Origin: Pseudomonadales bacterium
GTDB lineage: Bacteria; Pseudomonadota; Gammaproteobacteria; Pseudomonadales; Azotimanducaceae
Reading direction: 5' to 3'
DNA length: 64,000 bases
Assembly (NCBI GenBank): GCA_016779585.1
Contig: JADHNI010000007.1
Coordinates: forward strand, 1 to 64,000
The notes beneath the pieces were generated by a model. The model saw nothing but the letters and a program-made list of their open reading frames with translations, did no database searches and was not told where the DNA came from. Both the position numbers and the translations under genes were made by a program. The stretch's first letter is position 1, and each line of letters opens with the position of its first letter. Positions 1 to 64,000 of this stretch are shown here, in pieces.

Positions 1-99
1 CGGCCTAGAGATGCCACACCGCCTACAGGTAAGTCCAGCGTTACCAGTAATTTCATACATCTTCACCCAGCGAAGACGTGCTTTGACTTCTTTGTCCAT
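1..99 (-). CDS. IS481-type transposase, N-terminal fragment at window edge
   Basis: An open frame runs from an ATG at 99 off the left edge of the window (33 codons seen). The visible residues include MDKEVKARLRWVKMYE and then GNAGLTCRRCGISRP. This resembles the leucine-zipper/helix-turn-helix start of IS481-family transposases, where the helix-turn-helix precedes a DDE integrase core. The core is outside the window, so intactness cannot be judged. It lies 26 bp from the exonuclease-like gene on the same strand, inside the accessory block next to tRNA-Leu. The family call rests on pattern memory of a short stretch. Confidence 0.6.
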   Translation of the reverse strand, partial: MDKEVKARLRWVKMYEITGNAGLTCRRCGISRP

Positions 100-125
100 A
101 GCAACCAATTTTATTGAAAGGATGT

Positions 126-824
126 CTATGAATCACACAACTCAGACGCATAGAAATTGCCTATTCTTCGTGCAATGAGCCAAGTTGCGCGACAATCACC
201 CTCGTTATAGGCAAGCAGATCTCTGACATACTCCTGCTGTTTATCGGTGAACTTTCTCCATCGTTGAGTTCGTTCGCAGGCACGATCAATTCTCTGGCAC
301 ACGATTGAAGGACCGAGCGGCAAAGGGGGATACGGGTTTCTCTTTTGGTAAAGGACACTGAAGAACTCTTCGAGAGTTTTTCCTTTAGCGCTCTGCTGCA
401 CGCCGAATTTGCGGAAGCGATTAGCATATCGCCTTGCAATTGGGTGGACATTGTAGAGGAAAGGTTCCAGCTGCTTAAAGAGACTCGCTGGAAGATGGCG
501 CTGAAGAATCTCCTTTTCATGGATAGTCCAGTGAACAACGCGTTTGTCTTCTGTACTGATTTCTTCCAGCAACTCTTCTGTAAAAGATTCGATATCGGCT
601 ATGCGTGCCCGACCGGAGGAGCCATTTGCGGCAGGCTTCCATGACTCCTTGAAAAAGACAGCTTCGTACGTGCCATTTTTACCCTTCTTCCTCGGCCTGA
701 AAACGCCTGCCATGTATGGCAATGGATAGTGTTCACCATTGAGAGATTTTCTTCCCTCAAAGTCGATGAAAACTGCATTCCTGTATTCGGAAGGTGTCAG
801 ACTGACATTCTCAATCCTGCTCAC
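126..824 (-). CDS. Predicted RNase H-fold (DEDD, YprB/TM0106-like) nuclease
   Basis: A 232-residue protein with three motifs of DnaQ/RNase H-fold exonucleases of the YprB/TM0106 type. FIDFEG (D21, E23) is near the N-terminus, HWTIHEKEIL is near 98-107, and the C-terminal motif YNEGDCRATWLI (D210 within 206-217) ends the fold. Proteins of this fold cut DNA or RNA from 3' ends using two metals. No helicase or other domain is attached. The only reasonable start is GTG at 824; no ATG lies upstream of the first motif. It sits in the accessory block with transposase pieces, so a mobile-element or defence role is possible but is inference. The family is fairly clear; substrate and partner are unknown. 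Confidence 0.6.
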   Translation of the reverse strand: MSRIENVSLTPSEYRNAVFIDFEGRKSLNGEHYPLPYMAGVFRPRKKGKNGTYEAVFFKESWKPAANGSSGRARIADIESFTEELLEEISTEDKRVVHWTIHEKEILQRHLPASLFKQLEPFLYNVHPIARRYANRFRKFGVQQSAKGKTLEEFFSVLYQKRNPYPPLPLGPSIVCQRIDRACERTQRWRKFTDKQQEYVRDLLAYNEGDCRATWLIARRIGNFYASELCDS

Positions 825-1228
825 AATAATTTCTCAATCGCATTACCAGCCAATCATTTATTCAGTCTGTCACAGAAGCGATCCGGATAGCCAATACAAG
901 AATAAGAAAGGGTTGCACATCATTCGACATCTGAACTTCGCTACAGGTTATTGCGCAACATCCCCTGTCCCTACATGCATCGTGGCCTGTATCTGAATTC
1001 AGCCAATTCGCTGTCAACTCGAGTGATCTTGACTCAAGCTGCCGATCTGATATCCGCTATGTCGCCCAGCCATCCACCCGCCACGCACGTGAGGTTTAGC
1101 AGGCAATCTTTAACTCCAGAGCCAACAAATGGATAAGATGGTTTACGCAATTCCACGTAAGCGAAAGGAACTATCATTAGAGTTACCTCTTAGCAAATAG
1201 TACGGGGGAGACTGTAAACATCAAACCA
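825..1228. other. Non-coding stretch, no feature recognised
   Basis: About 400 bases between the nuclease gene and a gene fragment. The short open frames here lack ribosome sites and recognisable protein character. I see no RNA gene, long repeat or terminator. Confidence 0.5.
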
Positions 1229-1437
1229 TTACGAGCTCTCTTCCGTTACCACGAAGAGGATAATGACTCTAAAGGGGATCTTGGAGCGCTTGGCAATGAA
1301 CTCTCTTCCGCACCTCTCGATTACATATTTCAGGTCAGAAACCTTGTAGAGTTTCCCCATTATCACGGCTGCCTCGTTTGATCGATCGAGTGCAACATCT
1401 CCAGCCGATTCAGCCTCCAGCTTTGTTGATTTGCACT
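1229..1437 (-). pseudogene. 3' remnant of an unidentified gene cut by the IS21 end
   Basis: Reading the minus strand from the IS21 terminus gives an open frame ending in TAA at 1229-1231. Its last residues include YKVSDLKYVIERCGREFIAKR and then PFRVIILFVV. It has no start of its own except an internal ATG at about 1360, giving a 43-residue tail. The frame begins at the IS21-like end near 1432, which suggests a gene whose 5' part was lost to the insertion. I do not recognise the family. It could instead be a short chance open frame. Confidence 0.3.
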
Positions 1438-1474
1438 CAAATCTGACCCAGGTTTTGCATTGAAAATTGACCCA
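1432..1474. repeat. IS21-family terminal end with two repeats
   Basis: Two copies of a similar 13-mer lie 24 bp apart: CAAATCTGACCCA at 1438-1450 and GAAAATTGACCCA at 1462-1474. IS21-family ends carry tandem copies of a transposase-binding motif of this kind (the TGACCCA core), and the end nearest istB lies just beyond the istB stop, as here. The outermost base is probably near 1432 (TGCACTC). Confidence 0.6.
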
Positions 1475-1495
1475 CCTAGATGACCTGATTATGGC

Positions 1496-2095
1496 TCAGG
1501 TTTTGGCCTTTTTCCTCGTTTTTGTCTCCTTCTCTTTGTTAGTGGTTGAATGTCTGAGCCGGTAACTGTCGTTGCCAGTCTCCAGGATGTGACAATGATG
1601 CGTGAGCCGATCCAGAAGTGCTGTGGTCAGCTTTGCATCACCAAAGACCGCCGACCACTCACCAAAGCTCAGGTTGGTGGTGATCACCAGGCTGGTTCGC
1701 TCATACAGTTTGCTCATCAGATGGAACAATAAGGCACCGCCGGTTTGGCTGAATGGCAAATAGCCCAGTTCATCCAGGATGACAAGATCCACATGGCTTA
1801 GGCGGTTAGCGATCTGCCCCTGTTTGCCATTGAGTTTCTCCTGTTCCAGCGCATTGACTAGTTCTATGGTCGATAAGAACCTGACTCTTCGATGGTGATG
1901 AGTTATTGCCTGGATACCTATGGCTGTCGCGATATGGGTCTTGCCAGTGCCAGGGCCACCAATCAGAACAACATTCTCTGCCTCATCCAAAAACTCACAA
2001 CGATGTAAGGCTTTGACCTGCTCGGTTGAGATCGAACTCTCCTTGAAGTCAAAGCTGGACAGATCTCGGTGCGCCGGGAACTTCGCTATCTTCAT
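1496..2095 (-). CDS. istB: IstB-type ATPase of an IS21 element, N-terminus missing
   Basis: IstB is the AAA+ helper ATPase that selects targets for the IS21 transposase IstA. The 199 residues contain Walker A (GGPGTGKT), Walker B ([12 protein letters not shown]), a sensor region (TTNLSFGEW) and [12 protein letters not shown] near the end. Family members are usually about 240-260 residues. Homology appears to continue upstream of the ATG at 2095: the same frame reads [13 protein letters not shown] before it before running to a stop near 2204. The N-terminal domain is therefore degenerate or replaced. The ATG overlaps the TGA of the short upstream frame (ATGA), so it may still be translated by coupling. 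With no istA present, the protein is probably orphaned. Confidence 0.75.
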
Positions 2096-2286
2096 CTGGT
2101 AGTTGATGGATCGTACTTCTCGCTCAGCGACTTCGGCCTGACATCTCCAGGCATCGGATTCATTGGCGCCGCGGCATTTGCCTCTGGATTTAGAGTTGGG
2201 TCAGTCAAAGACTTTCCAGGTGCTGTAAAGGGTTCCTTACCCGAGGCTATTTGAGCTACGATTCGTTCTGCATCCGCTTGATTCAT
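2092..2286 (-). CDS. Small unidentified protein overlapping istB
   Basis: A 64-codon frame starts at ATG 2286 behind a strong ribosome site (GGAGGG at 2295-2300, 8-nt spacing). Its TGA overlaps the ATG of the istB fragment. The protein is polar and proline-rich ([20 protein letters not shown], then repeated NP and MP pairs), with no membrane segment. I recognise no family. The good ribosome site and the ATGA junction argue that it is translated. Its position, where the IstB N-terminus should be, suggests it arose from or replaced that region. Confidence 0.4.
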
Positions 2287-2590
2287 CAACAAAACCCTCC
2301 GGAACTACTGAGCTAGGAATACTATCACCGAATACCGGCACCACTGAGCATCAATAGATGTGATCTCTTGGTTAAAACCGATCTTGGCCTAAAAATGGAC
2401 TGTCTAAATAGCCAAACCCCTTGCTATGCTTGCGTCTCCGACGTTTTGATCCCTCAGAAAAGCGTTTAATTACAGTGGGTTATGGGACCTACAGGGACTC
2501 ACACACTCCCCCCTTAGAATTACCCCCTCAAAATCAATAACTTACTACAGGTCACGACAACCTGATGTGCCTTGAATCAGCTTTTTCTCC
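2287..2590. other. Non-coding stretch upstream of the polymerase-like gene
   Basis: About 300 bases. Apart from the ribosome site at 2295-2300 and a small inverted repeat (AGGT/ACCT with a 7-nt gap, about 2551-2566) upstream of the polymerase-like gene, I see nothing. It could hold the promoter and origin of the element. Confidence 0.35.
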
Positions 2591-3922
2591 GTGAATTCTG
2601 AAAGATCCAATAAAATAAGACCAAGACAAACCCAACCACCCCCGACCAACCACCCCCCCGTATACCTTATGCATAACAGTCCTTCGGATTACGTCAGAAA
2701 ACTCTATGAGATCGTATCTGCTGTGGATGATCTGCCCCAGGATGACAATGACCATCACGAACACTTGAAACCGCTGAGGCACTACCTCAAAGGCCCTAGC
2801 AAGCGTTCATTCGAGACACTCGTGAACGACTCTTTCTTGGAACCGAGCAAAGGGAAGCGCAAACAGGAAGATGTAGAGAAACTGAGAAAACACTGGGAGC
2901 TGATTCTCCTCAACCTCTGCTTCGTCATGTACCAAAGGCAATGGTTATTAGTGCCAGGTGACAGTCGTTACTACTCAGATTATTGGGCTCAAAGACTTGG
3001 GATCACGTACAGGCCCACAAAGACTGTCATAGATTGGCTACAGCAAAACGACCTGGTAGAACTGTTACCGGGAAAGCGCTACAAAAAGGAACCAAAGACA
3101 AATCGGATTTTTCCGAAGCCAAAGCTTATGGAAACTCTGTGGGAATTTTTCCTGCAAATCGAACAACCAATTCAACCACCTTATCTCGAGATAAATGACC
3201 CTAAATATAAATGGGGACCAGTCATTCACGGCCTCTCTAAGGATCATCCCGACAAAGCAGACATGGCCACTCTCAACGATTTTCTCAAACCTCACTCCTG
3301 GGCATGCAAGGGACCAGTAAAACTCATTTACAAGAATAGTCCCTTCCAAGGGGGAAGGCTTTACACCCCTTTCCAGAACCTACCTGACCGTCGCATCCGT
3401 TTGAGGATTAACACCCTGATAGACGGAGAACCCATATGCGAAGTCGACTTCAGCGCCAATCATTTACGAATGAATTTGGCTAACAATGGAGGCGTGGACG
3501 GCGGTGACGACCCCTACACCGAAATCGGCGACCTAGCTCAGATACCAGATCGTTCGATGGTAAAGAAATTCATCACTGTGGCCATGGGGAGTAGTAATGA
3601 AGTGAAAGCCCACCAAGCTTGTTACATTGAGGGACTCAGTAAAGTCCAGGTATCAGCATTAAAGGATGCCACACAAAAGATTTTCCCTAGTTTAGAGCTA
3701 TTCACTGGATGGTGCCTTTATGCACAAAGTATCGAAGGGCAGATTCTAAAGCGCGTGATGCTTAGTGGCGTCAAGGAGGGAATAGTCTGCTTACCTGTTC
3801 ATGATGCAATCGCAGTACCGTTAAAGCACTCAGAATGGGCTCGCGAGGAGATGAAGTATCAATGGGACAAAGAGTTTGAGGTATCGGGACTAGCCAGGGT
3901 TGCTATCGACCGTCCAGAATAG
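2591..3922 (+). CDS. Winged-helix/family-A DNA polymerase-like protein of an integrative element
   Basis: The C-terminal half carries the order of motifs of the family-A DNA polymerase palm. Motif A is EVDFSANHLRM (284-294), a motif-B-like helix is MVKKFITVAMGSS (323-335), IEGQILKRVM (381-390) matches the PolA IQG..ADIIK helix, and motif C is LPVHDAIAV (401-409). A segment at 125-165 looks like a winged helix (YWAQRLGI...TVIDWLQQNDLVELLPG). There is no exonuclease domain, and at 443 residues it is far shorter than PolA. Start is uncertain: GTG at 2591 or ATG at 2669. It converges on the integrase gene with a 21-bp gap. I infer a replication or gap-filling protein of the integrated element; the polymerase fold is well supported by motif order, activity is not shown. 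Confidence 0.55.
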   Translation: MNSERSNKIRPRQTQPPPTNHPPVYLMHNSPSDYVRKLYEIVSAVDDLPQDDNDHHEHLKPLRHYLKGPSKRSFETLVNDSFLEPSKGKRKQEDVEKLRKHWELILLNLCFVMYQRQWLLVPGDSRYYSDYWAQRLGITYRPTKTVIDWLQQNDLVELLPGKRYKKEPKTNRIFPKPKLMETLWEFFLQIEQPIQPPYLEINDPKYKWGPVIHGLSKDHPDKADMATLNDFLKPHSWACKGPVKLIYKNSPFQGGRLYTPFQNLPDRRIRLRINTLIDGEPICEVDFSANHLRMNLANNGGVDGGDDPYTEIGDLAQIPDRSMVKKFITVAMGSSNEVKAHQACYIEGLSKVQVSALKDATQKIFPSLELFTGWCLYAQSIEGQILKRVMLSGVKEGIVCLPVHDAIAVPLKHSEWAREEMKYQWDKEFEVSGLARVAIDRPE

Positions 3923-3943
3923 AGGGCGCCGTGCTCAACGCAG

Positions 3944-5446
3944 CTAACGCAGCCTAACGATTTTTTCGCCTTTGGGGGGTTCCAAATGACGGAGATGCTT
4001 GTGAATCTCGAGCGACGCTTGATGGGTGGCCTTCAACACCTCAGACGAATCAGCCAGACCTGCTTTGCCGTACTTGAGCATCTGTCTATTAATAGAGCCA
4101 TCCGACCACCCGCATATCGTTTGCAGAGCCAGATAGCTGACGTTATTCGCGGTGCCATTTACCCGGATCGTATGTCTCAGATGGTGTGAGGTGTACTTAC
4201 CTTCAAACATCTTCTTGAGCCTGCTACGCGGAGTCGCTGAAGGGTCTTGCACGTCTAATCGCCTAATTGCTTCGTGGATATTGGTTTTGATGACATTAAG
4301 CCCAAGCACGATTGGGACGACTCTGGGCCGTGCCACTGTTTTACCCTGTCTAACCACGATGTGCGGATACATGCCTTCCAGGAACAAGTCATCCACTTGA
4401 AGAGTACTGATCTCTTTCGCCATCATGCCTCCCTGCAACTCCAGTAGCTGAACAGCAGATACCCAGTCGTCTGGATTATCTAGGCAGTGTTTCACCAATA
4501 TGATCTGGTCCTCTACTGAGAGCGGGTCACGTTCAGCTTCTTCATGCGGAGGTGTTTCAGGCACCACAAAGTCAGGCCACTTTGGCCGTTGCTTTCTTGC
4601 CATACGATTCAGCGCAGCCAGCACCTCTGACAACTCCCGCTTAGCGGTGGTGACAGTTACTTCTTTAACCCGATAGGCGATCTGATCCTCCAGCGCGTCA
4701 TCAATGAGTTGCTGCGAGTCAGACGTGACGATGTGGTCACCCACCGAGAGCAAAAATCTATCCCAGTACCTCTGGATTCTTTTCGTGCCTCGTTCCTCTG
4801 GATCGGTTAATCCCCGATACTCCAGGTAGTCGTTCCACCACCACGAGAGAGTCTGGGGTTGTCGTGACCGGACCGTAGCAGCGGCCTCGGCTGCTCTGAA
4901 CTGTGCCAGCTCGTGAATGGTCGGCTTGGGCTTAACACTGAACATGCCGCCCTCGCTCAGGCCAAGTTCCTTACGGAGCTTCTGGATCTGAGCAGTAGCG
5001 GTCTTTGCTCTTACCGCTGGCTCAACAAGGCCAGGGAAGAACAACAACTTCAAATCGTCTGTGGTGAGCTTACGCCCCAGACTTTCTTCGACCCCTTCCA
5101 GCTCGTAGCGTTTTATGAATTCCGGCCCAATGTTATGAAGCGCCAAATCACCACGCTTGAGATCAGCCTTCTTCAGGTACTTGGCTGCGAGTGCTTCTAA
5201 CTCATTCTCGGTGAAGGCGTCGATAGAGGAATTGCTGAGGCTCTTAATGAAAGCGTCGTATCTGGCTCGTGCTGGTTTGGCTGCTTCAAACGCTTCATCA
5301 AACGAAGCTGAAGGGTCTAGGGGTAGATACTCTTGGAAGTCTTTCGTGCCAGCCACGATAGCGAGGTCTGGCGGGATCGCCTTACGGAATCGCACTCGCC
5401 CCATATTGACCCCAACGTTCGGGGGCCATCGTCTCTGTTTAGCCAT
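3944..5446 (-). CDS. int: Tyrosine recombinase (integrase) of the tRNA-Leu element
   Basis: A 500-residue phage-type integrase. The C-terminal catalytic part has H421-x-x-R424 (HHLR), W447 (CGW) and the nucleophile Y459 (LKYG), with a beta-hairpin lysine near 369 (RQGKT). The segment that normally carries the first catalytic arginine reads GGMMAKEIS (339-347), with Met or Ala where Arg is expected. A long N-terminal region of about 300 residues holds the arm- and core-binding domains. ATG at 5446 is chosen; TTG at 5452 is an alternative. The gene starts 116 bp from the 3' end of tRNA-Leu and reads away from it, the usual place for an integrase that uses the tRNA as attachment site. It may be inactive if the arginine is truly lost. 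Confidence 0.85.
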   Translation of the reverse strand: MAKQRRWPPNVGVNMGRVRFRKAIPPDLAIVAGTKDFQEYLPLDPSASFDEAFEAAKPARARYDAFIKSLSNSSIDAFTENELEALAAKYLKKADLKRGDLALHNIGPEFIKRYELEGVEESLGRKLTTDDLKLLFFPGLVEPAVRAKTATAQIQKLRKELGLSEGGMFSVKPKPTIHELAQFRAAEAAATVRSRQPQTLSWWWNDYLEYRGLTDPEERGTKRIQRYWDRFLLSVGDHIVTSDSQQLIDDALEDQIAYRVKEVTVTTAKRELSEVLAALNRMARKQRPKWPDFVVPETPPHEEAERDPLSVEDQIILVKHCLDNPDDWVSAVQLLELQGGMMAKEISTLQVDDLFLEGMYPHIVVRQGKTVARPRVVPIVLGLNVIKTNIHEAIRRLDVQDPSATPRSRLKKMFEGKYTSHHLRHTIRVNGTANNVSYLALQTICGWSDGSINRQMLKYGKAGLADSSEVLKATHQASLEIHKHLRHLEPPKGEKIVRLR

Positions 5447-5561
5447 GATCAAGCCCTATGCTCGCCACCCATGGAAAGGGTAACATTGTCCAAGATATCG
5501 TCCAAATTAGGACGGGTTATTATCTAGAACCCGCATTAATAAAGGCTTACGAGGATTCTCG

Positions 5562-5648
5562 TGGTACCGAGGGTCGGAATCGAACCGACACTCCCGTGAA
5601 GGAACCGGATTTTGAATCCGGCGCGTCTACCAGTTCCGCCACCCCGGC
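5562..5648 (-). tRNA. tRNA-Leu (anticodon CAA)
   Basis: An 87-nt class II tRNA with encoded CCA. The acceptor strands GCCGGGG and CCTCGGT pair with two G-U wobbles, the anticodon stem CCGGA/TCCGG encloses the loop TTCAAAA (anticodon CAA), a long variable arm follows, and the T arm is GTCGG-TTCGATT-CCGAC. The 5' end is at 5648 and the CCA at 5564-5562. It lies 24 bp after the nitronate monooxygenase stop on the same strand. The 3' end faces the integrase gene and is the likely integration site. Confidence 0.95.
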
Positions 5649-5672
5649 ACGTGAGAGGCGGCGATTATACAT

Positions 5673-6743
5673 TCAGTCAGGCGATCCTGCTAACTGTGAT
5701 AACAACTCTTCTGACTCACGGACCAGGCTCTCAAGCAGCTCCGCGGCCGGCATTTCCCTGAGCATCTGAACCCCCTGGCCCGACCACATGGTTGGGAAAT
5801 CCGGGTTACCCTGGTCCATGGCCTTCTTTCGAAGAGGCGCTGAAACGGAATACTGCAGCGAATACGGCAACAGCGGTTCATCGAGCGACTCCATCTCGGA
5901 GATATAGCGATTGCGCAGGCCACGCGCTGGCTTGCCCGACATGGCGGTGGTCACCGTGGCTCTTGAAGGAGAAGACGATTTCAACTCCTGTAACCACAAA
6001 GGCGGTATTCGGGTTTCCGAGCAGCCAAGGAAAGCTGTGCCCATCTGCACTGCTGATGCACCCAGCGCCCGACATGCCACAATGCCTCTGGCATCCATAA
6101 TGCCGCCGGCTGCAATTACCGGGATATCGACTGCATCCACAACCTGTGGCACCAGCGCCAGGGTGCCGATCAGCGCCTGGCGATAGTTACCAAGGAAGGT
6201 ACCGCGATGGCCGCCGGCTTCGGCACCCTGGGCGATAACGGCATCCACACCCAGGCTTTCCAGTGTCTTCGCTTCACCAATGGTCGTTGCGGATGAAATG
6301 ACTTTCAGTCCTGCCCGGTGAATGCGCTCAACGTGATCCTGTTCAACACCAAAATGAAAGCTGATTACGGGAACTTTTTCCTCGATCAGAACGTCGAGCT
6401 GGGCTTCTGCCGGGCCAAAGAGCGCCCTCGCCTCTGGCAGTTCCGCAAGGCCAAGTTCGCGGTGGTAACTTTCCAGCAGCGCCCTCGCTTTGGGTCCAAG
6501 TTCAAGGCTCTGGTCATAACGTTCTGATGCCGGGGCAAAAAGATTGATGTTGAAAGGCTTGTCCGTTTTGCCTCGAATCTCGTGAATGTGGGCACGCAGG
6601 ACATCCGGCTTCATTGGCGCGGCACCAGCGGCGCCGAGCCCACCGGCATTGCTCACAGCCGCTACCAGGTCAGTGGATCCGGACCCCGCCATGGGGGCCT
6701 GGAGGATGGGGTGTTGGATGTTGAAAAGTGCTTCGGTCGACAT
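5673..6743 (-). CDS. Nitronate monooxygenase (2-nitropropane dioxygenase family)
   Basis: An FMN-dependent TIM-barrel enzyme of the NMO family, which oxidises nitronates such as propionate-3-nitronate. Family marks include the opening IQHPILQAPMAGSG, AAVSNAGGLG, ISFHFG, AQGAEAGGHRGTF with the flavin-phosphate-binding glycines, and PVIAAGGI. The start is placed at ATG 6743 (MSTEALFN). The upstream in-frame extension would overlap tdk, whereas this start leaves an 11-bp gap behind it. It is likely co-transcribed with tdk. FabK-type enoyl reductases share the fold, but the GGHRG stretch fits NMO. Confidence 0.85.
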   Translation of the reverse strand: MSTEALFNIQHPILQAPMAGSGSTDLVAAVSNAGGLGAAGAAPMKPDVLRAHIHEIRGKTDKPFNINLFAPASERYDQSLELGPKARALLESYHRELGLAELPEARALFGPAEAQLDVLIEEKVPVISFHFGVEQDHVERIHRAGLKVISSATTIGEAKTLESLGVDAVIAQGAEAGGHRGTFLGNYRQALIGTLALVPQVVDAVDIPVIAAGGIMDARGIVACRALGASAVQMGTAFLGCSETRIPPLWLQELKSSSPSRATVTTAMSGKPARGLRNRYISEMESLDEPLLPYSLQYSVSAPLRKKAMDQGNPDFPTMWSGQGVQMLREMPAAELLESLVRESEELLSQLAGSPD

Positions 6744-6753
6744 CGGCTCGTCG

Positions 6754-7344
6754 CTATTTCGATTCCGCTGCGGCGAGGGATTCATAAAAGTGTTTGCGGC
6801 ACATCGAGACATATCGCTCATTGCCACCCACTTCAATGCTGGCACCAGAGGTAATGGCTTTACCCTCCTCGTCCTGGCGTACCACCATCGTCGCCTTGCT
6901 GCCGCAGTAGCAAATCGCCTTGATCTCTTTCAGGTTATCGGAAATCGCGAGCAGGTATTTGCTGCCCTCAAAAGGCTCGCCAAGAAAGTCCGTTCGAAGG
7001 CCATAGGCAAGCACAGGAATGTCCAGGTAGTCACAGACCCTTGCCAGCTGAAGCACCTGCGCGTGGCTGAGGAACTGGGCTTCATCGACCAGTACACAGT
7101 GGAGTTCCCCTTCTTCACTCGCACAACGAACCTTCTCGAAAACATCTTCAGAAGGTTCGATGATGCTGGCCTCTGACTGCAGACCGATCCGCGATGTTAC
7201 CTGTCCTTCACCATAGCGATCATCCACCGCAGGGGTTAGCAGCAGCGTGCGCATACCGCGTTCCTGGTAGTTATAGCTGGCCTGCAGCAACGCCGTGGAC
7301 TTACCGGCGTTCATCGAGGAGTAATAAAAATAAAGCTTTGCCAT
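6754..7344 (-). CDS. tdk: Thymidine kinase
   Basis: The type II thymidine kinase of nucleoside salvage phosphorylates thymidine with ATP. The 196 residues carry the P-loop SSMNAGKST near the N-terminus, the Walker B-like [10 protein letters not shown] containing the general base, and a C-terminal zinc-binding lid with cysteines in ICYCGSKA plus a late CRKHF. Length matches the family. It is divergent from the carotenoid oxygenase gene across a 93-bp promoter region and is followed closely by the nitronate monooxygenase. Confidence 0.96.
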
Positions 7345-7437
7345 TGGTATGAGCCTAACATTTCTGCGGCTAGCAAAAATGGTGCTGGGTACAAAAAACT
7401 GACATCATATCGGTCTTAATTCCGCGGAGGGAAAGGC

Positions 7438-8757
7438 ATGAGCGAAGCAATCAAAGAAGACAAGCCATTCTGGCTGAAAGACAATTTTGCACCTACTTTT
7501 GAGGAAACCACGGCAACCGATCTTACAGTGACGGGAGAAATCCCGAAGGCACTGGATGGCCGTCTGCTCAGAAACGGAGCTAATCCGCAGTCCGGATATT
7601 CCGCCCACTGGTTCCTGGGCAATGGCATGCTGCATGGCGTTGAGATCCAGAATGGCAACGCCAACTGGTACCGCAATCGGTATGTAAAAACACCGCTTTA
7701 CCTGAACCCGGATGCTGACGTTATGGAGTCCCTGGGTGACCTCACCATGTCGGCCGCCAATACACACGTTATCCATCACGCGGGCAAGATCCTGGCGCTG
7801 GAAGAAGGGCACTGGCCATTTCATATCTCCGATGACCTGGAAACAGTCGGGCCCCACAATTATGACGGCAAACTGACCTGCCCGATGACAGCCCACCCGA
7901 AGATCTGCCCGGAGACGGGTGAGCTGCTCGCCTTTGCCTACGGCATGAGCGAACCCTACCTGCAGTACATTCGTGTTTCCGCCAGTGGCGAACTGGTGCA
8001 GCTCGAGCCCATCACCGTGAAGGGTGCGACTATGATCCACGACTTTAACGTCACACAGAACTACGTGATTTTTATGGATCTGCCGGCAGTCTGGAATTTT
8101 GAGGGTATGGCTGAAACCGGCCTGCCCATCGTGTGGGACGAAAGCTACGGTGCCCGCCTGGGTGTCATGCCACGAAATGGTACTGACGCGGATGTCACCT
8201 GGTATGAAATTGAGCCCTGCTATGTTTTCCATCCGTTTAACGCCTACGAAGACGGCAACAAGATCGTGATTGATGTCAGCCGCATGGAAGACACCATGAA
8301 GCCTGGCTCCAATTCGCCACCCCTGCTCTACCGCTGGGTGATTGACCAGGACAAAGGTACCGTCACGGAAACACAGATGGATGATCGCGTGGTTGAGTTC
8401 GGCCGGGTCTGTGACACCGTGGTTGGCAAACAGAATCAGTTCGGTTACTGCGCGGCTTTCGCACCACAGGGTCCGATGGCAGAAGGTTATGTGAAGTACG
8501 ACATGCAGAAAGGCACCTCCGAGTACCACGACCTGAAAGGTGGCCAGGGTAGCGAACCGGTGTTCGTGAAGGATCCTTCCGGCGCGTCTGAAGACGACGG
8601 CTGGGTCATGAGCTACGTTTACCAGCCTGAAACCGACACAAGCGAGGTGATCATCCTGGATTCCCGGGGGTTTGAGAAAGACCCTGTCGCACGTATTCAC
8701 CTGCCTGTTCGCGTACCGGCAGGTTTCCATGGCAACTGGGTACCAAAGGGATACTAA
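7438..8757 (+). CDS. Carotenoid cleavage dioxygenase (RPE65/CCD family)
   Basis: A seven-bladed propeller Fe(II) enzyme that splits carotenoids or related polyenes and stilbenes. The 439 residues contain family landmarks: LDGRLLRNGANPQ, HWFLGNGMLHGV, THVIHH, TAHPKICPETGEL, MIHDFNVTQNYVIF and a final GFHGNWVP. Together these provide the four iron-binding histidines. It starts after a GGAGG ribosome site at 7438. Its TAA is followed at once by the ATG of a methyltransferase, so the two are co-translated. Which polyene it cleaves cannot be told. The marine context makes an apocarotenoid or lignostilbene-type substrate possible. Confidence 0.9.
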   Translation: MSEAIKEDKPFWLKDNFAPTFEETTATDLTVTGEIPKALDGRLLRNGANPQSGYSAHWFLGNGMLHGVEIQNGNANWYRNRYVKTPLYLNPDADVMESLGDLTMSAANTHVIHHAGKILALEEGHWPFHISDDLETVGPHNYDGKLTCPMTAHPKICPETGELLAFAYGMSEPYLQYIRVSASGELVQLEPITVKGATMIHDFNVTQNYVIFMDLPAVWNFEGMAETGLPIVWDESYGARLGVMPRNGTDADVTWYEIEPCYVFHPFNAYEDGNKIVIDVSRMEDTMKPGSNSPPLLYRWVIDQDKGTVTETQMDDRVVEFGRVCDTVVGKQNQFGYCAAFAPQGPMAEGYVKYDMQKGTSEYHDLKGGQGSEPVFVKDPSGASEDDGWVMSYVYQPETDTSEVIILDSRGFEKDPVARIHLPVRVPAGFHGNWVPKGY

Positions 8758-9585
8758 ATGGCTAATAACGAAGAACAGTCGGCCTTCTGGAATGGCCGGA
8801 TGGGTGATGCCTGGGTCAGCGTGGAAGCTTACATCGACAAGATGCTGAGCCCATTGTCTGACGTCGCCATCGAGCATGCTGGAGCAGGCACAGGCAAGAA
8901 AATCCTTGATGTCGGCTGCGGCTGTGGGCCAACCAGCCTGAAGCTGGCTGACCAGGGCGCCGAGGTGCTCGGCGTCGATATCTCACAGCAGATGATCGAT
9001 CGTGCCAACCAGAACGCCGAAGGCAAAGATGGCATCAGTTTCAGGATGGCCGACGCAGCGGCAGAGAATTACAGCGGTGACTTTGACGTGGTGTTCTCGC
9101 GCTTCGGTGTCATGTTCTTCGATGATCCGGTCGCTGCCTTCAGCAACCTGCGATCAGCGCTGAAACCCGGGGGCAGACTAAACGTCCTGGTGTGGCAGGC
9201 GCCGGGCAAGAATCCCTGGATGTCTATGGCCGCAAAAGCCATCGAGTCATACCAGCCGCAAACCGAAGCCCCGAACCCGACTGATCCCGGGCCTTTTGCC
9301 ATGGCCGATCGCGACTATACCAGTGACATTCTCAACAGAGCTGGTTTCAGCGACATTGAGTATGTCGATGTCGAGAAGACCCTGCACCTCGGCGACAACG
9401 TCGACGAGGTCATGGACTTCCAGACTTATGTAGGCCCGCTCTCCCGTCTACTGGAAGAGGTAGACGAGGAAACTGGCGAGAAAGCAAAAGCTGCTGTGAG
9501 GAACGTGTTTGCCGCCCAGCAGAGCGATGACGGAATCAGGATGCCTGCGGCTGCACTATTGGTCAGGGCGACTAACCAGGCTTGA
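8758..9585 (+). CDS. Class I SAM-dependent methyltransferase
   Basis: The Rossmann methyltransferase signature DVGCGCGPTSLKLAD (motif I, near residue 50) is followed by GVDIS (acidic loop binding the ribose), RMADAAAENY and DVVFSRFGVMFFDDP (motif IV/V). The size of 275 residues and the motif order resemble UbiE/methyltransferase-11 enzymes. The gene begins directly after the carotenoid oxygenase stop with no spacer. This suggests the two act on the same molecule, for example methylation of a cleavage product. That link is inference. Confidence 0.85.
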   Translation: MANNEEQSAFWNGRMGDAWVSVEAYIDKMLSPLSDVAIEHAGAGTGKKILDVGCGCGPTSLKLADQGAEVLGVDISQQMIDRANQNAEGKDGISFRMADAAAENYSGDFDVVFSRFGVMFFDDPVAAFSNLRSALKPGGRLNVLVWQAPGKNPWMSMAAKAIESYQPQTEAPNPTDPGPFAMADRDYTSDILNRAGFSDIEYVDVEKTLHLGDNVDEVMDFQTYVGPLSRLLEEVDEETGEKAKAAVRNVFAAQQSDDGIRMPAAALLVRATNQA

Positions 9586-9596
9586 GTTACCCTGCG

Positions 9597-10319
9597 TCAG
9601 AAGGTCCAGCCGAAGGAGATGATCGCACCATCCTGCGTCAGTTCGAGGTCATCTATTTCGACTTCGGGGGCGCGGTAACCCAGGCTGGTAGAGAAACCTT
9701 CTGACCATCGGTAGCCGATCGACGCGCCATAGTCGAGCATCTTGTCGGAGCCGCCACCGCCCGCGAGGAGCAAGCCTGAGACATACCATTTGCCTGAGTC
9801 ACCGATGGTCTGTCGACCACGAAGTTCAACAAACCCGTCGGTCCAGGAGTCAGCAGCTTTTACATTGATATCCGGGATGATATTCGCTTCAAGCGTCGCG
9901 TCGATATCCAGGTCAAAATACCTGGCACCGACACCCAGTGTCAGGCCATCCGCATCAGTACGGCCTTCAGCAATCTCGTAGCCATAACCCAGGGTGTACA
10001 CGAACAACTACCAGTCAATATCAACCGAAGGAAACAACGGGAAATCTGAGTCACCGCCGGTGTTCACATCGACCCAGTCAAACTCGAACGAAAAAACATG
10101 TCGATCCTTCGCCGCCGAGGTGTAAAGAAGGAACGCTGCATCCAGTTTCGTTTCCGTGTCGAACACCAGGTTGCTGTCGTCGGGTGGTGATGAAACATCA
10201 CCCTGCGATTCCGCCTGGAAATTTGGCCACCAGATATAAGGCACCACCTGGTACCGCCACTCATCAGCCGTCGCCGTTGAACAAACGAAAAACAAGAGAA
10301 AGGGCAGGAAAACTCGCAT
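9597..10319 (-). pseudogene. Outer-membrane beta-barrel protein gene with in-frame amber stop
   Basis: Two adjacent frames are in the same phase and separated only by TAG at 10008-10010. The first 103 codons give a signal peptide (MRVFLPFLLFFVCSTATADEW), then VVPYIWW and alternating beta-strand sequence. The following 136 codons continue with LGYGYEI, LGVGARYFDLD, GKWYVSGLLLAGGG and a C-terminal ISFGWTF, an outer-membrane-type end with a terminal aromatic. Read through, the protein is about 240 residues, typical of small porin-like barrels. I see no start with a ribosome site after the stop that would give export. Either a nonsense mutation, a sequencing error or stop-codon readthrough. Confidence 0.75.
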
Positions 10320-10342
10320 AACGGGCTCCGGGTGTTTAGTGG

Positions 10343-11566
10343 TTAATCTTCAATCGCGCCGTAAACAATATTCTTGATCTGGCCGCGAAAATTAAAGGTG
10401 GCTGAGGGCATCAGCTGCGTCATGAAAATCACAAACAGATCCTCTATGGGGTCGACCCAGAAAATAGTTGAAGCGGCGCCACCCCAATAATAGTCACCCG
10501 CCCCTATTGTGGCGGCCTCAACTTCATCCAGGGTTGACGCAAAACCAAGACCGAAGCCAACCCCTTCGTAGGCAGTCTCGGAAAAAGATCCCATGGCGAT
10601 GCTGGCCAGGTCCACGCCACCTGGCAGGTGGTTCCTGGTCATAAGGCGCAGGGTTCTGCTACCAATGATTCGATGACCATCCAGCTCACCGCCGCGCCGG
10701 AGCATTTCGCAGAATCGCGCATAGTCCCTGGTTGTGCTGATGAGCCCGCCGCCACCGGACGGGAAACGGTCAGCGTCTGCATAGACGCTGTCAAAAGGGT
10801 CATCCAGCAGATTCAGGGATTTGTCAGCACGCCGGCCATAGTTGGCGGCAAAGCGGTCAACGCGAGAGTCATCGATCACAAATGAGGTATCAGACATACC
10901 CAGCGGGTCGAAGATGCGTTCCTTCAGGAATTCAGCAAAAGGCTGGCCGGAGATAAACTCAACCAGGCAACCACAGACATCGGTCGCCAGCGAGTAACAC
11001 CACCGGGATCCCGGCTCGAACCTGAGAGGCACCTGGGCAAGGGTATCGGCAAACGACTGGATTGTTTCGCCCTTGCCGCGATTTACGCCCAGTTCCGCAT
11101 AGCGTTTATCCGCCGGGTGATCCGAAGGATACAGGGCTTCACCGTAGGTCAGGCCAGACATGTGGGTCAGAACGTGGCGCATCGTCACCGGGGTGTCGGG
11201 CGCTTTCGTGACCATCCCTTCACCCTGGCCCTCAACATAGACACGCTGGGTTCTCCAGGAGGGAATAAACCGATGTACCGGATCGTTCAGCTGAAATTTG
11301 CCCTCCTCGTACAGCATCATCAGCGCCAGGGAAGTGATGGGCTTCGTCATGGAATAGATGCGGAAAATGGTGTCCTCGGTAACCGGCGTCTGTCGTTCCA
11401 GGTCTCGCATCCCGAACGACCTGAAATAGGCCGGAACACCACGTCGAGATACCATCACCTGGCAACCGGAGATCTTGCCCGGTGTCAGGTAGTTATCCGT
11501 GAGGTGCGTGGAAATTTTCTCGAGTCTTTGCGCGGAGAATCCGGCGGCTGCTGCGTCAATATTCAT
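10343..11566 (-). CDS. Serine hydrolase, beta-lactamase class C/esterase EstB type
   Basis: A penicillin-binding-protein-like serine hydrolase. The nucleophile motif SMTK (S72, K75) follows FRIY, and the tyrosine motif is YSLATD (Y191). Conserved patches include HVLTHMSGLTYG and GGGLISTTRDYARFCEMLRRGG. No signal peptide is visible, so it is probably cytoplasmic, as in EstB-type esterases and CubicO proteins. ATG 11566 (MNIDAAAAGF) is preferred over an upstream in-frame codon at 11596. Substrate unknown. True beta-lactam hydrolysis is unlikely without export. Confidence 0.82.
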   Translation of the reverse strand: MNIDAAAAGFSAQRLEKISTHLTDNYLTPGKISGCQVMVSRRGVPAYFRSFGMRDLERQTPVTEDTIFRIYSMTKPITSLALMMLYEEGKFQLNDPVHRFIPSWRTQRVYVEGQGEGMVTKAPDTPVTMRHVLTHMSGLTYGEALYPSDHPADKRYAELGVNRGKGETIQSFADTLAQVPLRFEPGSRWCYSLATDVCGCLVEFISGQPFAEFLKERIFDPLGMSDTSFVIDDSRVDRFAANYGRRADKSLNLLDDPFDSVYADADRFPSGGGGLISTTRDYARFCEMLRRGGELDGHRIIGSRTLRLMTRNHLPGGVDLASIAMGSFSETAYEGVGFGLGFASTLDEVEAATIGAGDYYWGGAASTIFWVDPIEDLFVIFMTQLMPSATFNFRGQIKNIVYGAIED

Positions 11567-11678
11567 GGCGCACAGTGTAGGCCAACAACGCTTCAAGGGA
11601 AGTAAAATTCATTGCCGGAATACTGTTCTTTTAAGCAGTATCCGCGCATCCTGAATCAGGCACCAGGCAGGAGAAGGT

Positions 11679-12539
11679 ATGAGTGAATTTAAAGACATCT
11701 GGTACACCAGCGAAGACGGGTTAACCCTCTATGCCCGGGATTACCCGTGCGAATCTGACTCTTCGCTGACTGTCCTCTGCATGCACGGCCTGACGCGGAA
11801 TTCAGCCGACTTCGAAGACCTGGCACCGGCCCTCACTGATCTCGCACGTGTGGTATCGGTGGATCAGCGCGGCCGCGGTCGCTCTGACTGGGACAGCAAC
11901 TCCGCCAAATACACCCCCGGGACCTACGTCGGGGACATGTTCAGCCTGATCAAACACCTGAAGCTGGAAAACATTGTGCTGGTGGGCACTTCCATGGGCG
12001 GACTGATGTCGATCCTGATGGTCACCATGAAGCCGGACCTGTTTCGTGGTGTGGTGCTCAATGACATTGGACCCGTGGTGAGCCAGGAAGGCCTGGATCG
12101 GATAAAGGGATATGTCGGCAAAGGCAAACCCGTGAAAACCTGGGAAGAAGCTATCGAGCAGACCAGGGAAACCAACAGGGTCGCCTTTCCTGCCTACACA
12201 GATGACGACTGGCACAAGTGGGTTCACCGCATGTACGAGGAGAATGAGCAGGGTGAACTGACGCTTCGCTATGACCCGGCTATCGCCGAACCCATGGCCG
12301 AAGACGACAGCAATGCGGCTCCCGCAGACCTCTGGCCGTTGTTCGACAATATGACCAATCTGCCTCTGCTGACCATTCGCGGTGCGTTGAGCGACATTCT
12401 TGCCGAAGATTGTGTGCAGGAAATGCAGCAAAGGCATGCCGGCATGAAACTGTTCGAGGTCGCTGGTGTTGGCCACGCACCGCAGCTGGATGAACCTGGC
12501 GTTGTCGAAAGCATCCGCGCGTTCATTAGTGGTATGTAA
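11679..12539 (+). CDS. Alpha/beta hydrolase
   Basis: An alpha/beta-hydrolase fold protein of 286 residues. The oxyanion segment is MHGLTRNSADF, the nucleophile elbow GTSMGG (S105), VDQRGRGRSDW precedes it, and the catalytic histidine lies in GVGHAPQLDEP near the C-terminus. This pattern matches esterases, lactonases and haloperoxidase-like enzymes of the MhpC type. A clear ribosome site (GGAGAA) precedes the ATG. It stands alone between divergent and unrelated neighbours. Substrate unknown. Confidence 0.85.
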   Translation: MSEFKDIWYTSEDGLTLYARDYPCESDSSLTVLCMHGLTRNSADFEDLAPALTDLARVVSVDQRGRGRSDWDSNSAKYTPGTYVGDMFSLIKHLKLENIVLVGTSMGGLMSILMVTMKPDLFRGVVLNDIGPVVSQEGLDRIKGYVGKGKPVKTWEEAIEQTRETNRVAFPAYTDDDWHKWVHRMYEENEQGELTLRYDPAIAEPMAEDDSNAAPADLWPLFDNMTNLPLLTIRGALSDILAEDCVQEMQQRHAGMKLFEVAGVGHAPQLDEPGVVESIRAFISGM

Positions 12540-12596
12540 TGGGTGAGATATAATCTGACCTGATATCACTCTACAGTCGTATAAGCTGAAAAGGCT

Positions 12597-12917
12597 GTGA
12601 CCAAGACTATGGGACTGCAGAAGATAACGCTGGATCAATTGATTGAAACGTCACCGGACATTGATCTGCTCAGGATCCGGAGCTGTGACCCTGAGCTTTA
12701 CCTGGTGGAAGTTGAGTACAACCAGACCTGTTTCCTCGTGACCGACAGCCACGGCGAGTCGTGTCGGTTTCGTGGCCTGACCGCGGCAAAAAAACCTTTC
12801 GCACCCCTGAATATCAACGAGGCTATCCTGGTCCACGAAAGCGCCTACGACGAAATGATTGGCCAGCCGGAATCCAACAATCGCATGGAAGTCCGTATTT
12901 CACTGCCTGAAGCCTAG
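12597..12917 (+). CDS. DUF6482-family protein
   Basis: A 106-residue protein resembling the small gammaproteobacterial family DUF6482. It has a short acidic N-terminal helix, LYLVEVEYNQTCFLVTD, then an HESAYDEMIGQPE patch near the C-terminus that is typical of the family. Function unknown. Cytosolic, with no membrane segment. The start may be GTG 12597 or ATG 12609. It follows the hydrolase gene by 57 bp on the same strand. Confidence 0.65.
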   Translation: MTKTMGLQKITLDQLIETSPDIDLLRIRSCDPELYLVEVEYNQTCFLVTDSHGESCRFRGLTAAKKPFAPLNINEAILVHESAYDEMIGQPESNNRMEVRISLPEA

Positions 12918-13032
12918 TTGCGCAACTCGATCGGAAAAATTAACCGATTGAGACACCCTGTCCGAGCAGTATGAGCCGCTGCCACAGGAATATCCTGAGA
13001 TTGAAAACCTCTACGGAATGCTCGCAGCCTGA

Positions 13033-13785
13033 TCAGGTTCCCCCGGTGACATACAGGCACTGCCCGGTTACCCAGCTGGATGCCGGCGAGGCCATGAAGA
13101 CCACGGCGTGACCAATATCATCCGGCGTACCCAGGCGAGCCAGGGGTACACCAATGATCTTCTCAATGGGTTTGCCTTCTGGAAAGTTCGTTGACTCGTT
13201 GAAGTTCTTGGTCGGTACGGGTCCGGGTGCCACTGCATTAACCCGGATTTTGGGGGCCAGTTCGAGCGCAAACGTCTGGGTGAGACTGTTTACCGCAGCT
13301 TTTGATGCGCCATAAGGCCCATTCTTGACATTGCCCTGCGCCTTCGCTGAGCTGGAAGAAATGTTAATAATGGCACCCTCTTCCATATGGTTCGCAGCAA
13401 CCTGGCAGGCCATGAACACCGCCTTGAGGTTGAGATCAATCTGGGCATCCCATCGATCCTCAGGCGTTCGAGTCAGGTACCTCGGGGTTGCATCCGGCAG
13501 GCCGCCAGCGTTATTGACCCAGATATCGATCCCACCTTCTTCTACTGCCAGGGCTGCCAGATGCTCCAGCTCGGCGGGGTTTGTGACATCCACCACCATC
13601 GTTTTCACACTGCGGCCGAGTGCCTCGATTTCCTGGGCCAGGCTGTCGAGGTCTTCCTGGGTCCGGGAACTGATCACAAGGTCAGCACCAGCCCTTGCCA
13701 GCTGTGTCGCAATTCCGCGGCCAATACCCTTGCCGGCACCCGTCACCACGGCCCTTTTGCCATCCAGTCGAAATGGATCAGACAT
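13033..13785 (-). CDS. SDR-family oxidoreductase
   Basis: A classical short-chain dehydrogenase of 250 residues. The nucleotide-binding motif is TGAGKGIGRG, the structural motif NNAG, the catalytic serine region ISSSSAK, and the active site YGASK (YxxxK). It closes with the usual SSWVTGQCLYVTGG. ATG at 13785 is chosen because AGGAGG lies 6 nt upstream. A GTG at 13791 is less well placed. It is divergent from the flavoprotein gene across about 60 bp, so the two may share control. Substrate unknown; 7-alpha-hydroxysteroid or 3-oxoacyl substrates are typical for the group. Confidence 0.88.
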   Translation of the reverse strand: MSDPFRLDGKRAVVTGAGKGIGRGIATQLARAGADLVISSRTQEDLDSLAQEIEALGRSVKTMVVDVTNPAELEHLAALAVEEGGIDIWVNNAGGLPDATPRYLTRTPEDRWDAQIDLNLKAVFMACQVAANHMEEGAIINISSSSAKAQGNVKNGPYGASKAAVNSLTQTFALELAPKIRVNAVAPGPVPTKNFNESTNFPEGKPIEKIIGVPLARLGTPDDIGHAVVFMASPASSWVTGQCLYVTGGT

Positions 13786-13841
13786 ATTCACCCTCCTTTA
13801 TTGATGCTTGCAGACTACCACTTGCCTCAACCTGTGGCATC

Positions 13842-15230
13842 ATGAGATTCATGGATAGAGACTACGATGTCATTGTTATAGGTTCCGGTGCCGCAGGACT
13901 CGCGGCCGCGGTAGCTGCGGCGGACGCAGGTGCCAGCGTCCTGGTTTGTGAAGGGGACACCCGGGTTGGCGGTTCGTCGCGGCTGAGTGGCGGGCACTTT
14001 TACGCAGCCGGCACCTCGGTGCAGCAGGAGGTCGGTGTCGAAGACACGGCAGATGCCATGTTTGAACACTACATGACACTGAACCAGTGGTTGGTTGATC
14101 CTGCTGTGGTCAGGAAATATTGCGATCTCAGCGCACCCACCTTTGAGTGGCTGAAAAACCTCGGCGTGAACTTTCCAAAGGAAGGGGTCTATCCCTCAGG
14201 CGTCGGATCTACACCCAGGGGACACCAGCCTGAGGGCTCGGGCGAAGAGGTAGTCAACGTGCTCGATGGGCACAGGAGCCACAAAGGTGTTGAGCTGGTT
14301 CTGAACGCCCGTGTCACGGGTCTCATAACTGACGATGACGGCAGGGTCACCGGTATCGAAATCGGGGAAGATCGGGCCACATGCGGCGCAGTGATACTTG
14401 CGACTGGCGGTTTCGGTGCTAACCCGGACATGATCGAGAAGTATTACCCACAGGCCGCCGCTACCGGCGACTGGCGCTGGTACATCGGTTCGGAAGGCGC
14501 CCAGGGTGACGGCATTACACTCGGAGAATCTGTTGGCGCCGTGGTAGATGGCCATGACCGTGGCCTCTTATTGGTCACACCAGGTTTCAGTCATGATCTT
14601 GAAGTGATTCTGCCACCCTGGCTGATTCTGGTGAACAAAGAAGGTCGTCGGTTCACGAATGAAAGTGCACCCTACACCGTGCTGGGTGGTCTGATTCAAC
14701 ATGAGGGTGGCGCTGCCTGGGCGGTGTTTGACGAGCGCGCGAGGGCAGCTGCCAAACCGTCACCGGTTTCCCAGGCATACTGGGTTGCCGACGTACTCCA
14801 GCAAAAAGCAGACGAAGGCCGAATCTGTCGTGCCGACACCCTGGAAGCGCTCGCCGGCCAACTGGGCGTTAACGGGCAGGGACTCACAGGAACCATCGAA
14901 AAATACAATACCGATGTTGCTGCCGGATCCGATTCGTCCTTCTTCAAGCAGGGGACTCTGACAACCATCACCGAACCGCCTTTTTATGGCGTTGAGGTTC
15001 GGCCAGCAATTGTCTGCTGGACTGGCACCGGGGTACGCGTTAACGCTGACACCTGCGTGGTCAATGAATCGGAGCGCGCCATTCCAGGGTTGTTTGCAGC
15101 CGGCGAAACCATCGGTAACCTGCATGGTGACCGCTACATCGGCGGTGGTGGTTCATTCGGACCCTGCATCGTCTTTGGCAAGCTTGCCGGTGAGAACGCA
15201 GCCCGGTACGCAAAGTCTCTCAACACCTGA
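13842..15230 (+). CDS. FAD-dependent fumarate reductase/3-ketosteroid dehydrogenase-like flavoprotein
   Basis: A FAD_binding_2 flavoprotein of about 460 residues. The dinucleotide fold is DVIVIGSGAAGLAAAVAAADAG, the FAD region GGSSRLSGGHFYAAG, a second GTK-type patch ILATGGFGANP, and the C-terminal FAD-binding GLFAAGETIGNLHGDRYIGGGGSFGPCIVFGKLAGE. Family members reduce or dehydrogenate unsaturated acids, ketosteroids or related rings. The first plausible starts are ATG 13842 and ATG 13851. It is divergent from the SDR at 13033-13785, a common pairing in degradation loci. The exact substrate cannot be read from the motifs. Confidence 0.85.
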   Translation: MRFMDRDYDVIVIGSGAAGLAAAVAAADAGASVLVCEGDTRVGGSSRLSGGHFYAAGTSVQQEVGVEDTADAMFEHYMTLNQWLVDPAVVRKYCDLSAPTFEWLKNLGVNFPKEGVYPSGVGSTPRGHQPEGSGEEVVNVLDGHRSHKGVELVLNARVTGLITDDDGRVTGIEIGEDRATCGAVILATGGFGANPDMIEKYYPQAAATGDWRWYIGSEGAQGDGITLGESVGAVVDGHDRGLLLVTPGFSHDLEVILPPWLILVNKEGRRFTNESAPYTVLGGLIQHEGGAAWAVFDERARAAAKPSPVSQAYWVADVLQQKADEGRICRADTLEALAGQLGVNGQGLTGTIEKYNTDVAAGSDSSFFKQGTLTTITEPPFYGVEVRPAIVCWTGTGVRVNADTCVVNESERAIPGLFAAGETIGNLHGDRYIGGGGSFGPCIVFGKLAGENAARYAKSLNT

Positions 15231-15255
15231 GGACGAGCAACAATATCCCGGCTGT

Positions 15256-15969
15256 CTAAAGCCACTCAATCAGGTAATCAGACACTTTCTGTGCAACAAG
15301 ATCGTGATACTCAAAGCGCTGTTCCGGAATTGACGCCCAGTCCCCCGGCCAGACGCAACCCAGCAACTGCTGCTTACCTTCACTGTCTCTCTCAAAAAAG
15401 GCAGCAACCGCAAAGTGAGCCTTCTTGCTCGCATTAAAGCCGAGCATTCTCTCGCCACGCTCATCCGACATCGAATTGATGCAGGAGCTGTGTGTCACAA
15501 ACACTTTATTCCCATTGACAGGCTGGCCGTTCAGGTAATCCTGTATGGTGGTCTTGCAGGGTTTGGTGACTGAATCGTTCCGTTCTGAGTGGCCAAAGGC
15601 AATCATGGCTGTATCGCGCGTGCGGTGCAGGTAACTGTGGGAAACCGCAAACTCTCCACCCAGCGAACGGCGAAAACCATCACCGACCCAGGCGGCCTGT
15701 TGTCGTCCCTGTTCGGTCAGCGTTTCATTGCCATTGACACAACCGGCTTCAACATCAGGGTCGCAATCCCAGGCGTGCCGGACAAGCACAGTCGTCTCAC
15801 CTCTTTGCCAGAGATCCAGGAGTTTTTCCCATTGAACCGGATCCGCCGCAAGGGGTGGGCAGTCGTCCGCAGCCATCTGGTAAACCATGGCATAAACCAT
15901 CCCTGCACTGAAAAAGGTCACACAGAACAGGAGCACAGCTCGGCTGATTTGATAGGGTCTCATAGCCAT
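15256..15969 (-). CDS. Exported histidine phosphatase superfamily protein
   Basis: The protein begins with an uncleaved anchor or signal segment (AVLLFCVTFFSAGMVYAMV). The phosphatase core has LVRHAWDCDP, a variant of the RHG motif with Ala for Gly, then LHRTRDTAMIAFG and the second catalytic histidine in VTHSSCINSM. The layout resembles periplasmic members such as lipopolysaccharide core heptose phosphatase. It converges on the flavoprotein gene with 25 bp between stops. Substrate unknown. Confidence 0.75.
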   Translation of the reverse strand: MAMRPYQISRAVLLFCVTFFSAGMVYAMVYQMAADDCPPLAADPVQWEKLLDLWQRGETTVLVRHAWDCDPDVEAGCVNGNETLTEQGRQQAAWVGDGFRRSLGGEFAVSHSYLHRTRDTAMIAFGHSERNDSVTKPCKTTIQDYLNGQPVNGNKVFVTHSSCINSMSDERGERMLGFNASKKAHFAVAAFFERDSEGKQQLLGCVWPGDWASIPEQRFEYHDLVAQKVSDYLIEWL

Positions 15970-16134
15970 TCGAACATGCTACTGACGGACAATAAACGCG
16001 CCGTGAGGATATGCGGGGGGTTCTAAAAGCGAATGTAAAAAAAAGACCAAGAATCCCCAATCCCGGGAGTTGCGGGATCGCCCGGGGCATGCTGTATTAG
16101 CTTAATCTTTGGAAAACACTGAGGAACCCGAGAA

Positions 16135-16500
16135 ATGGCTGAAGAGAAAACCATTTTTGCGAAGATTATTGACGGCGAGATCCCGTCTGAAAAACTCTAC
16201 GAAGATGACCAGGCGATCGTCATTCAGGACATCAATCCGCAGGCGCCAACCCACGTTCTGATCATTCCAAAATCAACCGAGATCCCGCGCCTTGCCGATG
16301 CCAACGAAAGTCACCAGGCGCTGCTCGGCCACCTGCTGCTGGTTGCCGGCAAGGTTTCCAGGCAACTGGGTGTGGATGAGGCGTTCCGGCTGGTCATCAA
16401 CAACGGCGCCGGCGCCGGCCAGACCGTTTTTCACCTGCACCTGCATATCCTGGCCAACAAAGGTTTCGACGAGGGCTCTCTCGGCAGGGAGTTCGGCTAA
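16135..16500 (+). CDS. hinT: HIT-family purine nucleoside phosphoramidase (HinT)
   Basis: The small 121-residue protein has the opening IFAKIIDGEIPSEKLYEDD and the histidine-triad motif HLHLHILA near the C-terminus, preceded by GAGAGQTVF. HinT hydrolyses AMP-lysine and aminoacyl-adenylate-type phosphoramidates in the cytosol. Length and both motifs match E. coli HinT closely. A GAGGAA ribosome site lies before the ATG. The calcineurin-type gene converges, with 12 bp between stops. Confidence 0.95.
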   Translation: MAEEKTIFAKIIDGEIPSEKLYEDDQAIVIQDINPQAPTHVLIIPKSTEIPRLADANESHQALLGHLLLVAGKVSRQLGVDEAFRLVINNGAGAGQTVFHLHLHILANKGFDEGSLGREFG

Positions 16501-16512
16501 CTCCAGGATGGC

Positions 16513-18177
16513 TTAAGGATAGGCGACGCCCGACTCCGTTCCAGCCATCCCACCTGTGATCTCAAGAACCGCATGACCATGATGCACCTGACCGAACTCA
16601 TCAACGGCGCGTACTGTTACGGTATATGTTCCCGGCACTAAAGAGTCATCGAGGTCAGCTTCAAAGATGTGCGTCGAAGGTCTCGCCTGGACCCAGCTTT
16701 TCTTGGTATCTGCAAAGCGATGGTACTGCTCGACCATGAAGGGATCAGGTCGCAGAACCCGCTGCATAGGCATGAACTCACCGTCCCCGATCCTGTATTC
16801 CACCCTGGATTTCGGGCCGCCATCAAACAGGTTCACGATAATGTCTGCCGCCGCAACCTCGTCACTGGTCATCCGGCCATCCAGAAGCTCCCCCATCTGG
16901 AAATCACGCGCGCTGTCACTGCGCAACTGATGGTGAGCCACATCGAACATGATGCGCATCTGGTAGTCCGCTGGTTTTCCTGCGCCTTTGAACCTTACAG
17001 ACAGATCAGTCCCATCAACCTGGAGTATGTGATAACCGTTGGGAGTGCCGTCCCGCTGGTCACTGATCGCAATCCCTCGCTCATCAAAAGGTCCACTCCA
17101 CCAGGAACCTGACACCGTCGCCAGGACATGGTGATGGAACGTGCCCGGGCCGGGAAATCCTTCCTCTTTCCCGAAGTAAACATGATCCGTGGTGTGGGTA
17201 TGCCCGGCAACGGAGTAAAGATTCGGGCGGCCACCGAGCAACTTGAACAATCGCTCACGGTTTTTTGTGTTGTAAGCGCCGTTTTCACTACCAAGTGGCG
17301 CGTGCGTGGCAACAAACACCAGCCGATCCCGGTCAACGTGACTCAGTTCACTTTCCAGCCACTTGAGCTGATCCCTGCTGATGCTGGCCTCATATCCGCC
17401 GTTGCCTCGAACATCACCCGGGTCAGCCTCACCATTGCCCTTGTAATCGATGTTATCCAGCACCACGAACAGCGCATCACCATATTCAAACGCATAGTAG
17501 GGTGGGCCAAAAAATCGCTTAAAGGTCTCGAGTGAGTAGCGATCATCTGCCGCTTCGAAATTCATTTCATGATTGCCCGGAACGTTGTACCAGGGAATCC
17601 CGATTCGTGCGATAAGTGCGTTGTATCGGGGGAACATCGAAAGGTCATCAAACAGAATATCGCCCATGGTCATACCAAACGCCGCTTCTGTACCAATAAG
17701 CTCTGCCACGACGTCGTCACGAATGTAGTCCAGCTCACGATTGGTCTGGGGCTGTGTGTCGGCAAAAAGTATTGCCTCGAAACTTTCATTCTCAGGCCTG
17801 GGCAGGAGCGGAAAGTTAATTGCCTCGGGCAGCGGACCCGTCGGCGCAATTCCCTGGTAGCGCAGGCCCTCAGGTGAACCGTTAGGCTGATGAATGTAAT
17901 AGAACTGCGGCAGCATGTGCCCGTTCACTGGCGTGGCATAGTCACGCGGCTTGGTAATGAAGACGATCGACTCATCACCGGCATCAATCTCGTAGTAGCC
18001 GATGTCATCTGTCGTGACCACGTCAACACCATTACTGACGCGAACATTGGGCAAACCCTGTTCACTGCGGTCCAGAAGACCATTTTGATTTGCATCGACA
18101 AACACCTTCCCCGAGGCCGTCGCTGCGACAGCACCGGGAGAGAAAACCAACAGAAGAATAAGCAGAAGTTGCAACAT
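16513..18177 (-). CDS. Secreted calcineurin-like metallophosphoesterase
   Basis: A signal peptide (MLQLLLILLLVFSPGAVAA) leads to an SdrD-like/calcineurin N domain (VFVDANQNGLLDRSEQGLPNVRV, with a Ca-binding DxNxDG-like loop). The metallophosphatase core follows with ADTQ, MGDILFDD, VPGNHEM, THAPLG and SVAGHTHTTDHV, then a C-terminal calcineurin_C domain. ATG 18177 is chosen because GGAG lies 6 nt upstream; codons at 18195 and 18183 are less well spaced. It lies 72 bp after the EEP gene on the same strand, third in a phosphatase series after PhoX. Likely periplasmic or exported phosphate-ester hydrolase. Confidence 0.85.
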   Translation of the reverse strand: MLQLLLILLLVFSPGAVAATASGKVFVDANQNGLLDRSEQGLPNVRVSNGVDVVTTDDIGYYEIDAGDESIVFITKPRDYATPVNGHMLPQFYYIHQPNGSPEGLRYQGIAPTGPLPEAINFPLLPRPENESFEAILFADTQPQTNRELDYIRDDVVAELIGTEAAFGMTMGDILFDDLSMFPRYNALIARIGIPWYNVPGNHEMNFEAADDRYSLETFKRFFGPPYYAFEYGDALFVVLDNIDYKGNGEADPGDVRGNGGYEASISRDQLKWLESELSHVDRDRLVFVATHAPLGSENGAYNTKNRERLFKLLGGRPNLYSVAGHTHTTDHVYFGKEEGFPGPGTFHHHVLATVSGSWWSGPFDERGIAISDQRDGTPNGYHILQVDGTDLSVRFKGAGKPADYQMRIMFDVAHHQLRSDSARDFQMGELLDGRMTSDEVAAADIIVNLFDGGPKSRVEYRIGDGEFMPMQRVLRPDPFMVEQYHRFADTKKSWVQARPSTHIFEADLDDSLVPGTYTVTVRAVDEFGQVHHGHAVLEITGGMAGTESGVAYP

Positions 18178-18249
18178 GACCATCTCCGGGAGCACCCATT
18201 TCAGGCCATCCTAGCAGCGTCGTGTTAACTTGGGATAAAGCCGTGTGCG

Positions 18250-19305
18250 TCAGCGAGGCTGGAGAGTCAGCACCAGGGGCCAGTGGTCTGATGCCCCTTC
18301 TCTCGTCTCTGATCGGTAGCGTGCCGGAGTACCTTTTTCTGTGACCTGCTCCGGGACGTCATTGGCGATGTGCACAGACCCGGGGGCAATCTGCCAACTG
18401 GCGTTATCGCCGCGGGTTCCCGAAACCAGGATCATGTCCAGGAAGGACCAGTTGTCTTCCGGAGCATAGTAGTAGGTGCCACGACACCCATCGCAGTAGT
18501 CATGTGCCACTTCCCAATCGGGCCTGACCAGTTTGTCCAGCAGCCTCTCCCGCGCATCTTCGGTACTGGTGGTGTTGAAATCACCGGCGGCAAACGCCAG
18601 GGCATTGTCTGGCAGAGCATCACGCAGGGATTGCAGGTGTTCATAAGCCGCCACGCGCATTTCGGTAGGGTGAAATGGCGCGGGAAAATGTACTACGTAA
18701 CCTGTCAGGGTTGAACCGTCCGGCATTTGAAAACGCGCCTCCAGGATACCGCGGGTATCACCGGCCCTTTCCCGGTGTGTTGTGATGGTAAGTGGATGCA
18801 GAACAGGCCCCTCTACCATTGGCAGTTTACTGAGGAAAGCCACGTCAATACCGCGCCTGTCTTTGCCTTCCAGCAGGATGGATTTCTGGTAACCCAGGCC
18901 ATCCAGGTATTCCGTGCGGAGTCGCTCAAGGATGTATTCGTTCTCCACTTCCTGCAGGGCAACCACGTCCGGGCCTTCACCAGCGTTAACCTGCCTGATG
19001 ACCTTCGCCAGGACCGACATTTTGTGGTCAAGAGCAGCATCACTCCAGTCCAGATGCAGGCACTCGCTGCGCCAGTTTCGATTGCTGATTCGGGAGCATT
19101 CGTCCCTGTGCGCTTTGTTCTGCTTGGCCGCAATCGGCAGGTAAGCTTTGTCGTCTTTACCCGGGTCATCCAGGTTGTCGAACAGATTCTGGACGTTCAG
19201 TGTCATCAGGGTGACGCTGACTGGCTGGCCCGGGGAAGAGGTAGCCAAAGCGCTCCAGGACAGCAGGATCCCCAGGAGCAGAAGTATTTGTCTGGCAACT
19301 TTCAT
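18250..19305 (-). CDS. Exported endonuclease/exonuclease/phosphatase (EEP) family protein
   Basis: After a signal peptide (ILLLLGILLSWSALA) come EEP-fold motifs: LMTLNVQNLFD, VVALQEVEN with the catalytic glutamate, RRGIDVAFLSK, VVHFPAPFHP, AAGDFNTT with the Asp/Asn pair, and a terminal ASDHWPLVL histidine. These proteins cleave phosphodiesters of nucleic acids or phospholipids. The ATG shares one base with the TGA of phoX (TGATG), so it is translationally coupled. An outside-acting nuclease or phosphodiesterase next to PhoX fits phosphate scavenging from DNA or lipids; this role is inferred. Confidence 0.85.
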   Translation of the reverse strand: MKVARQILLLLGILLSWSALATSSPGQPVSVTLMTLNVQNLFDNLDDPGKDDKAYLPIAAKQNKAHRDECSRISNRNWRSECLHLDWSDAALDHKMSVLAKVIRQVNAGEGPDVVALQEVENEYILERLRTEYLDGLGYQKSILLEGKDRRGIDVAFLSKLPMVEGPVLHPLTITTHRERAGDTRGILEARFQMPDGSTLTGYVVHFPAPFHPTEMRVAAYEHLQSLRDALPDNALAFAAGDFNTTSTEDARERLLDKLVRPDWEVAHDYCDGCRGTYYYAPEDNWSFLDMILVSGTRGDNASWQIAPGSVHIANDVPEQVTEKGTPARYRSETREGASDHWPLVLTLQPR

Positions 19306-21188
19306 CAGGTTCCTATGGGATCGCCGTCGAGCCGACGTATGGCCACGACACTCGGACGCGGCGGCATCTGTTCATTGTTATCCGGCCAGCGACAGGAAGG
19401 ATTTTCGAAAGTTGCACCGTTGCCGTCACCCGGATGCTGAACTGCAAGGAACAACGATTTTCCATCGGGCGTAAACTGCGGCCCGCAGACCTCTGCACCA
19501 ACCGGAGCACGAAAGAATGCCCTGCCTGTACCCCGCGCATCGCCTTCAGTCTCCATCGCCCAGAGTCCATCAGCCGCTCCGGTTTTTTCGTTACCATCGG
19601 TTGCCACCCAGAGCCGACCCATTGGATCAATCGCGCCATTGTCAGGACTGCCGAACCAGCCATTAGCTGACGTTGCGTGATTCCAGGATGCCTGAACAGA
19701 GGGGTTTGAAGGGTCACCACACTTAACCAGGATCTCCCATCGGGATCGTGTTGCCGCAAAATCACCACCGGGCTCAACAATTTCAATAATGTGACCGGTT
19801 GTATTGTTGGCTCTCGGATTCGCAGCATCGACCTGCTCATCCGTGCGCTTGTTGTTGTTCGTTAACATGACCCAGACGCGGCCGCTTTCCTGATGCGGCT
19901 GAACATCTTCCGGTCGATCCATGGGAGTTGCACCAAGCAGGTCAGCCGCTCGTCTTGTCTCAATCAGCACATCTCCCTGGGACTCGAAACCATTGGCGCT
20001 GACGAGAGGACCCTGGCCAAATTCCAGGGGCAACCAGTCAACGTAGCCATCTTCTCCAAACCTGGCGACATAAAGCGTACCTTTATCCAGCAGATCCGAG
20101 TCAGGGGCGTCTTCCCGGTAAACATTTTCGCTGACGAATTTGTAGACATAATCGAATCGCTGGTCATCTCCCATATAGACCACGATACGACCATCCGATG
20201 CGATGACCGTTTCCCCGCCCTCGTGCTTAAACCTGCCGAGAGCGGTTCGTTTGCGCGGCATTGACGTGGGATCCTTCGGGTCCACTTCCACGATCCAGCC
20301 ATACCGGTTGGGTTCCCGCGGTTCCTTTTCAACGTTAAACCGGTCAACGAACAGGCCCCAGGCAAAAAGCGTGCTCGACAGGCCATATCGCTCATGGCTG
20401 GCCGCTTCCGGGTGGTCTGAAGGTAACTTGCCCAGGAAGTGAAGATTGAAATTCTCTTCCGCCATGAGCCAGGTTCCCCAGGGTGTCATACCGCCCGCAC
20501 AGTTGTTCATCGTCCCGGACGCAAGCGTGCCGCTCGGGTCGGAAGACGTCTTCAGTCGCTCATGACCGGCCGCAGGACCACTGATTTTCATCGGGGTTTT
20601 ATGGGGTGTTATCCGCCGGTTATAACGAGACCCAATGACTGGTTTCCATTGGCCGCCTTCGCGGCGCAGTTCGACAATAGAACCACCCAGCGCTGCCATT
20701 TCGACCATGACATGTTCCGCTTTAATCGATTGCGGGAATCCTTTTGCGATTCCGGGAAACATCAGGTGCGTACTTGGATACTCATGATTGACGCAGAGCA
20801 GGCCCCTGTTTTCGTCGAGCGGCAGGAACCCAATGTAGTCATTGTTAAAACCGAATCGCTGTAATTGCTCTGCTTCGGACTGTTGATAGGGGTCAAAAGC
20901 CTCGGACCTGGTGTCAAAAAGGTGGTCACCCCACTTCAGGAGTACATCGGCCACGTAACCCTCCGGAAGGTGATGCCGCGAATCGCTACCCCGGGCGATT
21001 TCCTGGAAAGTGAATCGTGAGGCAGATTTTTCGGCAGCGAACCCCTGGCCGGTTGCAAACGCACCGGCAACAGACAACACCCCCCCCAGGAATGTTCTCC
21101 GGCTCAACCGGGCTTCTATCAGGTCCCCTATAACGCGCCTCCCAGGGTTCGCACAGGGGTTTGAAGGTATGTCATCAGGATCGAACAT
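19305..21188 (-). CDS. phoX: PhoX-type alkaline phosphatase, Tat-exported
   Basis: A 627-residue PhoX-family protein. The twin-arginine signal LSRRTFLGGVL (about residues 28-38) exports it folded. Family patches include FGFNNDYIGFLP, LCVNHEYPSTHLMFPG, NNCAGGMTPWGTWLMAEENF, RYGWIVEVDP, LGRFKHEGGE, VVYMGDDQRFDYVYKFVS and SPDNGAIDPMGRLWVATDG. PhoX releases phosphate from organic esters in the periplasm using calcium and iron. A plausible promoter in the 64-bp gap upstream has TTGAAA about 16-17 bp before CATAAA. I did not find a Pho box there. It heads the phosphatase trio but also follows the DUF3299 gene closely, so read-through from the zinc cluster is possible. Confidence 0.92.
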   Translation of the reverse strand: MFDPDDIPSNPCANPGRRVIGDLIEARLSRRTFLGGVLSVAGAFATGQGFAAEKSASRFTFQEIARGSDSRHHLPEGYVADVLLKWGDHLFDTRSEAFDPYQQSEAEQLQRFGFNNDYIGFLPLDENRGLLCVNHEYPSTHLMFPGIAKGFPQSIKAEHVMVEMAALGGSIVELRREGGQWKPVIGSRYNRRITPHKTPMKISGPAAGHERLKTSSDPSGTLASGTMNNCAGGMTPWGTWLMAEENFNLHFLGKLPSDHPEAASHERYGLSSTLFAWGLFVDRFNVEKEPREPNRYGWIVEVDPKDPTSMPRKRTALGRFKHEGGETVIASDGRIVVYMGDDQRFDYVYKFVSENVYREDAPDSDLLDKGTLYVARFGEDGYVDWLPLEFGQGPLVSANGFESQGDVLIETRRAADLLGATPMDRPEDVQPHQESGRVWVMLTNNNKRTDEQVDAANPRANNTTGHIIEIVEPGGDFAATRSRWEILVKCGDPSNPSVQASWNHATSANGWFGSPDNGAIDPMGRLWVATDGNEKTGAADGLWAMETEGDARGTGRAFFRAPVGAEVCGPQFTPDGKSLFLAVQHPGDGNGATFENPSCRWPDNNEQMPPRPSVVAIRRLDGDPIGT

Positions 21189-21252
21189 AGGTCTGCTGTT
21201 TATGCCTCGTTAAAATCAGCTTTCAAGAGTAGAACTCTAATTGGAAGATCAG

Positions 21253-22092
21253 TTAAAGAGTGACTTCCTCGTTAACCACTCGAGCCTGTTTCATCTGGTA
21301 GATCACACCCGTCGTTGCGGCATCTATGAGCTCAAAATGTCCTTCTATCATGACCGGTGCCCATGAGGCCTCAACGCCTTCATCAGAAAACACCTCAATC
21401 ACACCGGCAGGTCCCCCTGGAATGTGGAAGAAACAATGAGGTGGGCTGGAAGTCAGCAGGAAGTGACGCTGTGTGGAATCCGGGTCCAGCGGCATCATGA
21501 AGCCGGAGACGCGAACCATTTCGCCGTTCTGTTGTTTGACGATTTCCGGGAAGCTGATTTCAAGTTCACCATCTACATAGTCCAGCTTGGTCTGCATCAG
21601 TTCCGACCAGCTTAGCCCGCCCTCCAGTGCCGGAGCCTGCGGAAAGTCGGTGATCGCAATACTGATGACATTGATATAAACCACTGCCTTGTTCTCACCG
21701 AAGGACACCGTCAGTTCGTCCATACCCATTTTCCCGCCGGTGATCCCGAACTCGAGAATGCCGCTTTCGTCAGTACTCGTGAGATCGGTCGATTCACCTG
21801 GAGGAAAAAGCGTGCTGGAGCCCTCCAGACTGAACTCCGGCTGCAAACCGATGACCGGGCGACCTTCCTCAGTATCTACTGAAAGTGCCAGGTTGGCCTG
21901 ATATCCCTCGATGATGTCGATCACCTGCCGGCCTCGCTCATCCGTGTAACCTGAATCGGAGAGAATTTCGAATCGGTAGGTCTCGGCGTTGTTAGCGGTA
22001 ACCGGTATATCCAGATCATCGGTAGCAGCAAGACCGGACATGGTGACCACCACTGCCACCAGGAAGGTGCCGACGCACATGGATCGTTTCAT
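21253..22092 (-). CDS. DUF3299 protein of a zinc-linked FtsX-type ABC system
   Basis: An exported protein with signal MKRSMCVGTFLVAVVVTMSG. The C-terminal half has the DUF3299 pattern LSWSELM, GEMVRVSGFMMPLD, FLLTSSPPHCFFHIPGGPAGVIEVFS. Such proteins are encoded with LolD/FtsX-like ABC genes, for example the Zur-regulated Pseudomonas PA4063-PA4066 set. An extra N-terminal beta-rich domain of about 130 residues (VTANNAETYRFEI through FGENKAVVYINVI) resembles an Ig-like or invasin-type module and is not usual for the family. The gene begins 12 bp after the permease stop. A role in moving or loading zinc at the envelope is inferred. Confidence 0.8.
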   Translation of the reverse strand: MKRSMCVGTFLVAVVVTMSGLAATDDLDIPVTANNAETYRFEILSDSGYTDERGRQVIDIIEGYQANLALSVDTEEGRPVIGLQPEFSLEGSSTLFPPGESTDLTSTDESGILEFGITGGKMGMDELTVSFGENKAVVYINVISIAITDFPQAPALEGGLSWSELMQTKLDYVDGELEISFPEIVKQQNGEMVRVSGFMMPLDPDSTQRHFLLTSSPPHCFFHIPGGPAGVIEVFSDEGVEASWAPVMIEGHFELIDAATTGVIYQMKQARVVNEEVTL

Positions 22093-22104
22093 AACCTGTT
22101 CTCC

Positions 22105-23379
22105 TTAAGGGGCAGTAAGCGTTCGGGCGACGTCCGTACTGTAGGCCTGCCATGCCGGGATCATCGCAGTGACTGACCCCGTCAGCAGCAACCCGGCAAC
22201 CAGGGCAAACTCACCATTAGCCCAGGCCCAGCCACTGATAACGATACCCTGGCCATCTCCGAGCCATTGGCCCAACAGCTCAACGCCACCGTGCGCCAGG
22301 ATAAGACCAACAATAATACCTGCAATAGTGAGCAGGAGCCCCTCGACAAAAAGAAGATAAAACAATTCACCGCGGGTGGCGCCAAGACACCTCAACACAG
22401 CAAGATCGTGCCGCCTGGCCCTCAGGGAAGCATAAAGAGCTGCGAATATGGAAAGGGCTGCACTGATCACCAGCACAACCGCAAAAGCATTCAGCCAGTT
22501 GAGCCCGACACCCACGATCTGCAGCAGCCGTGTTATCTCATAAGCGGGCGACGCTGCCTGAAGGCCGGTTTCTGCGTTGATCTCTCTCGGCAATGTCAGC
22601 GCACCCAGGGGAGAGGATAACTGGATTAACAACAGTGTGATTTCGTCACCATGCTGAGGATCTTCTTCGTGCGACTCATGATCATGGTCATGCTCGTGCT
22701 CGTGCTCCTCGTGAGCATGTTCTTCTTCGTGGTCATGTCCCTCTTCGTGGTCATGATGATCGTGACCGGCATGCATCAGCCAGACACTTTCAGTCGATGT
22801 CACGATCAGACTGTCGAGAACGGAATCTGTTGGCGCGAACGTGCCAACGACTTGGTAGGTGCTGTCCTCGTGGGTATCACCATCCTCGGCAAGGCCGTGA
22901 ACACCAGCAAGGGTATCGCCTACCTTGAGACCGGTAGTCTGGATCACCCGTGAACCGATCACTGCTTCAAAAGGATCGTCCCAGAAACCGCCCTGCAATA
23001 TCTTTGCCTGGTAGAGATCAGCGAATTCGGGCACCGTCCCGACAATGCGATACCCCCTGAAGCTGTCTCCCAGAGACAGCGGAATCGCTGCGCCTACCGA
23101 GGGATGTTCCTGCCATCTGTCTACTTCCGTTGCCGGGATGTTCCCCGGCGGTACATCTGCGTGATAGACACCCGCTAATACCAGCTGGAGTGGGCTACCC
23201 TTGGCACCGATAACAAGATCGATACCAGCGGCGTTCCGGCTCAGCGTCGACGACAGCTGCGCGCTGGCAAGAAGCAGGATCGCAATGCTGGCGGTTCCGA
23301 GGGCGAGCAGTAAGACATTCACCAGTGATGACAGCGGCGAGCTGCCAAGATTGGCCAGCGCGAGGCGAAACAAACTCAT
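22105..23379 (-). CDS. FtsX/MacB-type ABC permease with histidine-rich periplasmic loop
   Basis: A permease of 424 residues with one N-terminal membrane helix (LVNVLLLALGTASIAILLL), a large periplasmic domain and three C-terminal helices with the FtsX motif LRARRHDLAVLRCLGATRGEL. Near residues 200-240 the periplasmic domain contains a stretch almost wholly of H, D and E, a likely zinc-binding loop. The ATG overlaps the ATPase TGA (ATGA). With the ATPase and DUF3299 protein it makes a LolD-type system of the kind found in Zur regulons. The loop and the zur neighbourhood point to zinc, though no cargo has been shown here. Confidence 0.88.
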   Translation of the reverse strand: MSLFRLALANLGSSPLSSLVNVLLLALGTASIAILLLASAQLSSTLSRNAAGIDLVIGAKGSPLQLVLAGVYHADVPPGNIPATEVDRWQEHPSVGAAIPLSLGDSFRGYRIVGTVPEFADLYQAKILQGGFWDDPFEAVIGSRVIQTTGLKVGDTLAGVHGLAEDGDTHEDSTYQVVGTFAPTDSVLDSLIVTSTESVWLMHAGHDHHDHEEGHDHEEEHAHEEHEHEHDHDHESHEEDPQHGDEITLLLIQLSSPLGALTLPREINAETGLQAASPAYEITRLLQIVGVGLNWLNAFAVVLVISAALSIFAALYASLRARRHDLAVLRCLGATRGELFYLLFVEGLLLTIAGIIVGLILAHGGVELLGQWLGDGQGIVISGWAWANGEFALVAGLLLTGSVTAMIPAWQAYSTDVARTLTAP

Positions 23380-24029
23380 TGTGCGCCTCCGAGATTCAAG
23401 ACCCTGTCCAGGTGTCCACGTACGCGCTCGTCATGGGTCACCACGATCAGTGCAGCTTCAGTACTCGTTGTGAGTTCTCGCAATACCTTGATCGCATCTC
23501 CTGCATTTTCGTCATCCAGCGCCGAGGTCGGTTCGTCCGCCACCAGCAGAACCGGTCGATGTGCCACCGAGCGGGCTATGGCAACTCGTTGTGCCTGCCC
23601 CTGGCTTAACTGGTGGGGTTTGCGGTTCGCCAGGTCCGGAATTCCCAGTTGCCCAAGCAGATCCATTGCATAGCCACGATCGATTGGCGTTCGAGCCAGA
23701 CGCTGGGCGAGCAGGAGATTGTCGATAACGCTGAGGGACGGTACGAGATGCAGTCGCTGGAAGACGATGCCGATGTTGCTGCCCCTGATACGGTCGACCT
23801 GCCCCTCCGATAGCCGGGTAATATCTGTTCCGGCAACTCGAATCTTTCCCCGGGCCGGACGCAGGAGACCGGCGACCAGGTGCATAAACGTTGTTTTACC
23901 GCAGCCAGAGGGTCCCAGTACCCCTACAGACTCTCCGCGAAACGCTTCGAAATCAACGATTTCCAGCAACGGTTTATCGTAGTGGAACTCAAGATTCTTG
24001 ATCTGAAGAACAACGGCTTCGGCAGACAT
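23376..24029 (-). CDS. ABC transporter ATP-binding protein (LolD/MacB type)
   Basis: The 217-residue ATPase has Walker A GPSGCGKTT, Q-loop FQRLHLVPSLSV, signature LSQGQAQRVAIAR (LSQGQ for LSGGQ), Walker B VLLVADEPTSALD and an H-loop VVTHDERV. ATG 24029 is used: it overlaps the stop of the upstream permease (TGATG), whereas longer starts run into that gene. It pairs with the FtsX-type permease immediately downstream, which it overlaps by 4 bases. Confidence 0.92.
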   Translation of the reverse strand: MSAEAVVLQIKNLEFHYDKPLLEIVDFEAFRGESVGVLGPSGCGKTTFMHLVAGLLRPARGKIRVAGTDITRLSEGQVDRIRGSNIGIVFQRLHLVPSLSVIDNLLLAQRLARTPIDRGYAMDLLGQLGIPDLANRKPHQLSQGQAQRVAIARSVAHRPVLLVADEPTSALDDENAGDAIKVLRELTTSTEAALIVVTHDERVRGHLDRVLNLGGAQ

Positions 24030-25413
24030 CAAACTTGAGGACCTTTGCGGGCCAGGTAAGTGGCGAAAATCGTTATCGGAACTGCGAGTAGCAGAATCCA
24101 ACAGATACGCATCCACGCCACCGAGGTGAATTTTCTATCGCTCAATTCGAACTCGGGTATGGCTTCCGCTTCCTGACTAATCAAGCGAGCTCTGCTTACT
24201 GTCGCCGGACCAATAATCTCCAGTAGGTCCCTCAAATGATGTCGGGCTTCGTTCCGAAATTCAGCAGCCCTGATCGGGCCGGTTCCGGATGCCTGTTGGA
24301 ACGCCTGATCAATGGATGTTGCTGGTGAAAACAATCGGGTGAAAGATACTAGTTCTCTCTGCGCCTCCTGTTGCCGCTCAAACCCAGAAGAGACCTTCCT
24401 TGTAGCCAGATTAATGTCGAGATTCGAGAGGTATGTCGTGCGATAGAAACCTGGAACAGCGTCATCCGAGACACGACCCTGCCCCGGATGCTCGGCCATG
24501 AACATCTCGGCTCTTTGGGTGACATTCAGTCGCGATTCTGCTTCTGCATCACGGGATTCGCTAAGGTAAGTGACGCGCGATGGCATCGGATAGATTGCCT
24601 GTGCGGCAAATTGGGAGAAAGAAGGTATTAAAACAACAAGCATCGACCAACTAGCCAGGACTGCAAGCGCGCCCATGTCCGGGCTTGTAAATCTTACTGC
24701 AAGCCATGCAGCGACAGACGCACAGAAGACTGTATAAACCGCAATGCCAGCAAGCCAATAAATCACATCAACTATCGCGGCATCGAACCAGATTCCCGCA
24801 AACACAACCCCCAGGCAGCAAACCAGGCAAAGAGGGATCGCAACCGCTACGATTCGCGCCCAGGTGAGCGCGTTAATAGTCCCTCCCTGAACAAGGATGA
24901 GCGATAACCTTCCAGCTGCCCGTTCCTGGCTAATCACATCAAAGCTGAGGATCAGTAGAAACAATGGCAACAAAACAACCACGATGAACGCGAGGTCAAG
25001 TTTGCCTGACTGCAGGGGCGCGGGTCCCTCTACTTCGTATCGGCGAAACAATGAAGCTTCACTGCGCCAACCGTTAATCAAGGTGGAGTTTGGATAGATG
25101 GACTCTGTGCGGAATGCGAGCGCAGCCAGTGGTTCGGGTCTCTTTAGCGCGAGTATTGTCAGATTCATCGGTCGCGCCGAATAGGGCGAGACGTCTTCCC
25201 CTGCTTCGTACTTTCTCAGATCATCCATCCGCTGCGTTCGGTCAGTCAGCATATCGGCCGGCGTCTCTGACAAAATTCGCATGGTCTCAGCCTGCCATTG
25301 CACCCCCCGACAATGGCCCAGGCAGTGAGCAGTATGTGAAGCAACACAAGACAGGTTCGACTGGAGTTCTGCCAAAGCAGTTTCCATTCACGTCGAAGAA
25401 AAAAACTAAACAT
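24029..25413 (-). pseudogene. DUF3526-type ABC permease with a frameshift at a C6/G6 run
   Basis: From ATG 25413 the minus strand encodes MFSFFLRREWKLLW and a first helix ending AWAIVGG, then loses frame. The main frame (about 450 codons to 24029) resumes at VQWQAETMRILSE. The change of frame falls at six Gs (plus-strand C run 25303-25308); a seventh G would join the parts as GG-VQWQ. The rest has several membrane helices (FIVVVLLPLFLLILSF, VISQERAAGRLSLI, GIAVYTVFCASVAAWLA) and a long soluble loop typical of DUF3526/ABC-2 permeases. The ATG overlaps the stop of the permease before it by 8 bases. It may be a real mutation, an assembly error at the homopolymer, or slippage. Confidence 0.75.
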
Positions 25414-26422
25414 GCCGCGAATCTCCGCTCAATGCCTCATCAATGGCGCGGTAAGCAAGAAACCCGGTCGCGATCAACCAGCTGATCAACGCAATGCTTT
25501 CAAACCAGTACCGAATCAAAACACTGCCAAGCGGCAGTGGTTCCTGCTCAAAGTCGGGTGTCTTTTTCCATAGCTCTTCGTCTGCCATGTATTCAAACGC
25601 CTGTCCTCCCGAGTTGATCATCATGTCATCGTTTAGCTGTTTGATAATCAGCCTTCTGTGGGCCTCTGCCTGCCTCGCAAAGGTCAGCTGAGCCATGAGG
25701 TCTGTGCCCGAAACACCGGATGAAATACGCGATGCTGCCAGTAGGGGTGATATCGAAGATGCCCAACGCAGGACGTTATCCTGATTTAAATGAGTTTCAG
25801 TCAACGCGCCATAGATCTCGTCGTAGACTACATTCGCAAACTCCTCGTGAGCCTGTAGCACCAGCGCTTCACGATCAAAACCAAGACTTTCAAAGGACTC
25901 TGCGCCAAACTCCTCTGCTATCTTTTCTCCCAGCTCAATAACCGCCGATTCCTGCGCATCACCCACCCAGAACGGAGTCTGCGCTTTGAGCTGGATATCG
26001 TTCTTAAGCACCTGCTCATCAACGTCAGGAAACATAGTGGTTGCCAACTGGCCAGCCAGGACAGGACAAAGCAAGGCCGTGAACAGCCACGCGAACGCAG
26101 TTGCGCTAAATGCAGAGTGGGATGATCCCAATCTTGCAGAGAACCAGGAGACAAGAAACGCAAAACTCAGCAGAGCGGCAGCGTAAACTAAAACCAACAA
26201 CACTATGCGAACAAGCGGAATGCTTTCTTCACTACGCCAGAGTGCTGGAACTATCGCAACGCAGAGCGACACGATCACGAGCGTGCAAGACAAGACTATT
26301 GCCGCACCCAACTTACCCCACATGAACGAACGCGCTGATATTCCCGAGAGTATCAATGCTCTCATCGTGCCTTGTTCTCGCTGAATGAATTGGTCAGATC
26401 TAGCTTCATAATGGAGACGACG
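25406..26422 (-). pseudogene. DUF3526-type ABC permease lacking its N-terminal half
   Basis: The frame opens after a TGA at 26423-26425 with FIQREQGTMRALILSGIS, which corresponds to the middle of an ABC-2/DUF3526 permease, where a conserved E-x-GTL/MR patch follows the second helix. Helices such as LGAAIVLSCTLVIVSLCVAIV, IVLLVLVYAAALLSFAFLVSW and ISWLIATGFLAYR follow. The usual N-terminal 150-200 residues are absent; the DUF1826 stop lies at 26441. Its partner ATPase is also missing, so one deletion may have removed both. An internal ATG at 26365 could express a truncated form. Confidence 0.7.
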
Positions 26423-26440
26423 TCAAAGTTGCAAAATTTC

Positions 26441-27055
26441 CTACGCGGTAAACACCGGATCCATTGTTATCAGAAGTCGCTGCCCATCCTGATGAGGAGA
26501 ACGATGAATAACTCCGCCAAATTCCTCCTGCCAGGTTCCACCCTTCAGAAGAGTCCAACCACCTTGCAGAATTCGCCTGATTTTCCGACCGCTACGAACA
26601 GGCGGGAGCTGGGAATCACGATCGGCCAGCAATGCTTCATCCACGTCTTCATGGGCAATCCACTCTGTACCTGGACCACTCACGGTCATTAACATTCGGC
26701 AGGGAATCTGATCAGCATGGAATCGGGGACACATCGGACTACTCAGAGTTGCTACCCTGACACCTACCTGCCTTGCACCTAGGAGTTCGCCAAGGATTTC
26801 TGCACCGAGTGAAATCTCGCAACAAAGCGCTGGCAGCCACCTGTTGTCAATGTATGACTGAAGCATCTTGCATGGGGCGTCACTATCCCCGGCATCCTGT
26901 ATCCACTGAGTTTCGATAACCGCACGGGATGAGAAGAGCATTTTCGCCAGATCCTCAAGTTCATTAGACCTGGACCTGACCACACTGATCAACTCTACGT
27001 CCTCCTCGTAAACAGCACCGAACGCTGCAATATCGCTGTGGGTTAGGTGGCGCAT
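26441..27055 (-). CDS. DUF1826 protein, zinc-regulon associated
   Basis: A 204-residue soluble protein with the DUF1826 pattern: CPRFHADQIPCRMLMTVSGPGTEWI in the centre and late GVIHRSPH. Histidines and cysteines in these patches could bind metal. DUF1826 genes are typically found beside COG0523 GTPases and Zur sites, as here. The gene follows the GTPase gene with its own leader, in which a Zur-type operator (27098-27110) lies. The nearest GGAGG (27085-27089) is about 29 nt from the ATG, so the start or the ribosome site is unusual. Biochemical role unknown. Confidence 0.85.
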   Translation of the reverse strand: MRHLTHSDIAAFGAVYEEDVELISVVRSRSNELEDLAKMLFSSRAVIETQWIQDAGDSDAPCKMLQSYIDNRWLPALCCEISLGAEILGELLGARQVGVRVATLSSPMCPRFHADQIPCRMLMTVSGPGTEWIAHEDVDEALLADRDSQLPPVRSGRKIRRILQGGWTLLKGGTWQEEFGGVIHRSPHQDGQRLLITMDPVFTA

Positions 27056-27097
27056 CGATATATTGGTCTCGCCCTGATTCCGGACCTCCTAAGGTGC

Positions 27098-27110
27098 GAT
27101 ATAACATATC
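27098..27110 (-). promoter_or_regulatory. Candidate Zur operator before DUF1826
   Basis: GATATAACATATC matches GTTATAACGTATC at the zur promoter in 11 of 13 positions. It resembles a half of the enterobacterial Zur consensus (TGTTATA...TATAACA). It sits upstream of the DUF1826 gene, within a 106-bp gap behind the GTPase gene. Confidence 0.55.
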
Positions 27111-27161
27111 ATCGATTCAAGTGAAAACTCCAGACTGAGTTCACGTTGCAGCTTCCAACGA

Positions 27162-28211
27162 TTAGGCTGACCGTTCCCGACTACGGGTGATTCCGGCTGC
27201 CAGCAACAACAACTGCTCGAATTTCGCTGTATCAAAGTCATCACCGGTGATGATCTCGATCCGGCTATCGTCCAGCGGCTCCAACACAATCTCCGTCAGG
27301 GAATCTCCAGAAAAGTTGTAACCGATATCCCCATCATCAGTCTTCAGCAAAGCCTTAAGTCTCTCAACAGAGAACCGAAAGAACAGCTCACTGAGCAGTT
27401 CCCGTCTAAATGTAAAAGAAGGTCTAAAGACCCAACCATGCGAAGCAAATCCTTCGCCACGATTACTCAACCTGATGAAACCTTCAGGCGGGAATCCCAA
27501 ATCCATGGATTCTTCTAAATCACTGCGGCCTGTTTCCCGGCCAAGATCAGACGCCCCACTTGACCACCATGACCTTGTTTTGGTTTCCAACAACGTTTTG
27601 GCTTTCAACATCTCCAGGGTCAACCCCTCACCTGTCGACATCAGCAATTTCCTCTCTCTCAACCAGCCTTTGTCGGCAAGGTAATTTTCGAGCTGAAAAA
27701 AGTCGAATTTGTCGTAAAGATCTGACTTGCTTGCCACAATAATGTCTGCAATCTCCAATTGCTCATTGAAGGTTTTGTTGCTGGTGTAACGTTCATCAGC
27801 AATCTTCCGGGCATCAACCAGCGTAACAGTCGCCCGTATATCGAGGACATCTTGATAGTGCTGGCCGGAAAGCACATTGACGACCTCAAATGGATGCCCC
27901 AGCCCCGTGGGTTCAACAACTAACCGGTCTGGTTTAGCACGGGCAAGCAGCAAATTGATCGCCATCTGCATGGGTAAACCTGCCGCGCAGCACATACACC
28001 CACCGGGAACTTCGCGAATAAACACGTTGCCGTCGTCTCCTGCGGACAATAGTCCGCCATCAATACCGACTTCCCCAAACTCATTGACAAGAATCGCCCA
28101 ACGTTCCGTCTGCGGTTTTCTTGCAAGCAGATTTAAAATCGCGGTCGATTTTCCTGCGCCGAGGAAACCAGTGATGATATTGGTCTGGATGCCATGCAGG
28201 CGGTCAGTCAT
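27162..28211 (-). CDS. COG0523 (CobW-like) GTPase, likely zinc metallochaperone
   Basis: A G3E GTPase of 349 residues with Walker A GFLGAGKST (15-23), a metal motif GGCMCC (C72, C74, C75), Walker B-like VVEPTGLG and the base motif SKSD. A CobW C-terminal domain follows. Zur-controlled COG0523 proteins (YeiR, ZigA, ZNG1-type) pass zinc to client enzymes under shortage. The ATG overlaps the MerC stop by 8 bases (ATGACTGA). Its place between merC/zur and DUF1826 supports a zinc role over cobalamin or nitrile hydratase maturation. Confidence 0.92.
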   Translation of the reverse strand: MTDRLHGIQTNIITGFLGAGKSTAILNLLARKPQTERWAILVNEFGEVGIDGGLLSAGDDGNVFIREVPGGCMCCAAGLPMQMAINLLLARAKPDRLVVEPTGLGHPFEVVNVLSGQHYQDVLDIRATVTLVDARKIADERYTSNKTFNEQLEIADIIVASKSDLYDKFDFFQLENYLADKGWLRERKLLMSTGEGLTLEMLKAKTLLETKTRSWWSSGASDLGRETGRSDLEESMDLGFPPEGFIRLSNRGEGFASHGWVFRPSFTFRRELLSELFFRFSVERLKALLKTDDGDIGYNFSGDSLTEIVLEPLDDSRIEIITGDDFDTAKFEQLLLLAAGITRSRERSA

Positions 28212-28599
28212 TGTGACAGTCGGTTGACTGGTAGTGACGGTAGTTCAGAATGTGCCCCATGGCGACGAGCGTTGCACCTGCAACTGTCGCCCATTTTTCG
28301 AGCGACTCACCGAGAAAATCATGGTCCAAAGCCGCAGTAAAAATAAGCGTAGTGAGGCCTGCAACCCCCCATAAAACCACGTGCCACCGCTGGTGCCGCT
28401 TACAACCCAGGGCAAGCGCGATGACACTGGTCGGCAAGACGAGCCATACCAGAAAAACGTGGAAACTTTCATCAGCAACCGGGACTAAAGCAAGCGACGG
28501 CAACAAGGCAAGCGCTATTGGCAATGCCAGACAGTGGATCACGCAAATCGCAGACAACCCAATCGCGGTTCTATCAAGTAACAGTCCAAATTTACCCAC
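28204..28599 (-). CDS. MerC-domain inner-membrane protein
   Basis: A small protein of about 130 residues with four membrane segments and the MerC-type motif AICVIHCLALP carrying two cysteines in the first helix. MerC proteins move heavy metals across the inner membrane; in Zur regulons MerC-like proteins may handle zinc. GTG 28599 is chosen: GGAG lies 6 nt upstream, and the gene then overlaps the zur stop by 8 bases. An upstream GTG at 28611 is possible. It also overlaps the GTPase start, so all three genes are coupled. Confidence 0.8.
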   Translation of the reverse strand: MGKFGLLLDRTAIGLSAICVIHCLALPIALALLPSLALVPVADESFHVFLVWLVLPTSVIALALGCKRHQRWHVVLWGVAGLTTLIFTAALDHDFLGESLEKWATVAGATLVAMGHILNYRHYQSTDCHND

Positions 28600-29059
28600 T
28601 GCACTCTCCACAGAAACAATCAAACTCCAGTTGCCGGCTTGCCAGGCTAAATCCAACATCCTTTACGGCTTTGTTCAGCGTATTCATCAGACTTCTATCG
28701 ATACTGATCTCCTGTACTCGAAAGCAAGATTTGCAGATCAAGAACTGTGGTTGCTCGTGTGCATGATCACAAGCTATGTGCGAGCAGGCCACATACTTCT
28801 TAGCCAGATCGAGCCTGTGCACCAGATCCTCATCTTCCAGAAACTCCAGAATCCTGTAGATCGACATCGCTGGTAGCTGGAAACCGAGATTATCCCTACA
28901 GTAATCTCCAAGTTCATACGCTGATAAGGCTTTCTGGGAAGCCAACAGACCGGCCAACACCTGTTTGCGTTTTTCAGTGAGCCGCGTACCTCGGTTTTTA
29001 CAATGTGATTCTGCGAGTTGGAGTATTTCTTCGGTTCGAATCGCAGGTTGTTGAGTCAT
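28592..29059 (-). CDS. zur: Zur-like Fur-family zinc repressor
   Basis: A Fur-family regulator of 155 residues. The N-terminal winged helix includes TRLTEKRKQVLAGLL and LPAMSIYRILEFLEDEDLV. The metal sites follow: CSHIACDHAHEQPQFLICKSC, then the structural C-terminal CFCGEC pair. The HEQPQFLIC stretch and cysteine spacing fit Zur rather than Fur. Its divergent promoter contains the palindrome at 29084-29100, so it probably represses itself and the opposite TonB-receptor transcript when zinc is plentiful. Confidence 0.9.
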   Translation of the reverse strand: MTQQPAIRTEEILQLAESHCKNRGTRLTEKRKQVLAGLLASQKALSAYELGDYCRDNLGFQLPAMSIYRILEFLEDEDLVHRLDLAKKYVACSHIACDHAHEQPQFLICKSCFRVQEISIDRSLMNTLNKAVKDVGFSLASRQLEFDCFCGECSG

Positions 29060-29083
29060 AGATATCCGAGAATTGAAAATTGA

Positions 29084-29100
29084 GATAGTTATAACGTATC
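29084..29100. promoter_or_regulatory. Zur operator between zur and the TonB-receptor transcript
   Basis: GATAGTTATAACGTATC is a dyad with the perfect centre GTTATAAC and near-matching GATA/GTATC arms. On the plus strand it fills the spacer between a possible -35 (TTGAAA, 29073-29078) and -10 (TATCAT), so bound repressor would block transcription of the small CxxC gene and the receptor. It shares 11 of 13 bases with the site before DUF1826. Confidence 0.7.
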
Positions 29101-29171
29101 ATAAAGATGGTTCCGCGAGCAATCCACACGTCCAAATTGACACCTATGCCCCATTCGACTAAAAACCAGCC

Positions 29172-29450
29172 ATGCTGCGGCTAGACCATACAAAATTACT
29201 GCCAGTCCTGGCACTCAGCTTACTGCTGTGCTTGCCAGGTCTTGTCATAGCCGATCACCTGCACGAGACAACCCCAGAGGAAATCAGCTGTGATCTATGT
29301 GGACAAGCGGGTCCCATTGCTTCTGGCGATTTCACTCGATGCATATCCGCGGTTCCGGAACCCCAGAAAGTCGAAGAAAAGCCGACTTTCTTCCCACTTG
29401 AAACCTTTCTTCTCCATCGCCACCAGCGAGGTCCACCTCTCCTGCGCTAA
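29172..29450 (+). CDS. Small secreted CxxC protein upstream of the TonB receptor (DUF2946-like)
   Basis: A 92-residue protein with a signal peptide (LLPVLALSLLLCLPGLVIA). The mature part has HLHE, then CDLC, a further Cys, and the terminal pattern HRHQRGPPLL. The layout of a His motif, CxxC and closing RGPP resembles the DUF2946 group of small periplasmic proteins found beside metal-uptake receptors. It is first in the transcript controlled by the Zur operator and lies 32 bp before the receptor. A periplasmic metal-binding role is inferred. Confidence 0.65.
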   Translation: MLRLDHTKLLPVLALSLLLCLPGLVIADHLHETTPEEISCDLCGQAGPIASGDFTRCISAVPEPQKVEEKPTFFPLETFLLHRHQRGPPLLR

Positions 29451-29482
29451 TTCAGCGACACCACCCATTAGCAGGAGAGACA

Positions 29483-31753
29483 ATGAAATTTTCCAAGAAA
29501 ACGCTGGTTGTGATGATCAGTGCAGCTGTAGCACCCGCTCTGGCGGACCAGGACAGACATGACGAGTACCACTACGATGAAGAGATCGTTATCAGTGCAC
29601 CCTTTAACCAAACCGAGGCAAATACCGTTCTGCCAGTCAACATACTGACCGGTGAACAGCTGGCGAAGGAAGTCGAAGACACACTGGGCGATACGCTGAA
29701 AAGCCAGATCGGAATTCATAATAGCAGTTTTGGACCGGGTGTGGGTCAAGCCGTAATTCGCGGGCAATCGGGCAATCGAGTGCAGGTACTGCAGAACAGT
29801 ACAGCAAGCATCGATGTCTCAGGGGTCAGTCCTGATCACACAAACGGATTGGAACCGGCGCTGGCAACCAAACTCGAAGTGATTCGAGGTCCATCGACCC
29901 TGCTCTATGGCAATGGCGCCATTGGAGGCATTGTCAACGTCATCGACAACCGCATCCCTGAATCCAGCTTTGATGAACCCATGTTCATGATCGAGCAAAG
30001 CCACAATACGGTGAACGAAGAGAACAAAACGGTTGCCAGGATCAACGCGAGCTTCGGCGGCCTGAACCTTCACTTTGACGGTTTCACACGTGACAACGAC
30101 GATGTCGAAATCAATGGCTTCGCGATTGATGAAGCTGCTCTTGCTTTCGAGGATGAACATCACCATGAAGACGAAGATCATCATGATGAAGACGATCATC
30201 ACGATGAAGATGATCATCATGATGAAGATGATCACGAAGACGAAGAGATCATGAACACCAAAGGCTTCATCTCAAATTCTGATGCCGAGTCTGAGGGTTA
30301 TACCTTCGGCGCATCTTTCTCTGGTGACAGCGGGTTCATTGGCTTTTCTGTTTCAGAAATCGAGAACGATTACGGCCTGCCTGGAGGCACCCATAGCCAC
30401 GATCATGGCCACGAAGATGAGCATGATCATGAGGATGAGGATCACGACGAAGACCATGATGAAGAACATCACGATGAAGAAGAGCATCACGATGAAGATG
30501 AGCACGAGCATGGCGAAGAGAACGGCCAGGAGTTTGTGCGCATCAACCTGGAGCAGACCCGTTATGACATGAAAGGTGAGCTGCGCTTTGACGATGGTTT
30601 CATCGAGAAAATCCGAGCCAGCGTGAACTACACCGACTACCAGCACCAGGAAATTGAATTCGAGGGTGACGGTACCGCCTCTATCGGGACGGAATACAGC
30701 AACGAAGGATACGAAGGCCGCATCACCATGAACCATGCCCATACGAACGGCTGGAATGGTGTCTGGGGTCTGCAGTTTTCCGATACTGAATTCAGTGCCC
30801 TCGGTGATGAAGCCTTTATCGAAAAAACCGACAGCACCGGCTATGCACTCTTCCTGGTAGAGCGCCTCGAGATGGAAGACCTCACCTGGGAACTGGGTTA
30901 TCGCCACGAATACCTGGAAACCGACCCTGGCAACAACTGCGATCGGGATGAAAACACCAACAGCCTCTCTGCCAGTGTGCTTTATGACCTGGATGAGACA
31001 AGCAACATGATGATTGCGGCTTCCCGCTCGGAGCGCGCACCCACGCTGGAGGAGCGATACTCCAACGTGCAGACGGCTGGTTGTGCGGTTTCTGCCAACC
31101 CGGAGGACTGGGTCACGCACGCGGCAACCGGATTATTGGAACTTGGTGATCCCAACCTGGACAAGGAAGTATCCACCAACGTGGAGGTGGGGTTCCGTAA
31201 ATACAGCGGTAACCTGACCGGTGAATTCAGTGTCTATTACAACCAGATCCGGGACTACATCTACCTGGCAGACGCCGGTGAATTTGAGGAAACGCCGATT
31301 GGTCAATACACAGCGGAAGACGCTACTTTCTATGGCATGGAAGGCAAGGTCGTATATACCGCACTCACGAACGACCAGGGTGAGCTGGATCTGAGCCTGC
31401 AGGGAGATATGGTTCGCGCGGAACTGGATGACAGCGGAGATATTCCCAGAATACCCGCTAATCGCATTGGCATCGGCGCAACCTGGCATGCGGCAAACTG
31501 GACTGCCTCCATCAATCTCACCGAAGTGATGGACCAGGAACAGAACGCTGAGGGCGAATCAGAGACCGACGGCTATACCCTTCTGGATATCTATGCGGAC
31601 TACCACTTCGATGTCGGCAACGGCGAACTGCTGCTGTTTGCGAAAGGCACCAACCTGCTCGACGAGGAGATCAGGAACCATACTTCATTCCTGAAGAACT
31701 ACGCGCCAGAACCAGGTCGCGGCGTTCGAATAGGCCTGAGGTTTAACTATTAG
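29483..31753 (+). CDS. TonB-dependent zinc receptor with His/Asp/Glu-rich loops (ZnuD-like)
   Basis: A 756-residue outer-membrane receptor. The signal peptide ends ALA, the plug domain spans about 30-160 (EIVISAPFNQTEA, VIRGQSGNRVQVL, EVIRGPSTLLYGNGAIGGIVNVI), and a beta barrel ends GVRIGLRFNY with a terminal aromatic. Two extracellular-loop stretches at about residues 225-256 and 305-350 consist almost only of H, D and E. ZnuD-type receptors use such loops to catch zinc. TonB energises import into the periplasm. It lies in a Zur-controlled transcript behind the small CxxC protein. Zinc is the likely substrate; a zinc-loaded ligand is possible. Confidence 0.92.
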   Translation: MKFSKKTLVVMISAAVAPALADQDRHDEYHYDEEIVISAPFNQTEANTVLPVNILTGEQLAKEVEDTLGDTLKSQIGIHNSSFGPGVGQAVIRGQSGNRVQVLQNSTASIDVSGVSPDHTNGLEPALATKLEVIRGPSTLLYGNGAIGGIVNVIDNRIPESSFDEPMFMIEQSHNTVNEENKTVARINASFGGLNLHFDGFTRDNDDVEINGFAIDEAALAFEDEHHHEDEDHHDEDDHHDEDDHHDEDDHEDEEIMNTKGFISNSDAESEGYTFGASFSGDSGFIGFSVSEIENDYGLPGGTHSHDHGHEDEHDHEDEDHDEDHDEEHHDEEEHHDEDEHEHGEENGQEFVRINLEQTRYDMKGELRFDDGFIEKIRASVNYTDYQHQEIEFEGDGTASIGTEYSNEGYEGRITMNHAHTNGWNGVWGLQFSDTEFSALGDEAFIEKTDSTGYALFLVERLEMEDLTWELGYRHEYLETDPGNNCDRDENTNSLSASVLYDLDETSNMMIAASRSERAPTLEERYSNVQTAGCAVSANPEDWVTHAATGLLELGDPNLDKEVSTNVEVGFRKYSGNLTGEFSVYYNQIRDYIYLADAGEFEETPIGQYTAEDATFYGMEGKVVYTALTNDQGELDLSLQGDMVRAELDDSGDIPRIPANRIGIGATWHAANWTASINLTEVMDQEQNAEGESETDGYTLLDIYADYHFDVGNGELLLFAKGTNLLDEEIRNHTSFLKNYAPEPGRGVRIGLRFNY

Positions 31754-31773
31754 TCTGTTTCCTGCCCTTGTAG

Positions 31774-32724
31774 CTACTTCCTGATACAACCCGGCAGGGC
31801 ACACAGCATTTCGAACACCAGGTTGGCTGCGAGAAGTGCTGTGTTGCCGGCTGTATCGTAAGGCGGGGATACTTCAACCAGGTCTGCACCAATGAGGTTC
31901 AGGCCTGCACAACCCCGGATAATCTCGATGCCCTGTGAACTGGTCAGCCCACCCGGTTCCGGTGTACCGGTCCCGGGCGCGCAGGACGGGTCGAGCCCAT
32001 CAATATCGAATGACAGGTATACCGGTTGCTCCGGCCCAACCTTCTTTCTGAATTCATCCATCAGTGGTGCAAGAGACCTATACCAGCAGTCCTCAGCCTG
32101 GAAAACCTGCACACGCTGCTCCCTTGCCCAGTCGAAATCTTCTGCGGCATAACCCGTGGCACGCAGCCCGACCTGCATCATTAACTGCGGATTAATCAGT
32201 TCTTCTTCGATCGCCCGGCGAAAGATCGTGCCGTGCGTAATCCGTTCACCAAACATCGCATCGTTCATGTCAGCGTGAGCGTCTACATGAATCACCGCAA
32301 GGGCACCATACTTTTTCGCCTGGGCCCGGAGAATGGGCAGTGCAATCGTATGATCGCCCCCCAGTGAAATTGTTTTCACCGGATGTTCAAGCAACTCATC
32401 ATAGTGAGCCGTGATGATGTCGATACTCTTCTCAAGGTTATAGGTGTTAAGCGCAACATCGCCCAGGTCACCGACATTAAACGAGTCAAAAGGTGCGGCG
32501 CTGGTCGCCATGCCGTACGGACGCACCAGCACTGATTCAGCCCGGATCTGCCTCGGTCCGTATCGGGCGCCGACGCGGTTACTGGTACCGATATCCAGGG
32601 GTACACCGACGATGCCGACATCCAGGCCCTCGGGCGTCTCGTGGATCGGCAGGCGGAACATGCTGGCATGACCGGCAAACCTTGGCATGTCATTGCCTGA
32701 TAGCGGCTGGTTCTTGTCACTCAT
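31774..32724 (-). CDS. speB: Agmatinase/ureohydrolase
   Basis: An arginase-superfamily enzyme of 316 residues. The two-manganese motifs are LGGDHTIALP, VIHVDAHADMND and LSFDIDGLDPSCAPGTGTPEPGGL. These release urea from agmatine or a related guanidino compound. ATG 32724 (MSDKNQPL) is used; the upstream in-frame extension runs into a terminator hairpin. Guanidinobutyrase and guanidinopropionase have the same motifs, so the substrate is not certain. A perfect-stem terminator lies just upstream and separates it from genes to the right. Confidence 0.85.
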   Translation of the reverse strand: MSDKNQPLSGNDMPRFAGHASMFRLPIHETPEGLDVGIVGVPLDIGTSNRVGARYGPRQIRAESVLVRPYGMATSAAPFDSFNVGDLGDVALNTYNLEKSIDIITAHYDELLEHPVKTISLGGDHTIALPILRAQAKKYGALAVIHVDAHADMNDAMFGERITHGTIFRRAIEEELINPQLMMQVGLRATGYAAEDFDWAREQRVQVFQAEDCWYRSLAPLMDEFRKKVGPEQPVYLSFDIDGLDPSCAPGTGTPEPGGLTSSQGIEIIRGCAGLNLIGADLVEVSPPYDTAGNTALLAANLVFEMLCALPGCIRK

Positions 32725-32743
32725 AGCCTGAGCATAAAGAAAA

Positions 32744-32771
32744 AAGCCAGGAAGGCGAACCTTCCTGGCTT
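32744..32771 (-). terminator. Rho-independent terminator (minus strand)
   Basis: A perfect stem GCCAGGAAGG/CCTTCCTGGC (32746-32755 and 32760-32769), extended by two A-T pairs, closes a CGAA loop. On the minus strand it is followed by a run of six Ts. It would end minus-strand transcripts coming from the small membrane protein gene and the PNPOx-fold gene before the agmatinase. Confidence 0.85.
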
Positions 32772-32872
32772 CTTGGCGACAACCGGCCATGGCGTAACCG
32801 GTTGCCGCGAGAAGGACAGGTCTGGATGGATAGGGTTCGTGTTGTATCCGGTCCTGTCCTTAACCCCGGCAG

Positions 32873-32983
32873 CTACATCACTTCGATCACAGCAAAAACA
32901 ACAAACATGACGAGACCAGCTATGTTTACGAAGTCACCCACTGTCATGGGATCCGGCTGTCTTCTTCCTGTTGAATACATCAT
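32873..32983 (-). CDS. Small single-pass membrane protein (36 residues)
   Basis: A short frame with two adjacent ATGs (32983 and 32980) behind a purine-rich ribosome site (GGAAGGGAAG), ending TAG at 32873-32875. The sequence is MMYSTGRRQPDPM, then VGDFVNIAGLVMFVVFAVIEVM: a basic N-terminus and one hydrophobic helix to the C-terminus. A strong terminator 100 bp downstream on the same strand supports a short transcript. No family recognised. A plus-strand frame overlaps it but is less protein-like. Confidence 0.5.
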   Translation of the reverse strand: MMYSTGRRQPDPMTVGDFVNIAGLVMFVVFAVIEVM

Positions 32984-33151
32984 TGGAAACTTCCCTTCCG
33001 TTTAACCTTGAAGCGAAGTAAACCGCAAAATGCCGGTCCGGAATGTGACCGGAGTCACAGGACCGCCCGGGGAAACAGGGAAAAATCAGGAACTGCGAGC
33101 TGGATCACACTTCGTGATCCAACCAACGCACACCTTTTCAGAGAAGGTTTT

Positions 33152-33577
33152 TTAACCAGCCTTGCCGTAATCCACGGTCAGCCAGTTTTCTGTGGCAATC
33201 GAGACAACAACGCTGTCGCCGTCACCTTCCGGGTTTTCAGCGTAAGCGCGACCCTGCTCCTCCCCGAGGTAACGAACTGCCATATGCAGCAACTCTTCCT
33301 GCGTGGAGGGTCTCGTGGTGAAAGATCCCTCAATGGAGACGTACTTGTACGGCAAATCTTCTGCCTGGGCACACAGGGACACCCTCGAGGCATTCTGCAA
33401 CGCCTTGCCCTTCAGCGAATTGAGGTCCGTAATCACCCATGCCTCACCACCCGGTTCATAGTCGTACCAGATCGGCACAGTCAGCGGACCGCGACCGTCC
33501 CTGGCAATGCTGATCACACCCACATGCAGGTCAGCCAGGAACGCCTCTCTTTCTTCTTTGGTCATCTTCAAGGACAT
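33152..33577 (-). CDS. PNPOx-fold (pyridoxamine 5'-phosphate oxidase family) protein
   Basis: A 141-residue split-barrel flavin- or F420-binding protein. The start MSLKMTKEEREAFLADLHVG is followed by GPLTVPIWYDYEPGGEAWVIT and VSLCAQAEDLPYKYVSIEG, the usual layout of the family. ATG 33577 is chosen because GGAG lies 6 nt upstream. Longer in-frame starts lack a ribosome site and would enter the divergent promoter of the glycosidase. Members include F420-dependent reductases and heme-degrading proteins. A link with the LLM (F420-type) oxidoreductase 4 kb away is possible but unproven. Confidence 0.8.
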   Translation of the reverse strand: MSLKMTKEEREAFLADLHVGVISIARDGRGPLTVPIWYDYEPGGEAWVITDLNSLKGKALQNASRVSLCAQAEDLPYKYVSIEGSFTTRPSTQEELLHMAVRYLGEEQGRAYAENPEGDGDSVVVSIATENWLTVDYGKAG

Positions 33578-33675
33578 TAACAACTCCATCATTGGTAACA
33601 AAGTGCCGCCAGCGTATCGACTTTTCTGGTCTCTGTCCCTACCCTCTCGGGCATAACAGCTATAGGTGAACAGGC

Positions 33676-35436
33676 ATGACCAGGGCAAACATCCAGAACC
33701 CCTACAACAGAAAGCACGAGTCCCTGGACGGTGACTGGCATTACCTGATTGACCCTTACGAGACCGGCTTTTATGACATGTTCGGGGAAGAAAATGCGTT
33801 CGGATTCTTCCGTAACCTGATGCCGGAGGATCACTGGGCTTCCGAGTACAACTTCAAGGCGAGCCCCACCCTGAAAGTCCCTGGCGACTGGAATTCCCAG
33901 GAACCAACATTGATGTGGTACGAGGGCACCCTCTGGTACTTCCACGAACTGCCGGATCCTGTGGAAGAAAACCAGCGGACCTTCCTCAGGTTCGGCGGCG
34001 CCAACTACGACACGATCGTCTGGGTAAACGCCAAAGAAGTGGCGCGTCATACTGGTGGCTTCACACCCTTTGAGGCCGAAGTCACTGACCTGCTCCAGCC
34101 ATCCGGGAACTTCGTCGTAGCCAAGGTCAACGACACTCGCCTGCGTGACGGCGTGCCCACGCTGAACACCGACTGGTGGAACTATGGCGGCATCACCCGC
34201 GAGGTCCTGCTGGTCCATACACCTCAGTTGTTTATTCGAGACTACTTTTGCCAGCTGGACGCAGACGATCCGGCATGTATCAGCGGTTTTGTTGAACTCG
34301 ATGGTGGCGACTCTGAGGTCCGGCTCGAAATCCCGGAATTGGGAATTGATCAAACGTTGGCAACCAGTAATGGGCGCGCAACTTTCTCAATCCCCGCAGC
34401 CCCGGAACGCTGGTCACCGGAAAACCCCAGGCGCTATGACGTCGCCTTTTCCATTGGCGGTGATCGAATCGAGGACCGGATCGGTTTCAGGACCATTGAA
34501 ACCCGCGGTGAAGACATCCTGCTTAACGGCGAGCCGGTTTTCCTGCGCGGCATTTCCATTCACGAGGAAGCCATCTCTGAAAATGCAAGACGCGCATATT
34601 CAGAAGAAGACGCCAGGCGCTTGCTGACCGAAGCTAAAGAACTCGGCTGCAACTTTGCGCGGCTTGCCCACTATCCCCACAACGACCACATGTCGCGCGT
34701 GGCCGATGAACTGGGTTTGATGCTCTGGTGCGAGATTCCGGTCTACTGGGCGATCAACTGGGCAAGCGCCGAGGTGCTGGAAAATGCCCGCACTCAGCTG
34801 AGCGAAATGATAATCCGGGATCGGAACCGGGCGAGTATCGTGCTCTGGTCCATTGCCAACGAAACACCGGTATCAGATGCTCGCACCCGCTTCCTGAAGT
34901 CCCTGGTTGATACCGCAAAGTCGCTTGACCCCACCCGCCTGACGACGGCTGCCATGTTCATGCGCCCGGATAAAGTCGAGGAAGACGGCAAGATACTTCG
35001 TACCTATAGGCTGGATGACCCGCTGGCAGAACACCTGGATGTCATGGGTTGTAACCAGTACCTCGGCTGGTACTACACCAGGGTCACAGACATCGCCAAC
35101 TCACGCTGGTACTCCGACATGAACAAACCGCTGATCATGAGCGAATTCGGTGCCGGTGCACCGAAGGGCAAACGCGGTGGTCCCAATGATCGATGGACAG
35201 AGGATTACCAGGTCACCGTTTATGAGGCACAGCTGTCAATGATGGAAGACATCACCTTCCTGCGCGGTCTTTCACCCTGGGTGCTGAAGGACTTTCGGAC
35301 ACCGAAACGACCGCTGGCTGGCGTTCAGGACTATTTCAACCGCAAGGGTGTGATCTCCGACAAGGGTGAACGAAAACTCATCTGGGACACGCTAACCCGC
35401 TTTTATGAAAAGAAGGCAAGCGAAGACGGCAGTTGA
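33676..35436 (+). CDS. Glycoside hydrolase family 2 (beta-glucuronidase-like)
   Basis: A 586-residue cytosolic GH2 enzyme. The N-terminal sugar-binding jelly roll includes DGDWHYLIDP, VPGDWNSQ and LRFGGANYDTIVWVN. The Ig-like middle domain follows, then the TIM barrel with the acid/base E396 in WSIANETPV and the nucleophile E490 in MSEFGAGA. No signal peptide. Size and motifs fit beta-glucuronidase more than the larger beta-galactosidases. It begins a plus-strand run with P450, SDR, LLM and alcohol dehydrogenase genes, which suggests release of an aglycone that the others then oxidise. Confidence 0.9.
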   Translation: MTRANIQNPYNRKHESLDGDWHYLIDPYETGFYDMFGEENAFGFFRNLMPEDHWASEYNFKASPTLKVPGDWNSQEPTLMWYEGTLWYFHELPDPVEENQRTFLRFGGANYDTIVWVNAKEVARHTGGFTPFEAEVTDLLQPSGNFVVAKVNDTRLRDGVPTLNTDWWNYGGITREVLLVHTPQLFIRDYFCQLDADDPACISGFVELDGGDSEVRLEIPELGIDQTLATSNGRATFSIPAAPERWSPENPRRYDVAFSIGGDRIEDRIGFRTIETRGEDILLNGEPVFLRGISIHEEAISENARRAYSEEDARRLLTEAKELGCNFARLAHYPHNDHMSRVADELGLMLWCEIPVYWAINWASAEVLENARTQLSEMIIRDRNRASIVLWSIANETPVSDARTRFLKSLVDTAKSLDPTRLTTAAMFMRPDKVEEDGKILRTYRLDDPLAEHLDVMGCNQYLGWYYTRVTDIANSRWYSDMNKPLIMSEFGAGAPKGKRGGPNDRWTEDYQVTVYEAQLSMMEDITFLRGLSPWVLKDFRTPKRPLAGVQDYFNRKGVISDKGERKLIWDTLTRFYEKKASEDGS

Positions 35437-35492
35437 CGGATAACGCCCGGCCCTCTAGTTTCTAGGCTCGAGAAACGTGTTCGAGAGTCAGC

Positions 35493-36824
35493 ATGTCAGA
35501 GGGTTCTGTGTCAGAGGGTTCTGAGTCAAAAGGTCTTGGTTTCAACCTCCTGGAGGATGAAACCCGGGAGTGTCCGTTCAGGTACTTCCGGGCGATCCGA
35601 GGGTTGGAGTCACCCGTCTATTTCATGCCGGAACTCCAGGCGTATTATGTCAGCCGGTATGAGGACATCCGGTATATCAAGAAACACCCGGAACTCTTCA
35701 GCAGCGACATCTTCAAGCACAGTGCCGCTGCGCTGAGAGGCGGTGCCTCAAGAAGCATCGCCGAAACCTACAAGGCTGAGCACGGCTGGGCCAGGGTATC
35801 GACACTGCAACGCACCGACCCACCGGTCCATACCAAGTACCGCCAGCTGATTAACGACGCTTTTTCTGTCGCGCGCATTCGCAAGATGACCAATTATGTC
35901 GAGACCATGGTTAATGACCTGATCGACGGGTTCATCGACAAAGGCACCTGCGACTTCATGTGGGATTTTTCGATTCCCCTGCCCTGCACGGTGATCGCGG
36001 ACCAGCTTGGTGTGCCCAGGGATCGTATCTGGGACCTGAAAAAGTGGTCTGATGCCATGCTCGCTCCAGGTGGCGGCTTTACCGATGAGCAGGCAGCACT
36101 GCAGTGTGCAAAGGATGTTGTTGATGCACAGAAATTTTTCGCCGAGGTTCTCGAAGCACGAAGAGAAGACCCCAAGGACGACATCATCACCGACCTTGCG
36201 CACGCGAAACTGAAGGACGACCCTGACGGCCCCGAGCGATCGCTGGACATGTTTGAACTGCAGGACCTGCTGGACCAGCTCCTGACGGGCGGTAACGAAA
36301 CCACCACCAACGCCATCGGCTCAGGCATGATGCTGCTTCTGCAAAGACCGGAACTCATGAATCGCATGCGCGAAGACCCAACACTGATCAGGAACTTCAT
36401 CGAGGAGTCCCTGCGTTATGAAACACCGGTGCTGCACCTGTGGCGTGTGACAACACAGGACACGGCACTCGGTGGCATCACGATCCCCGCTGGCTCCAAC
36501 GTCGCCGTGGGGTATGCCTCCGCCAATCGTGACGAGAGCGTCTTCGACAATTCCGAGGAGTTTGATATCGACAGGAAAAAGGCGGGAGCACATCTGGCCT
36601 TCGGTTCAGGACCGCACCACTGCCCCGGCGCTGCCCTGGCAAGACAGGAAATGTTCTCGGCATTTACCATCCTGCTGCATCGCCTCGACAACATAAGAAC
36701 GGTTGACCCCGATGAAGATTTCAAACACGTACCCAGCAGTTTCCTGCGGGGACTTGCCAACCTGCACCTCAACTTCGACGTCCGTAGCAGGGAACGTTAC
36801 TTCCCTGATGCCTGCGTTTACTAG
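35493..36824 (+). CDS. Cytochrome P450
   Basis: A soluble bacterial P450 of 443 residues. The oxygen-activation helix is GGNETTT (266-272), the ExxR motif ESLR (305-308), and the heme ligand C377 lies in FGSGPHHCPGAALAR. There is no membrane anchor. It hydroxylates an organic substrate using electrons from ferredoxin, but no ferredoxin or reductase gene lies beside it. The N-terminus has an SEGS repeat. It is followed 30 bp later by an SDR, typical of hydroxylate-then-oxidise pathways. Confidence 0.93.
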   Translation: MSEGSVSEGSESKGLGFNLLEDETRECPFRYFRAIRGLESPVYFMPELQAYYVSRYEDIRYIKKHPELFSSDIFKHSAAALRGGASRSIAETYKAEHGWARVSTLQRTDPPVHTKYRQLINDAFSVARIRKMTNYVETMVNDLIDGFIDKGTCDFMWDFSIPLPCTVIADQLGVPRDRIWDLKKWSDAMLAPGGGFTDEQAALQCAKDVVDAQKFFAEVLEARREDPKDDIITDLAHAKLKDDPDGPERSLDMFELQDLLDQLLTGGNETTTNAIGSGMMLLLQRPELMNRMREDPTLIRNFIEESLRYETPVLHLWRVTTQDTALGGITIPAGSNVAVGYASANRDESVFDNSEEFDIDRKKAGAHLAFGSGPHHCPGAALARQEMFSAFTILLHRLDNIRTVDPDEDFKHVPSSFLRGLANLHLNFDVRSRERYFPDACVY

Positions 36825-36854
36825 AAACGCCACCACACAATAGGAACAGACAAC

Positions 36855-37760
36855 ATGCCCGACTATCGAGAATCTGATGTACCGGACCAGAGCGGAAAAA
36901 CCATCCTGGTCACCGGCGCCAATACGGGCATCGGTTACGATGCCGCACGCGTCCTGGCACAACGCGGAGCGCGAGTACTGCTGGGCTGTCGATCTGAAGA
37001 GAAAGCCGTTGAAGCAATCGACAAGATCAAGGGGCTGCACGCAGATGCTGACGTCAGCTGGGTGCCACTGGATCTCGCCAGCCTCAAATCCATCGCAGCT
37101 GCAGCTGACATCGTCAAACAGGAATCCAGGCTGGATGCCCTGGTGAACAATGCCGGCGTCATGGTGCCACCGAAGATGGAAACCGAAGATGGCTTCGAGC
37201 TGCAGTTCGGTGTCAATCACCTCGGGCATTTTGCCCTGACCGGCCACCTCATCGATATGCTGAAAGACCAGCCTGGTGCCAGGATTGTCAATGTCAGCAG
37301 TCTTGCCCACAAAAACGGCCGGATCATCTACGACGACATTCCTGCGACAAAAAACTACAACCGCATGGAACGCTACAGCATGAGCAAGTTCGCGAACATC
37401 CTGTTTACCCATGAGCTGCAGCGCAGGCTTGAAGCAGCCGGCTCCCCGGCCATCTCTGTCGCCTGCCACCCGGGTGGTTCCATGACAGAACTGGGACGGC
37501 ACATTCCACCGCTGCTCGCGGTCCTGTTCCTGCCACTGAGTCTCATCATGAATTCATCAGCAGAAGGTGCCCTTCCGACGCTGCTTGCAACCACCGGGGC
37601 AGACGTTCTAGGCGGCGACTACTATGGCCCCATGCGTATGGGTGAAATGCGTCACTCCGCACACAAGGTCGATACAATCCCGGCCTCGAAAGACACAGAA
37701 GATGCCAGGAAGCTGTGGGATATCTCCACCGAGCTGACTGGTGTCAGTTATTTGAACTAG
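36855..37760 (+). CDS. SDR oxidoreductase, retinol dehydrogenase-like
   Basis: A 301-residue short-chain dehydrogenase of the WW-oxidoreductase/RDH type. The cofactor motif is TGANTGIGYD, the next LVNNAGVM, NHLGHF is typical of retinol-dehydrogenase-like members, and the active site is IVNVSS with YSMSK. A basic Arg after the second strand (CRSEEKAV) suggests NADP. A hydrophobic patch (LLAVLFLPLSLIM) near 220 may contact a membrane or lipid substrate. It directly follows the P450 in the same run. Confidence 0.88.
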   Translation: MPDYRESDVPDQSGKTILVTGANTGIGYDAARVLAQRGARVLLGCRSEEKAVEAIDKIKGLHADADVSWVPLDLASLKSIAAAADIVKQESRLDALVNNAGVMVPPKMETEDGFELQFGVNHLGHFALTGHLIDMLKDQPGARIVNVSSLAHKNGRIIYDDIPATKNYNRMERYSMSKFANILFTHELQRRLEAAGSPAISVACHPGGSMTELGRHIPPLLAVLFLPLSLIMNSSAEGALPTLLATTGADVLGGDYYGPMRMGEMRHSAHKVDTIPASKDTEDARKLWDISTELTGVSYLN

Positions 37761-37781
37761 CCCGTAAGAAAAGGAAACAAC

Positions 37782-38747
37782 ATGAGCAAACCATTCAGAT
37801 TCGGCGTCCAGTCATTTAACGCCGACTCAGCAGAGGACTGGACCCAGCAGGTACAGAGAGCCGAGGAACTGGGTTACTCCGCGTTCCATCTGGCGGATCA
37901 CATCCTTGGTCCCGGTCCGGCACTGGAGAAAGCCAACCACCCGGAACAGAACCTGGCTGCCATCCCGGCCATGGCCTACGCCGCCGCGATGACCAAGAAT
38001 ATCCACATAGGTTGCCGCGTATTCTGCGTGGATTACCACCTGCCAATCGTACTGATCAAATCCGCCATGACTATCGACAAGCTGTCTGGCGGCAGGCTGG
38101 AGTTTGGCCTGGGTGCCGGGTGGATTACCGAGGAGTACCAGGCCCTGGGGATTACCAAGGACGAACCCCGGGTGCGCATTGATCGCCTGGCAGATGTCAT
38201 TGAAGGCGTGAAAGCCTTCTGCGGCGACGGCATGGCGGATCTGTCGAATGACACCATCAACTGGAGTGACTTCAGCGGTGTGCCGAAACCCCTGTCCAAA
38301 CCACCCATCATGGTGGGAGGCGGTTCTCCCAGGGTGCTGCGACTGGCTGGCCGGGAAGCCGATATCGTCAGCCTCAACTTTAACAACCGATCCGGCATGA
38401 TCGGCCCTGACGGCGTCGGCATGTCCACGGAAGATGAAACCAAGAAGAAAATTCGCTGGGTTCAGGAAGGTGCTGGAGATCGTTTTGATGATCTCGAAAT
38501 TGAGATTGGCGCCTATTTCACTTTTGTGATGGAAGATCCGTCCCCGGTACTTGGTCAGTTTGCCCAGATGTTCGGCATGTCGGAAGAAGAGATGAGCAAA
38601 CACCCCCATGCCCTGTTCGGTTCAGTCGATGCCATCTGTGATGAGCTGGAGCGACGGCGGGAACTCTTCGGGATCTCCTATATCACGGTGGGCAAAGACA
38701 ATATGGACTCGTTCGCACCAGTCGTACAAAGGTTGAACGGCAAGTAA
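37782..38747 (+). CDS. LLM-class flavin/F420-dependent oxidoreductase
   Basis: A 321-residue luciferase-like TIM-barrel protein. Family marks are the N-terminal RFGVQSF, AEELGYSAFHLADH, DKLSGGRLEFGLGAGW and GGGSPRVLRLAGREADIV. The pattern is close to actinobacterial F420-dependent enzymes of the TIGR03621 kind, but FMN use is possible. F420 genes are not in the window. It has a good ribosome site (AAGGA) and lies 21 bp after the SDR, so it belongs to the same transcript. Confidence 0.87.
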   Translation: MSKPFRFGVQSFNADSAEDWTQQVQRAEELGYSAFHLADHILGPGPALEKANHPEQNLAAIPAMAYAAAMTKNIHIGCRVFCVDYHLPIVLIKSAMTIDKLSGGRLEFGLGAGWITEEYQALGITKDEPRVRIDRLADVIEGVKAFCGDGMADLSNDTINWSDFSGVPKPLSKPPIMVGGGSPRVLRLAGREADIVSLNFNNRSGMIGPDGVGMSTEDETKKKIRWVQEGAGDRFDDLEIEIGAYFTFVMEDPSPVLGQFAQMFGMSEEEMSKHPHALFGSVDAICDELERRRELFGISYITVGKDNMDSFAPVVQRLNGK

Positions 38748-38798
38748 ACACCTGCCTACAATCCGACCACAACTCTAATTCCGGCGCAGGAGGGAACA

Positions 38799-39875
38799 AT
38801 GAAAGCCGCAATTTTTGAAGAAGCCAACAAGCCACTGACTATCGAGGATGTCGATATCATCGACCCGCGCGCTGGTGAAGTCCTTGTTCGAACCAGCTGC
38901 TCCGGTGTCTGTCACTCAGATCTGCATTTCGTAGATGGCCTGTGGCAACTCCCCATGTCCTGCGTACTCGGTCACGAGGCTGCCGGTGTGGTGGAAGCAA
39001 TCGGTGAAGGTGTTACCTACGTGCAACCCGGTGATCGGGTGATCATGAGCTTTCGACCGTTCTGCGGAAAGTGTTACTACTGCCTGAGCGGCAAACCCAA
39101 TCTCTGCAATGACCCTGAGATTGGTGCAGCCTCTGCCACCCGGCTGACCCGAAATGGCCAGCCTCTGCTGCAATTCGCCTCAGTAGGCTCGTTTGCGGAA
39201 ATGATGGTCACCAGCGAAAACGGCCTGGTGAAAATCCCGGAGGAAATGCCCATGGCTGAAGCCGCACTGATCGGCTGCGGTGTCATGACCGGTGTCGGGG
39301 CTGCACTTTATACAGCACAGGTACCTGGCGGCTCGACCGTGGCCGTTATTGGTTGCGGTGGTATCGGCCTGAATATTATCCAGGGCTGCCGAATCGCAGG
39401 TGCTGCCAACATTATTGCCATCGACATCATGGACTCGAAGCTGGAGATGGCAACGCAGTTTGGCGCCACACACACGATTAACTCCAAGGAAACCAACCTC
39501 GATGAAGCCATCGCCGAAATCACCAAGGGTGAGCTGGTGGAGTTTGCCTTTGAAGCTATCGGTGTTCCGGCTGCAGCCACACAGGCATTCAACATCATCC
39601 GTCCCGGAGGCACCGCTGTTGTGGTTGGCATGCACCCACTGGGTTCGGAAATTGCTGTACCTGGTCCTGCCTTCCTCCAGGAGAAAAAGCTCATCGGTTG
39701 CATGTATGGTTCAACGCGTTTCCGTGAGCATATGCCGAAGCTGATTGATCTTTTCCTCCAGGACCGACTGGACCTGACCAGTCTCGTTTCACGAAGGCTT
39801 AAACTGGAAGATGTGAATGAGGCGTTCCGCTCAATGAAAGCGGGAGAAGTGGCGCGATCTGTTCTGGAGTTCTAG
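38799..39875 (+). CDS. Zinc-dependent alcohol dehydrogenase
   Basis: A medium-chain dehydrogenase of 358 residues. Catalytic zinc ligands lie in SGVCHSDLH and GHEAAGVVE, and structural zinc cysteines in CGKCYYCLSGKPNLC. The Rossmann motif is VIGCGGIGLN. The overall pattern matches class III-like/NDMA-dependent alcohol dehydrogenases. A GGAGG ribosome site precedes it. It ends the plus-strand catabolic run, where it may oxidise an alcohol made by the P450 or released by the glycosidase. Confidence 0.92.
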   Translation: MKAAIFEEANKPLTIEDVDIIDPRAGEVLVRTSCSGVCHSDLHFVDGLWQLPMSCVLGHEAAGVVEAIGEGVTYVQPGDRVIMSFRPFCGKCYYCLSGKPNLCNDPEIGAASATRLTRNGQPLLQFASVGSFAEMMVTSENGLVKIPEEMPMAEAALIGCGVMTGVGAALYTAQVPGGSTVAVIGCGGIGLNIIQGCRIAGAANIIAIDIMDSKLEMATQFGATHTINSKETNLDEAIAEITKGELVEFAFEAIGVPAAATQAFNIIRPGGTAVVVGMHPLGSEIAVPGPAFLQEKKLIGCMYGSTRFREHMPKLIDLFLQDRLDLTSLVSRRLKLEDVNEAFRSMKAGEVARSVLEF

Positions 39876-39885
39876 GAACTGATAA

Positions 39886-40095
39886 TCAGGCGAGAACTGG
39901 CGGCTTTCTGATGATGTACTTCATGAAGCCGTCAGGATCGCCGTAGTGATCGGCGATAGTGATTCGCTGACCGGGTACACCGATAGCAGCGTCTGCGGCG
40001 TCAGCCAGAAACAGCTCATCCCCAGCGATAGAGTTCTCTATCCCTGGGATTCCCAGCAGAACAATTAAAATGGCTAACGTGCGCATGGCGCGCAT
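39886..40095 (-). CDS. Small secreted protein of unknown function
   Basis: A 69-residue frame with a clear signal peptide (RTLAILIVLLGIPGIENSIAG) and a mature part of about 44 residues containing ADAADAAIG, ITIADHYGDPDGFMKYI and a basic end. ATG 40095 has AAGG about 9 nt upstream. It converges on the alcohol dehydrogenase gene with an 11-bp gap. No family recognised. The signal peptide is the main support. Confidence 0.5.
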   Translation of the reverse strand: MRAMRTLAILIVLLGIPGIENSIAGDELFLADAADAAIGVPGQRITIADHYGDPDGFMKYIIRKPPVLA

Positions 40096-40150
40096 GGTAA
40101 GCAGCCTTCTTCATCAACTCCACACTTCACCCTTAAAACTAATCAAAACT

Positions 40151-40200
40151 TAACCATTATTTACCATTCTTAACGTTTCTTAACATTATCTTTACGTTTG
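40151..40200 (+). repeat. Five tandem decamers, likely regulator-binding array
   Basis: Five successive 10-mers share the pattern T-A/T-A-C then an AT-rich tail: taaccattat, ttaccattct, taacgtttct, taacattatc and a weaker tttacgtttg. The 10-bp period puts each copy on the same face of the helix, as expected for cooperative response-regulator binding. The array lies 53 bp before the NTF2-like gene and 55 bp upstream of the divergent small secreted protein gene, so it could control either. Confidence 0.55.
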
Positions 40201-40253
40201 ACTTGGAGCACTCTTTACGTGAGCATCCTCACGATCATCAATGGGAGCGATTT

Positions 40254-40775
40254 ATGTCTACAGAACGCCTGGAAGCCGCAGCTGACAAGCTGGAAATCAT
40301 GCAACTATCGGCCACTTACATGCGCGGGCTGGACCGGCTGGACGGTGAAGTGGAACGCTCGGTTTTCTGGGACAACGCCTGGTGTTCTTACGGCACCTAC
40401 GAGGGTGGACCCGATGAGTTTGTCGCCTACTGTATGCAGGCCCTGAAAACACATGCTTCCAATCAGCACATGCTCGGTCAGATCACCGTGGAACTGGAGG
40501 GCGAAGAAGCCTTCGGCGAGGTTTATTACCAGGCGTACCATCGAATCAGGAACGAACAGGGTGAAGACCGGGACATGTTTATCAGCGGTCGCTACGTTGA
40601 TCGCTATGAGCGACGGGATGGCGTCTGGAAAATCGCCTATCGCAGTGAACTGGTGGACTGGGTGCGCGATGATCCCGCGGCTGATGAGTGGTTCAAGGAT
40701 TCACCCATGATCCTGGGCGCGCGTAAACCTGATGACCCGCTTTACAACCGCGAGGCCATGCGCAAGACATCATGA
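40254..40775 (+). CDS. SnoaL/NTF2-like protein
   Basis: A 173-residue protein of the SnoaL-like polyketide-cyclase/dehydratase group. The early helix MQLSATYMRGLDRLDGE is followed by FWDNAWCSYGTYEGGPDEFVAYCMQ, an HMLGQITVEL strand, and a closing GRYVDRYERRDGVWKIAYR typical of the fold. Members of this arrangement include ring-hydroxylating-dioxygenase beta-like and steroid-isomerase-like proteins. ATG 40254 follows GGGAG by 6 nt; an upstream in-frame start at 40203 would cover the decamer array end. The TGA overlaps the next ATG. Confidence 0.8.
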   Translation: MSTERLEAAADKLEIMQLSATYMRGLDRLDGEVERSVFWDNAWCSYGTYEGGPDEFVAYCMQALKTHASNQHMLGQITVELEGEEAFGEVYYQAYHRIRNEQGEDRDMFISGRYVDRYERRDGVWKIAYRSELVDWVRDDPAADEWFKDSPMILGARKPDDPLYNREAMRKTS

Positions 40776-41185
40776 AGTCCAGCCTCGCACCGGAACTGCT
40801 GACCGCCTACCTTGAGACCAACTACTTTGTCTCGGATGATCCCCCATTGCTGCTTCGCATCGGCGAGGAAAATGATGATGCAAAGATCCTCCTGGCCAGT
40901 TTTGCGGTCGACAGCGCCGCGTTTATTACTGCCTGGAATCCCGGGAGCAGGATACTCAGCGAAGATGAGAACGATGCCAGGCAGGCAGCATTGCTCGGCG
41001 AAATCGAAGCAAAACGCCTGAATTACCTGGTAGGCCACGGTGAGCGAAAAGACTGGCTGGAATACAGCTACCTGGTATTGGGCATCAACCGTGAATCAGC
41101 ACGGGAACTCGCAGAACAGTTCGAGCAGAACGCGTTCGTCTGGCTGGATCATTCCGGCGTGCCGGAGCTGGTAACCCTGGCCTGA
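40772..41185 (+). CDS. DUF3293 protein
   Basis: A 137-residue protein with the DUF3293 signature FITAWNPGSRILSEDENDARQAALLGEI. Function unknown; found widely in proteobacteria. The ATG overlaps the TGA of the SnoaL-like gene (ATGA), so it is coupled to it. The last 37 bases overlap the tail of the convergent TerB-like gene. Confidence 0.85.
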   Translation: MKSSLAPELLTAYLETNYFVSDDPPLLLRIGEENDDAKILLASFAVDSAAFITAWNPGSRILSEDENDARQAALLGEIEAKRLNYLVGHGERKDWLEYSYLVLGINRESARELAEQFEQNAFVWLDHSGVPELVTLA

Positions 41186-41616
41186 GCTGAGCTGACTTCA
41201 TCGCCGGAGACGCCGGTCATGAAAGCAACGCGGGCGATGTACTGCTCTTCAAATCGGTCAAGGCGACCATCCGCCAGGGCCACCCGCCAGAGATTTTCAA
41301 TCAATACCCGCTTGTCCTGGGCAGAATAGTGCTGGTTCACAAGGTTCGTGAACTCCTGCAGGCCAGTAACGGCAGCATCCGGGTCAACCAGGTCCAGCAA
41401 CTCGTGGAGACTCTCCTCGTCCAGGTCAAAAGTTGTTTCCAACAGGTTAAATATGGTGCTCTGTTCTTCCGGGTGTTCTTCAAAATCGGCACGGGCACAA
41501 ACGATCAGCAGAGCAGCAGCGGCAAAACGAACTTCATGGCGTTCACCCAACCCAGCACCCTGAATCTCGGGCGGCGTAATCCGGTCTGCAAAAAAAGAGG
41601 AAAGATCAGTCAGCAT
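41149..41616 (-). CDS. TerB-like tellurite resistance family protein
   Basis: A 155-residue all-helical acidic protein with the TerB/DjlA-like pattern: FAAAALLIVCARADFEEHPEE in the first helical pair, then LIENLWRVALADGRLDRFEEQYIARVA in the second. Acidic repeats may bind metal. Proteins of this group occur without any ter operon and their role is unclear. It overlaps the DUF3293 gene tail to tail by 37 bp. Confidence 0.85.
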   Translation of the reverse strand: MLTDLSSFFADRITPPEIQGAGLGERHEVRFAAAALLIVCARADFEEHPEEQSTIFNLLETTFDLDEESLHELLDLVDPDAAVTGLQEFTNLVNQHYSAQDKRVLIENLWRVALADGRLDRFEEQYIARVAFMTGVSGDEVSSAQARVTSSGTPE

Positions 41617-41709
41617 CGAGAAAGGATTCTAATGGCACTCCGATGCCACGACCAGCAATCACTTTGATAACTTGTAATTAGGGCCGCTTACTTTATATTG
41701 CGCGTCGTG

Positions 41710-42696
41710 ATGCCCAGATTCTTTCCAGCTCTCGTTTCGCTTATTGCTCTCGGGCCGGCAACAACCTATGCCGATCTGTTCGAGCCATTTTCCACGTCGA
41801 ACCTGAACCCGTTTGTGCAAATGTACGGTGTGCCAGCCACGCGCTCAGCGCACCAGGCCGCAGACGGCGACTTTAACTGGCACTTGCAGACAGAAGTGGC
41901 CAATAACTTCACAGACGGTCTTGGCAATACCGAGTCCATTTCCCTTGATGGTGAGACCTCACGAACAACACTGAGCCTGCGCTACGGACTGACTGAGCGC
42001 TGGGAACTGGCCCTGGACGCACCCTATATCAGGCATGACGGCGGGTTTATGGACAGTTTCATCGAAGACTGGCACGGCTGGTTCGGCTTGCCCAACGGTG
42101 GTCGCGAAAACGTGCAGGACGATCAACTTGCCTACCTCTATGTGCTCGACGGGGTAACCCGGGTCGACCTGCGCGATTCAGTTTCCGGTATTGGTGACGT
42201 CCGACTGTCAGTCGGTTATCTGCTGGGTGAGGAGGAAGATAAAAGCTGGAGTGTCCGGGCGGGGGTAAAGCTGCCAACGGGAGAAGCCGACGACCTGACT
42301 GGCTCAGACAGCACAGATGTCTATATGAGCCTGCATCTGTCAGACGGCAGCCTGTTCAGCCATGAGGACTGGTACTTCCACGGCAGTCTTGGCCTGATGG
42401 TGCCCGGTGACGGCGACATCATCGAAGAAAAGCAGGAAGACTATGTCGTCTTTGGCTCCACGACGGTTGCCTGGCATACCTTCAAACGCGTTGCCCTGAA
42501 GGCGCAGCTGGATTTTCATTCCGCCCTCTACGACAGCGAACTCAAGGAACTCGATGAGTTTGCCGTGCAGCTTGTCCTGGGAGGCTCTGTCACACTGGGG
42601 AAAAACCTGCTGCTCGATATCTCTGTTTCCGAAGACATCGTGACCGATGCTTCACCTGATGTGGTTTTCCAGCTCGGTCTGCGATCACGGTTTTAG
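41710..42696 (+). CDS. DUF3187 outer-membrane-type protein
   Basis: A 328-residue exported protein: signal MPRFFPALVSLIALGPATTYA, then beta-strand-rich sequence with the DUF3187 patches SNLNPFVQMYG, LSLRYGLTERWELALDAPYIRHDGGF and SVRAGVKLPTGEADD, ending LGLRSRF. The alternating strands and C-terminal Phe indicate an outer-membrane barrel. ATG 41710 is used instead of a TTG at 41698. It converges with an SDR gene 2 bp away. Function unknown. Confidence 0.82.
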   Translation: MPRFFPALVSLIALGPATTYADLFEPFSTSNLNPFVQMYGVPATRSAHQAADGDFNWHLQTEVANNFTDGLGNTESISLDGETSRTTLSLRYGLTERWELALDAPYIRHDGGFMDSFIEDWHGWFGLPNGGRENVQDDQLAYLYVLDGVTRVDLRDSVSGIGDVRLSVGYLLGEEEDKSWSVRAGVKLPTGEADDLTGSDSTDVYMSLHLSDGSLFSHEDWYFHGSLGLMVPGDGDIIEEKQEDYVVFGSTTVAWHTFKRVALKAQLDFHSALYDSELKELDEFAVQLVLGGSVTLGKNLLLDISVSEDIVTDASPDVVFQLGLRSRF

Positions 42697-42698
42697 TC

Positions 42699-43445
42699 TT
42701 AGCCCCGACCGATATAGGGCATCTTTGATGCCATGATGGTCATGAACTGGACATTCGATTCCAGCGGCAGCCGGGCGATCTGGACCACGGCCTGGGCAAC
42801 ATGCTCAACATCCATGGTGGGTTCCGGCCGAATACTGCCATCTGCCTGCGGCACACCATCACCCATCCTCGCCGTCATTTCGGTCAGCGCGTTACCAATA
42901 TCGATCTGGCTGCACACAATGTTGTATGGGCGACCATCCAGTGAGGTCGATCGGGTCAGACCGGTGACAGCATGTTTACTCGCGGTATAAGGGGCGGACC
43001 AGGGTCTCGGCACGTGCGCTGATATCGAGCCGTTATTGATGATGCGCCCGCCCATGGGTTCCTGTGCTTTCATCATCCTGAAGGCCTGCTGGGTGCAGTA
43101 GAAAGCGCCCGAAAGATTCACATCCACCACACGCCGCCATTCCTCCACCGCCAGGTCTTCCAGGGGTTTTGGGGGTGCGCCGCCACCGGCGTTATTGAAC
43201 AGTACGTCCAGGCGGTCAAACCTTTCACTCACCGATCGGAACAACCGCTCGACGGAATCAGGATCTGATACATCAGACTCCACGACGTGGGCATCACCTT
43301 TACATTCTGCGGCGACCGCTTCGAGGCGATCCCGGCGTCTGCCTGTAAGCGCGACCGCGAAACCTGCCCGCGACAGCGCCAGCGCGCAGGCTTTTCCAAT
43401 GCCGGTGCCTGCACCCGTCACAAGGGCTACTCGTTGCTCACTCAT
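42699..43445 (-). CDS. SDR-family oxidoreductase
   Basis: A classical SDR of 248 residues: [32 protein letters not shown] and YTASKHAV (active-site Tyr and Lys). The basic TGRRRDRLE after the second strand suggests NADP. ATG 43445 (MSEQRVAL) is chosen over a TTG further out. It is divergent from the hydroxypyruvate isomerase-like gene by 42 bp. Substrate unknown, but with that neighbour a hydroxy-acid or sugar-acid step is plausible. Confidence 0.87.
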
Positions 43446-43487
43446 GCTTTTACCCAATTCCAGACTTGCGTGTTATGATCACATGAT

Positions 43488-44261
43488 ATGCCAAAGTTCG
43501 CCGCCAATCTGACCACGATGTTTGCGGAGCTGCCTTTCCCGGAGAGATTTGCAGCAGCGAGTGACTGCGGCTTTCGTGCTGTAGAGATACTTGCGCCTTA
43601 TCCTTTCGAAACTAAAGACCTGGAAACCTGGCTCAAGGTTAATGATCTGCAGTTGTTGCTGATCAACATCTCACCCGGTCCTTCCGGCGAGACAGGTCTC
43701 GCTGCCCTGCCAGGCCGCGAGCTGGAATTCAGGGCCAGCTTCGAGCAGGCACTGCACTACACGACATACCTGGGTGCAGGGATGATCCATGTACTTGCAG
43801 GAAAGAACGCCGACGGCGTTACAGCGAGCGTCGATACCTTCGTCGATAACCTGAAGTGGGCAGCACGCCTGGCAGGCGAGTCAAACATTAACCTGATGCT
43901 GGAACCGCTTAACAACGTTGACGTACCGGGTTACCTGCACAGCCACCTTGAGACAACACGAGGCCTGGTGGAAGCCGTTGGACATGACAACGTCCGTCTG
44001 CAATTCGATTTTTATCACCAGCAGATCATGGAAGGTAACCTGGCCCGTAACCTCGAAGCGAATCTCGACATCATCGGCCATGCACAGTTTTCCAGCGTAC
44101 CCGGCAGGCACGAACCTCAGTATGGTGAAGTCAACGTTCCCTACCTGTGCGACCTCCTCGATGAGCTCGGGTATGACGGATATATCGGCTGCGAATATTC
44201 GGCGAAATCTGACACACGAGCAGGATTAAGCTGGGCACACCGCTACGGGATATGTGCTTAA
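43488..44261 (+). CDS. Hydroxypyruvate isomerase family protein (Hyi/OtnI)
   Basis: A 257-residue TIM-barrel isomerase. It opens KFAANLTTMFAELPFPERF, typical of Hyi, then MLEPLNNVDVPGYL with a metal-binding Glu, LQFDFYHQQIMEG with Asp and His ligands, and GYIGCEYSAK with the last Glu. The family interconverts hydroxypyruvate and tartronate semialdehyde, or 2-oxo-tetronates. No glyoxylate carboligase lies nearby. It precedes the NfeD gene by 22 bp but seems unrelated in role. Confidence 0.9.
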   Translation: MPKFAANLTTMFAELPFPERFAAASDCGFRAVEILAPYPFETKDLETWLKVNDLQLLLINISPGPSGETGLAALPGRELEFRASFEQALHYTTYLGAGMIHVLAGKNADGVTASVDTFVDNLKWAARLAGESNINLMLEPLNNVDVPGYLHSHLETTRGLVEAVGHDNVRLQFDFYHQQIMEGNLARNLEANLDIIGHAQFSSVPGRHEPQYGEVNVPYLCDLLDELGYDGYIGCEYSAKSDTRAGLSWAHRYGICA

Positions 44262-44283
44262 ATGACGGATGAGGTACCTGAAA

Positions 44284-45642
44284 ATGTCGCGCATCATCCT
44301 CTCCATTGCACTGTCACTCCTCACAGTGAGTTTCACACTCACGAACCATGCTCAGGTCAACGAAACTACAAGCGGAAAAATCTGGCTCATTGAGATTGAG
44401 GGTGCCATCGGCCCTGCGACCAGTGACTATGTCCTTCGAGGCTTCGAGCAGGCTGAGCTGAACAATGCCATCATGATCGTCGTCCGGATGAACACGCCCG
44501 GCGGTCTCGACGGCGCAATGCGTGACATCATCCAGGGCATTCTGGCCAGCGACATTCCGGTCATTTCATACGTTGGACCAAAAGGTTCTCGCGCCGCGAG
44601 TGCAGGTACCTATATCGCATATGCCAGCCACGTTGCTGCCATGGCGCCGGCCACCAATCTTGGCGCTGCCACACCGGTGCAGATTGCCGCACCCAGTATG
44701 CCGGCGGCACCGGAAGAAGATTCGGGGAAAGCGGAGCCAACTGCCATGGAAAAGAAAATGGTCAATGACGCTGCTGCCTATATACGCGGGCTGGCTGACC
44801 TGAGAGACAGGAATGCAGACTGGGCAGAACTGGCCGTGCGCGAGGGCGTGAGCCTGGACGCTGAAACCGCATTCAAAGAAAACGTGATCGACCTGGTGGT
44901 GCAGGACCTCGATGACCTGTTGCTGCAGCTCGACGGCAGGGTGATCACACTGGAAAACCGGGAAGTCACGCTGGATACGGCGAACGCGGAAATTCACCAG
45001 CACCTGCCGGACCTGCGAACAGAAATTCTCTCTATCATCACCAACCCCAGCATCGTCCTGGTGCTGGGCATGATCGGCATGTACGGCATTATCCTGGAAT
45101 TCTACAACCCGGGCTCACTGATTCCCGGTGTGATCGGGGTTATTTGCCTGCTGCTTGCAGCCTACGCCGTACAACTGCTGCCACTCAATTACGCCGGTCT
45201 CGCGCTGCTCATGCTCGGTATCGGGCTAATGGTCGCGGAGGCACTGGTTCCGAGCTTCGGAATACTGGGTATCGGGGGTGTCATCGCATTCTGCATTGGA
45301 GGACTTATGTTGTTTGACGCTGAAATGGAGGCTTTCCAGGTTGGTTTACCAACCATCGCCGCAACCGCCGTGGTGTCTGCACTACTGATCTTCGCAACGG
45401 TGAGCATCGCCCTGAAAATCCGTAACAAGAGGGTCACCACAGGCATGAGTGCCCTTATCGGTGAACATGGCGAAGCGCTGAACGACTTTGCCAAAGAAGG
45501 CCAGGTTCGCGTTGGTGGAGAAATCTGGAGAGCCAGGTCCAACGAAACAATTGAAACGGGAGACGCCGTCTCTGTCGACGCAGTAGAGGGACTGTTACTG
45601 ACAGTCAGCAAAATTGAAGAAAGCACAGGAGAAAAGTCATGA
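44284..45642 (+). CDS. NfeD-family membrane-bound serine protease
   Basis: The long form of NfeD (about 452 residues): a signal or anchor, a ClpP-like protease domain ([38 protein letters not shown] with the nucleophile Ser, [10 protein letters not shown]), five to six membrane helices, and a C-terminal OB domain ([27 protein letters not shown]). ATG 44284 has GAGG nine bases upstream; ATG 44269 is an alternative. Its TGA overlaps the slipin ATG, the classic NfeD/stomatin operon, in which the protease cuts the C-terminus of its SPFH partner. Confidence 0.92.
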
Positions 45643-46397
45643 ACGAATTCTGGATGGTACTGATCGTACTGCTGGTCGGCCTTGCGTTTTACACGTTCCG
45701 CATCCTGCGGGAATACGAGCGTGGTGTGATCTTTTTCCTGGGCCGTTTCCAGACTGTCAAGGGACCAGGCCTGATCATCGTCATACCGGGCATTCAGCAG
45801 ATGGTGAAAGTAGACCTGCGAACCATGGTTTACGACGTACCGACACAGGATGTGATTTCACGGGACAACGTCTCGGTGAAGGTAAGTGCAGTGATTTACT
45901 TCCGCGTCATCGACGCAGAGCGCGCTATTATCAACGTCGAGGACTTTTTTGAGGCCACCAGCCAGTTGGCACAGACCACGCTGCGGTCAATTCTTGGCCA
46001 GCATGAGCTGGACGAAATGCTGGCGCAGCGAGACAAGCTGAATACAGGCATCCAGAAGCTCCTGGACGAGCAGACCGAAAGCTGGGGTATCAAGGTCGCC
46101 AACGTTGAGATCAAGCACATCGACATTGATGAGTCGATGATCCGTGCTATTGCCAAACAGGCTGAAGCGGAGCGCGAACGTCGGGCGAAGATCATCCACG
46201 CCGGAGGTGAACTCGAAGCCAGTGAAAAACTGCTCGAAGCTGCCACAACGCTTTCTGCCCAGCCGCAGGCTCTACAGCTCAGGTATATGCAGACCCTGAC
46301 AGAAGTCGCGAGAGACAGGAGTTCAATCATTGTGTTCCCGCTGCCCATCGACCTTGTGGAAGCGTTTATGGACCGTGCAAAAAAGGATGACAGCTAG
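45639..46397 (+). CDS. Slipin (stomatin/SPFH family)
   Basis: A 252-residue SPFH protein. One N-terminal hydrophobic segment ([19 protein letters not shown]) precedes the band-7 domain ([46 protein letters not shown]) and a coiled-coil tail ([24 protein letters not shown]). It forms membrane-associated oligomers and is the usual partner of NfeD, whose stop it overlaps (ATGA). It converges with the marR gene 7 bp downstream. Confidence 0.93.
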
Positions 46398-46404
46398 GCG
46401 CTGA

Positions 46405-46929
46405 TCAGGAAGCAGTCTGTGGTAGCTGCTGTTCGTTCTGGCGAACCTGGTCCTTGAAGCGTTCCAGGAAACTCTTCTGGTGCAGGCTGGTTTCCAGTTG
46501 TCCCAGCTCCTGCAGAAACTCACCGCCACCCTCGTCGATGGCTGACTGCATGGCTTCACGAACCGCCAGCCACATGGGTTCCAGTTTCTGGTATTTCTCC
46601 CGACCAATACTCGTGAGAGCGAGTACTCGCTTACGCTTATCGTTACGGTCTCTGTAGGGTGCCGCCAGCTTGGCTTCAATCAACTCATTGGCCGTCTTGT
46701 TGATGCCCGGGTGGGATACACCCAGACCACGGGCCAGTTCGGTAATCGACGTGGGCCCCTGCCGATAGAGGTAAACAAAGACCGGAAACCAGCGAGGCTC
46801 AAAGCCGACATCCACGGACTCGTATACCCGGCTGACATCCTGTGCCAGGGCATCAGACAACCTCTTGAGGCGGCTGACCAGCGCAAGCGCCCCAAGCTCA
46901 CTCATTAAATCCGTATCAGGCATGGGCAT
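46405..46929 (-). CDS. MarR-family transcriptional regulator
   Basis: A winged-helix MarR protein of 174 residues: PTSITELARGLGVSHPGINKTANELIEAKLAAPYRDRNDKRKRVLALTSIGREKY contains the recognition helix and the wing with its DxRxK-like basic turn. It is divergent from the TauD-type dioxygenase across 95 bp containing a dyad (46948-46971), so it probably regulates itself and that gene. Ligand unknown. Confidence 0.9.
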   Translation of the reverse strand: MPMPDTDLMSELGALALVSRLKRLSDALAQDVSRVYESVDVGFEPRWFPVFVYLYRQGPTSITELARGLGVSHPGINKTANELIEAKLAAPYRDRNDKRKRVLALTSIGREKYQKLEPMWLAVREAMQSAIDEGGGEFLQELGQLETSLHQKSFLERFKDQVRQNEQQLPQTAS

Positions 46930-46947
46930 TCATTTGTGTAATTAGTT

Positions 46948-46971
46948 ACGTAAAAGGTGACCTATTTGCGT
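46948..46971. promoter_or_regulatory. Candidate MarR operator
   Basis: The sequence ACGTAAA-AGGTGACCT-A-TTTGCGT contains a perfect odd dyad (AGGT-G-ACCT) flanked by near-inverted arms ACGTAAA/TTTGCGT. It lies in the 95-bp divergent region between the MarR and dioxygenase genes. Symmetry and position support it; no MarR consensus was matched. Confidence 0.45.
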
Positions 46972-47024
46972 ATTCTAGTACCAATTGCGCGAAATGGCAT
47001 CAGGTTCCCTGATATTCTTGAAAA

Positions 47025-47876
47025 ATGCACATTACACCCCTGACAGGCACGATTGGCGCGGAAGTTCACGGTATTGACCTGAACAGGCTGGATGCAGCCG
47101 CCGAGGAACAGCTGGAAGAGGCGTTTGCCAGGCACCTTGTGCTGGTGTTCCGGGACCAGTGCATGACGCCAGCAGACCTCATGGCCCTGACGAACCGCTT
47201 TGGAGGTCCGGGCGACACACCATATTTACAGGGTCTGCCCGACTACCCCGATGTTGTACCCGTGATCAAGGAGGCGAGCGAGAAATCCCAGCACTCCTTC
47301 GGTGCCGGGTGGCACACGGATTTCACATTCCAGGAAAGACCGCCGGCGAGAACGCTGCTATACGCGGTGGATACACCTCCGAGCGGCGGGGACACACTGT
47401 ATGCAAACCAGTACGCTGCCTTTGAGGCCCTGTCAGAAGGCATGAAGTCCTCGCTGCTGGGTCTGAAGGCGGTACACAGTGCTGTTCGCTCTTATGGCCC
47501 GAAGGCCACGCTGAAAGATCATATGGAAAACATGACCATCACCAATGACACGGATGAACCGGATATCCAATTGCACCCGGTCATCAGGAAAAATCCGGTC
47601 ACGGGTAAACCAGCCTTGTGGGTGAACCCCACCTATACGATTCGGTTCGAGGACATGACCGAGCAGGAAAGCAACACCCTGCTCGATTACCTGAACGCCC
47701 TGATCGTGTATCCCGGTCACTGCTGCCGCGTGCGCTGGCAACCCGGCACCCTCACCATGTGGGACAACCGCGCGACTCAACATTGCGCGACGTCCGACTA
47801 CCGGGGCTATCGACGAGAAATGTGGCGTACTACCACCGCCGGTGAAATCCCTTCTGCCTACAGCAAAGATTGCTAG
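47025..47876 (+). CDS. TauD/TfdA-family Fe(II)/2-oxoglutarate dioxygenase
   Basis: A 283-residue double-stranded beta-helix dioxygenase. The iron ligands are in WHTDFTF (HxD) and TQHCATSDY (distal His), and the 2-oxoglutarate-binding arginine in YRREMWRTT. The start GTIGAEVHGIDLN and FRDQCMTP are typical of TauD. Family members hydroxylate sulfonates, phenoxyacetates or other acids. No sulfonate transporter is nearby. Divergent from marR, which probably controls it. Confidence 0.9.
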   Translation: MHITPLTGTIGAEVHGIDLNRLDAAAEEQLEEAFARHLVLVFRDQCMTPADLMALTNRFGGPGDTPYLQGLPDYPDVVPVIKEASEKSQHSFGAGWHTDFTFQERPPARTLLYAVDTPPSGGDTLYANQYAAFEALSEGMKSSLLGLKAVHSAVRSYGPKATLKDHMENMTITNDTDEPDIQLHPVIRKNPVTGKPALWVNPTYTIRFEDMTEQESNTLLDYLNALIVYPGHCCRVRWQPGTLTMWDNRATQHCATSDYRGYRREMWRTTTAGEIPSAYSKDC

Positions 47877-47909
47877 AATACGCCGCTTCAGCAATACCGG
47901 AAAAACCCA

Positions 47910-48680
47910 TTGGTCGACGCCCTGCCACACCCACCGCAAAAACCGGTGCCTGCAATCTGGTGGCTGCCCTACAACCTCTACAAGTGGCTGGTCGTAGTGC
48001 CGGTCCTGCTGGTGTCTACCTTCGTGCTGGGCACCATCATTATCATCCTGTGTTTTCTCGGGCTGGCCAATTTCTCATCGCGCGTCTTTGCAACATTATG
48101 GGCGCGGCTTAACGCTATCGTTACCCTGATGCCCGTCACGGTCGAGGGCAAGGAAAAACTCCAGCCGGGCCAGTCGTATGTGCTTGTCGCTAACCACCTG
48201 AGCCTTGTTGATATCTATGTGCTGTATGGCTACACCGGGATCGACCTGAAGTGGGTCATGAAGAAGGAACTGCGCAACGTACCTGTTCTGGGTTATGCCT
48301 GCCACCTGATGGGCCACATTTACGTTGATCGCTCGAACACTGAAAAAGCACTTGAATCTATTGAAGAAGCGAGGGAACACATTCGTGATGGCATGTGCGT
48401 GGTATTTTTCCCGGAAGGTACAAGATCCAGGACCCAGGAGTTACGCCAGTTCAAAAAAGGCGCTTTTCGCATGGCGCAGGACCTCGGCGTTCCAGTCGTT
48501 CCCGTGAGTATTCACGACACCAACCGGGTACTACCCTCTGATACCCTGGACTGGCGCCCAGGCCCGGTGAAGCTGGTGTTCCATGACCCGATACCTGTGA
48601 ATGCGGATACCAATATCAATGAACTTGCGGTCGAAACAAGGGATATTATCGTTGACGCCCTCGGAGGAACCACATCATGA
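47910..48680 (+). CDS. plsC: 1-acyl-sn-glycerol-3-phosphate acyltransferase
   Basis: A PlsC-type acyltransferase of 256 residues that makes phosphatidic acid at the inner membrane. The catalytic motif is VANHLSLVDIYV (NHxxxxD), the glycerophosphate site VVFFPEGTRSRTQELRQFKKGAF, and further VVPVSI. A long N-terminal membrane helix (VPVLLVSTFVLGTIIIILCFLGL) precedes them. The only early start is TTG 47910, with a weak CGGA ribosome site; GTG 47946 is an alternative. It overlaps the aldolase gene by four bases. Confidence 0.9.
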   Translation: MVDALPHPPQKPVPAIWWLPYNLYKWLVVVPVLLVSTFVLGTIIIILCFLGLANFSSRVFATLWARLNAIVTLMPVTVEGKEKLQPGQSYVLVANHLSLVDIYVLYGYTGIDLKWVMKKELRNVPVLGYACHLMGHIYVDRSNTEKALESIEEAREHIRDGMCVVFFPEGTRSRTQELRQFKKGAFRMAQDLGVPVVPVSIHDTNRVLPSDTLDWRPGPVKLVFHDPIPVNADTNINELAVETRDIIVDALGGTTS

Positions 48681-49474
48681 GACCTAATCACGTACTGCAG
48701 GCGTGGCGCGAGGATCGCCAGACGATCGGCGCCTGGATGTCCATCGATTCGAGCTACACAGCAGAAACGCTGGCACATGCCGGTTTCGACTGGCTGTGTC
48801 TGGATATGCAGCATGGCGTGCTGGACTACGCAGATATCAAAAAGATGCTGACCGCGATCTCTACCACGGACACCATACCCATTGTGCGGGTCCCCTGGAA
48901 CGAGCCTTACGAGATTATGAAAGTCCTCGACGCAGGCGCTTACGGGGTTGTGGTACCACTGGTGAACAATCGCGAGGAAGCGGAGCGCGCGGTGACGGCG
49001 TGTCGCTACCCGCCCAGGGGTATCCGGTCATTCGGACCGAATCGCGCAACGCTTTACTCGGGTCCGGGCTACACAAAGGAGGCCAACGAGCAGATCGCCT
49101 GCATCGTGATGATTGAAACCGCAGAAGCTCTGGAGAATCTCGACGACATCATGTCGACCCCGGGTGTCGATGCTGTCTACATAGGACCGAACGACCTGGC
49201 TTACGCCCTGGACCTGAAACCCAGGGGTGACAATGACGAGCCGCTGCACGTAAAAACCGTGACACACATCCTGGAAACCGCGAGGAAACATGGCATCGCA
49301 GCAGGTATCCAGACGGGTTCGGTTGAATTCACGCGCCGCTACCTGGAGCAGGGATTCCATATGGTGACACTTGGGTCTGATCGCGGGTGGATGGAGAGAC
49401 TGGCAAGGCAGGAGTTGAAGCTCGCGCGGGAAGGTGGAACCGCCGAGTCGTCTTCCGACAAGAACTTTTACTAG
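48677..49474 (+). CDS. HpcH/HpaI-family aldolase
   Basis: A class II 2-keto-3-deoxy acid aldolase of 265 residues. Marks: AGFDWLCLDMQHGVLDY, VPWNEPYEIMKVLDAGAYGVVVPLVNN, CRYPPRGIRSFGPNRA, VMIETAEALENLDDI with the metal-binding Glu and VDAVYIGPNDLAYALD with the metal Asp. It splits hydroxy-oxo acids to pyruvate plus an aldehyde. Its ATG overlaps the plsC TGA (ATGA), an odd pairing with a lipid enzyme. Substrate unknown. Confidence 0.9.
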   Translation: MRPNHVLQAWREDRQTIGAWMSIDSSYTAETLAHAGFDWLCLDMQHGVLDYADIKKMLTAISTTDTIPIVRVPWNEPYEIMKVLDAGAYGVVVPLVNNREEAERAVTACRYPPRGIRSFGPNRATLYSGPGYTKEANEQIACIVMIETAEALENLDDIMSTPGVDAVYIGPNDLAYALDLKPRGDNDEPLHVKTVTHILETARKHGIAAGIQTGSVEFTRRYLEQGFHMVTLGSDRGWMERLARQELKLAREGGTAESSSDKNFY

Positions 49475-49549
49475 CCCTTTTTTACGGACGTCTACTGAAC
49501 GGCTTTACCCGCACACCGCCGAAAGGTCCCTCACGGTCGGGCCAAGTAA

Positions 49550-49608
49550 CGCTGAGGGCTCCACGAACTCTCGCAAGAGTCGCCGATGAGACGGGTGAGC
49601 CCTCAGCG
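49550..49608 (+). other. Nested inverted repeat (structured RNA or DNA cruciform)
   Basis: A 12-bp perfect stem (CGCTGAGGGCTC, 49550-49561, with GAGCCCTCAGCG, 49597-49608) encloses a second hairpin ACTCT-CGCA-AGAGT (49567-49580). Neither strand has a T run after it, so it is not an ordinary terminator. It lies in the 300-bp gap between the aldolase and desaturase genes. The rest of that gap shows nothing I can name. Confidence 0.6.
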
Positions 49609-49774
49609 CGGGCATGTTTCCTCTGCGGCTCACATCTCCAATTACGGCCCGCGAGCTCATTCGCAAACTGTTGCCGTAAAAAGAAGTCATTTTGGGCCAA
49701 TGTTCACCAATGACCACTTCAAACCCTTTAAGCCCCTTTTTCAGGTTGCTACACTGCGTCCAAATTCGTGTGGC

Positions 49775-50614
49775 ATGGATCCAGTGTTTAGATGTTCTGC
49801 TGACCGATTACCGGTCACCCTTATCCTTTCACTCACGTTGTTGGATTTCTTTTTGTACTTCACGGTCAATAACGTGTGGGTACTGCTTTCCTATTTCGTG
49901 TTGACACTCATTCCCAAGGGCTGCATCTGCGCCTGGAATCACCATCACCAGCACACCAAGACCTTTCGCTGGACACCACTGAACCGAATACTCGAACTCA
50001 GTTACGCACTGCACACCGGTGTGACCACCAACCAGTGGCTGCTGCACCATGTATTCGGTCATCATCACAACTACCTTGACCAGACCCGTGATGAAAGCCG
50101 CTGGCAACGCAAGGACGGTTCAACCATGGGTGAACTGGAGTACACGCTGAAGGTTGCAGCCACGGCATATCCTCGTGCCTGGGGTGTGGGACTTCGTTAT
50201 CCGAGGCACCTCAGGACTCACCTCATCTATACCGTTCTGACTCTTGCCATTGTGATTGCGCTTGTGGCGTTCCAGCCGATGCAGGGAATCGTTCTGTTTG
50301 TCATGCCGATGATTTCAGGTCTCCTGATTACTGCCTGGGCTACCTACGATCATCATGCAGGTCTGCCCACCGACGACGATTTCACTTCTTCGTACAACGT
50401 GATGAACCACGCTTACAACGTCATGACCGGCAACCTGGGTTACCACACCGCGCATCACTACAAACAGGGTGTTCACTGGTCCGAATTACCAAAGCTGCAC
50501 GATGAGATCAAAGACAAGATCCCGGCGGAGCTTTACCGGCGGTCATACTGGGATGCCGCTACAGAATTTCCCATGAACGTGATCCGCATGCTGCCACGAC
50601 TTGGCCGAACCTGA
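49775..50614 (+). CDS. Membrane fatty-acid desaturase
   Basis: A di-iron desaturase of about 279 residues. Histidine boxes are HHHQH (early), HHVFGHHHN, DHHAG and TAHHYKQG. Membrane segments include LLDFFLYFTVNNVWVLLSYFVL and LIYTVLTLAIVIALVAF. ATG 49775 (MDPVFRCSADRLP) is chosen because the sequence becomes family-like there. ATG 49700 and codons further out cover the structured intergenic part. The close similarity of the histidine-box spacing to membrane desaturases and hydroxylases leaves the exact lipid or carotenoid-like substrate open. Confidence 0.8.
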   Translation: MDPVFRCSADRLPVTLILSLTLLDFFLYFTVNNVWVLLSYFVLTLIPKGCICAWNHHHQHTKTFRWTPLNRILELSYALHTGVTTNQWLLHHVFGHHHNYLDQTRDESRWQRKDGSTMGELEYTLKVAATAYPRAWGVGLRYPRHLRTHLIYTVLTLAIVIALVAFQPMQGIVLFVMPMISGLLITAWATYDHHAGLPTDDDFTSSYNVMNHAYNVMTGNLGYHTAHHYKQGVHWSELPKLHDEIKDKIPAELYRRSYWDAATEFPMNVIRMLPRLGRT

Positions 50615-50627
50615 GTCCCACCCACCC

Positions 50628-51032
50628 ATGAATGAACTCAGGTCGGACGCCAACCACTGCTTTGTCTGTGGCTCCGCCAACCCGATCGGTTTGCAATTGA
50701 CCTTCACCATTGAAGACGATGTCTGCCACGCCAGTTTTACACCGGGCGAAAACCATTGCGGCTATGACGGCGTTACCCACGGCGGCATCGTATTCAGTGC
50801 ACTGGACGACGTGATGGCAAACTGGCTTTTTCTTAAAGGTTTAAAAGCCTTCACTGCGAAGTGTGATATCCGCTACCGCGATGCACTACCTGTTGGGACA
50901 ACGGTGCGGCTGGAGGGCCACTGCCTGAAACAGAAAGGCCGCCTGACACAAATGAAAGGCCTGATGATCCGCGAAGACAACGGACAGGTTGTTGCCGAAA
51001 CGGAAGCGGCCTTCATGATGGCCGAGGATTAA
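50628..51032 (+). CDS. Hotdog-fold thioesterase (PaaI family)
   Basis: A 134-residue hotdog protein: CFVCGSANPIGLQLTF at the start, then HGGIVFSALDDVMANWLF carrying the PaaI-type HGG motif and catalytic Asp, and KCDIRYRDALPVGTTVRLEGH. It hydrolyses acyl-CoA or acyl-ACP thioesters. ATG 50628 is preferred to a TTG at 50601, which would overlap the desaturase end. It may serve the same acyl chain as the desaturase, which it follows by 13 bp. Confidence 0.85.
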   Translation: MNELRSDANHCFVCGSANPIGLQLTFTIEDDVCHASFTPGENHCGYDGVTHGGIVFSALDDVMANWLFLKGLKAFTAKCDIRYRDALPVGTTVRLEGHCLKQKGRLTQMKGLMIREDNGQVVAETEAAFMMAED

Positions 51033-51035
51033 CTT

Positions 51036-52016
51036 CTATCTATCGAGATAGATGTCGGCCAGGAGCCCCACCGACACAGCATACTTGTTAGCGCAGTTGT
51101 AATTCAGGATCGCGCGGTAATTACCGCCGGCAAGATAGCCTTCTGCGGATCCCTCTTCCGGTTCGACCAGCGCATAATCAGCCTCACGCAGCCCGGCTTC
51201 TGCCGTCACACCCATCGCCTGCCATTCTGACAGGGACAGTTTTCTTGAATGATGCCTGAGCGCACGACACCGGGTGTCGTGGGTCTCCGGCTTAAGCGAT
51301 GCGAAGTCAAGATCAGGTAACGCTACCTTGCCTCCCCAGCCAGCACCTTCCTGCCAACCGGCCTGTTTCAGGTAGTTGACAATAGAGGCAAACACGTCTG
51401 CCTCCGATGCCCAGATGTCTTTTTTCCCGTCACCATCAAAGTCCTGGGCAAAACGCAGGAAACTGCTTGGCAGGAACTGGCCCTGGCCCATGGCACCCGC
51501 CCAGGCACCAACAAAATTCTCGGTGGCAACGTGACCCTCATCCAGTATCCGAAGCGCATTCACAAGCTCCGAAGTAAAAAAGGTGGACCGACGCGGATCA
51601 TGCCCGAGGGTCGCCAGCGACCTGATGATGTTGTACTTGCCCTGGTAGCGCCCGAAGCTGGTTTCCAGCCCCCAGAACGCGACGATATATTCAGCCTCCA
51701 CACCATAATGTTCCTGCACCCTGCCAAGGAGTTCTGAGTGTTGCTCCAGCAGGCGCTTACCTTCCTGCTGCCTGAAGTCAGACACGCGTGCATCCAGGTA
51801 CTGACCAAATGTCTGGACGAATTCAGGCTGTTTTCGATCAAAGCCGATGACACGCTCGTCCGGCGTCAGCCCCTCAAAAGCGCGATCAATCGTGGAGGCC
51901 GAGACACCTTCCGCAATCGCTCGCTCCCTGACAGTCTCCAGGTAACTCGCAAAATCCGATGCCACAGCGCTCACGGAAATGAGCAACAGGCAGAAACCAT
52001 TCAGGAATCGACGCAT
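51036..52016 (-). CDS. mltB: Lytic murein transglycosylase (MltB type)
   Basis: A 326-residue exported cell-wall enzyme. The signal MRRFLNGFCLLLISVSAVAS is followed by VAFWGLETSFGRYQGKYNIIRSLATLGHDPRRS with the catalytic glutamate of the SLT_2 fold, FVGAWAGAMGQGQFLPSSFLRFAQDFDGDGKKDIW, and GGNYRAILNYNCANKYAVSVGLLAD. There is no C-terminal peptidoglycan-binding domain and no lipobox cysteine, so it is probably a soluble periplasmic form. ATG 52016 is chosen at the signal peptide. Confidence 0.9.
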   Translation of the reverse strand: MRRFLNGFCLLLISVSAVASDFASYLETVRERAIAEGVSASTIDRAFEGLTPDERVIGFDRKQPEFVQTFGQYLDARVSDFRQQEGKRLLEQHSELLGRVQEHYGVEAEYIVAFWGLETSFGRYQGKYNIIRSLATLGHDPRRSTFFTSELVNALRILDEGHVATENFVGAWAGAMGQGQFLPSSFLRFAQDFDGDGKKDIWASEADVFASIVNYLKQAGWQEGAGWGGKVALPDLDFASLKPETHDTRCRALRHHSRKLSLSEWQAMGVTAEAGLREADYALVEPEEGSAEGYLAGGNYRAILNYNCANKYAVSVGLLADIYLDR

Positions 52017-52054
52017 GTTAATATTCTCCCTCTCGTTAATCCTCAGTGACCCGA

Positions 52055-52510
52055 ATGAACATCGCCAGCCCAGAACCAGCCAGCCTTTGGCGACGCCTGG
52101 CCGCAATGCTCTACGATGGGTTTCTGATTATCGCACTCTGGTTCATCAGCTCGATTATTCTTGTCGCCCTCAATAACGGCGAGGCAATCACCGGCAGGGC
52201 ATTTCAGCTGTTTCTTTACTTCGAAGCCGGGGCATTTTACACCTACTTCTGGCATTTCAAGGGGCAGACGCTTGGCATGCAGGTGTGGAAGATTCGGACC
52301 ATCAATGACACCGGGGAGATACTGACACTCGGAGAGTGTGCGGTCAGATTCTTCTTCGCCACTTTCTCACTTGTGATGATGGGACTCGGCTTTATCTGGA
52401 TTCTTTTTGATCCGGACAGGCTGGCCTGGCATGACCGCGCTTCCGGCACTCGGGTGATCTACCTTGGCAAGGATGCCTACACAAAAGTCAGCGACGAAGC
52501 AGGCGATTAA
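52055..52510 (+). CDS. RDD-family membrane protein
   Basis: A small inner-membrane protein of about 151 residues. The RDD pattern opens LWRRLAAMLYDGFLIIALWF (R-D pair), continues GQTLGMQVWKIRTIN and ends DRLAWHDRASGTRVI (second Asp). Three membrane helices. Role unclear; some RDD proteins are ion antiporters. Start ATG 52055 or GTG 52046. The 3' end overlaps the convergent lptF end by 23 bp. Confidence 0.87.
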   Translation: MNIASPEPASLWRRLAAMLYDGFLIIALWFISSIILVALNNGEAITGRAFQLFLYFEAGAFYTYFWHFKGQTLGMQVWKIRTINDTGEILTLGECAVRFFFATFSLVMMGLGFIWILFDPDRLAWHDRASGTRVIYLGKDAYTKVSDEAGD

Positions 52511-53588
52511 AAGTTTCCACTACCCTGTCAAGCTGGTAGGCGCAAACAACAACGAGTAAAAACAGACCATGGACCCACCAGAGACCAAGACCTTGGGGAA
52601 GGTCACCTTTCTCGATAGCTGAACGGGCGCCGGACAGCATCAGAATGTACAGGAAACAAAGAATCATGGCGGGAACCAGACGGGTAAACCTGCCCTGCCT
52701 CGGATTCACCTTTGCCAGCGGCACTGCCATCAGTGCGATCAGCGGTACCAGAAGGATCACAGCCATCCGCCAGTGCAATTCCGCGGCTGCTTCCCTGGTC
52801 TCTACCCGAAACAGCTGGCTCGTCGACATGGCCCCACGTCGGGTCTTCAGGTTGTCGACAACTGTTGAATCAACCAATTGACCATACTCCTCGTAACTGA
52901 AGACCTGATAGCCACGCTGCCCGGGGGCTCCCTGGTATCTCTGGCCGTTCTGCAGAACAAGAAATCGACGTCCATCGCCATCAATCTGGGTTGCACCTGA
53001 CTCCGCAATAACTGTCACGGCATTACGTGGCTGGTTGGCATGATGGATATCCTGGTATTCGTTGATGAAGACACCACGAAGGCCGCCGTCTTCAGTAATT
53101 CCCTCCGTGTAAGTCACACGCTTGCCTGAACTGAGTGCCTGGAATCTGCCGGGAATCAGGGTATCGAATTCCGTCAGTTGCTGTTGGCTGCGCAGCAGCT
53201 CTTCCACCCGCTGTTCCCCCAGAGGTTTCAGCCAGAGAGACAATGCTGCTGTGATCAGCATGACAATCACAGCCATTACCAGCGTCATACCCATCAGGCG
53301 TTGCGTGCTCACGCTGCAGGACTGCAGGACAATCATCTCGTTGTCGACATAAAGTCGGCCGTAGACCAGCATGATGGCGAGAAAAAAACTGACAGGGACG
53401 ATAAGTTCAAGGAAACCCGGCAACCTGTATCCCATCAGTGCAAACAACACTTCCTGGGTCATGTTGCCTGCCGCGGCTTTGTCCAGGTAAGCACTGAACC
53501 GCCAACCCATCGAGATCACCAGCACAATGCCTGCTACAGCAAACATGGTGGCAAAAACCTCTCTTGAAAAATATCTAAGCAGTATCAC
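52488..53588 (-). CDS. lptF: LPS export ABC permease LptF
   Basis: LptF is one of two inner-membrane permeases of the LptB2FG machine that lifts lipopolysaccharide out of the membrane. The 366 residues show three N-terminal helices with the family patch YGRLYVDNEMIVLQSCSVSTQRL, a periplasmic beta-jelly-roll domain (FQALSSGKRVTYTEG) and three C-terminal helices (VILLVPLIALMAVPLAKVNPRQGRF). GTG 53588 is the start. It is divergent from pepA as in many gammaproteobacteria, but lptG does not follow: an RDD gene on the other strand occupies that place. Confidence 0.94.
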   Translation of the reverse strand: MILLRYFSREVFATMFAVAGIVLVISMGWRFSAYLDKAAAGNMTQEVLFALMGYRLPGFLELIVPVSFFLAIMLVYGRLYVDNEMIVLQSCSVSTQRLMGMTLVMAVIVMLITAALSLWLKPLGEQRVEELLRSQQQLTEFDTLIPGRFQALSSGKRVTYTEGITEDGGLRGVFINEYQDIHHANQPRNAVTVIAESGATQIDGDGRRFLVLQNGQRYQGAPGQRGYQVFSYEEYGQLVDSTVVDNLKTRRGAMSTSQLFRVETREAAAELHWRMAVILLVPLIALMAVPLAKVNPRQGRFTRLVPAMILCFLYILMLSGARSAIEKGDLPQGLGLWWVHGLFLLVVVCAYQLDRVVETFNRLLRR

Positions 53589-53598
53589 AAAAAGCGCC

Positions 53599-53617
53599 CC
53601 TAAAACGTTATATTAGG
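53599..53617. promoter_or_regulatory. Dyad in the lptF-pepA divergent promoter
   Basis: CCTAA...TTAGG arms around an AACGTT centre make an imperfect 19-bp palindrome that overlaps a TATATT-like -10. Placed midway between the lptF and pepA starts, it could be a shared operator. Short arms make chance possible. Confidence 0.35.
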
Positions 53618-53653
53618 ACCGTAGTTCACGCGACACGTTCCTCAGGAGTTCCT

Positions 53654-55171
53654 ATGAAGTATGGCACACGTATGGGTAATGCGGCGAAAGCACGCACCCA
53701 GTGCATCATTGTTGGTGTCTATGATGACGCCCGGCTGACCGACACCGCAAAAGCGCTAGACAAGGAAAGCGGTGGTTACCTGAAGAAGGTGCTCCGACGA
53801 GGAGACATTTCCGGCAAGGCAAAGCAGATGATGGTTCTGCATGATGTGCCGAACGTCAACGCTACCCGCGTTCTGCTGGTGGGTCTCGGCAAAGAAGGCG
53901 GTATGGACGGTGCCAGGTTTGCAGGCATTGCACGTGTCGTCATCGCTCGCTTGAAAGCCATTTCTGTCAAAAACGCACTCAACTGCCTACTTGAAGTTGA
54001 TGTTGCCGGCAGGGACCTGACCTGGAAAGTGCGCCGCACGGTGGAAGCCTTTGATGCCGGCGTCTATCGCTTTACAGAAATGAAGGGCAAACCACCGGAA
54101 AGCGGCGAGACTCTGGAATCTGTAGAACTGTTAGTTGCAGACAAGACTGATCAGGAGGTTGTGGAGGACGCGATCACGATCAGCAACGCATTGAACGCTG
54201 GTATCAACAAGGCCAAAGACCTCGGTAACCTGCCCGGCAACATCTGTACACCAACCTACCTTGCCGACCAGGCAAAGCAACTTGCCAAAGACTATTCATC
54301 AATCACGGTGAAAGTGATTGATGAGAAAGAAATCGAAAAACTGGGCATGGGCGCCTTCATGTCAGTTACGCGCGGCAGCGACCAGCCGGGCAAGCTGATT
54401 ATCATCACGCACAAGGGTGCGAAACCGAAAGACGCACCCCATGTGCTGGTCGGCAAAGGCATTACCTTTGATACCGGGGGAATTTCACTGAAGCCGGGTG
54501 CTGGTATGCACGAGATGATCTGGGACATGTGTGGCGCTGCGACGGTGTTCGGCACCATGCTGGCGGTCGCCGAACAGGGCCTGCCCATCAACGTGATTGG
54601 CGTCCTGGCAGCGGCGGAAAATATGCCTTCCGGAGAAGCCTCGCGACCTGGCGACATCGTGAAAACCATGTCAGGCCAGACGGTTGAAATTCTGAACACT
54701 GATGCGGAAGGCCGCCTGGTGCTTTGTGATGCCCTTACCTACATTGACCAGTACAACCCGGCCACGGTTATAGATGTTGCGACACTTACCGGCGCGGTCA
54801 TTGTGGCTCTGGGCAGTCATCCCACCGCCATGTATGCCAATGACGATGGCGTTGCCGCCGATCTGCATCAAGCCGGGGAGGAATCACTGGACCGGGTATG
54901 GCGCATGCCTCTCTGGGAGGAATACCAGGCCCAGATCAACAGTGCACACGCCGACATGGCCAATATCGGGGGCCGGGAGGCCGGGAGTATTACAGCCGCG
55001 TGCTTCCTTGCTCGCTTCACGAAAAAGTATCGCTGGGCTCACCTTGATTGTGCGGGCACCGCGTTTAACGGCGCCGGTCCGGCGAAGGGCGCTACCGGAA
55101 GGCCGGTTAACCTCATGTTTGAATACCTGAACAATCAGTACCGCAAGACGCTCGCCGAGGACGCCAGTTGA
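53654..55171 (+). CDS. pepA: Leucyl aminopeptidase
   Basis: The M17 two-metal aminopeptidase, cytosolic hexamer. In 505 residues: an N-terminal regulatory macro-like domain, then GKGITFDTGGISLKPG (metal Asp, catalytic Lys), GVLAAAENMPSG and the signature NTDAEGRLVL near residue 349, with DVATLTGA. CAGGAG precedes the ATG. In some relatives PepA also binds DNA. It overlaps holC by four bases, forming pepA-holC-(small gene)-valS. Confidence 0.96.
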   Translation: MKYGTRMGNAAKARTQCIIVGVYDDARLTDTAKALDKESGGYLKKVLRRGDISGKAKQMMVLHDVPNVNATRVLLVGLGKEGGMDGARFAGIARVVIARLKAISVKNALNCLLEVDVAGRDLTWKVRRTVEAFDAGVYRFTEMKGKPPESGETLESVELLVADKTDQEVVEDAITISNALNAGINKAKDLGNLPGNICTPTYLADQAKQLAKDYSSITVKVIDEKEIEKLGMGAFMSVTRGSDQPGKLIIITHKGAKPKDAPHVLVGKGITFDTGGISLKPGAGMHEMIWDMCGAATVFGTMLAVAEQGLPINVIGVLAAAENMPSGEASRPGDIVKTMSGQTVEILNTDAEGRLVLCDALTYIDQYNPATVIDVATLTGAVIVALGSHPTAMYANDDGVAADLHQAGEESLDRVWRMPLWEEYQAQINSAHADMANIGGREAGSITAACFLARFTKKYRWAHLDCAGTAFNGAGPAKGATGRPVNLMFEYLNNQYRKTLAEDAS

Positions 55172-55584
55172 CAAAAATCGACTTCTACCAGGTGAATGGG
55201 GACGAAGCCCTGTTCACCTGCAGATTGATCGACCAGGTATATCGTCGCGGGCACCAGATCTACGTGCACGCGATGAACGAGGAGCAGGCGAAACTGCTGG
55301 ACGACCACCTCTGGGTCTTTCGCCCCGATGCCTTTGTGCCCCACGTGATGCATGATTCAGAACATCCGGCTCCGATCCGGATTGGCTTTGATCACGAGCC
55401 GGAAGACCACCAGGATGTCCTGGTGAACCTATCAGGAGACATACCGCATTTCTTTTCCCGCTTCGATCGGGTTGCAGAGGTCGTTCCTGTCGACCAAAAT
55501 AGCCGCGAGTCAGCCCGCAAGAATTACACCTACTATAAGGAGCGGGGCTACGTGCTGGAATATCACAACATCAATCAGGCCTGA
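55168..55584 (+). CDS. holC: DNA polymerase III chi subunit
   Basis: Chi links the clamp loader to single-strand-binding protein. The 138 residues open TKIDFYQVNGDE and include CRLIDQVYRRGHQIYVHAMNEEQAKLLDDHLWVFRPDAFVPH and FDRVAEVVP, the standard pattern. The start is TTG 55168, which overlaps the pepA TGA (TTGA), the conserved arrangement. The stop overlaps the next ATG. Confidence 0.94.
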   Translation: MTKIDFYQVNGDEALFTCRLIDQVYRRGHQIYVHAMNEEQAKLLDDHLWVFRPDAFVPHVMHDSEHPAPIRIGFDHEPEDHQDVLVNLSGDIPHFFSRFDRVAEVVPVDQNSRESARKNYTYYKERGYVLEYHNINQA

Positions 55585-55949
55585 TGGACGAAGACGAAAA
55601 GAAGCCGAGTACGATTCCACTCCTGCACGACATGGTCTACGACCCGTCGCTGCCACTCCGACCCCCGAAACGACCCAGACGCCCAAAGGCTGAAAAGCCA
55701 TCAACCCCACCTGGTTATGACCCCGATACCATTGATCTCTTTGGCGACGTCGACCAATCGCTGGACGAAGAGACCCTGGAGGAGCATACGGCGCCTTCAG
55801 CTGGTCACGAGCTTTCAGCAGAATCCTCAGCATGTGAAGGACGCGAGGAAAAAGACGAGATCAGCCAGCGGCTGCGCAGCGAACTGACCGAGCAGCTGAC
55901 CTCCATCCTTGACGACCTTGGCAGCCCGGACAGCGATAAACAGGGCTGA
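55584..55949 (+). CDS. Uncharacterised protein between holC and valS
   Basis: A 121-residue hydrophilic, mostly disordered protein. It has a short conserved-looking segment [13 protein letters not shown] near the N-terminus, a basic proline-rich stretch, a low-complexity acidic middle and a final amphipathic helix [20 protein letters not shown]. Similar short proteins with an IPLL/IPVL-D-V patch and C-terminal helix occur at this locus in related bacteria. TGATG overlap with holC. Function unknown; the helix could bind a partner. Confidence 0.65.
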
Positions 55950-55998
55950 ACCGCTCCCACTACACGTATATAATTCGCCCTTTTTCGCCGGTTACAAC

Positions 55999-58764
55999 AT
56001 GAGCAAGTATTCACCCCAGGATATTGAACAGTCCTGGTATCAGAAATGGGAGAAGAATAACTACTTCGCACCTTCCGGTAATGGCGAGTCCTTCAGCATT
56101 GCCATCCCGCCACCCAACGTAACCGGCACCCTGCACATGGGGCACGCTTTCCAGCACAGCATCGTTGACTCCCTGATCCGCTATCAGCGCATGAGCGGCA
56201 AAAATACCCTCTGGCAGATGGGTACTGACCACGCGGGTATCGCGACCCAGATGCTGGTTACCGAGCAGCTCGCCGCACAGGGCATTAAACCCTCCGACCT
56301 GGGTCGTGAGGCTTTCGTCGACAAGGTCTGGGAATGGAAAGAAGAATCCGGCGGCACCATCTCGAAACAGCTCCGCCGACTGGGTGCATCCCTGCACTGG
56401 GAAACAGAGCGATTTACACTGGATGAGGGACTTTCAGAAGCAGTTCTTGAAGTCTTTGTCCGCCTGCATGAAGAAGGCCTGATCTACCGGGGCAAACGGC
56501 TCGTGAACTGGGACCCTGTCCTGAAGACGTCACTGTCAGACCTGGAAGTTGAGTCCAAGGAAGAACAGGGCAACCTCTGGCATTTCAAATACCCAATGGT
56601 TGAAGACCCGAATCGGTTCCTGATTGTTGCAACCACACGACCGGAGACCATGCTTGGCGATACCGCCGTCGCGGTTAACCCGGATGATGAGCGCTACAAG
56701 GACCTGGTCGGCAAAGAAGTGATGCTGCCACTGGCGGATCGCCCTATTCCCGTTATCGCCGATCACTATGTTGATATGGAGTTCGGTACAGGCTGCGTGA
56801 AGATTACTCCCGCACACGATTTTAACGACTATGACGTGGGTAACCGCCATGACCTGCCGCTCATCAACATTCTGAATGAGGACGCGACTCTCAATGACGA
56901 CGTGCCGGAAAAATATCGAGGCATGGATCGATTTGAGGCGCGCAAGGCCGTGATTGCTGACCTGGATGCACTCGGCCTGCTGGAAAAAATCGATGACCAC
57001 ACAATGGCAGTGCCTCGCGGCGAACGTTCCGGTGTTGTGGTCGAGCCTTACCTGTCAGACCAGTGGTTCGTCAAAATTGCGCCGCTGGCAGAACCGGCCA
57101 TCAAGGCAGTGGAAGACGGTGATATCGAATTTGTACCGAAGAATGCAGAAAACATTTACTTCGCCTGGATGCGTAACATCCAGGACTGGTGCATCAGTCG
57201 ACAGCTCTGGTGGGGACACAGGATTCCTGCCTGGTACGACAATGACGGCAATATCTACGTGGCCCGCAGCGAAGAAGAGGCCCGCGAGAAACACAATCTC
57301 GCACCTGGCCTGGAGCTGAAACAGGACGCGGACGTACTGGATACCTGGTTCTCATCGGCACTCTGGACTTTTTCGACACTGGGCTGGCCGGAACAGACAA
57401 AAGAACTCGAGACTTTCCACTCAACAGACATCATGGTCACCGGTCACGACATCATCAGCCTGTGGGTATCACGCATGATCATGATGACCCTCAAGTTCAT
57501 CGGTGAAGTACCCTTCCGCAAGGTATATATCCACGGGCTTGTCACTGACGCCAATGGGCAGAAGATGTCGAAGTCGAAAGGCAATGGCCTGGACCCCATG
57601 GACATCATCGACGGGATCAGTCTCGATGACCTGGTCGCAAAACGCACCAGTAACCTGATGCAACCGCGCATGGCAGAACGAATCGAGAAGGCAACACGCA
57701 AGGAATATCCCGAAGGCATCATGGCGTTCGGTACAGACCCACTTCGCTTTACCTTCTATTCCATCGCCTCACAGACTCGTTCACTGCGCTTCGACATGAA
57801 GCGCGTGGAAGGCTATCGAAACTTCTGCAACAAGCTGTGGAATGCCGCCAATTTTGTTTACGGCAACATCAGCGAGCACGCCGATGAGCTCGGAAGTGCC
57901 GATGTTGAATTATCGGACATCGATCGCTGGATTGTCTCGGAGTTACAGAGAACAACCGCTGCCATTCATCTTGCAATGGACACGTACCGATTCGACCTTG
58001 CCTCCAAGGCCCTGTACGAATTCGTCTGGGATGAATTCTGCGACTGGTATCTCGAGCTGACGAAACCTATCCTGAACAGTGATGCGGCAACTGATGCGCA
58101 GAAGCGGGGAACACGTCAGACACTGGCAAAAACCCTGGAATCCATTCTGCGGCTGGCACATCCGTTCCTGCCATTCATTACCGAAGAACTCTGGCAACAG
58201 ATGCCAACCACGGTACGGGATTCAGGCGACACCATCATGCTGCAGCCCTACCCGCCAAGTATTGAGGAAAACATCAACATCGATGCCGAGGCTGGTATCG
58301 ACTGGCTGAAGAAAGTGGTCACTGGTGTTCGTAACATCCGCGGCGAGATGGACATCTCACCGGTCAAGGAAGTGCCGGTCATGTTTGCAGACGGCAGTGC
58401 CGGGGATAAAGCCAGACTGGAGAAGTACACACAACTTCTGCAATTCCTGGTTCGCCCCGAATCCCTGACCTGGCTGGACCAAGGCGATGCAAAACCGCTC
58501 GCCGCGACCGCGCTGGTTGGTGACATGGAACTGCTGGTGCCCATGGCAGGCCTGATCGATAAAGATGCTGAACTTGCGCGCCTCGACAAGGAAATTGACC
58601 GCAAGCAGAAAGATCGCGCACGTACCGAAGGCAAGATCAACAATCCCAACTTTGTAGAAAAGGCACCCGAGGATGTTGTGCAGAAGGAACGAGAAAAACT
58701 ACAGGATCTCGATTCCGCTCTGCAAAAACTGCAGGAACAACGCGCAAGTGTCGCCGCCATCTAA
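55999..58764 (+). CDS. valS: Valyl-tRNA synthetase
   Basis: A class I synthetase of 921 residues. The HIGH motif is [14 protein letters not shown] (H46-H49), the KMSKS motif [14 protein letters not shown], and an editing domain of about 170-330 ([17 protein letters not shown]). A C-terminal coiled coil ([23 protein letters not shown]) binds tRNA. ATG 55999 ([10 protein letters not shown]) is the family start; the in-frame extension overlaps the small gene. It ends the pepA-holC block. Confidence 0.97.
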
Positions 58765-58901
58765 CGACCTCGCTTTTTTGCACTGCAATATGAACTCTCC
58801 TAAATTTTTGGACACAACTCCATAAATTGTGCTTTTATGCCGCTACATCTCGGGTTACCGATGGTGTGGGCAGAATAAGAATTACAGGGGACACACTGGC
58901 C

Positions 58902-59111
58902 ATGTCGGATAGGCATTCCGGAACCGTTAAATGGTTCAACGACGCTAAGGGCTATGGATTCATCGAGCGGGAGGCAGGTGACGACGTGTTCGTTCACTAC
59001 CGTTCAATCAGAGGAGACGGCTTTCGCACGCTGAAACAGGATGCAAGAGTCGAGTTCGATGTATCTGAAACAGACAAGGGGTTTCAGGCAGAGGATGTTG
59101 TTGAAATTTAG
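58902..59111 (+). CDS. Cold-shock-domain protein
   Basis: A 69-residue CspA-type OB-fold protein with RNP1 KGYGFIER and RNP2 DVFVHYRSI. It melts RNA secondary structure. ATG 58902 ([14 protein letters not shown]) is used. The 137-bp leader after valS leaves room for the long 5' untranslated region usual for csp genes. The [17 protein letters not shown] part is standard. Confidence 0.93.
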
Positions 59112-59143
59112 CAGCCCGATCTGAACACCCCTTTACAAACTTG

Positions 59144-60118
59144 TTAACTCTCTACTGCGAGAACGACCTTGCCGGTTGTCTTGTCAGAAGCAACGAGCTC
59201 GTGCGCCTCTGACACATCTGTTATGGGGAACACTTTCTCTATCACTGGCCTGATTTCACCCGATTCAATCTTCGGCCACACACGTTGCTCAAGCTGAGTC
59301 ATGATCTCTGCCTTTTCCTCAACTGGCCGCGCTCGGAGTGTCGACCCGATAACCCGGGCACGCTTCATCATTAGCTGTGCCAGGTCCAGTTCGGTTTTTG
59401 TGCCGCTCATGAGACCAATTAATACCAGTCGGCCGCCGGTTCCAAGGAGTTTGAGGTTGTCCTCAAAGTAGCCTGCGCCCACAGGATCCAGGATGACATC
59501 GACGCCCTGCCCGCCTGCGAAGGCCTTGGCCGCCTCGAAGAACGGTCCCTCGTGACGCACAGAACCTGCGCTGGCGCCCATTTCGAGACAGGTTTCGAGT
59601 TTTTCCTTTGAGCCCAACGTCACAAAACAAGGTGAGCCAAAAGCCCTGCAAAGCTGAATGGCCGTTGTGCCAACGCCACTCGCACCAGCGTGGATAATCA
59701 CTTTCTCACCAGGCTGCAGTTCTGCTTCCATAAAGAGGTTCAGCCATGCCGTGGCGAACACTTCGGGCAGGGCCGCGCCCTGCTCATAATTCAGGCCGGC
59801 GGGAAGAGGCAGAACACTGCCCTCATGCACCGCCGCAAGTTCGCTGTAGCCGCCACCTGCCAGCAGGGCACAAACACGGTCTCCCTTCTTGTAGCGGGAA
59901 CATTCCGAACCCGTCTCAACCACTTCGCCGGCACATTCCAGGCCCATGATCGGGCTGGCACCGGGAGGCGGTGGATAAAGGCCGCGGCGCTGCATCAGGT
60001 CTGCGCGGTTGATCGCCGTTGCATGGATCTTGATCAGGACCTCTTTCGCTCCAACCCCGGGAGACTCAAACTCATCCCACGACAGCGAGTGATCTTCTGC
60101 AACGATAACGGCTTTCAC
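59144..60118 (-). CDS. NAD(P)H:quinone oxidoreductase (zinc-type MDR, PIG3-like)
   Basis: A medium-chain reductase of 324 residues without zinc-binding cysteines. Marks: ATAINRADLMQRRGLYPPPPGASPIMGLECAGEV, VCALLAGGGYSE, GASGVGTTAIQLCRAFG (NADPH motif), and LIGLMSGTKTELDLAQLMMKRA, a PIG3/QOR type pattern. It reduces quinones or enones. It follows slyX by 26 bp on the same strand. Confidence 0.9.
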   Translation of the reverse strand: MKAVIVAEDHSLSWDEFESPGVGAKEVLIKIHATAINRADLMQRRGLYPPPPGASPIMGLECAGEVVETGSECSRYKKGDRVCALLAGGGYSELAAVHEGSVLPLPAGLNYEQGAALPEVFATAWLNLFMEAELQPGEKVIIHAGASGVGTTAIQLCRAFGSPCFVTLGSKEKLETCLEMGASAGSVRHEGPFFEAAKAFAGGQGVDVILDPVGAGYFEDNLKLLGTGGRLVLIGLMSGTKTELDLAQLMMKRARVIGSTLRARPVEEKAEIMTQLEQRVWPKIESGEIRPVIEKVFPITDVSEAHELVASDKTTGKVVLAVES

Positions 60119-60144
60119 CTGTGATACCTCCTGAAGGAATGTTG

Positions 60145-60369
60145 TTAATAGTGCGGGGGTTTTTCGTACTGCGGCGTTCCCGCCTGGGGTCGATGGTGTG
60201 AATCGGTCTCTAACTTTCGCAGTTGTTCTGCCAGTAACTGCACCTGCCGAAGAATATCCAGCAACTGTTTCTGCTGGTCTGCAAGAGCATCGTCCAGTTT
60301 ACTGATCGTGTGATCCTGGAATGCCAGTCGCTCTTCAAGGTCGATAAGCTTCTGCTCGACGTCAGTCAT
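60145..60369 (-). CDS. slyX: SlyX protein
   Basis: A 74-residue coiled-coil protein: VEQKLIDLEERLAFQDHTISKLDDAL, ADQQKQLLDILRQVQLLAEQL and the conserved tail PPHY. Role unknown. ATG 60369 overlaps the hisF TGA (TGATG), so slyX is translated with hisF here. Confidence 0.9.
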   Translation of the reverse strand: MTDVEQKLIDLEERLAFQDHTISKLDDALADQQKQLLDILRQVQLLAEQLRKLETDSHHRPQAGTPQYEKPPHY

Positions 60370-61148
60370 CAATACCTCATCCGGACCTTCACACCACGTT
60401 CGCTGAGCCAGCTTTTAAGCCCACTCACCGTGTAGTCACCATAGTGCACCATGGAAGCCACAAGCGCCGCATCCGCTTTGCCCTCAGTCAGCACTTCCAG
60501 CAGATGCTCCGGTTTACCAGCGCCACCGGATGCAATGACAGGGATGGAGACCGCCTCGGCAATCATGCGCGTCAGGTTAATCTCGTAACCTTCACGTGTA
60601 CCGTCTGCGTCAATGGAGTTCACGACGAGTTCTCCTGCACCCAGTTCTTCACCTTTGAGCGCCCACTCGAGCGCATCAATACCCATGGGAGTGCGACCGC
60701 CATTGATCACAACTTCATATCCGCTGGGAAACTCGCGAGTGGTTTCTACCTTAAGGATATCCATCGACAGCACGGTGTTCTGGTTACCTATAGCATGTGC
60801 ACATTCAGCAATCAGTTCAGGCCGCTTCACGGCGGCAGAATTAACGTTGATTTTTTCAGCGCCAGCCCAGAGGAGTTTGTTGGCATCTTCCACGGTGCGG
60901 ATGCCACCACCGACAGAGAATGGAATGTAGACTTCCTGCGCCACTTTCTCGACGACATCCAGCATGATGTTTCGGGCATCACTGGAGGCTGTGATGTCAT
61001 AGAACACCAGTTCATCCAGGCCATCGTCATAGTACTCACGCGCTTTCTCGACGGGGTCACCAATGTCCCTGGTATCAACAAACTTAACGCTCTTGGCGAG
61101 CTTGCCATCACGGACGTCCAGGCAGGCAATAATTCTTTTACTCAGCAT
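60369..61148 (-). CDS. hisF: Imidazole glycerol phosphate synthase cyclase subunit
   Basis: HisF joins ammonia from HisH to PRFAR, making imidazole glycerol phosphate and AICAR. The beta/alpha barrel keeps the catalytic D11 (IIACLDV) and D130 (LSMDILK) and the phosphate sites [13 protein letters not shown] and [11 protein letters not shown]. The sequence is the [22 protein letters not shown]...SIDADGT variant, which looks closer to the HisF form seen in deltaproteobacteria than to enterobacterial HisF. ATG 61148 overlaps the hisH TGA. No hisA, hisI, hisB or hisE is beside it. Confidence 0.9.
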
Positions 61149-61762
61149 CAGACACTCCAGCACTTGAAGGCGGCAAGCAGCTTCAAACCGAGTTCGCCAC
61201 TTTTCTCAAGGTGAAACTGGGTTGCAAACAGGTTGTCTTTGCCGATGATGGAACAGAAGGTTTTGTCGCCATAGTCGGTCGTCCCGAGGATGTTTTCTTC
61301 TCGCAACGGGCGCGCGTAATAACTGTGCACGAAATAGAACTCATCACCGGATTCCAGCTCGGACAGCATCGGGTGACTTCGCTCGATATTGATTTCGTTC
61401 CAGCCGATGTGCGGCACCTTAAGAGACCTGTCAGAAAAATCGAAACGCTCACAGGCGCCCTCGACGAGCCCCAGGCAATTCTTGTTGCCCTCTTCCGTAT
61501 GCTCAAGAACGATTTGCAGACCCAGGCAGATTCCCAGCAGGGGTTTGCCACTCTGGTAATAGGCAGTGATTGCCTCATCCAGGCCTCGCGCTTTAAGCGT
61601 ATCCACCGCGCTGACGGCTGAACCCACACCGGGAAAGATCAGCTTGTCCGCTGCCAGCACAACCTCGGGGTCTGCAGAGATTTCCGCATCCATTCCCACG
61701 TGCTGGCAGGCCCGCTGAACGCTGCGCACGTTTCCGGCGTCATAATCCACAATGACTGGCAC
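61148..61762 (-). CDS. hisH: Imidazole glycerol phosphate synthase glutaminase subunit
   Basis: A class I glutamine amidotransferase of 204 residues. The nucleophile C79 lies in LLGICLGLQ, and the His/Glu pair in [18 protein letters not shown] and VPHIGWN are standard. It hydrolyses glutamine and channels ammonia to HisF, which it overlaps. It is divergent from the GntR-PurM fusion across 135 bp that holds an 18-bp palindrome, so that protein may control it. Confidence 0.93.
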
Positions 61763-61848
61763 ACACCCTCCGGGTCGTACTGAAAAGAGCGCGCATTATA
61801 GAGGCCGGCCCCGCTTTCCGCGAATATTCATGTGGACTGAAATATTTT

Positions 61849-61866
61849 GTATTACATATGTGATAC
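61849..61866. promoter_or_regulatory. Palindromic operator between hisH and the GntR-PurM gene
   Basis: GTATTACATATGTGATAC is an 18-bp palindrome with one mismatched pair (T5 against G14), centred on ACATATGT. It lies 31 bp upstream of the GntR-PurM ATG and 86 bp from the hisH ATG. GntR proteins of the YtrA type bind such dyads at their own promoters, so autoregulation is likely. Confidence 0.65.
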
Positions 61867-61897
61867 AGTGGTGCCAGCCCAACAGTCAGGCCCAACC

Positions 61898-63301
61898 ATG
61901 AAACTGACCATCGACGACTCGGCTGCGATACCGGTTTTTCAACAGATCATTGACCAGATCCACTTCGCAATTTCTGCCGGAGAACTCGAAAGCAACGAAA
62001 AGCTGCCCAGCATCCGGACGGTAGCCAGTGACCTTGGGATCGCACCGAATACAGTGGCCAAGGCTTACCGCCAGCTGGAGTTTCGCGGCCTGATCAGGGC
62101 CCAGGATCGATCCGGGTTTATTGTCGTTTCAGGTGACTCAGACAACCGATACACAGCACGGGGTGTGAGTGCAGATAAAACCGAAGTACATGATGCGGTG
62201 GACCAGCTGGAACAGGGCCTGTTCCCCGGCGCATTCTGCAAGATCACCGAGGACTACCTGTCTGGCGACCCTGCAAAATGCAACGTCATCCACGCAGATG
62301 GTGCTGGCACAAAATCTATCGTGGCCTACCTGTGGTACAAGGAAACCGGCGATGCAGGTGTCTTTCGAGGTATCGCCCAGGACAGCATTGTCATGAACCT
62401 TGATGACCTGCTCTGCGTCGGCGTGGATGGCCGCATACTCATCTCGAACACGATTAATCGCAATGCCCTGAACTGCCCGGGCGAAGTCATCGCTGAACTG
62501 ATCAACGGCACTGAATCATTCCTGCAATCCATGCGCGACCAGGGCGTGAGCCTCTATTCGGGTGGCGGCGAGACGGCAGATGTGGGCGATCTCACAGGCA
62601 CGCTGGTCGTGGACTCTTGTGCGGTCGCGATCATGGACAAGCGCAGCGTGATCACCAATGAGATCAGTGGCGAACTCGTCATCGTTGGCCTGTCTTCAAC
62701 CGGTCAGGCAACTTATGAGGAGAGGGCCAACAGCGGCATGGGCAGCAACGGACTGACCAGCGCCCGCCACGATATGCTTTGCAACCACTATGCGCAGCAA
62801 TACCCGGAAGCTTTCGACTCGAACGTTGATTCGTCGCTGGTTTACTGTGGCCCCTATCGACTGTCAGACCCGTTACCCCGCAGTGAATTCAACGTGGGTG
62901 AGGCCATTCTCTCGCCCACCAGAAGCTATGCACCTGTCATTTACCGGATGCGTGAAACATTCGGCGAAGCAATAAAGGGCGTAGTTCACTGTTCCGGTGG
63001 CGGACAGACGAAGTGTTTACGCTTCGGGCGCGATGTGCATTTCATTAAAGACAACCTGTTTGACGTACCACCGCTGTTCGCAGCCATCCAGGAAGCGTCC
63101 GGCACCAGCTGGCAGGAGATGTACAAGGTTTTCAATATGGGGCACCGAATGGAGGTATACCTGCCGCCAGGCCTGGCCCAGGAGGCTATCGATATTGCTG
63201 CTTGGTTTGGCATTGACGCGCAGATCATCGGCCGAACGGAGCCCGCAACCAGCAATCACCTGACGCTGACCGATGCCAGCGGCTCGCAGCATCGCTACTG
63301 A
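61898..63301 (+). CDS. GntR (YtrA-type) DNA-binding domain fused to a PurM-like AIR synthetase
   Basis: One frame of 467 residues. Residues 1-79 are a YtrA-type winged helix ([42 protein letters not shown], ending GFIVVSG). From about residue 84 it continues as a full PurM-like enzyme: [21 protein letters not shown]/substrate loop DGAGTK (134-139), GGGETADVG (222-230), [20 protein letters not shown] and [14 protein letters not shown] (408-421). This is the AIR-synthetase form common in Bacteroidetes, where canonical HSNG is GSNG. The linker is about five residues. ATG 61898 fits; a TTG at 61847 would run through the operator. PurM closes FGAM to AIR in purine synthesis; here it may act as enzyme, sensor or both. 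Confidence 0.8.
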
Positions 63302-63353
63302 AAATAATCCGTCACTTCTTTATGCTTGAGGTATCGCAAAAGGAGTGCTGCTC

Positions 63354-64000
63354 ATGGCGCAAACTGAATTCGAAGACTGCCTGCGTATCCTGGTTGAGAA
63401 AGAAGGCTCGGACCTCTACTACAGTACCGGTTGCCCGCCGTCCGCCAAGTTCTACGGAACCCTGAACCAGCTTTCTGATGTACCCTGTGAACCCGGGTAC
63501 ACGGCCAAGATCGCTGACAGCATCATGAATGATGAACAGCGCGCCTATTTTGCGGAATGCCCTGACTTGAACATGGCAATCTCCAGGGAAGGCCTGGGTC
63601 GATACCGGGTTAACATCTTCAAACAACGCGGCGAAGTATCTCTCGTCATACGTCGCCTGGGTGACTCCCTGCCCAACTACAAGGACCTGGGTCTGCCAGC
63701 GGTACTGCCGAAACTCATTATGTCAAAACTCGGGCTCATCCTGTTCGTGGGTGGTACCGGATCCGGTAAATCCACCTCGATGGCGGCACTGATCGACTAC
63801 CGTAACCAGAAATCCAAGGGTCACATCATCACGATTGAAGACCCGGTGGAATTCACACATCCACACAAGGGTTGCGTGGTGAACCAGCGGGAAGTCGGCG
63901 CAGATACCAACTCATGGGAAGAAGCCCTCGCCAGCACATTGCGCCAGGCACCAGATGTCATTCTGATTGGTGAGATTCGTCACATGGAAACCATGGAACA
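63354..64000 (+). CDS. pilU: PilU-like type IV pilus retraction ATPase, partial
   Basis: The frame starts at ATG 63354 behind AAAAGGAG and is still open at the window end (215 codons). Visible are the PAS-like N-terminal domain (LRILVEKEGSDLYYSTGCPPS), Walker A GGTGSGKSTSMAALI, the Asp box IITIEDPVEF, and the start of the His/Walker B region LRQAPDVILIGEIRHMETME. The HMETM stretch and NQREVGADTNSWEEAL resemble PilU more than PilT. It powers pilus retraction at the cytoplasmic side of the inner membrane. The downstream part is missing. Confidence 0.87.
   Translation, partial: MAQTEFEDCLRILVEKEGSDLYYSTGCPPSAKFYGTLNQLSDVPCEPGYTAKIADSIMNDEQRAYFAECPDLNMAISREGLGRYRVNIFKQRGEVSLVIRRLGDSLPNYKDLGLPAVLPKLIMSKLGLILFVGGTGSGKSTSMAALIDYRNQKSKGHIITIEDPVEFTHPHKGCVVNQREVGADTNSWEEALASTLRQAPDVILIGEIRHMETME

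Follow-up and report, generated by a model that had tools for sequence, protein, structure and literature searches.

A GntR–AIR Synthetase Fusion with a Conserved Upstream Palindrome: A Likely Self-Regulating Enzyme of Purine Biosynthesis

The window analyzed here, a stretch of 64,000 nucleotides from the genome of a Pseudomonadales bacterium, contains a gene in which a predicted DNA-binding domain of the GntR type is joined to an aminoimidazole ribonucleotide (AIR) synthetase, PurM. A candidate operator precedes this gene, and profile matches confirm that the divergent neighbors are hisH and hisF, as a first-pass annotation of the same sequence had stated. The features are as follows.

60369–61163, minus strand: hisF (context), over the cut-off of TIGR00735
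61148–61762, minus strand: hisH, divergent neighbor (context), over the cut-off of TIGR01855
61848–61867, no strand assigned: candidate palindromic operator TGTATTAC-ATAT-GTGATACA, from the family consensus TGTATCA-n6-TGATACA and a palindrome search
61898–63301, plus strand: gntR-purM fusion gene, 467 aa in a single frame from ATG to stop, with the start placed by aligning homologous starts
61898–62134, plus strand: GntR winged helix, residues 1–79, from PF00392 (E 2e-12 at residues 15–76) and conserved alignment columns
62135–62146, plus strand: short linker, residues 80–83, from the alignment and the structure model
62147–63298, plus strand: AIR synthetase (PurM, long Bacteroidota type), residues 84–467, from matches to 3mdo and 3kiz and from Foldseek
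62747–62749, plus strand: codon of N284, the inferred equivalent of N186 of Pyrococcus abyssi PurM by residue count in an alignment with 9vnw
62987–62989, plus strand: codon of H364, the inferred equivalent of P. abyssi H239 by the same count

The open reading frame as listed mechanically begins at TTG 61847; the ATG of gntR-purM is at 61898. Pfam assigns the N-terminal domain to the GntR family (PF00392, 46.9 bits against a cut-off of 27), and the alignment of homologues reveals an LPSIR motif with an invariant R40. The NCBIfam models for PdxR, MocR and GabR match residues 12–92 of the fusion. In the enzyme part, Pfam places AIRS at residues 126–245 and AIRS_C at residues 329–452, both over the cut-off. 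The AlphaFold model (mean pLDDT 79.6, pTM 0.75; five models from 63.7 to 79.6) is of low confidence at residues 80–108. Its comparison with the solved structures 3mdo and 3kiz by Foldseek gave TM values of about 0.94 of the target, which indicates a full-length PurM fold. These Pfam and structure matches uphold the initial description of a GntR winged helix (residues 1–79) and a complete PurM in one frame with a short linker. The assignment to the YtrA type stands for the winged helix, which is YtrA/MocR-like by sequence, but not for the remainder: the C-terminal helical dimerization domain of YtrA is missing because PurM, starting at residue 84 right behind the winged helix, occupies its place. 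At one locus (L033/L099, genome G007) the fusion frame runs 197 codons further upstream by way of repeat-like sequence (SFPRLRHS... in translation) and a run of N.

AIR synthetase converts FGAM and ATP to AIR, ADP and Pi, and AIR feeds the synthesis of both purines and thiamine. Residues 79–461 of the fusion match the solved PurM from Parabacteroides (3mdo) with an E value of 2e-139, residues 81–467 match that from Cytophaga (3kiz, 6e-135), and ordinary PurM structures match at 1e-13 or weaker. Bacteroidota were represented in our comparison solely by these two PDB chains. N284 and H364 are invariant in all 32 aligned rows, as expected for active-site residues, and the P. abyssi PurM mutants N186A and H239A are present among the deposited structures. 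Two observations count against reading the protein as an active, self-regulating AIR synthetase. The fusion misses the NCBIfam purM cut-off (TIGR00878, 86.9 versus 236.35 bits), which is passed in 13 of 14 control genomes and failed in one, and the solved relatives of the long PurM carry putative names. A search of the open-access literature found no functional study of the long PurM.

We examined whether the source genome, estimated to be 94.6% complete, encodes a separate canonical PurM, a check proposed in the first-pass annotation, and found none. The single match to TIGR00878 is the gntR-purM gene itself, and the three matches to PF00586 are the same gene, ThiL, and a 727-aa ORF (L002, G000:C23) which we take to be a fusion of SelD with an NADH dehydrogenase-like protein. 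PurL and PurE are over their cut-offs in this genome, and they were matched in 18 of 19 and 13 of 15 genomes searched, respectively. None of 17 genomes of the genus contains a canonical PurM over the TIGR00878 cut-off; elsewhere in the family five of eight genomes do, and in the order 12 of 13. In a sample of 150 family genomes, in which long PurM was called at E < 1e-60, this form occurs in 48 (36 intact fusions, three with a decayed winged helix, eight unfused genes and one fragment at a contig edge). Canonical PurM over the cut-off occurs in 95, no genome contains both forms, one further genome has a canonical fragment below the cut-off, and six have neither. In two of 16 genomes, both of them Myxococcota MAGs (L144 and L146; G537 and G538), the fusion and canonical PurM are found together, and hence the fusion is not the sole PurM everywhere; a paralogue pair or a binning error are possible explanations.

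The family counts also bear on the architecture itself. The first-pass annotation would have been contradicted by homologues that always split near residue 80; the 36 intact against eight unfused genes among 150 genomes speak otherwise, and the same architecture recurs in MAGs of Myxococcota and Planctomycetota. We used the winged-helix/junction alignment to scan named genomes and obtained 133 stretches encoding a relative, of which 80 loci were kept: 70 intact fusions (L084–L153) and 10 unfused genes from Opitutia/Verrucomicrobia. The scan pattern contains the winged-helix motif and so favors fusions with an intact domain, and many of the 70 loci are from the same species as the 150-genome sample, which makes them neither unbiased nor independent; L148 and L149 share one isolate as their source. 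As labelled, the 70 fusions stem mostly from MAGs of Gammaproteobacteria/Pseudomonadales, whose names include the K189A and OM182 clades, with five from Myxococcota MAGs (L144, L146 and L150–L152) and one from a Planctomycetota MAG (L147). Since the intact fusion recurs across genomes, in 36 of 150 in the family sample and at 70 of the 80 kept loci, we can eliminate the possibility of an assembly error or a chance frame. Two loci carry the labels "Acidobacteria" (L109) and "Klebsiella pneumoniae" (L124); their fusions group with the gammaproteobacterial ones in the tree, from which we infer that these MAGs are probably mislabelled. Long PurM is absent from all 368 other genomes of the class and present in one of 235 genomes in the phylum of G540 (labelled Myxococcota), G540 alone, and in 27 of 294 genomes in the phylum of G539 (labelled Planctomycetota), where the match begins from residue 1 only in G539. 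In a tree of 91 rows, with some open forks and a midpoint root for drawing only, fused and unfused long PurMs are interleaved. A single fusion event followed by losses is possible on these sequences, as is more than one event.

The palindrome TGTATTACATATGTGATACA at 61848–61867 has one mismatch between its arms and ends 30 nt before the ATG. The 18-bp palindrome reported earlier at 31 bp upstream is thus present, but is slightly longer than first described. Operator scores count the matches to TGTATCA-n6-TGATACA over its 14 specified positions, for the best site in the sequence that precedes the PurM junction. The site in the window matches 13 of them, a score not reached once when the 600-bp region was shuffled 200 times by mononucleotides; in shuffles, a score of 11 or more came up in 1.3% and 12 in 0.2%. 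Among the 70 intact fusions the score is 14 in 35, 13 in 16, 12 in 14, 11 in three and 10 in two, so that 68 score between 11 and 14. The remaining two are symmetric variants in which all seven outer pairs are matched and the half-sites have changed together (TGTACTAT/ATAGTACA in L136 and TGTACCCT/AGGGTACA in L147). At 10 of 14 positions these two are at chance level on consensus and rest on symmetry and position, which counts against the proposed autoregulation. The spacing between operator and start codon varies from about 3 to 82 nt, and therefore the conservation belongs to the site and not to a fixed leader. The operator is symmetrical in sequence, as would be expected for recognition by a dimer.

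No operator was detected before any of 31 unfused long purM genes (best scores 7–10), which comprise eight genes from the same family (8–10), 10 from Opitutia (8–10) and 13 from Planctomycetota (7–10; a 14th, L181, was left out). It is likewise absent before all four fusions in which the winged helix has decayed (8–9) and before all eight canonical purM genes examined from other families in the order (8–10). The presence or absence of the palindrome therefore tracks the GntR domain, its predicted binding partner. Conservation before intact fusions and absence before unfused or decayed genes agree with the original proposal that the fusion has an operator of its own, to which it would bind. We found no sigma70-like promoter in 61700–61960, which counts against the proposed control at this position.

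The relation between domain and operator could be followed within single genera. Four genomes of the genus of the source bacterium (G003, G008, G013 and G016) retain the layout of the fusion with hisH divergent, and their winged helix has decayed. Compared with intact members of the genus, the decayed proteins are 22–33% identical in the winged helix and 62–64% in PurM (measured for three of the four); pairs of intact fusions average 66% and 71%, respectively. By eye, the LPSIR motif is gone from the decayed winged helices, and the operator is absent too. In genus g36, the unfused genes sit at the same place (hisH is divergent and a PilU-like gene lies downstream in the six examined of eight) and have neither winged helix nor operator, whereas the fused L052 and L053 have both. 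Judged from these comparisons, the enzyme is the part that is retained, and winged helix and operator are gained or lost jointly. At L057, L058, L059 and L063, in genomes of 1.1–2.7 Mb from the genus of the source bacterium, a decayed winged helix still stands in frame ahead of PurM.

To count potential targets we searched entire genomes for the operator. With at most one mismatch, the source genome (3.49 Mb) contains one copy, at the gntR-purM gene, and G014, which is listed as 100% complete, also contains one. The degenerate pattern TGTAYYA-n6-TRRTACA has exactly one site in 20 of 24 fusion genomes, and in 19 of them this site is the fusion's own promoter. Two results of this search count against an enzyme that controls its own gene: the sole match in G024 is next to a GntR gene that stands alone and is accompanied by an ABC transporter, and four genomes have no match because their own operators deviate from the pattern. 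The reversed pattern matches in two of the 24 genomes. A search of eight genomes for TGTATYA-n6-TRATACA with one mismatch returned 18 sites, eight at the fusion gene and 10 elsewhere; G000, G014 and G053 have their own site only, and the five other genomes have one to four further sites. Two of the 10 extra sites adjoin a stand-alone GntR/ABC operon in G018. Beside seven others, Pfam identified no purine gene among the neighboring ORFs scanned (G018:C111 was left out), and three of the scanned ORFs gave no match or a domain of unknown function only. With one site in the source genome and no purine gene near the extra sites examined, a wider purine regulon is unsupported.

At L064 (G024:C148) and L172 (G018:C109), a stand-alone GntR gene is followed by a gene for an ABC-transporter ATPase, with sites of the type TGTATYA-n6-TRATACA adjoining; L172 has two copies 47 bp apart. 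These stand-alone genes are likely relatives, or the source, of the fused winged helix. Their sites suggest that such winged helices recognize this motif, and a similar site in two stand-alone GntR/ABC operons fits the assignment of the motif to the GntR class.

The divergent hisH is adjacent in 34 of the 70 fusion loci and lies 2.2 kb away in L090; by tblastn, we found no hisH in the other 35, two of which have less than 600 bp of upstream sequence. All 36 loci without adjacent hisH keep the operator, which ties it to the fusion gene. These loci rule out that it is a general hisHF element. The four decayed fusions keep hisH and have lost the operator. On both counts the suggestion in the first-pass annotation that the protein sets expression of hisHF does not hold as a conserved role, and such control may be a side effect in the source lineage. 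Among the genes scanned around eight hisH-less loci (L115, L124, L126, L134, L144, L147, L150 and L152), no shared neighbor and no purine gene was found.

Taken on sequence evidence, the gntR-purM product is likely an AIR synthetase that also autoregulates its own gene, that is, a trigger enzyme. Since a DNA-binding domain is combined with a matching site before the gene that encodes it, the fusion protein very likely controls its own production, and the direction of this control is probably repression. The earlier annotation had left open whether the PurM domain is a sensor or a moonlighting enzyme. The comparisons favor the moonlighting enzyme because long PurM replaces canonical PurM without overlap in the family sample, PurL and PurE are present, and the sister clade keeps PurM as the winged helix decays; a pure sensor is disfavored.

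For the scheme that follows we infer catalysis, DNA binding, the dimeric mode, the direction of regulation and gating by metabolites. The C-terminal 384 residues would be the cell's AIR synthetase, of the long type of Bacteroidota and Planctomycetota, standing in for canonical PurM. The winged helix would bind a single site, TGTATCA-n6-TGATACA, shortly before the start codon of the fusion gene. It would probably do so as a dimer, with the PurM dimer substituting for the missing dimerization helices of YtrA. In an excerpt of PMC6746942, GntR regulators are described as binding palindromes as dimers, with a C-terminal effector/oligomerization domain that passes on the signal. The bound fusion protein would adjust, and most likely repress, transcription of gntR-purM. 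With the DNA-binding arm attached so near the catalytic part, operator binding would probably depend on whether the active site is loaded with FGAM/ATP, loaded with AIR/ADP or empty, so that expression would track the need for the AIR synthetase step. Whether occupancy of the active site by metabolites does gate binding is a question on which we see the chances as evenly balanced. We are equally divided on the more specific proposal of a single-target GntR class that has a working AIR synthetase as effector and senses the state of that enzyme's active site (FGAM/ATP versus AIR/ADP) where the routes to purines and thiamine part, having arisen where long PurM displaced the canonical form and occurring in at least two further phyla.

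The closest competitor to this scheme leaves out the metabolite: an active AIR synthetase could bind the operator constantly and steady its own level by negative feedback. We regard such a constant autorepressor as possible but rather unlikely. A single-target operator at its own gene would suit it, and YtrA-type regulators may be devoid of a ligand pocket according to part of PMC6746942. However, the short linker makes coupling between the two domains plausible, and known trigger enzymes are described, in passages of PMC8249747, as binding DNA when their substrate is absent. The position of the operator between divergent hisH and purM raises the further idea that it also sets histidine synthesis and so ties the release of AICAR by HisHF to purines. 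The arrangement in the window, where hisH and hisF are divergent, and the 34 loci with a divergent hisH are in its favor, but the 36 loci that have an operator and no adjacent hisH, and the four decayed fusions that have hisH and no operator, make this cross-pathway control improbable.

The two remaining explanations each deny the protein one of its functions, and we give little credence to either. If the winged helix were vestigial or structural, the protein would no longer bind DNA and would be just an enzyme. Four sister fusions indeed seem to manage with a decayed domain, but elsewhere the conservation of the domain almost equals that of PurM (66% versus 71%) and the operator co-occurs with its intact form, which renders this explanation very doubtful. 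Conversely, the PurM domain might be a noncatalytic sensor, like the aminotransferase domain of MocR or the shikimate-kinase-like domain of BzdR. Noncatalytic effector domains are usual in GntR proteins, the NCBIfam purM cut-off is missed, and BzdR offers a precedent by what an excerpt of PMC3602430 reports. Against a pure regulator stand the lack of any other PurM in a source genome that has PurL and PurE, the exclusive replacement of canonical PurM in the family, the invariant active-site residues, and the decayed members that retain PurM and lose the winged helix. Moreover, the single target is the protein's own gene, and therefore a pure sensor would have nothing further to regulate. We consider it the least probable of these explanations. 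An AIR synthetase that regulates its own gene remains our preferred reading.

The principle behind this reading is already known from trigger enzymes, and MocR is a known example of an enzyme fold that carries a GntR winged helix. BirA, PutA, NadR, PepA and PyrH of E. coli are likewise metabolic enzymes that bind DNA and regulate a target in the same pathway. The DNA-binding domains of BirA and PutA are of a type other than the GntR winged helix. Unlike these trigger enzymes, the fusion combines AIR synthetase with a GntR winged helix, and its single predicted target is its own purM gene; PutA and PepA are listed as single-target regulators in passages of PMC8249747 and PMC6978683. Regulators of the MocR/GabR type share the N-terminal GntR winged helix on a large enzyme-like domain, which in MocR is a sensory, aminotransferase-like domain (excerpt of PMC5320631). 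The fusion, in contrast, carries a PurM in which the active-site residues are kept, in a genome that has no second PurM.

YtrA-subfamily repressors have the same type of winged helix, and their stand-alone relatives in the family, which are linked to ABC transporters, have a similar operator. The fusion differs in that the small C-terminal domain of YtrA is replaced by PurM. According to a section of PMC6746942, the regulon repressed by Sulfolobus acidocaldarius YtrA is very small, and its own operon is part of it. The long PurMs of Bacteroidota (3mdo and 3kiz) share the fold of the fusion's enzyme and are about 54% identical to it across its full length, but these chains start where the PurM part of the fusion starts and have no winged helix. 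BzdR (an HTH domain with a shikimate-kinase-like domain) and ArsRM (a repressor with a methyltransferase) also represent DNA-binding domains recruited to an enzyme; by the excerpts of PMC3602430 and PMC10190100, catalysis is lost in BzdR, ArsRM belongs to arsenic resistance, and neither is a purine enzyme. Judged by titles and the openings of abstracts, we found no description of a GntR–PurM protein in the open-access literature, in line with the earlier remark that its author knew of no such described regulator. Within this same body of titles and abstract openings, AIR synthetase in the role of a trigger enzyme would be new.

The fusion occurs mostly in uncultured bacteria. If the proposed function is correct, an enzyme of a universal pathway would bear its own transcription switch and would need no separate regulator, and PurM would join the GntR family as an enzyme-type effector domain. 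Related bacteria provide a natural series: some have the canonical PurM and some a long PurM without fusion, others a fusion preceded by the operator, and others again a fusion whose winged helix has decayed and whose operator is lost. With this series, the gain and loss of gene control by an enzyme would become directly testable.
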